This document shows, one piece after another, positions 1-33,413 of a DNA stretch of 33,413 bases. How positions within the stretch are numbered: the first letter of the stretch is position 1; each line of letters begins with the position of its first letter. The position numbers and the translations under genes are program-made. The DNA comes from a virus. The notes beneath the pieces are model-generated. The model was not told the origin of the DNA. It ran no database searches and worked only from the letters and a program-made list of their open reading frames with translations. The stretch is taken from the IMG/VR virus record IMGVR_UViG_3300047546_001988, positions 1-33,413 of that record; one strand, 5' to 3'.

Positions 1-231
1 GATCCAGTCAAAGAGCCCCTTGAGCGTCCACGCCCGAGGCTCCAGACCGCACCAGATCGGAGCCAGAGCCCTGCGGTTCCCGTAGAATCGCTGTATGACC
101 CGTTGTTCGGCCTGCGCGTACTCGCGGCCCACGAAGTACCACGAAGCCGCGAACGCCCCGTAGAACGGGTCTCCAAACAGGCACCACAGCACCGACTGAA
201 TCACAAGCGCGATGAACGTGTGTGAGGTCAT
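1..231 (-). CDS. Small phage membrane-type protein, partial (runs off left edge)
   Basis: Seventy-seven codons are visible, starting at ATG 231 and still open at base 1. The start overlaps the tail-fibre stop as ATGA, and an AGAAGG ribosome-binding site lies about 8 bases upstream. The N-terminus (about residues 5-30) is hydrophobic and could be one membrane helix. It is followed by a GREYAQAEQR segment and then a WTLKGLFDW stretch. Small proteins with a GRE-x-AQAE pattern are, from memory, common next to tail-fibre and lysis genes of podoviruses. No lysis function can be proven from this fragment. A longer reading of the same DNA in another frame (8-313) would cover the tail-fibre 3' end and looks like a shadow. 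Confidence 0.7.
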   Translation of the reverse strand, partial: MTSHTFIALVIQSVLWCLFGDPFYGAFAASWYFVGREYAQAEQRVIQRFYGNRRALAPIWCGLEPRAWTLKGLFDWI

Positions 232-2660
232 GCTTCAACCTTCTGAACAGTGCAGACGCTCCAACCAGCCACTGTAGACAACGCAGCTCCAGAATTTTGA
301 TAAACCAACACACGAATCCGATTTCCAGATGTCAGGTAACGAGTTGCGCAAGTAAATGCGTTGATTGACTGACCTGAGATTGGGGCGGTGTTCATGATTG
401 AAGGATCGTAATCTGATCCATTGATTTCAATCTTAGCCAAACGTCCACCAGTTGCGTTTGCGTCAAACTGCACACTTGCTTCAATGCGATACCATCCAGT
501 TGATTTTATGTAAAACGAATCATCGTTTGTTGATGCGTTGTGAATACCAGTTGAATCAAAAGCATCAGCATTCCACGCAATAGCCGTCCACGTTGCATTG
601 GAAATCGACTGTGCAGTATCTCTTCTGGACTGACAGATGTTTGGGCTGATTCCATTGTATGGTGTTGTGATCCCATCTTGGACATGACAATCAGTGACAG
701 TGTTTGCGTAATCCTTGTCGTATCCTGTTGAAGGATACTCAATCGGGAAAACCGTGTTCAGAAAGCCCGTCTGAGTTGTTTTTGTTGCTTGATTGTCTTT
801 TACAAAACAAGATTTGAATCGAATTGATCTTGGCTGGAAACCGTCAACCTCAGGCTCCCGACTGATGTAAAAACCTGCCCTGTAGGTCATGCTTGGCCTT
901 CCAGTGACAAATCCAGTGTTCACTGATTGGCACCCAACAAAATCGACTTTCTCCGGAATAGATGTCCCGGCAGTTTTCATGCCGCTAACCAAAAATCCAA
1001 TGTCGCCGCAATTTATTGCAGTGCATCCGGTCACAATGATGTCATGGCACGCATTGGCAAATTTGAACCCAACAGCAGCGCCTCTGTCTGCAACGCAACC
1101 TGTCAAACTGAAATTTCGATTCCCATCAACTCCGTCACCAGTTCCGGTGAAGTCGTAACACTGATCCACCAAAGTCACCACTGAGTTCGAGAGCGAAAAG
1201 CCTCTGGCATTTCCGCCAGCAATTCCGCGACTATAGATATTAGTGTACGCGGTTCCATTCCAAGCATACAAGCGAGCGACACGGTTTCCTGAACCTGTGT
1301 AATCCTCACAGTTAGAGAACCAGATACCTTGCACGACATCATCGGTGATCGTGCCTGTAAGCCGGGCGCGCATGTCGTGGACGTACGATCCCGAAATGTC
1401 AAAGTCTCGGCACCACCAAAGTCCGATCCCATTCCCGGAACCATCCCCGAAAACTTCCACGTCTTTGAGCCAGAAGTCATTTGAATACGTGGCTCCAGTG
1501 CCTTCGATTTTTAGACCAAAAACGAAATTCAATGCCCCGTTCGGATTGCTGTCGTAAGCTGCGTTCGGGTAAGGATTTGTTCCACGATCAATCGAAATGT
1601 TTTCGATGAAAAACCCAGAAATGTACTTAATGTACAGGGTCACACACGCCAGCACTCCAGACTGATTCGTCTGCTTCAGTGTGCAGTTCCGAAGCCCCTT
1701 GAACGACGAAGGCTGCACCGTCCCACTGACCGCGTACGTGAGCCCTCCGCCGTCTACCGGGAATCCGCTCTGAAGTGCCGCCAGAACCGCTGCCGTGTCA
1801 TCAGTCACGCCATCGCCAACGGCTCCGAAGTCTTTGAAGGACTTGAAATCTCTGGACTTGCTCTGCTGCGAACGCGGAACAGCACCGGTTCCCTCCTGCA
1901 CAAACTGGACCGATTCGCCTCCAATCGCGTCGTTTAAGACACGCGCGCCGACAAACAGAAATTTATCACCAGCCGTTGCGCCGGTCGCAAGTGTGACTGT
2001 CGTGCTGTTTGTCTCCGTGTAATCGCTTAGAGCAAGTCGCAGGCCATTCCGATACACCGCGAGGTTATTTGTCCCCGGAGTGTAAACAAGGCTGGTGAGC
2101 GTAAACACCGTTTGCGAGGCCGTTGCTGTTCTCGATTCAGTCGAAAACGTGGACGCATTCAGTTCCGCCGCGCTGTAATTCGTCAGGGCAGTCCCTCCAG
2201 CGTTCCACCCAAGCAACTGCGCCCCGCTGGCATTCGGAAGCTCTGTAGAGACGCCAGCAGCAAAATCCGAAACACGCGCCCGCATCGACCGAGACGAATC
2301 GGTCTTCAGCGTCTGAACCATCATCGTCAGCCGATCAAAGACGTCCTCGTGTGTCTCAGCGAAAAATGCACCCTGGTTCCGCAGATCCGTGGTTTGCGTG
2401 ATCGCGGAAATCGCGCGCCGGATCGTGATTCGGGTTCCGTTCGAGGGAGCCGTTCCAAACGTCACATTCCCGCCAGCATAGGAACCAACTCCCGAAACAG
2501 TGTAATGCGTTCCCTCGGTGTAATACGTTTCGGATCCTGACGGAAGTTCCCCGATCACAACAAGATCCGCAGATGCCAGCGCGCGGAACGTGTACGGGAA
2601 AACGGTTTGGGAACCGTTGGCGATTGCCGTGATGAGGTTGGTTTCAGATGCGACTGTCAT
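228..2660 (-). CDS. Tail fibre / tailspike with T7-like anchor, pectate-lyase-like shaft and C1q-like tip
   Basis: 810 residues. The start at ATG 2660 is chosen over an earlier in-frame codon because AGAGGA lies 7-9 bases upstream and the ATG overlaps the stop of the preceding gene as ATGA. Residues 1 to about 150 resemble the virion-anchoring N-terminal domain of T7 gp17-type fibres (VFPYTFRALASADLVV, later THEDVFDRLTMMVQ). Around residues 276-300 an FGAVGDGVTDDT motif marks a pectate-lyase-3-type right-handed beta-helix, the usual shaft of polysaccharide-binding or -degrading tailspikes. The last 110 residues (from about YIKSTGWYRIEASVQF) look like a C1q/TNF-type trimeric tip. By family this is the receptor-binding protein and it may depolymerise a surface glycan. 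Catalytic residues cannot be assigned by eye. It is the last large gene of the late operon, directly after the ejection proteins. Confidence 0.85.
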   Translation of the reverse strand: MTVASETNLITAIANGSQTVFPYTFRALASADLVVIGELPSGSETYYTEGTHYTVSGVGSYAGGNVTFGTAPSNGTRITIRRAISAITQTTDLRNQGAFFAETHEDVFDRLTMMVQTLKTDSSRSMRARVSDFAAGVSTELPNASGAQLLGWNAGGTALTNYSAAELNASTFSTESRTATASQTVFTLTSLVYTPGTNNLAVYRNGLRLALSDYTETNSTTVTLATGATAGDKFLFVGARVLNDAIGGESVQFVQEGTGAVPRSQQSKSRDFKSFKDFGAVGDGVTDDTAAVLAALQSGFPVDGGGLTYAVSGTVQPSSFKGLRNCTLKQTNQSGVLACVTLYIKYISGFFIENISIDRGTNPYPNAAYDSNPNGALNFVFGLKIEGTGATYSNDFWLKDVEVFGDGSGNGIGLWWCRDFDISGSYVHDMRARLTGTITDDVVQGIWFSNCEDYTGSGNRVARLYAWNGTAYTNIYSRGIAGGNARGFSLSNSVVTLVDQCYDFTGTGDGVDGNRNFSLTGCVADRGAAVGFKFANACHDIIVTGCTAINCGDIGFLVSGMKTAGTSIPEKVDFVGCQSVNTGFVTGRPSMTYRAGFYISREPEVDGFQPRSIRFKSCFVKDNQATKTTQTGFLNTVFPIEYPSTGYDKDYANTVTDCHVQDGITTPYNGISPNICQSRRDTAQSISNATWTAIAWNADAFDSTGIHNASTNDDSFYIKSTGWYRIEASVQFDANATGGRLAKIEINGSDYDPSIMNTAPISGQSINAFTCATRYLTSGNRIRVLVYQNSGAALSTVAGWSVCTVQKVEA

Positions 2661-5600
2661 TTGCGTTCCTCTTTGGTTGGGCCGACGATCAAGACGCCCG
2701 GGTTCGTTGTAGTACCTTCCCACAAAGCCTTTGCACCTTCAAATGTCTTCTGTAATGCAGGAGCTGGAAGGTTGAAAAACATGCCGCCCGTTCGAAACAT
2801 CGAACTGACAAGCGGACGGTCATAATCCCATTCAGTCGGATCAAGCCCCTTATCCTGCACTTCCTTCGAAATGCTCTGCGTGAGCTTTTGAATCTCCGGC
2901 AAAATCCTTGTTCCCGCCGGGCCCTCATACTTGCGCCCACTAAGCAGGCCGGGAATCTCGCGCACAAAAGGGAACATCGAAAAAACACTGTTCACCTGTT
3001 CTTTTGCAAGTTTCGCATACCAAGGATCTTCGTCGCCGTCGTCGCCTTTGAGTAAATCCTTGAGCAACATGGAAATCAGAAGCGGAAGCGTGTTCAAAAC
3101 GGACATATCAACCAACAACCTTCCAACGGACAGGGGATCTTTGAACTCTGTCCGCTTAATCAGTTGCACGTTTTGGTTAAGCAGCGCGTTCGAATAACTG
3201 TAAAACGTTGTCCACAGCTTAAAGAATGCGCCGCCCATGCGTTGCACCTTTGCCTGTGCCTTGATATGGCCGCCCCCCTGCGTATCTTCCACAAGTTTGT
3301 CGCCATACGCAATCGCATCGGCTTCAGAGGCATTCAGTTCTCCCTTGGCGTACAGATACCCGGCAAGCCAAGTCGGAATGTCTGCCAGCATCTGGCCTTT
3401 GCCAATCAAGTAGAAGTAGCTGTCGGTGATCGCAGTGCGCTTCGACGGATCGACCGTGTTGCGAAGTTCTGAAATGTCTCGATCCAGTGTCTTGGATCGC
3501 ATCCGCATGAACGTCGATTTTTCATGGATCACAGCAACTCGAGCTTCCAATTCGGAAGCGTCGCCAAGCCATGCGTGCAACGCCCGCGCCATGTACTTCG
3601 CCCCTTTCGGCCCGAGTTTAGGAATCGCGTTGGTGAACCCGTAGGTCTGTTGCAACACTGTCCACAGATTCCATGCCATGCCTGCTACAGTGGATCGTGT
3701 GCGAAGCCATGTTGCAACAGCCTCCCACGGAGATTTTTTCTCAAGGCCACCGGATGCAATGTCCATCACCACATCCCGCAATTCCGTCAGCATTTCCTCA
3801 CTGTAAAAACCAGCGATCGTCCCGGAAATTTCTGAGTCATTCAAAATCCGGTTCACGTCGATGAGCATCTCATGATGCGTCAGATCGTGAATCACCATTG
3901 CAACATGGTTGTGCAGCACATCGAACCCGATCTTCACCGGACGTTCGACGCCCTCAACACGAGCCTTGGTGTGCCCTCTGGCGGTTGTGGCAAACCCAAC
4001 TGCCCCTCGCATCATCTGCTTTGCCACATCTGCCGCTGATTCGGATTCCGCTTTTGCGCCAGTGTACTTGAGCGGGTAATATCCGCCGGGCATGACCCCG
4101 AACTTTGTCACCCATGGGGTAGGCTCCACCTTTTCAGGTGCGATGCCATACACACGTTCCTGCTTGGCTTTGATTGCAGGCCAGAAGGAATCAATAAAAT
4201 CCCAAACGGACTGCACAAACTTCACATCCTTTTCAGTCAGGGTCTCGAGGATTTTCTCAACATCCGACTCAGTAAACCCGTTGTAACCATCAACAAGTTT
4301 CTTGCGGTTGTCGGCATTCCCCCAGTTCAAAGCAATGCAAAGTCGGTCTTCATGTGAAAGCTGGAATGATCCAGTCACACCTTGGATGTTCACCCGCTTC
4401 TTGAACTGCGAACGCTCCTCGTCCGTGTAAACCTCATACAACTTCCGAAGCGTTTCGGTTGCTTCGGAGGTCATGATGTCTTGCGCGTTCTGTGCCTCGT
4501 TCACGGGCCGCTGAATGCCGTTGAACATCGGGCCAAATGGCTTGAACCGATCCAACTCCTCCACGATGTCCGTAAGCCGTCGCGTTGATTGGAAGAGCCC
4601 GTTGATAAGCCCGAATCGGCGCTCTGTTTTGCTCTTTGCCCTAGGCGAGACGACAGCGCCTTTCCGGCCTTCCTGCATGGAAGGGAGCGCTTCGCTCTTG
4701 AACGCTTCAAACGTGCGATCTCGCTCAGCTTTCAAAAGTTTGTTCTTCAGAGATGCCAGTTTGTCGATCTGCTTTACCGCATTGTAAACGTCGCGGAACT
4801 CCACAAACGTCATGGTGCGAAAGTCCTGCTCAAACGCGTCGTCGTAAAGCGCGTCAGAGATTTCAACCGTGAACCCTTGTTCCTCTTGGGATTCGATCCA
4901 CTTGCGAAGGTTGAGACGTTCTTCGATCCGAACTAGCGGCGTCGTCCGCAACTGGAACCGCTCCAGAATGGACTGCACCTGTTCACGGTACTGGTTGCCA
5001 GCCTTCCCAAGCCGCGCCAGCGCTTTGTCGTCGCTCATGCGCAGCAGGTAACGCTGCATTTTCTCCGTATCCTTCTGGATCTCACGAGCTGCCCGGTACA
5101 TGGCATGCCCAACAAGTTCCGCCTCTTTCTGTGCCAATGCCTGTTGGAAGTTTCCGGAAGCAACAGCCTTTGCCGCCGCTGCAGATGCCCGTTTTGCCGC
5201 CGCCAGATACAGACTCGGGCGAATCTCGCGAATCTGTTGCGCTGACAGCGTTCGATTCGCAGATTGCCGCGCCAGTTCGTTTATGAGCCGCAAATCCTGA
5301 AGTTGCGAGACTGCCAGTGCCTGCGCCTCGTTTGCGCGCAAAAGCCGCTTTGCCAGCAAGCCAAGCGGTGCGCCAGCCGCTACGCGTCCCACAGCCTGCT
5401 CATCAGCCCTGACACGCCTTGCCAGCGCCGACATCTCAGCGGCGATCACTTCATCGCGTTGTTCGTTCCTGACATCCTCAGCCGCTGCATCAGCAAGCTC
5501 CTGTTCATCCTGAATCAGGGACGGATAAAGAACGTCGAGCCTGCGTTGCGTTTCGGCCGAAACCGCTTTTGCAAAGGGTTCGATACTGGCAAGCGCTGTG

Positions 5601-8600
5601 ACAAGTTCATCGCCAGACTGGAAGCCGAGGATGTTTGCAGCCGCATCCGCATCCATGCCACCCTCAACCCGGTAAACACCCAGGTTCTTCAGCTTCTTCC
5701 GGACTTCCTTGGTGACGCTGGGAAGCGCGATAACGCTGTCTCGATCCAGTTTGAACGGCGTCACAATGCCGTTAACCTCTTCGCCGTTCGGTTGTTTGCC
5801 GAAACGTAAAAACGCCAAAGCGATGTGGTTCCGATCCGCGTTTAGTTCAGTGGAAACCTCTTCAAGGATCCGCTCTTTCTCATCCAAACGTTCCTGAGTC
5901 TGCGCATCACGGATTTCCTTCATGAGGCGCGTTTGCAGTTTCTCGCGGGCCTGCATGGACGCCTTAATAACGAACTTGGAGTAACGCTCCCACTGGTCAT
6001 CCGTCATGAACGCCGGTTTTTCCATGAACATCGGCTCAACACCATTCTCAGCTTGTGCGGCGTCGATTTCGTCCTCGGTCGCAACCATGCGATCGAACAC
6101 ACGGCGAATGTCATCTGACAAAGTGGCATCCAATTCAGGGTTCAGAAGATCCTTGTAAATTCGGAGAAGCCACATGCGCATGGATGCAAAAAAACCGCGC
6201 ACGTCTTCTGCTGGTGCCACGCCTTCCATCAGGTACTTCTCGAAACCACGGGCAAATGTCTCGTGCTGATCGCTTGTCGGATAATCCTGCGCATCATCCA
6301 TTTTCAGCCAACGCCGAATGGCATCCACGTCCGCCTTGAGGTCTCCCTGCGCTGCCCCGGCGTTGTCGATGTCCAACGACACTTCAAGGTACCAATGGGC
6401 CATCTCGTGCATGAAGGTGGAGGCATTTGCCTTCCTCAGCATGCCAATCGTGAACGGCCTGCGCCCCGCCCCGCGTTGTGTCGGATCGAATTGGATGAAC
6501 CCTCTGGCTGCAATTTGTTGCTGCTCCTGTTTAAGCGCAACACGCGGCAAAAGTTCCGCGCTGGAATCCTGAAACAGAATGCTTTTTTCCTCTGGATTAA
6601 ACCGCTCCGACAACGGGATGACGTTTCCGTCAGCGTCGCGGGTAACGGGGTCGGCGGATTTGATCTGATTGGAAGTGAAAACAATAGCTTCTTCCAGCCC
6701 ATTAAAATCCGGTTTTGAAAATCCTTTTTTTGGAAAAATTAAAATCCCATCGTATCCTTTTGCCTTGTAGGCATCTATATCCGCCTTGGAAAGGTCGTAA
6801 TGTTTTCCGCGTTCAGTGAATGTTGCGGTCTCATCCAGAATTAAAGGATTGTTTATTCTTAAATACGCTTCGGTCAAAACATCACCATAAATCAAAGCGT
6901 ATGATTTATCTCCTGTAAATCGAACAACCGGACCAGTTTTTCCGGCTTGTGGGTCAAAGATAATCCGCCTTGTTTTGTTGGCCCTATACACAGGCCCCAC
7001 ATCATACCCCGCCGCCTTCGCCGCTTCATCCACTAACCGCTGCGCCGTCTCCATGTCACCGGCTTCCACCGCTGCGAGATACTCCGCATCGCGCGCGTCC
7101 CCCTGATACAGTTCAGCGCTGACGGGTTCTTGGCCAGTGATCGTCACTGGAAACCGTTCGCGCATCTGTGGGAGCGATAAACCAGAACGCGCCCCAAGGA
7201 TGTACATCATGCGCGCAAAGATGCTCGCGTGTACCTTTGCAACTGCGTCTCTTCCGTAACGTCCAGTGTTCAAAAGCTGCTGCGTCAGCTCATCGGTGAA
7301 CGCTTTCACCTCAGGGTTTTTCGACGGAAACGCGGCCTGAAACTTGGCGTCCTCAGCGCTGATCTCTTGCAACTGAGTTGCAACTTGCGCTTGCTCAGAA
7401 CGGACAGAATCCAATTCAGATTGCAGTGAATTTGCTTTTTCAACTTCACTCGTGAGCGACTGGTATTCATTCGCCAGAGCTTGCATCTCGGGCGATTCAG
7501 CCTGTCCGGTCAGCGTCGCCACCAATGCCTCAGCGGGAGTCTGTGGGAACTGTTGCCGGATCGCATCAAGCCGCGTCTGGATCTCAGGAAGGCGCGCCTG
7601 AGCCTCAGCCACATCCGCCTCCAGTTTCACACGCTGTTCCTCAAGTGTCGCAGCCCGCGCCTGCAACTGTTCGCTGGACTGGTTCAGCTTCACGAGGTTA
7701 TCCAACGCCGCTTCCTGCGCGCGCAACTCCTCGGCCATCTCGTTCACCGTCGGAGCGGACGAGGACCCCAACCTCAAATCTCGAGAAAGCACCTCGTTGT
7801 GTTCGGTCGGTGCCAGTTTCTCGGTGTACTCGCCAATCGGGATTTCGATGTCAGACCCAGTTTGCCGGGCGCGATCGTAAACCTCAGCGGACCCAAGCAC
7901 CTGTTCGGCAACTGCGCGCGGGTCCATTTTCCGGGCCGAAAAATACGCATCCCATTTCTCGATTGGAGCAAACACCGATTGCACCGGCCCATTCTCTGCC
8001 GCCATGTTTCCGAGCATTGCCAGCATCCCCGGAACACGTTCACGCGTTTTCTGCTGAAGCGCTTCGTTGCCAAGTTCGCGGAAAAAATCAACCTGCGCCT
8101 GCGCCTGTTGAGCAAGTCGGTTCGATGCCGCAATCATCCCCGGCCCGTACCGCAACAACCCGGCACCAGGTACAAACGCCGCCGCCGCCGCCGCCGCCAA
8201 GTATCCCTCGGGATTAAAATCGGGTGTCTCAAGATCCGTGAGCGGTTGAGACAAAAGCGTCAGGATGTCACCGACGATTTCTTCGCCAGCCTCAGCGATG
8301 ATCCCATGAAACTGGACCTGTTTCAGCCGTTCCTTGAACTGTGGCCACCCGCTTGTGGGATGCAGCTTAAACCAACGCCCGACAAGCAACGCTTTCACCG
8401 CGTTCAGCTTTGTCGCTTCGGCAACCTTGGAGCCAAGTTTCCCTAGGAGTCCGCCTGAAAATTCAGACCCGATCTCGATAGAACTTTGTGACGCCGCCTT
8501 GAAAATCGACTTTGCCAAAGACTCATCGGGTTCCTTCAGGAAAGCCTCAAGGTCTCCAAACTCGTTTTCGCTGATGTTCTGAAGCGCCGGGATCCTGCGT

Positions 8601-9679
8601 TGCAACGTGTTCGCAGCAACTCGCACGGGATTGCCGACGGTTCCAACAAGCGCCGATTTCGTTGCCCATCCGCCGAGCTCGATTGCCGACTTCAACGGAA
8701 GGTTCATTGCCACCTGCCGCGCCGACTTGTTCAGCACACGTTTTGCCGTCGCCAAACCAAGGTTCACCGCAGCTTTCCTGCCCGCCGTCGCCAAACCTCC
8801 AGTGGCGGCCATCTCACCCATAAACGAAGGCATCTGGCTAATCCCAGAGCCAACCATTCCGCCCCAAGTGGTTCCGCGCCTGATCTCCGCGTCCACTTTC
8901 AGCAGATCAAGCCAATCCTTCGCAGTGCCTTCTCCGGAACCAACACGCCGCACCGTGTCATAAAGAGCATTTGCTTCCGCCAACTCAACGCCGCTTGCCA
9001 CAAACGGAATGAACTGACCACGCGCAACATTCCGCTGCACCGTGTCCAGAAACCCAGCAGGCTGAATCGGCAACTGAGTAACCTCCTTTGCCTGCGGAAC
9101 CGTGGACGGCTCGAGAACCTGGGGCGCTTCAGTGATCGCCGCACGCGCCCCCGGGGGCATGTACGGAGCAGCAGCAACCGCAGAGGGCTGGACGAGTGCT
9201 TCCGGAATTTCAGGGATCAGAGGCGAAAGCGCTTTCATGGTGCGCTCCAAGTTTTTGCCGAACACCCCCTTCAACTGTGGCACCTCTTCGATCTGATATC
9301 CCTGATCGCGCAGTGACCGAATCACCATGTTCCGCGCATCCTTGGACATCAGCCCGGGTTCAGCAGATCCCTCGCGCAAGACATCCTCAATTGCCATCAG
9401 CCGCTCAAGGTCGTCCTTTGTCGCCGCCGCGTTCATCGGGTCAGACAAAAGCTGTGCGGTTTTGGGATGCGAAGACTGCAACGCATCCACGTCGATCGAC
9501 GTCTCAGCACGTTTGCGCGCCCAGTCCAGATTTCTGGACACAAAATCAGCCGGAAGATTCAACGTCTTCCCAAGTCGCAACGCCTCAGAAGCCTGATCGA
9601 CAGTTGTGTCTTTCGCCAAAAACAGAGACCCAGCAAGCACTTGCGTGGACTCATCCACTGGAATTTGTTCGTCGATCAT
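2657..9679 (-). CDS. Giant polyvalent internal virion (ejection) protein with ADP-ribosyltransferase-like and HExxH domains
   Basis: 2340 residues, in the position of T7 gp16, between the gp15-like protein (ATGA overlap) and the tail fibre (ATGA overlap). Visible layout: an N-terminal helical region; an alanine-rich hydrophobic stretch near residue 500; a long coiled coil at about 645-783; an ART-like module at about 885-1010 with a VYR core (Y898, R899), a GYDG-type turn and EEAIVFTSNQIKSADP (E996, E997), as in ADP-ribosyltransferases of phage polyvalent proteins; and an HEMAHWYLE zincin-like motif at 1091-1095. The C-terminal 400 residues have the pattern of LPD38-type polyvalent-associated domains (VQRMGGAFFKLWTTFYSYSNA). 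Such proteins are packaged in the head and injected with the DNA, where they may modify host proteins. I see no lytic transglycosylase domain, unlike T7 gp16. The domains are by-eye family matches; activity is inferred. Confidence 0.85.
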   Translation of the reverse strand: MIDEQIPVDESTQVLAGSLFLAKDTTVDQASEALRLGKTLNLPADFVSRNLDWARKRAETSIDVDALQSSHPKTAQLLSDPMNAAATKDDLERLMAIEDVLREGSAEPGLMSKDARNMVIRSLRDQGYQIEEVPQLKGVFGKNLERTMKALSPLIPEIPEALVQPSAVAAAPYMPPGARAAITEAPQVLEPSTVPQAKEVTQLPIQPAGFLDTVQRNVARGQFIPFVASGVELAEANALYDTVRRVGSGEGTAKDWLDLLKVDAEIRRGTTWGGMVGSGISQMPSFMGEMAATGGLATAGRKAAVNLGLATAKRVLNKSARQVAMNLPLKSAIELGGWATKSALVGTVGNPVRVAANTLQRRIPALQNISENEFGDLEAFLKEPDESLAKSIFKAASQSSIEIGSEFSGGLLGKLGSKVAEATKLNAVKALLVGRWFKLHPTSGWPQFKERLKQVQFHGIIAEAGEEIVGDILTLLSQPLTDLETPDFNPEGYLAAAAAAAFVPGAGLLRYGPGMIAASNRLAQQAQAQVDFFRELGNEALQQKTRERVPGMLAMLGNMAAENGPVQSVFAPIEKWDAYFSARKMDPRAVAEQVLGSAEVYDRARQTGSDIEIPIGEYTEKLAPTEHNEVLSRDLRLGSSSAPTVNEMAEELRAQEAALDNLVKLNQSSEQLQARAATLEEQRVKLEADVAEAQARLPEIQTRLDAIRQQFPQTPAEALVATLTGQAESPEMQALANEYQSLTSEVEKANSLQSELDSVRSEQAQVATQLQEISAEDAKFQAAFPSKNPEVKAFTDELTQQLLNTGRYGRDAVAKVHASIFARMMYILGARSGLSLPQMRERFPVTITGQEPVSAELYQGDARDAEYLAAVEAGDMETAQRLVDEAAKAAGYDVGPVYRANKTRRIIFDPQAGKTGPVVRFTGDKSYALIYGDVLTEAYLRINNPLILDETATFTERGKHYDLSKADIDAYKAKGYDGILIFPKKGFSKPDFNGLEEAIVFTSNQIKSADPVTRDADGNVIPLSERFNPEEKSILFQDSSAELLPRVALKQEQQQIAARGFIQFDPTQRGAGRRPFTIGMLRKANASTFMHEMAHWYLEVSLDIDNAGAAQGDLKADVDAIRRWLKMDDAQDYPTSDQHETFARGFEKYLMEGVAPAEDVRGFFASMRMWLLRIYKDLLNPELDATLSDDIRRVFDRMVATEDEIDAAQAENGVEPMFMEKPAFMTDDQWERYSKFVIKASMQAREKLQTRLMKEIRDAQTQERLDEKERILEEVSTELNADRNHIALAFLRFGKQPNGEEVNGIVTPFKLDRDSVIALPSVTKEVRKKLKNLGVYRVEGGMDADAAANILGFQSGDELVTALASIEPFAKAVSAETQRRLDVLYPSLIQDEQELADAAAEDVRNEQRDEVIAAEMSALARRVRADEQAVGRVAAGAPLGLLAKRLLRANEAQALAVSQLQDLRLINELARQSANRTLSAQQIREIRPSLYLAAAKRASAAAAKAVASGNFQQALAQKEAELVGHAMYRAAREIQKDTEKMQRYLLRMSDDKALARLGKAGNQYREQVQSILERFQLRTTPLVRIEERLNLRKWIESQEEQGFTVEISDALYDDAFEQDFRTMTFVEFRDVYNAVKQIDKLASLKNKLLKAERDRTFEAFKSEALPSMQEGRKGAVVSPRAKSKTERRFGLINGLFQSTRRLTDIVEELDRFKPFGPMFNGIQRPVNEAQNAQDIMTSEATETLRKLYEVYTDEERSQFKKRVNIQGVTGSFQLSHEDRLCIALNWGNADNRKKLVDGYNGFTESDVEKILETLTEKDVKFVQSVWDFIDSFWPAIKAKQERVYGIAPEKVEPTPWVTKFGVMPGGYYPLKYTGAKAESESAADVAKQMMRGAVGFATTARGHTKARVEGVERPVKIGFDVLHNHVAMVIHDLTHHEMLIDVNRILNDSEISGTIAGFYSEEMLTELRDVVMDIASGGLEKKSPWEAVATWLRTRSTVAGMAWNLWTVLQQTYGFTNAIPKLGPKGAKYMARALHAWLGDASELEARVAVIHEKSTFMRMRSKTLDRDISELRNTVDPSKRTAITDSYFYLIGKGQMLADIPTWLAGYLYAKGELNASEADAIAYGDKLVEDTQGGGHIKAQAKVQRMGGAFFKLWTTFYSYSNALLNQNVQLIKRTEFKDPLSVGRLLVDMSVLNTLPLLISMLLKDLLKGDDGDEDPWYAKLAKEQVNSVFSMFPFVREIPGLLSGRKYEGPAGTRILPEIQKLTQSISKEVQDKGLDPTEWDYDRPLVSSMFRTGGMFFNLPAPALQKTFEGAKALWEGTTTNPGVLIVGPTKEERK

Positions 9680-11505
9680 TTTTTCAAAGGAACTGCAAGA
9701 ATGCCTTGGATGCGCTTCAAATATGCCTTCCCAACTTCATCGGAAGTAGGTTTCTTTCCTGTCACTCTAAGCAAATCAGCCTCAATTTTTTGCCGTTCAG
9801 AAGCTGGGATGTCTTCATATTTAATGCGCCCCTGAGTTGAAACAATATCCGCAGTGGTCATTTCACGGAGCGGTTTTTTCCCTCCAAACCATTTCCCTTC
9901 CTGAATAAATTCAGCAGCAAACGCATCCGCAAGGTGTCGCTTTTGCTCTGGAGTCAGTTGCTGTGCGCTGAATGCTTCTGTTAATTTTCTATGATACGCA
10001 ACCGATTCACGTCCTTCCTTTAATGCTTTTGAGGCCATAAATTCTTTCGTGAAGAAATTGGCATCCTTTTCATTATCGGAAGCAGCTCGGTTTTGCTCCG
10101 TTTGCCCGCGTTCACGCAAAGACTTCTGCATACGCATCGCTTCTTGAAACTCTTTCTGAGTCAGAGACACTTTCGTCTCTTCAATTTGTCCGGCCAGATT
10201 TTTCCGAACCAAAACCACTTCGCCGTTGAAGTCCGCATTTTTGAAAGCATCAACCAACGCCGGATCGCTGCTGAAAGCCCAATCATTCAACCGCTGAATC
10301 ACTTGAGGGCGTTCCGCTTCACTTTTGTCGAATCCCTTGAGTAACCGCATCTGAGTGCTGCCATCCAAAACAGGAAACCGTGGATCTGCTTTAAGCGTCT
10401 CTTGCGTTTGGATTTTCCCGGCTACCATATCGGAATAAATCTGCTCCGAAAGCTCTGCGTCCTTCTGGCGCTGCAAGGTTTTTTTCTCGTTGAAAATTGT
10501 GTTTATGTAATTTTCTGTCGCATCATTAGTTTTTTGATCCGTAGACAACCCGTTTTTTCGAACAACTTCGAGAGCCCGCTGATGCTGTTCTGCAAGCGTT
10601 CCAAACGACTGGCCAAGAATAGGATCACCAGAACCAGCGATGCTGATTGCGATGTCGGCGTTGTTTTTTGCCTGCGCACTAAAAACAGATTTGTTTATGT
10701 GATCGAAAACGCGGGCCTTGTCCGGGATTGCGTCCGCATAACGGTCGGCAATCACTTTTGCGGCTTGTGGATTCGTCTCAATCAACATCGGCAAAATCTG
10801 TTTCAGCGCTTTGCCTTGGTTTTCAAGAGTCAACCGTTTTGCCGCTTCGGCTCTGTTTGCGTCCGGCACTTGTGTCAACGGATCAAAAGCGCGTTGCCGT
10901 CCAGCAATTGCGATTTGATCCATCACATCGTCAATCACTGCGGTATTCCATCCGCTTTCCTGCGCTGGATCCACAGACACCACGTTATTCGGATCAACAG
11001 CCAAAGCAGAAGTGACACGGTTGATCGCCGATTCGTTCACCTGGTTGAACGACAACTCAACCGTTCGATCACGCTGAACGCCGATACGCTGCTGAAGGCT
11101 TCGGTCGAAAGACGACAACATCCCGAGCTTCGAGCGCTGGAATTTGCCCTTTGCTTCTGGAGTGGAAAGCTGGGATTCGATCTCATCCAGCTTCCTTTGG
11201 TAATTCTGACGAATCCCGCCAGACTTGGACATCAAGTCCCCACCCTCCATCTGCATCACGCCAACGCCTTTGTCCGTCCCGTAAAGCGTTTCGGTCTCAA
11301 GCGTGTTTGCCGCAGCGAAGGCTTGGTTCAGCGACGCCTCAATTGCTCGATTCCGTTCCGCTGTGTAGATTTGCCGAACGTCTTGCCCAAGATTTGACAA
11401 GCCTCGGCCAATGGCAGACACGTCCGCCGGTTGCACCTGCAACGTCCCAGAGGGCATTTGAGCCTGCGCAATCTGCGGGCCTTCGTAAGTGGGAACTCGT
11501 GGCAT
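9676..11505 (-). CDS. Internal virion (ejection) protein, gp15-like
   Basis: 609 residues, largely alpha-helical and rich in Q, A, K and E, with no membrane segment. It opens with a proline- and glutamine-rich lead (PRVPTYEGPQIAQAQMPSG) followed by GLSNLGQDVRQIYTAERNRA. This is the usual start of podovirus ejection proteins of the gp15 position, many of which are annotated as internal virion protein C. It starts at ATG 11505 with a clear TAGGAG ribosome-binding site about 9 bases upstream. It ends in an ATGA overlap with the 2340-residue protein. With its two neighbours it should form the transenvelope channel for DNA ejection. Assignment rests on position and composition rather than on a specific motif. 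Confidence 0.75.
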   Translation of the reverse strand: MPRVPTYEGPQIAQAQMPSGTLQVQPADVSAIGRGLSNLGQDVRQIYTAERNRAIEASLNQAFAAANTLETETLYGTDKGVGVMQMEGGDLMSKSGGIRQNYQRKLDEIESQLSTPEAKGKFQRSKLGMLSSFDRSLQQRIGVQRDRTVELSFNQVNESAINRVTSALAVDPNNVVSVDPAQESGWNTAVIDDVMDQIAIAGRQRAFDPLTQVPDANRAEAAKRLTLENQGKALKQILPMLIETNPQAAKVIADRYADAIPDKARVFDHINKSVFSAQAKNNADIAISIAGSGDPILGQSFGTLAEQHQRALEVVRKNGLSTDQKTNDATENYINTIFNEKKTLQRQKDAELSEQIYSDMVAGKIQTQETLKADPRFPVLDGSTQMRLLKGFDKSEAERPQVIQRLNDWAFSSDPALVDAFKNADFNGEVVLVRKNLAGQIEETKVSLTQKEFQEAMRMQKSLRERGQTEQNRAASDNEKDANFFTKEFMASKALKEGRESVAYHRKLTEAFSAQQLTPEQKRHLADAFAAEFIQEGKWFGGKKPLREMTTADIVSTQGRIKYEDIPASERQKIEADLLRVTGKKPTSDEVGKAYLKRIQGILAVPLKK

Positions 11506-11515
11506 CGTGAAACTC

Positions 11516-11986
11516 CTATCTCATTTGTTTTGCAATGTCTCCACTGCCACCCAAAACAGTGCCAGCAGCGTTTGCAATTCCCTGCTGCATCGCAACCTTT
11601 CCCTGCAATTCAAAGGAAAGCCCCTGCTGTTCGTAACCCCATGCTTCCATGGCAGCGTTATTGCGAATCGTGGTTGCGTCGATCTCGCCCCAGTAAGCCG
11701 ATTGCTCTTGCACTGCTGCTGCCGTGCCAGTGTCAAGAAGGATGTTCTGAGCCGCGAATCCAACACGTTGAGCGCCAATGAGACTTCCAACCTTCATGCG
11801 TTGGCGTTTCACCGCTTCCTCACCCTGTTGCAATGCGTAGGAACCGCGCATGCGCTGAACCTTGGCGTTGTACTCGGCAATCTGCTTTGCCGTCTTGGCT
11901 TGGTAATACTGAGAAATTGCAGTGAACGCCGTTCCTGCGGCCTGCAAACCCATCGCTGCCGGAGATGCTGGAGATGCTGGAACCAT
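11516..11986 (-). CDS. Internal virion protein, gp14-like
   Basis: 156 residues. The ATG at 11986 lies one base after the stop of tail tubular B, so I prefer it to the longer in-frame reading that overlaps that gene. The N-terminus is Ala/Pro/Ser-rich. The body is one long helical region (GTAFTAISQYYQAKTAKQIAEYNAKVQRM) followed by a QRVGFAAQNILLDTGTAAAVQEQSAYWGEIDA motif. This AAQN-x3-DTG-x-A-x8-E pattern is typical of phage internal virion protein B / gp14-type proteins. The C-terminus has a glycine- and alanine-rich hydrophobic stretch. It likely interacts with the outer membrane during ejection. This is a family-level assignment. Confidence 0.75.
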   Translation of the reverse strand: MVPASPASPAAMGLQAAGTAFTAISQYYQAKTAKQIAEYNAKVQRMRGSYALQQGEEAVKRQRMKVGSLIGAQRVGFAAQNILLDTGTAAAVQEQSAYWGEIDATTIRNNAAMEAWGYEQQGLSFELQGKVAMQQGIANAAGTVLGGSGDIAKQMR

Positions 11987-11987
11987 G

Positions 11988-14285
11988 TTATTTTGTGTTC
12001 GTAACTGTGACCTGAGGAACCACAGCAAGAACTGTGATCGGCAATGGATCTTGCTGCTGCACGACGATCTGTCCGTTGCGGTCCCATTGCCCAACCGTTT
12101 GGACTTCAACGACACCAGTCGTCATCGAAACCGGATCAGTGTAAGGCTCGAACTGGCGCTGTTTCAACTCGCGAAGGTGATTCACGTCAGGGCCTGCAAA
12201 CACGCCGCGCGTCGATTCCACGAACAGTGAAACCCGGTGAATCAGCTTTTGCTTGTCCACAAGCGTTTCCTGATTCGGAGAATCAATCGTCAGCGTCTTC
12301 ATCGTGGACGTGTACGGAAGCCCAACGTGCACGACGCCAGCAGGCCGCTCCAACGTCACCTTGCCAGTGCCATCCACGACGCGCGCAGGATGGACGTTTC
12401 CATCTGCGAGGATCGCCACGGTTTTCCCAATCAGCCATGTGATCCCGGTGATTTCGTCCACGCACTTCGTCCATGTCGTGCTCGATACCCCCAGGTATCC
12501 TGATGCCGGAATGTTTTTGCTCGGTTGCACTCGAACCACGGTGCCGGAAACGTACTCCAGAACGGTGAACCGAATCAGCACCCCTGCCACGGTCAAATCA
12601 AAGGCGTTGCCAACGTCGCCAGCCACAAAGATCGAACTGGATGCCGTCAACGTTTGAATCGTCTGCACGGTCGTCCCTGTGAAAGACGTCACTGTGAGCG
12701 TTGTCGATCCCGCGTTTGTCCCGTTGTACGTTCCGCCAGAGTCCACGAAAAACGCGTCCGTTTTAACATCGAACACCTCTGAAGTGTGTCGGCGCGCAAA
12801 GCGTTCGATGTAACGTTTGGTTGCCCCGCTGATCGTCCGGTTTACCACCACGTAAACCGCATCCTCAGTGCCTTCTGACACGCAACAAACGTCTTCGAAC
12901 GTACCATCTGTAACGTGCCGATGCCATCCCCAAACCTCGTGTTCTTTCACGTAAGTAAGCCCGAGAAGCGTTCCGTCATCACGGACAGACCACACGACTG
13001 AATGTGGAATCTGCTGATAATCCCACGCCAGCAACTGATAGCCATCGACCATGTGCGCCGCGAACACGGTCAAATCCCGGCCAGTGTATCCATCAGACCC
13101 AAAATCATACCGAAGATCCCGAACCACACTTCCACGGGCCTGCACGTACAAGGCATTGTTGGCAACCACGATTGGAGCAAGCGAAGAAGATCCGTTGTAA
13201 CCCTGTTGCCGAAGGTTGATCGCGGTCGGCCTGATTGCCCCGTCGCCATCGCCCAAAACAAGCCATTCCCCGCCACTTGTGAGAATCAGAAGCTGATTCA
13301 CCTCGACGAGGTGTTGAACCCTGTTTACCTGCCTTCCCGCGATGGTGAATGTGATCGCGTCGTCATCCTGGATGGGGCTGCGATACGTGAAATTTTTGTA
13401 CGAACCAGATTTCGAGAGCCACACCTTTTCCGGCTCATTGTTCGTGGCAGCAAACACTGCTCGCTGCTGATAATACGCAGTCGTCGAAGGGTAGTTCCCA
13501 GCCGAAGGAAACGGGTTCCGAGTGATCGGCGGAGTGTCCGTCACGTCCGGTGTGATCCCGTCATCTGTGAACGACAGTTCCTTCGTGTAACCGATGTACC
13601 CAAAAACGCCGTTCTTCTTTTTGTAGACGTTGTACTCGCCAGCTCCGGAAACGGTGTTCCATGAAATCACCATGGGCTGCGAACTCGTCACCGTATGGCT
13701 CGACCCGATCTCAGCAGTCGGCTCCGACTCTTCAAACGTCTCCGCTTTCACCGACGTCACCTTGTAGTAAGTCGTGGTTCCAGCCGAGTGATCCAACGCA
13801 AGCCCGGTCGGAGCCGCAATGCTCGGGGCGTACGTGATCGCGGTCAGCGTCCACGATGTGTCGCCAGTTCGAGCCAGAACGCGCGGCGCATAGTTCGGGT
13901 GGACGATCGTTACGATGTCTCCGGACTGCACGTAATTCAGCGAAGCAAGATCCGCTGTGACGTACGGGGTGACAATCTCATACGGGACTCCCGAAACAGT
14001 AAGCTGCACGCCGTTCTTGATGACGCGCATGTACAGGTTTCCAAATTCGAGCACATACGTTTGCGATGCGTTGAACGCAAACCGAATCAGTCGCACCTTT
14101 GCTGACGAGGTTTTCACCTCGCAAATGAACTTCGTCCCCGGCCTGTTCGCCACGCCACCATGACGCATGACGATGAAATTCTCGCACGTCTCAAGCCCGG
14201 ACTGATACTTGGCTTGATCGCTGCGAGCGTACAACGCCGGGGCAATCTCGCCACCAGCAAACGACCTTTGCGATATGCTCGGCAT
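11988..14285 (-). CDS. Tail tubular protein B (tail nozzle)
   Basis: 765 residues, beta-rich. The N-terminus SQRSFAGGEIAPALYARSDQAKYQSGLETCENFIVMRHGGVANRPGTKF... contains the very widespread podovirus signature GGEIAP-x-L-x-R-D-x4-Y-x2-G-x3-C-N-x5-GG-x3-RPGT of tail-tubular B / nozzle-type proteins. It follows tail tubular A with one intergenic base and precedes the gp14-like protein. Its role is to form the distal tube of the short tail, gating DNA release and carrying the fibres with protein A. The ATG at 14285 is the natural start because it sits directly behind the stop of the preceding gene. Confidence 0.9.
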   Translation of the reverse strand: MPSISQRSFAGGEIAPALYARSDQAKYQSGLETCENFIVMRHGGVANRPGTKFICEVKTSSAKVRLIRFAFNASQTYVLEFGNLYMRVIKNGVQLTVSGVPYEIVTPYVTADLASLNYVQSGDIVTIVHPNYAPRVLARTGDTSWTLTAITYAPSIAAPTGLALDHSAGTTTYYKVTSVKAETFEESEPTAEIGSSHTVTSSQPMVISWNTVSGAGEYNVYKKKNGVFGYIGYTKELSFTDDGITPDVTDTPPITRNPFPSAGNYPSTTAYYQQRAVFAATNNEPEKVWLSKSGSYKNFTYRSPIQDDDAITFTIAGRQVNRVQHLVEVNQLLILTSGGEWLVLGDGDGAIRPTAINLRQQGYNGSSSLAPIVVANNALYVQARGSVVRDLRYDFGSDGYTGRDLTVFAAHMVDGYQLLAWDYQQIPHSVVWSVRDDGTLLGLTYVKEHEVWGWHRHVTDGTFEDVCCVSEGTEDAVYVVVNRTISGATKRYIERFARRHTSEVFDVKTDAFFVDSGGTYNGTNAGSTTLTVTSFTGTTVQTIQTLTASSSIFVAGDVGNAFDLTVAGVLIRFTVLEYVSGTVVRVQPSKNIPASGYLGVSSTTWTKCVDEITGITWLIGKTVAILADGNVHPARVVDGTGKVTLERPAGVVHVGLPYTSTMKTLTIDSPNQETLVDKQKLIHRVSLFVESTRGVFAGPDVNHLRELKQRQFEPYTDPVSMTTGVVEVQTVGQWDRNGQIVVQQQDPLPITVLAVVPQVTVTNTK

Positions 14286-14286
14286 A

Positions 14287-14961
14287 CTAGGTTATGCTGA
14301 TCCCGCTCGGGAAGATGTTGCTCCAATCGTTCGTGGTCGATCCGCTGGATGTATAGCCACGCGACACCACAAATTCGGTATCCAGATCGTGAATCTGTTC
14401 GGATTCATTGAACGCAACACGCAACGCCATATCTCTTTCCATCTGAAACATTTGCAACGCTTGTTTCCGGATGTTGTCCGAAACAGCAAGAGGCATGGCA
14501 AGCTCAGCGGCCAAGAGCCACGCAAAGCATGACAGAAACATGGAATCAAACTGCGTCGGATCTTCAATCCGGCGGGTGTACTCGATCCCGGCATCCTTCG
14601 CGTTCGTGTAAATCAAACGCCCAGCCGAACCCGATCCGATCTCATACGGTTCCGCGCGCAATTCACGGCGACCGCTTGGAGTCAGGATCTTCCGAACCGT
14701 CAGCGCATCTGTGGGATAGCGATAAACGTAATCCCATTCAGCATTCCAAACGGATTCTCCAGACTCAGAAACAAGGGCCAAAGACTGAAACGTCCGAGCA
14801 AACGGCCACGGCATTTCCCTAAGCAACCTGTCTCGTGTTTGCGTGTAGAGCACATTGCAAACAATCGCTTCTTGGGAAGATTCGCTTAGGCTGGAAATGA
14901 AATTGGAAACTCCAATCCGGGCCAGAGACGTGTTGCAGATTTGAACCTCTGTTTGAGCCAT
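14287..14961 (-). CDS. Tail tubular protein A (head-tail adaptor)
   Basis: 224 residues. It opens with QTEVQICNTSLARIGV, the hallmark start of tail-tubular A / gp11-type proteins. It continues with YTQTRDRLLREMPWPFARTFQSLAL, W-x2-EWDYVYRYPTDAL and, near the C-terminus, FLSCFAWLLAAELAMPLAVSD, all of which fit the family. It forms the dodecameric ring between portal and nozzle. The gene sits between a short head-associated gene and tail tubular B. A GC-rich hairpin lies 14-33 bases upstream of the ATG and may separate head and tail expression. Confidence 0.9.
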   Translation of the reverse strand: MAQTEVQICNTSLARIGVSNFISSLSESSQEAIVCNVLYTQTRDRLLREMPWPFARTFQSLALVSESGESVWNAEWDYVYRYPTDALTVRKILTPSGRRELRAEPYEIGSGSAGRLIYTNAKDAGIEYTRRIEDPTQFDSMFLSCFAWLLAAELAMPLAVSDNIRKQALQMFQMERDMALRVAFNESEQIHDLDTEFVVSRGYTSSGSTTNDWSNIFPSGISIT

Positions 14962-14974
14962 AACGAAAAGAAGA

Positions 14975-14994
14975 GGGGCGGGTTTCCCCGCCCC
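14975..14994 (-). terminator. GC-rich hairpin between head and tail genes (possible terminator/attenuator)
   Basis: An 8-bp perfect stem (14975-14982 with 14987-14994, pattern GGGGCGGG/CCCGCCCC) with a 4-base loop sits in the 61-bp gap between the 64-residue head gene and tail tubular A. Read on the minus strand, the direction of transcription, it is followed by TCTTCTTTT, a broken T-tract. It could attenuate tail expression or stabilise a processed mRNA end. A full terminator is uncertain because the T-run is interrupted. Confidence 0.5.
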
Positions 14995-15022
14995 CCAAGT
15001 TGAACACTAACCAGTCACCACG

Positions 15023-15217
15023 TCAACGCCCCCGCTTCTTAGGAAGAACAGTTTCATCCACTTCCTCCGATTTTTCATCGGAAACGGGTTGAGTAGGTTC
15101 TTCCAAAGATTCCATCCACGTTTTCGAAAACGCGGGTTCTGGAACTTCGAACTCTGCGCCGGGAGGCCGAAGCGACCCACCGAAGAATCCCAAACGAGTA
15201 GCGCGAACGCGGATCAT
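15023..15217 (-). CDS. Small head-associated hypothetical protein
   Basis: 64 residues starting MIRVRATRLGFFGGSLRPPGAEFEV, then FSKTWMESLEE and an acidic tail ending in PKKRGR. Short phage proteins with this 'ATRLGF-GG-RPPG-x-F-x-V ... FS-x-WME' layout occur next to capsid and head-completion genes, but their role is not established to my knowledge. It begins two bases after the stop of the cement-protein gene. The C-terminal half is charged and probably disordered. Confidence 0.75.
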   Translation of the reverse strand: MIRVRATRLGFFGGSLRPPGAEFEVPEPAFSKTWMESLEEPTQPVSDEKSEEVDETVLPKKRGR

Positions 15218-15219
15218 GT

Positions 15220-15663
15220 TTAGGAGATGGTGATCGCGTCAGCGTAGATGCGTTGAGCCTGAACGCCACGCACGAGACCGGCCTTGTAAACGGCCACGGG
15301 CGAGGTTCCGCCTTGGGTGTACTGCAAACGCATAAAGCGTTCGTAGTTGCCAAAGGGCAGGCAAACCAGGAGCACGTTTCCGCCAGCAGCAGGCAACGCG
15401 ATACCACTGTAAGTCGCAATCGCCGTGGGAGACGAAAACGCCTCATTGTCATCGGTCTGAATCACGATGCTTACCGTGGGAGACGTTCCGGTGACACCGG
15501 TGACAGTCACTTGCAGATAAACATCTTCGCCAACACCCAAATCACGCGCGGTGTTACCGGTGTAAAATGGGCCATTGTCGATGGTGTCAGTCGATGCGGT
15601 TGCAGAAGTTCCAGTGATCGACTGAGCGTCACTGAATAGAATTTGACGATCAAGGATGGGCAT
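15220..15663 (-). CDS. Capsid cement protein, Bbp16-like
   Basis: 147 residues from ATG 15663. An upstream in-frame codon would extend it into the capsid gene and is rejected. The sequence MPILDRQILFSDAQSITGTSATASTDTID, then ARDLGVGEDVYLQVTV and PFGNYERFMRLQYTQGG, matches the pattern of BPP-1 Bbp16-type proteins. These form a jellyroll cement (decoration) protein that clamps capsomers of BPP-1-like heads. It lies immediately downstream of the major capsid gene, as in that phage group. Composition is beta-rich and low in lysine, as expected for a surface jellyroll. Confidence 0.8.
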   Translation of the reverse strand: MPILDRQILFSDAQSITGTSATASTDTIDNGPFYTGNTARDLGVGEDVYLQVTVTGVTGTSPTVSIVIQTDDNEAFSSPTAIATYSGIALPAAGGNVLLVCLPFGNYERFMRLQYTQGGTSPVAVYKAGLVRGVQAQRIYADAITIS

Positions 15664-15667
15664 AAAC

Positions 15668-16663
15668 TTAGGAGACTGCGGCTTCGTTTTCGAGGATCTG
15701 ATCCGAGGTTTGAACCGGGATCCCACGGAATTTGGTGATGAGTTTGCCGTCGAAGTTATCGACAGTGATCTGGCTGGATGCCTTGTTCAGCGCTTGGATG
15801 TCCAGCATCTGGCGAACCGTGCGGTTCACGTAGAACACTGGCTTCCCAAGACTCAGCGACGGGATGCGATGCACAGCGCGAATCATGAGCTTGGTCAGAT
15901 CCGCGGCAGAAGATTCCGCCACGAGATTGGACACATCGATGTTCGCGATCCGGACAGCATAACGCCAGTCACGGACTGCGAGACCGCACTTCCACTGCCA
16001 GCGGTCCACGTAGGCTTTCATTCGCCCAGTGCCGATGCCAGTGCCAGTCTGGATCAACTGTTCGCCAAGATCCTCATGAACGAGACCAGCTTGGGACCCT
16101 TTCGGATAAATCCCGTGCACGGTATTTTCACCCCATGCGATGAGCCAAATCGACGTGTTGTCCGATCCGGAGCCACCGCCTGAAATGACGTTCTGGCCGA
16201 TGTTCCCGGTCAAAGCGTTGTAACGAGGTGCAAACCCCGTGAACACTTCAGGTTGAGTTGCAGCGTTCCCATAGAACAGCGTTTGAGCCATGGTCTGGTT
16301 CATCGCTTCAATGAAGGCGGCGCCTTCACTGAGTCGGAACCCGGCATCATTTCCGTTCAGGGTCGCCAGATCGTAATCGACTTCAGAGATCGCCTCGAAC
16401 ATGGCGCACTGTTCGTCGATTTGTGCGGTCTGCGACTTGGACGGGGTGACACCCTCATTCAGACGACGGGCCGTGATAGTGGGTAGCCCAACGCGTTGAG
16501 TCGTGCGGTGACCGGTAGGCAAATTGCCTTCCCGCCACATCATGTCATCAAGGATGGGGTTGGTTTGAGACAGCAGCTCCACGATCGCCGGAATCCGGCC
16601 ATCAGGGTCCACTCGTTTTGCGACGTCAGCCAACGTGGCGACGTTAGTTGCAATGGTTGCCAT
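15668..16663 (-). CDS. Major capsid protein, BPP-1 (Bbp17)-like
   Basis: 331 residues. The N-terminus TLADVAKRVDPDGRIPAIVELLSQTNPILDDMMWREGN, followed by P-TGHRTTQRVGLPT and ARRLNEGVTPSKSQTAQ, is the standard start of the HK97-fold capsid family found in BPP-1-like podoviruses. The C-terminal region (KPVFYVNRTVRQMLDIQAL, later FRGIPVQTSDQIL-NE) also fits. It assembles the icosahedral shell. It is flanked upstream by the scaffold-like gene and downstream by the cement protein, the expected head-module order. Family identity is strong by eye; the exact clade is inferred. Confidence 0.9.
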   Translation of the reverse strand: MATIATNVATLADVAKRVDPDGRIPAIVELLSQTNPILDDMMWREGNLPTGHRTTQRVGLPTITARRLNEGVTPSKSQTAQIDEQCAMFEAISEVDYDLATLNGNDAGFRLSEGAAFIEAMNQTMAQTLFYGNAATQPEVFTGFAPRYNALTGNIGQNVISGGGSGSDNTSIWLIAWGENTVHGIYPKGSQAGLVHEDLGEQLIQTGTGIGTGRMKAYVDRWQWKCGLAVRDWRYAVRIANIDVSNLVAESSAADLTKLMIRAVHRIPSLSLGKPVFYVNRTVRQMLDIQALNKASSQITVDNFDGKLITKFRGIPVQTSDQILENEAAVS

Positions 16664-16682
16664 TGTTTATTGGGTTTGTGGG

Positions 16683-17261
16683 TTACTCTTTCTTTGCCAT
16701 GCCGGGATAAAAAATCTCAGCCATGGTCTTTTCCTTTGAAACAGGGGCGCCGGTTGAAACCATGCGATCCTCTTTCATCGCTTTTCCGATATTCGCAAAG
16801 AGCCGAACCAATTCCGGGTGATTCCCGTAACCAGTTTCATTGAGCATCTTCTTGAACTCAGGAGATGCAAACCGGTCTAAAGCAGCCCTTGCACTTGTGA
16901 CGGTGGAATTGAAGTTCTCGCCACCAAGTTCTTTATCCGCTTTGACTTGTTCACCCCACTGAGCCGTTTGGGTGCTCCACTCTTGCGTTCTCTTGTCAAC
17001 AAACCCGGACAACAACTGGTTGTCTCGTTCCACCAATTTCTGCGCCGCTTCTGGTGTTAGTCCAAGCTCTTTGGCCAAGCCCTTGAACTGCTCCAAATGG
17101 GTATTATCAAACAACGCATTTTCCGGGGCCTTGAGGTCATATTGAACCTCGACCGGCGGAGGCGTCACTTGTGCGCCTGCAACTGGTTCGGTTTGCTGAA
17201 CCGGAGTTTGAGCCTGTCCTTGTGGTGAAGCCTGCGGATCGGCCAAAATTTGGTCTGCCAT
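16683..17261 (-). CDS. Scaffolding protein
   Basis: 192 residues, directly upstream of the capsid gene. The first 45 residues are rich in Q, P, A and T and disordered. The middle is helical (HLEQFKGLAKELGLTPEAAQKLVERDNQLL). Then comes ADKELGGENFNSTVTSARAALDRFASPEFKKMLNETGYGNHPELVRLFANIGKAMKED, a strongly recurring C-terminal segment of phage scaffold-type proteins. It guides capsid assembly and leaves the prohead. No protease motif is visible. The short basic C-terminus (PGMAKKE) is typical of scaffold-capsid contact tails. Confidence 0.85.
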   Translation of the reverse strand: MADQILADPQASPQGQAQTPVQQTEPVAGAQVTPPPVEVQYDLKAPENALFDNTHLEQFKGLAKELGLTPEAAQKLVERDNQLLSGFVDKRTQEWSTQTAQWGEQVKADKELGGENFNSTVTSARAALDRFASPEFKKMLNETGYGNHPELVRLFANIGKAMKEDRMVSTGAPVSKEKTMAEIFYPGMAKKE

Positions 17262-17298
17262 AAATATCAGTGATTGTTTGGGTTTCGTCTACTCATTT

Positions 17299-17589
17299 TC
17301 AAGAAAGCGACGACTGCTCCTTCAACATCTGAAGATATTGAGCGGGAGCAACCCTTTGAATTTCAGCCATTAGCTTCAATCCAATGTTGCGAGCGCCTTC
17401 GTTGAAAAATGTCTCAGAATTGCCGGTGTAGCTAAGGCGATACACGCCAGCCATTTCCAAGATTCGGTAAACAAACCTGCGCCCCGTCATCTCTCCCATG
17501 ATCGCGCCAAGATCCTCATCGGCAATTCGTGCGGCACGTTTGGCTTTGCTTTCCTGCTCTGCAACCTGTTGCGGTTCAGCGGCATTCAT
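17299..17589 (-). CDS. Bbp19-like head protein
   Basis: 96 residues from ATG 17589, which overlaps the previous stop as TGATG; longer in-frame readings are rejected. The core MTGRRFVYRILEMAGVYRLSYTGNSETFFNEGARNIGLKLMAEIQRVAPAQYLQML matches the Bbp19 family of BPP-1-like phages (pattern GRR-F-Y-x-L-x3-G-V-Y-x-SF-x-GN, then F-x-EG-x-RN-x-GL-x-L). Proteins of this family sit between portal and scaffold genes and are thought to act in head morphogenesis; the mechanism is not known. The N-terminal 25 residues are charged and helical. Confidence 0.85.
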   Translation of the reverse strand: MNAAEPQQVAEQESKAKRAARIADEDLGAIMGEMTGRRFVYRILEMAGVYRLSYTGNSETFFNEGARNIGLKLMAEIQRVAPAQYLQMLKEQSSLS

Positions 17590-17840
17590 CAGATTATGAC
17601 AGAGATACCGAGAACATCTGAAGCTAGAGCGCAAACATCGTCGTTGCCCCATTCAGGCTCGTTCCGAATTGCAGCGCGCGCGTAAAGGTCTGACTCAACC
17701 AGCTTAAAGCTGATGATGTTCTCTGTCCCTTGAACTGTCCAAGCCGCTTGGCAATGAACAATCCCGGTTCCTATTTCGATTGTGATCAGTTTCAGTTTCA
17801 TTGGGTTACTTGCAGTTCCATCGTTTGAGGTCTTAGCCAT
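17589..17840 (-). CDS. Hypothetical protein in head module
   Basis: 83 residues, no family recognised. The ATG overlaps the stop of the preceding surface-type gene (TAATG) and its own stop overlaps the next gene (TGATG), so translation is probably coupled. The sequence alternates strands (KLKLITIEIGTGIVHCQAAWTVQ) with a short helical C-terminus, suggesting a small beta-sandwich or beta-alpha fold. Position between portal and Bbp19-like genes suggests a structural or assembly role. Confidence 0.7.
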   Translation of the reverse strand: MAKTSNDGTASNPMKLKLITIEIGTGIVHCQAAWTVQGTENIISFKLVESDLYARAAIRNEPEWGNDDVCALASDVLGISVII

Positions 17841-19243
17841 TAAACCGTCCTCGCGAGTTTTACTTTCACCTGACCAGCCGCAACTGCGGTCGTGTCATTG
17901 TCGGCAGCACCTCCGGTGATCGCAATGCCAAGCCCAAGCGCAAACCTGTGCGCTACAACTCCGGGGCTAAGTTCAGCGACACCCGGACGCCCAGAGACAG
18001 CAGCGGGAACCGGGATAAGCATCTCAGGTATGTCCGTTCCAACTGTCGGGGCTGTAGCTTTGTTGTAGAGCTTCACAAACGCATCTGTTGCGCCCGTGTT
18101 GGTTGCCCAGAATGAATGCACCCCACTCGTTCCAGTTAAGATCAGAGCGCCGTTCGTGGACGCTGTGCTGTTGACGAAATAGGGTGTTGCCGGAGCCGCC
18201 GGGGTTCCGCTGTTGGTAACTGCGGTGACCGTTGATACCGTGGTGACAGTCCCAAGCGTTTGGTTTGCAGCAAGCGTCATCGCTGGCATGCTGTTTATCG
18301 TCACACTGTTCCCAATGGACGGTCCAACCTGACGGCCAATTGCAACCACAGTTGCATCAAACTGGTCAATCCCAACAAACCCAACCGTGAGCGTCGTGGT
18401 GGATGCCGGAGCCGTCGAACCATTTAACACGCGCACTTGAAAAACCAAAGGAATATCCGAATCCGGAATCCCTTCCGTACGGGTTCCACGAGTAATCCAG
18501 CCGACACTGTTTGCCGTCGCGTCACTCCATGCGGCTTGACCAGTTTCAACAGTCAACGCCATCACTTCCGGTGACGCAGTTGTGTTGATCGTCAGCGTGG
18601 TATCACCTGATCCCCACCCGTTTCTGTACGCATCAAACTTTGCTGCGGTCGCCACAGTGCCATCAAACAACGTCCGATACGCATTCCAGCCAAAGAGCGA
18701 ACACGTTCCAGATCCGCTGGCAGGCCATCCGGCCACAGTAAACGTCACGTTTTGGCCGGAAACCGACGCGATTGCGTAACGCCCTGGAATCGCCCCAGCT
18801 ACGCCAGCCACGTTTCCAATCGTGATCGACTGTCCAACGTTCTGAGCAGAAAACGACAAGTCATCTGGAAGACGAACAGTGACACTTGTCGCACTGTTCA
18901 CAGTCAACGCGAGTCCATCCCCGAGATAATCCACCAACTCAACAAAGAAGTTTTGGTTCACAATGCGCTGCGACAACTGGAGTTTTGCACGCACGTTCAA
19001 ATCCCCAGTCAACTGCATGCGATAACGCAAAATCGTTTCCGCATTTGCAGTCGTGCCCGTGGTGATCAATCCGTTTCCGCTGGACTGAGAAACAGCCATT
19101 CCGGATCCAACCGCAATCGGGTCCCATTCAGTATCCCACCCGGAAGTGATAACTTTAGTGAACGACATACGCAGCAGCTTTGAGTTTGCGGATGCACTCG
19201 CTTTGCTCAGATCCTTCAATCTGGCGTAAGGTAATTGTGGCAT
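17840..19243 (-). CDS. Beta-rich virion surface protein (possible head fibre or decoration)
   Basis: 467 residues, nearly all S, T, G, A, V and N with few charges. Roughly residues 25-280 look like a carbohydrate-binding or concanavalin-like sandwich (WDTEWDPIAVGSGMAVSQSSG...). The C-terminal 110 residues (YFVNSTASTNGALILTGTSGVHSF, then KLYNKATAPTVGTDIPEMLIPVPA, GLGIAITGGAADNDTTAV) carry a recurrent phage virion motif seen in many structural proteins. It starts two bases after the portal stop. A head-decoration or fibre role is inferred. An internal ATG at 19165 is an alternative start because the first 26 residues are poorly conserved in character. Confidence 0.75.
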   Translation of the reverse strand: MPQLPYARLKDLSKASASANSKLLRMSFTKVITSGWDTEWDPIAVGSGMAVSQSSGNGLITTGTTANAETILRYRMQLTGDLNVRAKLQLSQRIVNQNFFVELVDYLGDGLALTVNSATSVTVRLPDDLSFSAQNVGQSITIGNVAGVAGAIPGRYAIASVSGQNVTFTVAGWPASGSGTCSLFGWNAYRTLFDGTVATAAKFDAYRNGWGSGDTTLTINTTASPEVMALTVETGQAAWSDATANSVGWITRGTRTEGIPDSDIPLVFQVRVLNGSTAPASTTTLTVGFVGIDQFDATVVAIGRQVGPSIGNSVTINSMPAMTLAANQTLGTVTTVSTVTAVTNSGTPAAPATPYFVNSTASTNGALILTGTSGVHSFWATNTGATDAFVKLYNKATAPTVGTDIPEMLIPVPAAVSGRPGVAELSPGVVAHRFALGLGIAITGGAADNDTTAVAAGQVKVKLARTV

Positions 19244-19245
19244 GG

Positions 19246-20892
19246 TTAGGAGTTGCTGAGTTGCGTCAGCAGATTCGGGGTGTTCGTGTCGGTTTCGCTC
19301 AGGAGTTTCGCCCCCTGAGCCATTTGTTGAAATTGAACCATTCGTTGTTGCGCCTCAGCCGCTTGCTGGCGCGCCGCACGGATCGCATCCACTGTCTCGT
19401 CAGACCGGACAATCTTCGGTGGCACACCAGTCATGTCCGCGTATTCGTCGATCGTCTGGTCAATATCCACCTTGTCCATGGCCTGCGGGTACGCCCCGGA
19501 CACATTGCCCACAAAGCCCAAGAACCGCTCAATAGAGGCCGTGGCGACCATCTTTTGCGCCTGCGCCATGATCGACGTGTAATCCACCTTGAGATCCACG
19601 CCTTGAAGTTCCTTTGGCGGGGGCGGAAGCAAATTCCGGCGCGCCATGATCGCAAACGTCCGGTCGATGAGCGGATCCAACAAATCCTCGTTCTGACGCT
19701 CCAGAACCGGCCCCAGCATCAACAGTTTTTCCTCGTGCCGCTCGTCAATCTCACGCGCTGTGATTTGACGCCGGTCAGAGTTTGCCAGCATCAGGAAAAG
19801 ATCCTCGTAGAAGCACCGCTTGATCCGGAATTGCGTGTCCTGAATCAACACCTGCAGCTCCTGCAGTGGCATCCGAATTTCGTGCGCAGGCCGGAACGTC
19901 TGCCCTCCCTGCGTCTGGTCCACGTAAGTGATGTCCCCAGGCAACAGGGACGCCTTTTTGTTCATCATCGACGTCGGCGCAACCATTGGCGGGTTCACCA
20001 TTTTATCGACGCTCTGAATCATCCGCCGTTGCATGGCCTGCAACTGCTGCACATCCCCAAGTGCATCCATGCCCGGCGAGTAACCGTAAACATCCTCGCC
20101 AGTCAGCGACCAACGAGGCGCCATCACCGGGAACTCATCAAACCCAGTTTCGTCCAACAACGCATCCGCATCAGATCCGATTTCCCAGTAGCAGGACGAA
20201 AAGCGTTTGTACTTCGATTCCAACGCGTTCGGATCGTAATCAGGGTTCGGATGAATCATGTGAGCGACGTTAACCCACGATTCGTAATTGCCTTGATCGT
20301 AAAGGTTTCTCGTCGCTTTCGAAACTTTATCCTTCCCAAAACGATCCACCACTTGCCGGACCGTCATCGCCCATTCGCGCTGAAATGTGTCCACCGAATG
20401 CCGATGGTTCTGCGCAATGCAATAAGACCCAATCGGAAACGTGTATGCCCGGATCACATCCTCGTCATCCTCAAGAATCGCCATCGCCGCAGTGCCGAAA
20501 AGCCCTTCGTCGCAGTACAGAAGCGGCAAAGCGTTGTAAACGTTTGACTTGAGAAACAGCGTGCGCATCCGCCGCGTAACATCGCTCAGCCAGTTTTTGA
20601 CCGGCCCAAACTCAGAGAGATCCGGGTCAGGTGTCGTCAGCGAAAACCAGGGGCGAGCCGGGGAAGTAAGCCCGGACATCATGCCAGCTTGCAGGTTGCG
20701 AATGGCAAGAGTCGCAGTGGAGTCGATGATCTTCTTGTTTTTGCGATCGCCCTTGTTCCGGTCGCTGATCGTGAACCTTGAACGACGAGGCTGGATGTAA
20801 TCAGCGATGTCGCGCCAATGCGTGATGAACGAATCGCGCTCGTTTTTAAGCGCAACCCGCTGCTTTTCAAGCATTTGCCGTTTGCTGTCCAT
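19246..20892 (-). CDS. Portal protein (head-tail connector)
   Basis: 548 residues. The N-terminus EKQRVALKNERDSFITHWRDIADYIQPRRSRF, the KIIDSTATLAIRNLQAGMMSGLTSPARPWFSL segment and EDVYGYSPGMDALGDVQQLQAMQRRMIQSVDKM are diagnostic of the T7-like head-tail connecting (portal) family. A ring of twelve forms the DNA entry and exit vertex and docks terminase and tail adaptor. The C-terminus is a long glutamine-rich helix (ARQQAAEAQQRMVQFQQMAQ), the usual barrel or crown. The ATG at 20892 overlaps the previous stop (TAATG). Confidence 0.93.
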   Translation of the reverse strand: MDSKRQMLEKQRVALKNERDSFITHWRDIADYIQPRRSRFTISDRNKGDRKNKKIIDSTATLAIRNLQAGMMSGLTSPARPWFSLTTPDPDLSEFGPVKNWLSDVTRRMRTLFLKSNVYNALPLLYCDEGLFGTAAMAILEDDEDVIRAYTFPIGSYCIAQNHRHSVDTFQREWAMTVRQVVDRFGKDKVSKATRNLYDQGNYESWVNVAHMIHPNPDYDPNALESKYKRFSSCYWEIGSDADALLDETGFDEFPVMAPRWSLTGEDVYGYSPGMDALGDVQQLQAMQRRMIQSVDKMVNPPMVAPTSMMNKKASLLPGDITYVDQTQGGQTFRPAHEIRMPLQELQVLIQDTQFRIKRCFYEDLFLMLANSDRRQITAREIDERHEEKLLMLGPVLERQNEDLLDPLIDRTFAIMARRNLLPPPPKELQGVDLKVDYTSIMAQAQKMVATASIERFLGFVGNVSGAYPQAMDKVDIDQTIDEYADMTGVPPKIVRSDETVDAIRAARQQAAEAQQRMVQFQQMAQGAKLLSETDTNTPNLLTQLSNS

Positions 20893-21209
20893 TACTGCCC
20901 AAGAAGAGTTTTCCCAACTCCAGCCATTCCAGCACCAGTGTTTCCACCGCCAGCCATCCCGCCCCCAGTGTTTCCAAGACCCTCAGGACCAGTCAAAATG
21001 GTGTCGCTCCGACCAAAAGCAGCAGCGGCTTTTTTCCCCTGCCTTTCAGCGCGTCTCGATGCCATCGCTTCCGCTGTGTCCGTAGGCGTAATGTCTGGAG
21101 CGCTAGGGTTTTGCGGGATCTTAGGCTGAGACATCTTTGACGCCGCAACACCCGTTCCAGCGCCTAGCAGTGTGCCGACAATCAGAGTTGTGGTTATTGG
21201 GTCACCCAT
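20892..21209 (-). CDS. Small virion-associated protein with LTGP...KTLLGQ motif
   Basis: 105 residues. The N-terminal 25 residues are hydrophobic and glycine-rich (TTTLIVGTLLGAGTGVAASK), possibly a membrane helix. The middle is charged (ASRRAERQGKKAAAAFGRSDTILTGPEGLG). The end carries two imperfect copies of N-T-G-x-G-M-A-G-x-G followed by KTLLGQ. The 'RSDTILTGP-GLG ... KTLLG' layout is found in many small podovirus proteins encoded next to the portal, often reported as virion components; I do not know a proven function. Its start overlaps the end of the GNAT-like gene by 16 bases. Confidence 0.8.
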   Translation of the reverse strand: MGDPITTTLIVGTLLGAGTGVAASKMSQPKIPQNPSAPDITPTDTAEAMASRRAERQGKKAAAAFGRSDTILTGPEGLGNTGGGMAGGGNTGAGMAGVGKTLLGQ

Positions 21210-21655
21210 AGTCGTCTTCTGTAAACAGTTTCAGCCTTGACGTAATTTAATCTCCTCAAAAGTGGCGAATAGTCAACAGCTTCTGTCACGTGTTGGTTCA
21301 CAAATTGCACTCCGTCCTTGACAAGCTGATCGTCACACCATTTGAGGAATTTCAACGCATTGAAGAACTTGCGAAAATCTTGTTTCAAAAACAACACAAG
21401 TTGTTCAGCTACAAGGCTTCCATTTTCGCCCCCACCCAAAAGCGCAAAACCATTGTATCCCACTATCATTCCTTCAGATCGCGCGATGTAACATCGAATC
21501 CGGTTGCGTTCTTCGAGTTGAAAGCATCCCTCGTGCGGAAACCGCACATTGTATTCTACTGGAACAAGTTCGCGAGCGTGTTCCTCGGCCAATGGTTTTA
21601 GTTCATCCAACAACTCATGTGTGTACGGTTCGAGAGCAAATGTAAGTTCTGTCAT
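21194..21655 (-). CDS. GNAT-like N-acetyltransferase domain protein
   Basis: 153 residues. The pattern of strands and helices fits a GNAT fold: RCYIARSEGMIVGYNGFALLG (strands 2-4), VAEQLVLFLKQDFRKFFNALKFLKWCDDQLVKDGVQFVNQHV (helix 3 and strand 5) and YSPLLRRLNYVKAETVYRRRL (C-terminal helix and strand). The canonical Q/R-x-x-G-x-G/A acetyl-CoA loop appears degenerate (LKQDFRKFF region), so it may be a substrate-specific or inactive member. Such genes are frequent between terminase and portal in podoviruses. It starts in an ATGA overlap with the large-terminase stop. Function unknown; assignment moderate. Confidence 0.7.
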   Translation of the reverse strand: MTELTFALEPYTHELLDELKPLAEEHARELVPVEYNVRFPHEGCFQLEERNRIRCYIARSEGMIVGYNGFALLGGGENGSLVAEQLVLFLKQDFRKFFNALKFLKWCDDQLVKDGVQFVNQHVTEAVDYSPLLRRLNYVKAETVYRRRLWVTQ

Positions 21656-22953
21656 GCGAAGGGGTCGTATTCGGTGAGCGCTTTTCCGCGATTCTCAGAC
21701 CATTGCGAGCCCGGCCCGCCTCTCGGCGCAACAGGATGCGCAAACGTCAACGCCAGCGCGTCTGCAAGGTCAGGAGACGGCATCCCGCGGCTTTTGATGT
21801 CGTCCTTGGATTCCAGTTCAAATTTCCCGCGCGCATTGGCAAAACTGTACTGCGGCGTACAGAGGTCAGCTTTCAGGTCCACCATGTCAGGGATTGCGCC
21901 CCCGGATTTCAACCAGTCGTTCATCGCGGACCACATCTCCGCGCGCTTGTTCGCGAACGTTTCCGATCCTGGGCGGCCCCCAAAGTCCACGCCGATCGGC
22001 GAAAACCCAAGTTGCAACAGTCGGTCAATAACGCCCTCTCCCCGTCCGGCATCGACAAACACCGCATCCGGTTGCCAGCTTGAAATGTACTTAGCCACGC
22101 GCCCCGCAAGTTCCATGTTCGAGATTTCCGAGAACACGACCGGTTCAAGCGCCACAATGCCCTGCCGCGGGAAAATCACACTCCTGTCTCCCCCGTACCG
22201 CGCGACATCCACCCCGAGCACTTTGGGGGCAAATTCGTATTCGGTGAGCGGAAAATGTTTCCCGGCAGCCGCCGCCACCACGTCAAAGTGAATCAGTTGA
22301 TTTTCCACAGCAGCATTAAAATCGTTCAGCATTTCTTGTCGGAACTGGTTTTCCGTCATGCTCTTGCGCATGGATTCAATCTCTTGAGGTGGCAAAGCGT
22401 TTGTGTGATAGCAATCCCAGCTTGCAACGTACCACTCAGGATCTTTCTTGGCCTTGAAATACAACTCGCTCAGAAGGTTGTGCCCTTTCACTGTTCCAAT
22501 GAACAGCACCCACCCCTTGCGATCCGAGACAGCCGGGCGGATAATCTCGCCCCAAATCTCGGGGCGCATGTCGGCAACCTCATCGAGCACCGCGCCGTCC
22601 AGGTAAAGCCCGCGCAATGCGTCCGGGTTGTCCGCCCCATTCAGGTAGATCGTTGCCCCGTTCGGGAACTTCACGGACAGTTCGGCGCTGTTCACTTCCA
22701 CACCCGGAACCATGCGGGAAAACGCTGTTAAGTATTTCCACGCGATGCGTTTAGCTTGTTTTAGGTAAGGCGCGACGTAGGTAAACTGAGCCAGCTTTTT
22801 TCGCGTAGTGAGCGCAGCGTGAATCAGTTGCATCACCGCCATGACGGTTTTCCCGCCCCGACGGTGAACGATTACGACCGAAAATCGTTTGATCCCAGCG
22901 TGCACGGCTTTTTGCCATTCGCGGGGACGATACTTGAGGTCGATCACATCCAT
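21652..22953 (-). CDS. Terminase large subunit
   Basis: 433 residues from ATG 22953. A longer TTG-initiated reading overlaps the 43-residue gene upstream and is not needed. The ATPase domain shows an adenine-contacting YRPREWQKAV segment, Walker A HRRGGKT (K35, T36) and Walker B AVLDE (121-125). The C-terminal RNase H-like nuclease shows the first metal-binding aspartate in GVDVARYGGD (D249) and a second in VFVDAGRGEG (D301), with a late ADALALTFAHP motif. It is the packaging motor and headful or end-cutting nuclease. No strong ribosome-binding site is visible, so translation is probably coupled to the small gene 4 bases upstream. Confidence 0.93.
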   Translation of the reverse strand: MDVIDLKYRPREWQKAVHAGIKRFSVVIVHRRGGKTVMAVMQLIHAALTTRKKLAQFTYVAPYLKQAKRIAWKYLTAFSRMVPGVEVNSAELSVKFPNGATIYLNGADNPDALRGLYLDGAVLDEVADMRPEIWGEIIRPAVSDRKGWVLFIGTVKGHNLLSELYFKAKKDPEWYVASWDCYHTNALPPQEIESMRKSMTENQFRQEMLNDFNAAVENQLIHFDVVAAAAGKHFPLTEYEFAPKVLGVDVARYGGDRSVIFPRQGIVALEPVVFSEISNMELAGRVAKYISSWQPDAVFVDAGRGEGVIDRLLQLGFSPIGVDFGGRPGSETFANKRAEMWSAMNDWLKSGGAIPDMVDLKADLCTPQYSFANARGKFELESKDDIKSRGMPSPDLADALALTFAHPVAPRGGPGSQWSENRGKALTEYDPFA

Positions 22954-22957
22954 TCGG

Positions 22958-23089
22958 CTACTTGCGTTTCGATTTCCCAGCAGCGGATAGTGCGATCGCA
23001 ACCGCTTGTTTCTGCGGTTTGCCGTGCTTTATCTCACGCCGGATGTTGGCGCTGATCGTTTTTGCGGATGATCCTTTTTTCAGTGGCAT
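22958..23089 (-). CDS. Small basic phage protein, MPLKKGSS...[12 protein letters not shown] type
   Basis: 43 residues from ATG 23089 to TAG 22958, located in the gap between small and large terminase genes. The sequence ([19 protein letters not shown], then [19 protein letters not shown]) belongs to a very common family of tiny basic phage proteins with a [12 protein letters not shown] core and lysine-rich ends. It is probably nucleic-acid binding; the role is unknown. It begins 5 bases after the small-terminase stop and ends 4 bases before the large-terminase ATG, so the three are read together. Confidence 0.85.
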
Positions 23090-23094
23090 AGGTT

Positions 23095-23367
23095 TTACTC
23101 TGTTGATTCGTCTTCGTCGTCCCGCGCCGCCTCTTCGAGCGGATCTTCTGGAGACCGTGCCACGCCAGTCACGACGTTGATCGACACAGGCCCACCATCC
23201 GCGCCGGTCACAGCGGACTCAGACGGGATCATTTTCAGGAGGAACTGACTGAAAAGTTTCGGATCAAGCTCGGCGAGCTGGCGCAGATACTCCGGCCCAC
23301 CAAGTTTCCCGTAAACCTTGAGCACGTCAGCCCGCAACTGAGCCCCAGGTGTTTTCGGTTTCGACAT
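23095..23367 (-). CDS. Probable small terminase subunit
   Basis: 90 residues from ATG 23367; a TTG six codons earlier is a weaker alternative. The sequence [43 protein letters not shown] resembles the C-terminal part of small-terminase-like or DNA-binding phage proteins encoded just before the large terminase. The end is strongly acidic ([13 protein letters not shown]). No helix-turn-helix is obvious. The call depends mainly on position as first gene of the late operon and on the 'PE-x-FLRQLA-x-ENP-x-AF' style core. It would recognise the packaging site, which may lie in the repeat-rich DNA beside it. Confidence 0.65.
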
Positions 23368-23437
23368 GGCCCCAGTGTGCCACAACCTGCGACTTTCGTC
23401 CCAAACGACTTTCGGAAGCCCCTCACTCTACGTGCAG

Positions 23438-23457
23438 CGTGGATTTGCGTGGATAAT
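23438..23457 (+). repeat. DnaA-box-like pair, copy 1
   Basis: Two nonamers 10 bp apart, CGTGGATTT at 23438 and CGTGGATAA at 23448. The second matches the reverse complement of the DnaA box TTATCCACA at 8 of 9 positions. The 20-bp unit recurs with 16 identical positions at 23638-23657, exactly 200 bp downstream. Confidence 0.55.
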
Positions 23458-23560
23458 TCTGGAGCTTGCCCGCGGCTGTCTACGCCTTGTCTACGCCTTG
23501 TCTACGGCGGTTTTCCTCGGGTGTAGACACGCAAAGTGCACAACATCAACACCTTCTGAG

Positions 23561-23582
23561 GTGTCTACGCTGTCTACGGCGG
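23561..23582 (+). repeat. Left arm of perfect 22-bp inverted repeat
   Basis: This arm contains two GTCTAC units 9 bp apart. Its exact reverse complement lies at 23766-23787, 183 bp away. The pair brackets the G7-TA-C7 palindrome and the second DnaA-box-like pair. Confidence 0.85.
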
Positions 23583-23612
23583 TTTTTCAAAATCAAACCG
23601 CAAATTCGCGCC

Positions 23613-23628
23613 GGGGGGGTACCCCCCC
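23613..23628. repeat. G7-TA-C7 perfect palindrome
   Basis: Sixteen bases with seven G, then TA, then seven C, followed closely by CCGGGGG. Two alternative GC hairpins can form (with the G-run on the left or on the right of the C-run). It sits inside the inverted-repeat bracket. It could be a protein site, a cruciform or a replication/packaging landmark. Confidence 0.7.
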
Positions 23629-23637
23629 TCCGGGGGT

Positions 23638-23657
23638 CGTGGATTATTGTGGATAGT
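23638..23657 (+). repeat. DnaA-box-like pair, copy 2
   Basis: CGTGGATTA at 23638 and TGTGGATAG at 23648, again exactly 10 bp apart. TGTGGATAG matches the DnaA box complement TGTGGATAA at 8 of 9 positions. See copy 1 at 23438-23457. Confidence 0.55.
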
Positions 23658-23765
23658 ATTTACAGGTATATGTTGTGAAATCAGGTGTAGACACTGTAGA
23701 CAAGTAGTAAGGGACTATATTAGAGCGACTTGCGTGTCTACGGTGGCACAATAGTGGTGTAGACA

Positions 23766-23787
23766 CCGCCGTAGACAGCGTAGACAC
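23766..23787 (-). repeat. Right arm of perfect 22-bp inverted repeat
   Basis: Exact reverse complement of 23561-23582. It contains two GTAGAC units 9 bp apart, and a third lies just outside at 23759. Confidence 0.85.
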
Positions 23788-23875
23788 AGAGAGGGCCGAA
23801 AACCGACGGATGCCCAAAACGGGTCAAACTGATACTTTCATCCCATTTCCGCGAGTTTCATGCGTTTCTCGCTCC

Positions 23876-23898
23876 TTATTGCAACTTGCTTGCAATAA
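23876..23898. promoter_or_regulatory. 23-bp palindromic operator candidate upstream of the tandem winged-helix gene
   Basis: A perfect 9-bp inverted repeat, TTATTGCAA and TTGCAATAA, with a 5-base spacer CTTGC. It ends 23 bases before ATG 23922, where a repressor would block transcription or initiation. Further TTGC half-sites follow (AATTGC at 23904, TTGCAAT at 23917). Its GCAACTTGC core recurs twice in the divergent promoter region at 30507-30526. Confidence 0.65.
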
Positions 23899-23921
23899 CT
23901 GGGAATTGCTAATCTGTTGCA

Positions 23922-24605
23922 ATGGAATCGCAACCCGTTGAAAAACAAGCAACTACGCAAGAGCAAATCGCGCAACTGATCGACGCATTGAAGTGTGTTT
24001 CTGGCGAAAGGGATCTGTTGCAGCGCTTTTTGAGCGACATTCGCGCGGCGATTTCTCGGCACGATGAAGCGCTGGAAGCCGCGCAAGATCCTTGGCTTGA
24101 AATACTTGAAAAACGTTTGGACAAAAACCGCGTTTACACGATGCGGATGATCCTCGTGGAGTGCATGAATTTGCAGTGGGAAGGGCATACGCGGTCGAAA
24201 ACGAGTCGGCTGCGAAACTGCCTGCGTAAACTCGGTTGGTACTCGGTTGAGGTGCAGGGGATGACGCGGCTTGTGGCTGCGTGGAAATTCCGCCACTACA
24301 TGCCCGAGGTGGACGACAGCGGGGTTTTACATGAAATCCCCGTGGGACCACTTGGAAAAGACGCTGGCGACCGTTTACGGGCGTTTTTGAACCCGGAACA
24401 AGCGTACTGCTCGAAAAACCTGCTCACGGCTGTTTTTGACGTGGCTCCGGGGTACAAACGCCAGAACCGGGAACGGCTCGTGGACCTCGCGAACCACATG
24501 CGCAGGCTCGGCTGGAAATCTGTATTGCGCCGGGATGCCAGAAAAAAGGTCGTCCGCGTTTGGGTGAAGACGCGTTCGGAAAATGAATTGGATGAATTTG
24601 CTTAA
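23922..24605 (+). CDS. Tandem winged-helix-like DNA-binding protein, related to the C-terminal domain of the phage primase
   Basis: 227 residues. Residues 12-55 form a charged helix or coiled coil. Residues 56-126 (DPWLEILEKRLDKNRVYTMRMILVE ... LRKLGW ... AAWKF) align closely with residues 644-716 of the VapE-type primase-helicase at 26185-28335 (DTWQEELLRELDSSRAYTVRQILTE ... LRRLGW ... RIWKF). Residues 147-216 form a second, more divergent copy (DAGDRLRAFL...AYCSKNLLTAVF ... MRRLGW ... RVWVK). The shared L/M-R-R/K-LGW core and C-terminal W identify the small domain found at the end of VapE/D5-type primases, probably a winged helix. No catalytic domain is present. It is likely a DNA-binding initiator, replication accessory or regulator. 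The ATG lies just behind a palindrome and beside the GTCTAC cluster, which it may bind. No strong ribosome-binding site is seen. Confidence 0.85.
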   Translation: MESQPVEKQATTQEQIAQLIDALKCVSGERDLLQRFLSDIRAAISRHDEALEAAQDPWLEILEKRLDKNRVYTMRMILVECMNLQWEGHTRSKTSRLRNCLRKLGWYSVEVQGMTRLVAAWKFRHYMPEVDDSGVLHEIPVGPLGKDAGDRLRAFLNPEQAYCSKNLLTAVFDVAPGYKRQNRERLVDLANHMRRLGWKSVLRRDARKKVVRVWVKTRSENELDEFA

Positions 24606-24613
24606 ACTTTGAG

Positions 24614-24626
24614 ACAGAAACTCTGT
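24614..24626. promoter_or_regulatory. Small interrupted palindrome upstream of the 127-residue gene
   Basis: ACAGA-AAC-TCTGT, overlapped by a second symmetry GAAAC-TCT-GTTTC (24617-24629), in the 43-bp gap before ATG 24649. It could be a weak hairpin or an operator; there is no T-tract. Confidence 0.35.
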
Positions 24627-24648
24627 TTCCGTGTAAGATTGAGCGCCT

Positions 24649-25032
24649 ATGGACAAAGTTTGCTTGTACGATTCTGCACCTACAGAAAACACTATTGAGG
24701 AAAAAACCGCTCCTGAAACTCCGAAACGCACTCGGCAAAGGAAGGTTGCTCCTGATTATTTGAAAGAATTGAAAAAGGCTTTTGCGGTTGCGCTTCGCGC
24801 AGACTGGAAAATGCGCTTTGTGAAAGTGCGCGAAAATCCGCCCGCGAAGAGGTTGAAGGACTACACGGACAGTGCAAACGCTTGGGAATCTGTGGCTTAC
24901 AGCGCGGCTGAACGTGCCAAGGTGTGCAAGCAGCTTGCGCTTTTGGAGCACGAAAAGCTGAATCCGCTGAAACAGTCTGAACCTACTGAAACTCCCGAGC
25001 CTGTAGTTGCATCCGAACTCGGCGGTGTGTAG
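24649..25032 (+). CDS. Hypothetical charged protein
   Basis: 127 residues, no family recognised. The N-terminal 30 residues are rich in T, E and P and likely disordered. A basic patch follows (PKRTRQRKVAPDYLKELKKAF), then helical regions (SANAWESVAYSAAERAKVCKQLALLEHEKL) and an acidic proline- and threonine-rich tail. This suggests a small nucleic-acid- or protein-binding factor. It follows the tandem winged-helix gene by 43 bases on the same strand and ends before the convergent terminator region. A minus-strand ORF across it (24424-24951) is taken as a shadow. Confidence 0.65.
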   Translation: MDKVCLYDSAPTENTIEEKTAPETPKRTRQRKVAPDYLKELKKAFAVALRADWKMRFVKVRENPPAKRLKDYTDSANAWESVAYSAAERAKVCKQLALLEHEKLNPLKQSEPTETPEPVVASELGGV

Positions 25033-25057
25033 GCTCTAGCCTGGTGTTGAAAAAATA

Positions 25058-25135
25058 GCGTCGCAGGTTCCGGGGGTTCCCGGCCACGTTGGGAAACGTG
25101 GGAATGTGTTGTGTAACACGTTCGATCTGCGACGC
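25058..25135. terminator. Cloverleaf-shaped inverted-repeat structure between convergent operons (bidirectional terminator or structured RNA)
   Basis: An outer perfect 9-bp stem (25058-25066 with 25127-25135, GCGTCGCAG/CTGCGACGC) encloses three hairpins. H1 is 25070-25074/25079-25083. H2 is 25084-25090/25095-25101, with a GGGA loop on the plus strand. H3 is 25103-25110/25115-25122, with one G-T pair. H1 and H2 abut, allowing coaxial stacking. A-rich sequence precedes the outer stem (25050-25055) and seven T follow it (25137-25143), so both strands end in a T-run as in a bidirectional rho-independent terminator. A terminator needs only the outer stem or one hairpin; a complete four-way junction is unusual. 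It is not a tRNA because loops and arm sizes do not fit. Confidence 0.65.
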
Positions 25136-25163
25136 ATTTTTTTGTCGCAACTAAACACGAAAA

Positions 25164-25196
25164 AGCCCCCGGGTGCCCGTAACTCACCCGAGGGCT
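25164..25196 (-). terminator. Rho-independent terminator of the minus-strand replication operon
   Basis: A 12-bp stem with one mismatch (25164-25175 with 25185-25196) and a 9-base loop. Read on the minus strand it is followed by TTTT. It lies 22 bases past the stop of the 71-residue gene, the last gene of that operon. Confidence 0.75.
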
Positions 25197-25217
25197 GGAG
25201 ATCGCTAACTTGCGCGC

Positions 25218-25433
25218 CTAGTTTGTCACAGAGGCAAAATCTTGCAAGCGCGAAGTGATTTGATATTCGCTCGAATTGAGCTTTAGCGCTGCCGCGGCAT
25301 CACGTGCAGTGTCCGCCGACTCGAACACTGTTGCCCACTCGGGCCGCCCAGCAGGTACCCACGCATCGCTGCGAGGTTCGAGTAGCAACCAGCACCCCGT
25401 CTTCCTGTGCCGGATCCGGAGTTTTTGTTTCAT
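25218..25433 (-). CDS. Hypothetical small protein
   Basis: 71 residues, last gene of the replication operon. The start overlaps the preceding stop as ATGA. The N-terminus is basic (KQKLRIRHRKTGCWLLLEPRSDAWVP). It is followed by FESADTARDAAAALKL, a helix typical of small proteins in which a beta-hairpin precedes a helix that pairs field names with positions in phage DUF families. No family is named with confidence. It could be a host-interaction protein. Confidence 0.65.
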   Translation of the reverse strand: MKQKLRIRHRKTGCWLLLEPRSDAWVPAGRPEWATVFESADTARDAAAALKLNSSEYQITSRLQDFASVTN

Positions 25434-25591
25434 TGCTTAGGATGCGAAAACATGAACGCGTTTAAGATCAGAATAACGATCAGCAGCGCGAACTCTAATT
25501 CCTTTCCTTTCATTCCAGGAAGAACGGAAACCACAAACCCCGTTATTCCGCACGCAACAGCAACACTGCTCACGATTAGCATTAATTTCAT
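25430..25591 (-). CDS. Tiny two-helix membrane protein
   Basis: 53 residues from ATG 25591, which overlaps the stop of the previous small membrane gene as ATGA. A longer in-frame reading would run through that gene. Two hydrophobic segments are visible: residues 2-23 (KLMLIVSSVAVACGITGFVVSV) and about 32-49 (LEFALLIVILILNAFMF), separated by a short polar turn MKGKE. Candidate roles are holin, antiholin or superinfection exclusion. These are inferences from size and topology only. Confidence 0.65.
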   Translation of the reverse strand: MKLMLIVSSVAVACGITGFVVSVLPGMKGKELEFALLIVILILNAFMFSHPKQ

Positions 25592-25797
25592 CGCCGAGGC
25601 CACGCCAGCATAAACGCGCTGATGGTGATCGGTGCAAGAATCAGCGCCCCGGTGAACATATCGTCCGGCGACTCCAGAAACGACCACATCACCCAGCCGA
25701 GCACGCTGCACCCTGTCGCCACAATGCAGGCACTAAGCCTGCCCATGGTGTGCTTTCTGGTGTTTTTTGGCGGGGGTAACAGGTAGAGGTTTTTCAT
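25588..25797 (-). CDS. Small two-helix membrane protein
   Basis: 69 residues from ATG 25797. A basic N-terminus (MKNLYLLPPPKNTRKHTMGR) is followed by hydrophobic segments at about 21-42 (LSACIVATGCSVLGWVMWSFL) and about 48-66 (MFTGALILAPITISAFMLAW). The stop overlaps the start of the 53-residue membrane gene, so the two are translationally coupled. A hairpin lies immediately upstream of the start. The pair resembles holin/antiholin-sized proteins, but no lysin is nearby. Confidence 0.65.
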   Translation of the reverse strand: MKNLYLLPPPKNTRKHTMGRLSACIVATGCSVLGWVMWSFLESPDDMFTGALILAPITISAFMLAWPRR

Positions 25798-25806
25798 GGT
25801 AGAGAT

Positions 25807-25826
25807 GCGCCCCCCGGAAGGGGCGC
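25807..25826 (-). promoter_or_regulatory. Hairpin at the 5' side of the small membrane gene
   Basis: A 7-bp perfect stem GCGCCCC/GGGGCGC (25807-25813 with 25820-25826), 9 bases upstream of ATG 25797 on the minus strand. No T-run follows, so it is not a terminator. Its position suggests control of ribosome access to the membrane-protein pair. Confidence 0.4.
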
Positions 25827-25837
25827 GGATGATGTGG

Positions 25838-26146
25838 TTAGAGGTGAGAGTTGAGTTGAGCAGAGGTGATGTCAGTATCCCGCAGCCAGTCGCCCACGTT
25901 GTCACGAACCCACTCCTCCGCAAGGTCGTAGTGTTCATCTGTCCACTCGCCCTCGTTCGCCCAGTCGTAAAAAGCATCCTTATTTGCAATCACAACCGCG
26001 TCGTCTTCACGGTCGCCGGGGTGAAAACTCACGTTCCACCCAAACTCGGGGGAGAGTGTCAGGCATGTTTGATTGGTGTCCGCGGAGCATTCGATCAGTC
26101 GGATGATTTGCGATTTCAAGGTGTTGTTCATAACGCCGTCAAACAT
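25838..26146 (-). CDS. Hypothetical acidic protein
   Basis: 102 residues, strongly acidic (PGDREDDAVVIANKDAFYDWANEGEWTDEHYDLAEEWVRDNVGDWLRD). No family recognised. The start is uncertain: ATG 26146 has AAGGG directly adjoining, and ATG 26131 (the sixth codon, NNTLKSQ...) has AAGGG at a long distance. Its acidity and location right after the primase would suit a DNA-mimic or a replication or host-enzyme inhibitor, but that is inference only. The plus-strand ORF opposite is basic and looks like a shadow. Confidence 0.65.
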   Translation of the reverse strand: MFDGVMNNTLKSQIIRLIECSADTNQTCLTLSPEFGWNVSFHPGDREDDAVVIANKDAFYDWANEGEWTDEHYDLAEEWVRDNVGDWLRDTDITSAQLNSHL

Positions 26147-26184
26147 CCCTTATTTTTGTTCAACTGTCAACAAACTTTTTGCAA

Positions 26185-28335
26185 CTACCTGATTACGTGA
26201 AACTTCCAGATGCGCAAACTCTGACGCGTTGACGTTTTTGTGACAGAGGAAACCCAACCCAACCGGCGGAGGCACTCTTGCACGCGTAACTCCATGCGCC
26301 TGTCCTGCTTGGACATCTCCACCTTGATGATTTCGGTGAGAATCTGTCGCACCGTGTATGCCCGCGATGAGTCGAGTTCTCGAAGTAACTCCTCTTGCCA
26401 TGTGTCTTGAGACAAACGCTTTACGCATTCCGCCTCTTGCAAATCGCGGTCCACGTCCCACCACGATTCCCCGGCCCGAAACCGTTTCACCGCTTCCCCG
26501 AGCAACTGCGCCCGGTTTTCCCTGAGCCACGTCACATCGACCGAGGATCCGCATTCGACCGGCCAGAACCGGCGCGCCCCTGTCTCATCCTGATTCCAGT
26601 CCGACCGGTTCGTGGTGCCCGCAAACACGCATGAACGTGGATAGTCTGTCGTGTTGCGACCATACGGAGCCCGGTATCGGTCCACCTGACACGAAATGAT
26701 GCCCTTGATCCGCTCCTTCTCGACGCGGTTGAACGAGTGCATCTCCGAAATCTCGATGAGCCACTTCCCGTTCAAAACCCCGAAAAAGTCCTTCGAGGTG
26801 ATACTTTCGTGGCATTCCGTGAACCACTGCCCACCGAGCACCTGAAGCGCTGTGGATTTGCCGACGCCTTGCCCACCTTCGAGGATCGGCATCGTGTCCA
26901 CTTTGCATCCTGGTTGCAGCGCACGCGCCACCATGGAGATCAGCCAGCAACGCCCGACGGCCTGTGTGTAGGGTGTGGACTCACACGCGAACACGCGCGG
27001 AAGCCAAGTTTGAAGTCGGTTCACTCCATCCCACTGCGCGCCGCACTTCTCGAGAAAATCGGAAAGCGGATTCCGGATATTTTGCGCGGCCACCAGTTGC
27101 ACGGATTCGTGAACGGTTTCGATCGAGCATTTCGGCATCTCCAGCGTGGACTGAATCTCCCGGGTGAGCATCCGATCGTCCGAGTCCGACCACTCGCGTG
27201 TGTCTCCGTTCCAGTCGGTGCAGATTTTTTTCGAAAACTCGTCTCTCCAAAATCGCCCGCGAACAACGTCCCAGCGCTCCAAAATTTTGCAAATGTTGTC
27301 GAGGTTGCATACCGGGACGAGGGTGCTCGAAAGAATGAGCCCGAGATCCTCCCAGAGTTGCGCCCGGTCGATGACCTTCGTATCCGCTGCCGCTTGTTTC
27401 TCTGCCGTGGATTGCGGCATCCACACGCGCACCCGGCTTTTCGCCCACGCTGCAATCGCTCGCCAATTCGTCATCCCCCCCTCGATTGCGTCCGCTGCGT
27501 CCCATCCAGGCGGCTGTCCGGACACGTCGAGGATTTTAATCTCCGCCGCCCGATCAGCGAGCAACTCAGCGATCCGGCCCATGGCACCGATCCCAGGTTC
27601 GTCCGCATCTGGCCAGAGCAAAACTTTCCGCCCAAACAGCGGCGAAAAATCAGTGTGGCGGTCTGCCATCGCGCCCCCGGCCCAGCATGTCACAACGTAA
27701 CTCGATGTGATCCGACTGAGTGCGTCGGCGCATTTCTCGCCCTCAACCACAAGAATCGGCGCTTCCAAGCGGCCCTCGATCGCCGGGAGGTTGTACAGCG
27801 GACGTTTCCCGGGCCACGCCTTATTCACCCACGCGGCTGCCTTTGTGTCCCACGACCATGGGCAAAACTGTTTGCGCCCCCCGTCCCGTTCGTGCCGGGT
27901 AACGTAAAACGCTATCTGCTCGCTGGTCGTCTCATAACGGTAAATCGCAGTCGGCGCACCGTAACGATCCCACGCTGGCAACCCTGCGGCTTCTGGTGGC
28001 AAGCCGATTTGACCCGCGTCCTTCTGCTGCGGCTTCACGGCCACCGCCACTGGAGCAGTTCCAGAGAGCCGGTCAAACGCCTCGGCCTGAGTAATGCCAT
28101 CCCGCGCGGCAAATAGCGAGATGAGATCCGAGCCGGAGAATTGTTCCGGGGACGCAAAATCTGCCCAAGCGCCTGTTTTCAGATTCACTGACAACGACTT
28201 GCCGGGAGAGCCATGCACGTCCCCGATTTTGAACTCACCGGAGACAATTCGCCCCTGCGGATACCACGATTGCAAAAGTTCCTGCGCCCCATGAAGTAGG
28301 GACGCAGCCAGCGCTGAGAAGTCACGGTTTCTCAT
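26185..28335 (-). CDS. VapE/D5-type primase-helicase with Toprim-like domain
   Basis: 716 residues from ATG 28335; a GTG three codons earlier is possible. Residues about 35-95 carry the primase N-terminal pattern (GEFKIGDVHGSPGKSLSVNLKTGAWADFA ... SGSDLISLFAARDG). A Toprim-like domain at about 190-285 shows ILVVEGEKCADALS (EGEK at 198-201) and LLWPDADEPG. The helicase domain at about 420-625 belongs to the VirE/VapE P-loop family: Walker A GGQGVGKST (K493), GKWLIEISEM (Walker B region), and GTTNRSDWNQDETGARRFWPV. Residues 644-716 are a C-terminal winged-helix-like domain that recurs twice in the protein at 23922-24605. It primes and unwinds DNA at the fork. It follows the VRR-NUC gene by 17 bases. 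Confidence 0.9.
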   Translation of the reverse strand: MRNRDFSALAASLLHGAQELLQSWYPQGRIVSGEFKIGDVHGSPGKSLSVNLKTGAWADFASPEQFSGSDLISLFAARDGITQAEAFDRLSGTAPVAVAVKPQQKDAGQIGLPPEAAGLPAWDRYGAPTAIYRYETTSEQIAFYVTRHERDGGRKQFCPWSWDTKAAAWVNKAWPGKRPLYNLPAIEGRLEAPILVVEGEKCADALSRITSSYVVTCWAGGAMADRHTDFSPLFGRKVLLWPDADEPGIGAMGRIAELLADRAAEIKILDVSGQPPGWDAADAIEGGMTNWRAIAAWAKSRVRVWMPQSTAEKQAAADTKVIDRAQLWEDLGLILSSTLVPVCNLDNICKILERWDVVRGRFWRDEFSKKICTDWNGDTREWSDSDDRMLTREIQSTLEMPKCSIETVHESVQLVAAQNIRNPLSDFLEKCGAQWDGVNRLQTWLPRVFACESTPYTQAVGRCWLISMVARALQPGCKVDTMPILEGGQGVGKSTALQVLGGQWFTECHESITSKDFFGVLNGKWLIEISEMHSFNRVEKERIKGIISCQVDRYRAPYGRNTTDYPRSCVFAGTTNRSDWNQDETGARRFWPVECGSSVDVTWLRENRAQLLGEAVKRFRAGESWWDVDRDLQEAECVKRLSQDTWQEELLRELDSSRAYTVRQILTEIIKVEMSKQDRRMELRVQECLRRLGWVSSVTKTSTRQSLRIWKFHVIR

Positions 28336-28352
28336 TTTGCCCACACTGGAGA

Positions 28353-28685
28353 TCAGCCTGCAATGTGTCTAGCCACCAGTTTTTCAAAATCCTGAACGCT
28401 CGTGCAAACTCCTGCGCAGCAATTCATTGTCAAAAGAAATTCAATCGCCGCAATTTGATTAGGGCGCGGTTTTTGACCGGGCCGTTTCACCTCAACCGCA
28501 AGCAGTTTACCGCTTGGCAAAACGCCGATTAAATCTGGCGCGCCGGGAAACAGTCCCGAGGAAAGCCACCGTCCATCGGCAAGTTGGTATTTGCCGGACT
28601 GGTTGCGCCAAAGGCGGGCCCCCAGTTCAGAGGCCCGCAGTTGGATTTTGGCAGAAATGTCGGATTCCGACTTAGAATGGGACAT
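28353..28685 (-). CDS. VRR-NUC domain nuclease
   Basis: 110 residues from ATG 28685, overlapping the end of the SSB gene by 14 bases; ATG 28697 is an alternative. The active-site layout G-x-PDLIG (D51), AVEVKRPGQKPRPNQ (E65, K67, Q77) is the PD-(D/E)xK-type signature of VRR-NUC proteins. An N-terminal KYQLADGRW segment fits the family. Small VRR-NUC proteins are Holliday-junction or flap nucleases in phages. It lies between SSB and primase-helicase, consistent with replication or recombination intermediates as substrates. Confidence 0.87.
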   Translation of the reverse strand: MSHSKSESDISAKIQLRASELGARLWRNQSGKYQLADGRWLSSGLFPGAPDLIGVLPSGKLLAVEVKRPGQKPRPNQIAAIEFLLTMNCCAGVCTSVQDFEKLVARHIAG

Positions 28686-29073
28686 CGTCTGACCCATTAT
28701 TTGACTCCGTGCTTCGTGTAGCTCGCTGACCATCAGCGGATTTCACCCCGTCCAAAAACTGGACGTTGCTTGCCACGACCTTCAAGCGTTGGCGTTTTTG
28801 TCCTTCCGGGGTTTCCCACTGGTCAAGTTCGAGCCGACCGCCAACATACATCGAGCTTCCCTTTGTCAGATATTTTGCGCACAAATCGGCTAGAGATGCC
28901 CACGATTCCACGTCGATGAACGTCGCTTTTTCTTTTTTCTCGCCGGACGACGTTGTGTACTTCTCGTTGATCGCAAGCGACATGCTACAGATGCTTGTGC
29001 CTGATTTTGTGGATTTGGTTTCAGGCTCTTTAGTGAGTCTGCCGATTAAGTGCACTTGGTTTAGGTTGCCCAT
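28672..29073 (-). CDS. ssb: Single-stranded DNA-binding protein
   Basis: 133 residues from ATG 29073. It has the OB-fold start MGNLNQVHLIGRLTKEPETK and SICSMSLAINEKY, then KEKATFIDVESWASLADLCAKYLTKGSSMYVGGRLELDQWETPEGQKRQRLKVVASNVQFL, all typical SSB features. It has a short disordered linker and the acidic C-terminal tip DDVPF (129-133) that recruits partner enzymes. It overlaps the helicase gene upstream by 13 bases and the nuclease gene downstream by 14 bases. Confidence 0.95.
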   Translation of the reverse strand: MGNLNQVHLIGRLTKEPETKSTKSGTSICSMSLAINEKYTTSSGEKKEKATFIDVESWASLADLCAKYLTKGSSMYVGGRLELDQWETPEGQKRQRLKVVASNVQFLDGVKSADGQRATRSTESNNGSDDVPF

Positions 29074-30455
29074 GGTTTTGTTTTTTGGTTTCTGGCTGAA
29101 AAAATCTTTAACGCCCACTCACGTGGGAACTTGTAACCACGCTGTTTTCCAAGTTCGATAAGGCTTTCCAAAGATCGCGCTTTGCTCTGTTCAGAAACGC
29201 GCGCGGCCGCCAGTTTGGCGCGTGCTTCAGCAGTGACTGCCACCAGTTTACCGTCCACCTCCTCGGGGCCGTTGCGTTTGGCTGGCTCGAATTTGTATCC
29301 GCACGTGCAAACGGATGCAGTCGATTCGATTGCACGGTAGCACTTCGGACACTGTTTGATGCGTTCCGTATTTTGCACGTCTCGCTTGCCACGCTTTTTT
29401 CCTTCAAGAGACCACTCCCGAGGATCATCGGGGAACCCGTGCCGTTTGTAGTTCCCGACGTGATCCAGTATCGTCGCACGCTCTTTGCCGGGCAACACTC
29501 GAAGTCCGCGCCCCCACTGCTGGAGGCACAACGCCAGCGACGCCGTGGGCCTGAGCATCTGGACGCACTCAATCGCCGGCAAATCGAACCCCTCAGACAC
29601 CACGTTACACGACACAAGGTGCGACACCTCGCCCTTCGCAAAGCGTGCCACAAGCGACCGGCGCGCCATTGGATCCATGGAGCCGTCGATGATTTCAGCC
29701 CGGTATCCGGCGCCAACGTAATCCGCTCGGGTGCGCTGGCAATGTGCGATGTCCACGCAAAAAACCACAGTGCGCTGCCCGTTTGCGATTTGCCGGTAAG
29801 CCTCAACCGCGCGCGCTGCAATGACCGGCTTTTGCATGAGAGCCGACGTGTCTTTGGACTTGAAGTCCCCGGCCTGAAAACCGACTGCGCTTACATCGAT
29901 GTTATCTGGCAGGAAATAATCGTAAGAACAGAGCGCGCCACGCTCGATCAAGTCTGCCGTTGTCGGGCCGATGACAATATCCTCGAACACCTCCCCAAGT
30001 CCTTCTCCGGACAGCCGTTGAGGTGTTGCGGAAACACCCACAACCTTCGAGGCCGCCCAGTGCGTCAACACCCGGCCCCACGACGACTTCAGAGTAACGT
30101 GGTGCGCCTCATCGACGATGATGAGCCCGAAGGAAACCACTCTCTCCAAGCGGTTTTTGAGAGTAAAAACGCTGGCAACGACCACGTTAACGTCTCGCCG
30201 GTAAACGCGACCGGGAGCAATGAACGTGCACGCAACTCCAAACTTCTGAAGAGTTTGCGCGACTTGGTCTATGAGTTCATCGCGATGAACAATGATGAGA
30301 CACCGAACACCTCGTTCAGCGGCGCGGCTGACCATGTAAGAGAAAATCACCGTTTTCCCTCCACCGGTCGGGAGAACCATCAGTGTGCGATTGTTCGTCC
30401 TGAGGCTGTTACGCGTTCTCGTCAACAAATCCTCTTGATAATCACGAAGTTGCAT
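29061..30455 (-). CDS. SF2 DEAH-type helicase
   Basis: 464 residues from ATG 30455; a longer reading starts in the intergenic region and is rejected. Motifs: Q-motif-like LRDYQEDLL, Walker A PTGGGKT (K34), DEAH (115-118), SAT-type VGVSATP (142-145), and motif VI QQWGRGLR (312-319). A C-terminal zinc ribbon C369-x2-C372-x10-C383-x-C385 (CPKC...CTCG) could bind DNA. This is the phage RecQ/RIG-I-like or UvsW-type group of SF2 enzymes. It is the first gene of the replication operon, reading away from the divergent promoter region. Confidence 0.93.
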   Translation of the reverse strand: MQLRDYQEDLLTRTRNSLRTNNRTLMVLPTGGGKTVIFSYMVSRAAERGVRCLIIVHRDELIDQVAQTLQKFGVACTFIAPGRVYRRDVNVVVASVFTLKNRLERVVSFGLIIVDEAHHVTLKSSWGRVLTHWAASKVVGVSATPQRLSGEGLGEVFEDIVIGPTTADLIERGALCSYDYFLPDNIDVSAVGFQAGDFKSKDTSALMQKPVIAARAVEAYRQIANGQRTVVFCVDIAHCQRTRADYVGAGYRAEIIDGSMDPMARRSLVARFAKGEVSHLVSCNVVSEGFDLPAIECVQMLRPTASLALCLQQWGRGLRVLPGKERATILDHVGNYKRHGFPDDPREWSLEGKKRGKRDVQNTERIKQCPKCYRAIESTASVCTCGYKFEPAKRNGPEEVDGKLVAVTAEARAKLAAARVSEQSKARSLESLIELGKQRGYKFPREWALKIFSARNQKTKPWAT

Positions 30456-30506
30456 AAAGTGGAACCAATAAAAGCAAAAATACCGATCCACAAAGCTACG
30501 CAAATC

Positions 30507-30526
30507 GCAACTTGCGAGCAACTTGC
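30507..30526. promoter_or_regulatory. Repeated GCAACTTGC boxes, operator candidate
   Basis: Two copies of the symmetric nonamer GCAACTTGC (30507-30515 and 30518-30526) 11 bp apart. TTGC-GA-GCAA between them is also symmetric. The same nonamer is the core of the palindrome at 23876-23898. They lie 52-71 bases upstream of the helicase start, where one regulator could control the replication operon and, on the other side, the recombination operon. Confidence 0.55.
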
Positions 30527-30611
30527 AAAGAATCCACTTTTTTCCACGATTTTACATTGCAGCACACAAAGTTCCCTGCTTTAGTTTGAACCGTCAGCAC
30601 GGCAACCGGCG

Positions 30612-30714
30612 CTGACATCGTTCTTTGAAAAACCGAATAGAGATGTCAGTCAGGCCGAAACCGGGGCAGTCAGTCTCCGGTCGCAGCGTTTTTCGCTGCC
30701 TGATGAGGCCATCA
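30612..30714 (+). promoter_or_regulatory. Structured 5' leader of the recombination operon, four hairpins
   Basis: Successive inverted repeats on the plus strand: H1 CTGACATC/GATGTCAG (30612-30619 with 30642-30649, 22-base loop); H2 ACCGG/CCGGT (30660-30664 with 30677-30681); H3 GCAGCG/CGCTGC (30683-30688 with 30694-30699, T5 loop); H4 TGATG/CATCA (30701-30705 with 30710-30714). The AGG of the presumed ribosome-binding site GATGAGG lies in the H4 loop. The start codon follows at 30718. No U-tract follows, so control would be at ribosome access rather than termination. Confidence 0.5.
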
Positions 30715-30717
30715 CCT

Positions 30718-30972
30718 ATGAATCCCAATCCTATTTATTTAGTCAAAGACACAAAGTTTAACGCATTCGTTATCACCGAGTTTCCTTCCGGAGGCGATTT
30801 GATTGTTGAAGTTGTATATCCAAGCGAACTTGGAGTGGAGCAACAATGCGCTGAAATTGTGTCAGCGTTAAACGACGAACTGAAAACAAACCACGGAATG
30901 TCGAGGGTTTACGTTGCGTCGCAGTTGTTCAGAACAACGCGTCCAAACGAATCTTTTTCCTTAAAACTATGA
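30718..30972 (+). CDS. Hypothetical protein, first gene of recombination operon
   Basis: 84 residues from ATG 30718; a TTG at 30625 would take in the hairpin leader and is not preferred. The sequence NPNPIYLVKDTKFNAFVITEFPSGGDLIVEVVYPSELGVEQQCAEIVSALNDELKTNHG is a compact beta-sheet plus helix with no recognised family. The stop overlaps the next start as ATGA. An anti-defence or accessory replication role is possible but not shown. Confidence 0.65.
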   Translation: MNPNPIYLVKDTKFNAFVITEFPSGGDLIVEVVYPSELGVEQQCAEIVSALNDELKTNHGMSRVYVASQLFRTTRPNESFSLKL

Positions 30973-31334
30973 GTTACAGATTTTACCGAAACAAACCGGA
31001 TCTTGACCATCGCTCACCTGATGAATGGAAGTCAGCCATTGAAACAATCGAATGCCCTCTGGCTCGTGGAGCTGCCGCCAAGATTGTTTGGTGGGATTTC
31101 TTTGGCGCAAGGGCAGTGTCCGAGCGTTGGAATCAACTCGATGAATATCTCACCTTTTCGATGCAAGAACTGTTTCTTCCAGATGAAAAGGTCATCGAAG
31201 CCCTCGAATCCGTTGGATACAAAAACGTTGCGCCGAAACGAGTAGTTTTGAAATCGCTTACCTCAACCGCGCGATTTGCAGCTTTTGAAAAATACCGTCA
31301 ACCCTACCAAAAATTCGAAAAATACCAAAAATGA
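30969..31334 (+). CDS. Hypothetical protein
   Basis: 121 residues. The start and stop both overlap neighbours as ATGA. It is aromatic- and arginine-rich: MSYRFYRNKPDLDHRSPDEWKSAIETIE, then AAAKIVWWDFFGARAVSERWNQLDEYL, with a basic tail PYQKFEKYQK. No family recognised. Composition suggests a small helical protein. Context in a recombination operon suggests an exonuclease or annealing partner. Confidence 0.65.
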   Translation: MSYRFYRNKPDLDHRSPDEWKSAIETIECPLARGAAAKIVWWDFFGARAVSERWNQLDEYLTFSMQELFLPDEKVIEALESVGYKNVAPKRVVLKSLTSTARFAAFEKYRQPYQKFEKYQK

Positions 31335-32245
31335 ACAGAATCGACATTTATCCAGCAGATCGCAACGACTGGCTTGCACTCCGTTCCGAAGACATCACAT
31401 CCACTGAGATTGCCGCGCTATTCAACCTGAGTCCTTACAAAACGGCCCTCGAAGTTTTTTCCGAAAAAACCGGGAAGATTGAAGATTCGTTCAAGGAAAA
31501 CGAACGCACCACGTGGGGAAATCGTTTGCAAGATGCAATCGCTGCGGGCGTTGCCGAAGACAAAGGCTGGACCGTGCAAAAACGCACGTGTTACACACGC
31601 ATCACCGAACGTCGGATTGGCGCCAGCTTTGACTTTGAAATCGTCGGAGATCCACGCGGGCCCGGGTTGCTAGAGATCAAAAACGTCGATTCACTTGTGT
31701 ATCGCCAAAAGTGGGAAGAGTTCGACGGTGTCGTCGAAGCGCCGCAACACATCGAACTTCAGCTTCAGCACCAGTTGCTTGTCAGCGGCTTTCAGTGGGG
31801 CGTGATCGTGGCCCTTGTCGGTGGCAACACGGTAAAAATCATCGAGCGACAAGCAAACCATGAGATTCAAAACGCAATCCTCGACGCATGTGCACGCTTT
31901 TGGGTTGCAGTCGATGAAGGCAAAGCGCCCAACCCGATCTACCCACGCGATGCAAAAGTCATCACGCGGATAAACCAACATGCCGAAGCCGGCACAGAGG
32001 CAGTGATTTCCGATGCCTCTCCTGTGAATGAGTTTGTGGCTCAATACAACGAGGCTTCAGCTGCCGAAAAAACCGCATCAGAGGCCAAGGAAGAAGCCAA
32101 AGCAAAAATCCTCGAAGCCATTGGGTCCACCGCAAAAGTTTACGGTCCGAACTGGACCATTTCCGCAAGTGAAGTGGGAGCCAAAGAGATACCGGCAACC
32201 ATCCGAAAAGCTTATCGCACATTCCGAATCAGTAACAAAAAATGA
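31331..32245 (+). CDS. YqaJ-type viral exonuclease (recombinase)
   Basis: 304 residues. The first 150 residues show the lambda-exonuclease-like nuclease pattern: WLALRSEDITSTEIAALFNLSPYKT, TTWGNRLQDAIAAGVAEDKGW, GASFDFEI (D101), LLEIKN (E115, K117) and PQHIELQLQHQLLVSG. The acidic residue often seen in the W-G-x-L-E motif appears as Q67, though LQ is tolerated in related phage sequences as I recall. The C-terminal 100 residues form a coiled helix (AAEKTASEAKEEAKAKILEAIG) ending in a basic region. It resects double-stranded ends to feed the ERF annealing protein encoded directly downstream, a classic two-component phage recombination pair. ATGA overlaps on both sides. Confidence 0.88.
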   Translation: MNRIDIYPADRNDWLALRSEDITSTEIAALFNLSPYKTALEVFSEKTGKIEDSFKENERTTWGNRLQDAIAAGVAEDKGWTVQKRTCYTRITERRIGASFDFEIVGDPRGPGLLEIKNVDSLVYRQKWEEFDGVVEAPQHIELQLQHQLLVSGFQWGVIVALVGGNTVKIIERQANHEIQNAILDACARFWVAVDEGKAPNPIYPRDAKVITRINQHAEAGTEAVISDASPVNEFVAQYNEASAAEKTASEAKEEAKAKILEAIGSTAKVYGPNWTISASEVGAKEIPATIRKAYRTFRISNKK

Positions 32246-32910
32246 AAACCTCAGAAACCATCGCAAAACTTGCAAGCGCTCTCGCCAAAGCCCAAGGACA
32301 GATGCGCGCCGCCGCCAAAGACTCAGTCAACCCGCATTTTAAATCACGCTACGCTGATCTTGCCGGTGTCTGGGATGCCTGCCGCGAACCGCTTGCAGCA
32401 AATGGACTGGCAATCATGCAGTCCCCTGGTGAGATCGGGGACAAAAACATCACCCTGACAACGATGCTTGCACACGAGTCGGGCGAGTGGATTCAGTCGC
32501 AATTTACGATCCCCGTGAGCAAACCCGATGCGCAAGGGGTCGGGAGTGCAATCACCTATGCGCGCCGCTATGCGCTCGCCGCAATGGTCGGAATTGTGCA
32601 GGATGACGACGACGGAAATGCCGCGTCAGCGCCTCGCAAAACGGTGGCTGTTCGGCGTGTGGATGATGTTCAACAAGAAACGCCGTTCGATCTTCAGTTG
32701 GCACTTGTAGCAATCACCAAAGCCGAATCGCTCGATCTGCTCAAAGCCGTGTACGCCGACGCGTACAACGCCGCCGACGCAATCGGGGACCAAACCGCAA
32801 TCACAGCCCTTGTTCGCGCCAAGGACGCGCGCAAAGCGGCACTCGCGCAGCAGCCGTCCAAACTCAAAGGAATCGTGGCTCCCGAACAGCCGCAAGATGA
32901 CGTTTTATGA
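32242..32910 (+). CDS. ERF-family single-strand annealing protein
   Basis: 222 residues. The start KTSETIAKLASALAKAQGQMRAAAKDSVNPHFKSRYADLAGVWDACREPLAANGLAIMQSP and the later GVGSAITYARRYALAAMVGI-QDDDDG are signature stretches of the ERF superfamily (P22 Erf-type annealing proteins). The C-terminal third is alanine-rich and ends in a short acidic tail. It anneals complementary single strands left by the YqaJ-type exonuclease upstream. ATGA overlaps on both sides. Confidence 0.93.
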   Translation: MKTSETIAKLASALAKAQGQMRAAAKDSVNPHFKSRYADLAGVWDACREPLAANGLAIMQSPGEIGDKNITLTTMLAHESGEWIQSQFTIPVSKPDAQGVGSAITYARRYALAAMVGIVQDDDDGNAASAPRKTVAVRRVDDVQQETPFDLQLALVAITKAESLDLLKAVYADAYNAADAIGDQTAITALVRAKDARKAALAQQPSKLKGIVAPEQPQDDVL

Positions 32911-33113
32911 CCGAACCGAAACTCTCGCCAATTTGGCTTACCTCGCGCCAGCTTGCCGAACGCCTTGGGGTTGCCCAAGGAACGGTTGAAAACTGGCGTT
33001 GCAAAAAACTCGGACCCGAATGGGTACACCTGACCGGGAAACGAGGCCCGGTGCGATACCACATCGAAGCAGTAAAACGTTGGGAAGAAACTCAGAACCA
33101 AAACAACAAATGA
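32907..33113 (+). CDS. Small helix-turn-helix (excisionase/AlpA-like) protein
   Basis: 68 residues. IWLTSRQLAERLGVAQGTVENWRCKKLGPEWVHLTGKRGPVRYHIEAVKRWEE is a MerR/excisionase-type winged helix: the S-x-Q-LAERLGVAQGTVENWR helix-turn-helix, then a beta wing and YHIEAVKRWEE. It could act as a regulator or recombination directionality factor. No integrase is visible in the window, so a transcriptional role is at least as likely. ATGA overlaps on both sides. Confidence 0.85.
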   Translation: MTEPKLSPIWLTSRQLAERLGVAQGTVENWRCKKLGPEWVHLTGKRGPVRYHIEAVKRWEETQNQNNK

Positions 33114-33413
33114 CACTAGATGAACTTCAAACAGCAGTGCTGCAGTGGTCTTACGACCGTGGAATCACTTCAAATGCAACTCTGGAAAGTCAGCTATTGA
33201 AGGCGATGAGCGAGATGGGGGAGCTGGCGGATGCGGTAGCCAAGAGCCAGTTTGATGAGATGCGAGACGCTATCGGCGACGTGACGGTGTGTCTTATCAA
33301 CTTGGCTTACCTGAGCGGATCGTCGCTCCGGGAGTGCCTTGAAGGAGCCTGGGAGGAAATCAAGGATCGCCGAGGGATTCTTCTCCCCAACGGGGTGTTT
33401 GTGAAGGAGGTAA
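33110..33413 (+). CDS. MazG-like nucleotide pyrophosphohydrolase, partial (runs off right edge)
   Basis: 101 codons visible, no stop before the window ends. The core SEMGELADAVAKSQFDEMRDAIGDVTVCLINLAYL shows the MazG-type metal-binding motif E-x-x-E (E35, E38), then E-x-x-D (E50, D53) and a following D57. It hydrolyses nucleoside triphosphates or, as proposed for phage members, alters (p)ppGpp or dNTP pools during infection. The start overlaps the HTH stop as ATGA. AAGGAGGT at 33404-33411 is a complete Shine-Dalgarno sequence, so another plus-strand gene probably starts just past the edge. Confidence 0.85.
   Translation, partial: MTLDELQTAVLQWSYDRGITSNATLESQLLKAMSEMGELADAVAKSQFDEMRDAIGDVTVCLINLAYLSGSSLRECLEGAWEEIKDRRGILLPNGVFVKEV

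Follow-up and report, generated by a model that had tools for sequence, protein, structure and literature searches.

The window analyzed here, a 33,413-nucleotide stretch of viral DNA, contains a gene-free region crowded with short repeats, for which an earlier note had offered three functions: an iteron-type origin, a partition site or a multi-operator control region. The questions raised by this locus were which of these functions it serves and which protein reads it.

The hexamer GTCTAC was found 17 times in the window, and 12 of these copies fell within positions 23478-23785, six on each strand, as the earlier note had described. The comparison with shuffled sequence that it had suggested confirmed the enrichment: 100 dinucleotide shuffles of the window gave 4.4 +/- 2.0 copies with a maximum of 9, and the highest copy number of any 7-mer per 350 bp was 12 in the real sequence versus 3-5 in 60 simulations under a trinucleotide model. 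GTCTAC is present as described, but the conserved word is longer, given that all 12 array sites read TGTCTAC followed by G or A (TGTCTACR). Only two exact copies of TGTCTAC were found outside the array in the whole 33.4-kb window, and no copy with one mismatch was detected in 23401-23900. In the literature searched, neither TGTCTAC as a named site nor VapE together with iterons was found.

The array (23477-23786) is an inverted duplication as a whole, a feature missed in the first reading. Its left set (23477-23577) comprises sites at 23477+, 23488+, 23499+, 23523-, 23562+ and 23571+, in the orientation +++-++ and with spacings of 11, 11, 24, 39 and 9 bp. The right set (23687-23786; sites at 23687-, 23696-, 23735+, 23759-, 23771- and 23780-), when read on the other strand, shows the same +++-++ order and spacings of 9, 12, 24, 39 and 9 bp. 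The 16-mer reported to be repeated at 23499 and 23571 was confirmed, and the inverted arms described as 22 bp long are exact, but extend over 23 bp (23561-23583 on the plus strand and 23765-23787 on the minus strand).

The two six-site halves flank an AT-richer centre (23578-23686), in which the AT content rises up to 64% at 23651-23700; the centre is a candidate melting region. Its left side is rich in G+C and carries the palindrome GGGGGGGTACCCCCCC (G7TAC7, 23613-23628), whose counterpart in the related contig L009 is GGGGGT...ACCCCC and whose folding in the window was no more stable than that of shuffled sequences (z -0.3). Two DnaA-box-like sequences on the minus strand, CGTGGATAA (23448-23456) and TGTGGATAG in the array centre (23648-23656), each matched at 8 of 9 positions, which is weak evidence, as is the base composition of the centre. 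No Rfam family was detected in 23000-24200, and the GC-skew check suggested for mapping the replication start gave no clear switch at the array.

Regarding the genes around the array, the large terminase subunit gene terL (21652-23001, minus strand) is preceded by a small 96-aa ORF (23095-23385, minus strand) whose start adjoins the array. This ORF is proposed to be terS by its position and conservation, and no family was detected for it in Pfam or PHROGs. On the other side, a gene for a 227-aa protein (23922-24605) and a 127-aa ORF without family match (24649-25032), both on the plus strand, are followed by a conserved 71-aa gene (25218-25433, minus strand). A perfect 9-bp inverted repeat, TTATTGCAA-cttgc-TTGCAATAA (23876-23898), lies just upstream of the 227-aa gene and folds well above shuffled sequences (z -4.6); it may be an operator or a leader hairpin. 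The gene encoding a VapE-like SF3 primase-helicase of 719 aa (26185-28344, minus strand) is placed so that the array lies 3' of it, 2.4 kb off and with five small ORFs between. The array had been said to separate late and early operons; terS and all the late genes indeed run leftward and the 227-aa and 127-aa genes rightward, but the genes for VapE, a VRR nuclease, SSB and a helicase run leftward as well, towards the array. Virion genes for the terminase, portal/head-tail connector, major head protein and tail proteins are present in the window, and a 2340-aa protein encoded at 2657-9679, of which ~1270 residues are related to PHROG 9880 (function unknown), is possibly a very large internal virion protein.

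The conservation of the array was analyzed in sister contigs, all of them fragments, which were gathered as TerL relatives with sequence on the array side. Five of them (L009, L010, L083, L104, and L159) keep an array upstream of terS/terL, with 12 TGTCTAC sites in L009 and L010 and 9 in the other three, located between terS and the homolog of the 71-aa gene, which here neighbours the array directly. The spacings of the right half were 9, 39, 23, 12 and 12 bp in L009 versus 9, 39, 24, 12 and 9 bp in the window. The expectation that relatives with the same terL/terS order would carry the cluster was borne out, in one case with a changed word: L007, whose TerL is 72% identical, has an array at the same place built from TGTCCA/TGGCCA at steps of ~10-11 bp. 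Several TGTGTACA-like sites were also seen in this changed-word array (L007 720-1110). The two-gene cassette that separates the array from the 71-aa gene in the window (23922-25032) is absent there in the sister contigs, so the array is independent of the 227-aa gene. No vapE gene was seen in these fragmentary contigs, and the pairing of vapE and array within this phage group was therefore seen only in the window.

Furthermore, a scan of the collection for three close TGTCTAC sites returned at least 119 contigs. Arrays at exactly 15-bp steps inside ORFs (L058, L060, L077, L100, and others) were apparently coding repeats and not origins, and were left out; coding repeats may also account for some of the ORF-internal arrays with other fixed steps. 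Many of the remaining contigs among the matches listed carried intergenic arrays of 8-12 sites built on related templates. The recurring template consists of an outer triple, an inverted single site, a gap of ~40 bp and an inner pair 9 bp apart, followed by a centre of 60-116 bp and the mirrored half. Among the matches listed, SF3-type primase-helicases adjoin TGTCTAC arrays in unrelated phages: PF05272 VapE in L061, L131, L120, and L150, D5_N with a Pox_D5 helicase in L064 and L067, a DUF5906 helicase in L139 and L146, and a Pox_D5 helicase in L065.

In L059/L110/L116, L089, and L094, no helicase was recognised beside the array in the stretch covered. Additionally, L059 (2607-2829), L110 (2329-2561), L116, L127, and L138 carry G+C-rich, 12-site TGTCTAC arrays with the outer triples pointing away from the centre; their neighbour is a 251-aa protein that matched nothing in Pfam, and a helicase was not recognised nearby. 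The phages with D5_N/Pox_D5 helicases (L064, L067, L099, L158, and L126) share the iteron word of the window and nearly the same spacing template despite their different helicase family.

The linkage between arrays and vapE was examined without reference to any motif in 144 non-redundant VapE loci from viral contigs and named bacterial genomes, gathered by a VapE protein profile only. Profile scans worked, whereas the window VapE and the 227-aa protein alone were poor scan and tblastn queries. In 89 of the 144 loci, versus 13.8 expected by length, the best 7-mer cluster of the locus was located between -120 and +800 relative to the vapE stop, a frequency that describes these samples and not all VapE phages, because the loci were those nearest the query among the matches listed. 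A cluster of at least 6 copies was absent in 55 of the 144 loci; 76 of the 89 strong clusters (>=6 copies) lay in the same interval behind vapE (p = 2e-63). The largest internal gap of the arrays was AT-richer than the array (0.62 versus 0.55, p = 9e-6). The two halves had opposite majority orientations in no more than 31 of the 76 arrays; mirror symmetry is thus frequent, but not universal.

The profile seeds were proteins from TGTCTAC loci, yet the words found behind vapE were mostly others, and they varied from locus to locus (TGTCTAC, TGTTACC, TGTTGCC, TGTCAAC, TGTAAAC, GTCCCAC, and others). In some loci, for example in several Pseudomonas prophages, the cluster lay 380-650 bp past vapE. 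The loci L316 (a gammaproteobacterial MAG) and L320 (Sphingomonas abaci) combine VapE C-termini similar to that of the window with seven TGTCTAC sites each, directly 3' of vapE.

The strongest evidence on how the word is read came from a natural swap between two near-identical prophages, L199 and L200. Nine residues distinguish their 806-aa VapE proteins, and all nine fall within 785-805, where the C-terminal winged helix ends. Where the iterons of the adjoining origins align (~6190-6560), L199 carries TGTTACC and L200 carries TGTCTAC, and the DNA on either side is essentially identical. This swap argues that VapE recognises the iterons through its tail and that TGTCTAC is one of these iteron words; it is through these relatives that a match between initiator C-terminus and iteron word was found. 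Among pairs with similar cores, wing identity was 0.71 with the same word versus 0.59 with a different word, a trend not leaned on here because the core identity differed too (0.89 versus 0.82). A simple rule equating the wing motif (R/K).S.R.W with TGTCTAC, promising on inspection by eye, was discarded: the motif was carried by one of the seven TGTCTAC loci and by four of the 116 remaining loci (p = 0.26), with a helicase filter in the script that missed several loci, and L269 carries it in the wing together with the iteron word CGTAACC.

The window VapE was assigned to PF05272 (E 7.4e-74), and the G.QG..KST block of its ATPase motifs was invariant in the VapE alignment. The model of its last 385 residues (pLDDT 94) shows an SF3 ATPase and, on its C-terminal side, a winged helix (residues ~635-719), the domain proposed to bind the iterons. 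The best solved match of this model was PriRep1 bound to dsDNA (7pds; Z 33.5, rmsd 2.9 over 380 residues), which carries the label 'similar to D. nodosus vapE' and was also matched by sequence profile (E 8e-85). The protein is, as modelled, a helicase with a C-terminal DNA-binding domain, and is predicted to be self-loading.

The gene next to the array had been taken to encode a tandem DNA-binding protein, and in the 227-aa protein an N-terminal coiled coil (model residues 6-54) is indeed followed by two winged-helix domains, each of them a homolog of the VapE C-terminus. Two matches to the VapE C-terminal domain were obtained with a profile seeded by these two domains together with the VapE tail. 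A wider VapE-tail profile from many loci, whose 58 seeds may include the window domains, found both (2e-17 and 4e-11), and PHROGs independently aligned the protein with the C-terminal portion of one of its helicase families (E 0.002). The first domain aligns directly with VapE tails and is 32% identical to that of the window VapE. In the model, the coiled coil precedes two winged helices, of which the first was predicted with confidence (pLDDT ~95) and the second with less certainty. The structure search gave generic winged-helix matches only (best Z 7.3; PriRep1, Z 6.2), so the fold alone does not place this protein and it is the sequence profile that places it.

Proteins with a BRO-N domain that end in a VapE-C-terminus-like winged helix were observed in prophages (L393:1528-2433, L388:1442-2266, L314:743-1630, and L394:8812-9627). 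Such proteins were seen in Pseudomonas prophages that carry vapE; second proteins with a VapE-type winged helix thus recur, and stand-alone second iteron binders may be common.

The array, its symmetry, its conservation, the linkage of such arrays to vapE 3' ends and the co-change of VapE wing and iteron word were all established by computation. Together they make the array very probably a SaPI/PICI-type replication origin of the phage, in which two inverted TGTCTACR sets flank an AT-richer centre and two opposed hexamers of a VapE-like SF3 helicase would fire it in both directions. Replication would then start at the array. The initiator is best explained as the helicase encoded at 26185-28344, and not as SSB, terminase or a DnaA/RepA-type protein. 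Among those window proteins that were compared with Pfam or PHROGs, no initiator of the RepA, Rep_3 or TrfA type was found. VapE would bind the iterons through its C-terminal winged helix, two oppositely oriented hexamers would be loaded, one on each mirror half, and these would melt the centre and move outward to give bidirectional replication, assisted by the phage SSB and perhaps by host DnaA. This mechanism is proposed by extension from SaPI Rep, Cch2 and PriRep1 (PMC7581432, PMC6092414).

Other functions of the array were weighed against this origin. A multi-operator control region, on which the 227-aa protein and/or VapE would control the divergent promoters of terS (late) and the 227-aa gene, agrees with the position of the array between divergent genes, next to a gene with two copies of the iteron-binding domain, and the iterons of origins in iteron replicons commonly double as operators. 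This alternative is nevertheless improbable, given that the sister contigs keep the array without the 227-aa gene there, that the same arrays are found elsewhere directly behind helicase genes, and that the only promoter-like match found was a weak one (mean of 0.5 in shuffles). A packaging (pac) site read by the adjoining small terminase would fit the location just upstream of the proposed terS and terL in this phage group; it is very unlikely, as the same word and architecture occur beside helicases in phages without an adjoining terminase gene and the 96-aa ORF has no detected family. Least probable of all is a partition centromere, or an integration attP with arm sites. Clustered, oppositely oriented sites at helical spacing can also be displayed by such elements, but no gene for a ParA-type protein or an integrase was noticed in those window ORFs that were read or scanned, and the array is accounted for by its association with the 3' ends of helicase genes. 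Of the three functions first offered, the evidence selected the origin over the other two.

The array is a real, conserved feature and most likely a VapE-type iteron origin, here in a tailed phage that also encodes an unusual, putative accessory binder. The 227-aa protein would be a putative binder of the iteron sites, acting as an accessory regulator or a competitor. A more specific role, tentative and somewhat unlikely, is that of a weapon or governor made from the DNA-reading head of the initiator: an acquired cassette, absent in the sister contigs, whose product would dimerize through the coiled coil, bringing two and hence four winged helices together, and would bind TGTCTAC either to handcuff its own origin at the late-gene switch or to occupy the same-word origins of co-infecting phages and satellites. 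If this were true, it would suggest, together with the L199/L200 swap, that the origin words of VapE phages diversify under competition between elements. The same pair shows winged-helix residues changing with the iteron word, which makes a recognition code directly testable. The name VapE still refers to virulence, and in phage genomes the protein mostly goes without an interpretation; the present data point to a role as origin-binding initiator, and the origins of many phages and prophages may be readable from sequence as a clustered 7-mer after vapE.

Among known systems, the alpha protein of phage P4 is also a primase-helicase whose C-terminus binds iterons (ori1/crr); P4 differs in having another iteron word and two separate sites. 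For the 227-aa protein, a precedent is provided by Odn, the origin-directed nuclease of ICP1, a separate protein with the origin-binding domain of the initiator of PLE satellites, which recognises its iterons and so uses a borrowed domain against a competitor (PMC8263062). In contrast to Odn, the 227-aa protein has no detected nuclease domain and is encoded beside the origin of its own phage, and PLE RepA belongs to a different protein family.

SaPI Rep and SCCmec Cch2 bind iterons located 3' of their own genes, and in the case of Cch2 binding was demonstrated for the C-terminal domain on its own (PMC7581432). The direct repeats in the putative origin of Cch2, likewise bound 3' of the helicase gene, are only three AAGTG copies, and its helicase is of the D5 type, whereas that of the window is of the VapE type. 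The closest likeness was to the SaPI/PICI origins, in which an AT-richer centre lies between two short-iteron sets, the SF3-type helicase is self-loading and has a C-terminal DNA-binding domain, and Rep and ori form a sequence-specific pair (PMC6092414, PMC7581432): the window has the mirror halves 23477-23577 and 23687-23786 around an AT-richer centre, and PriRep1 (7pds) is the best structural match of its VapE. It differs from them in its extra protein with two copies of the binding domain and in the position of the origin, which follows the 3' end of the initiator gene directly in most of the other VapE loci with an array, but not in the window. The window also comes from a tailed phage, which supplies its own portal, capsid, tail and terminase, and not from a satellite. 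The organisation of SaPI/PICI origins has been stated to be known in no other bacterial replicon (PMC6092414), and the array described here would extend this design, regarded as peculiar to PICIs, to tailed phages.
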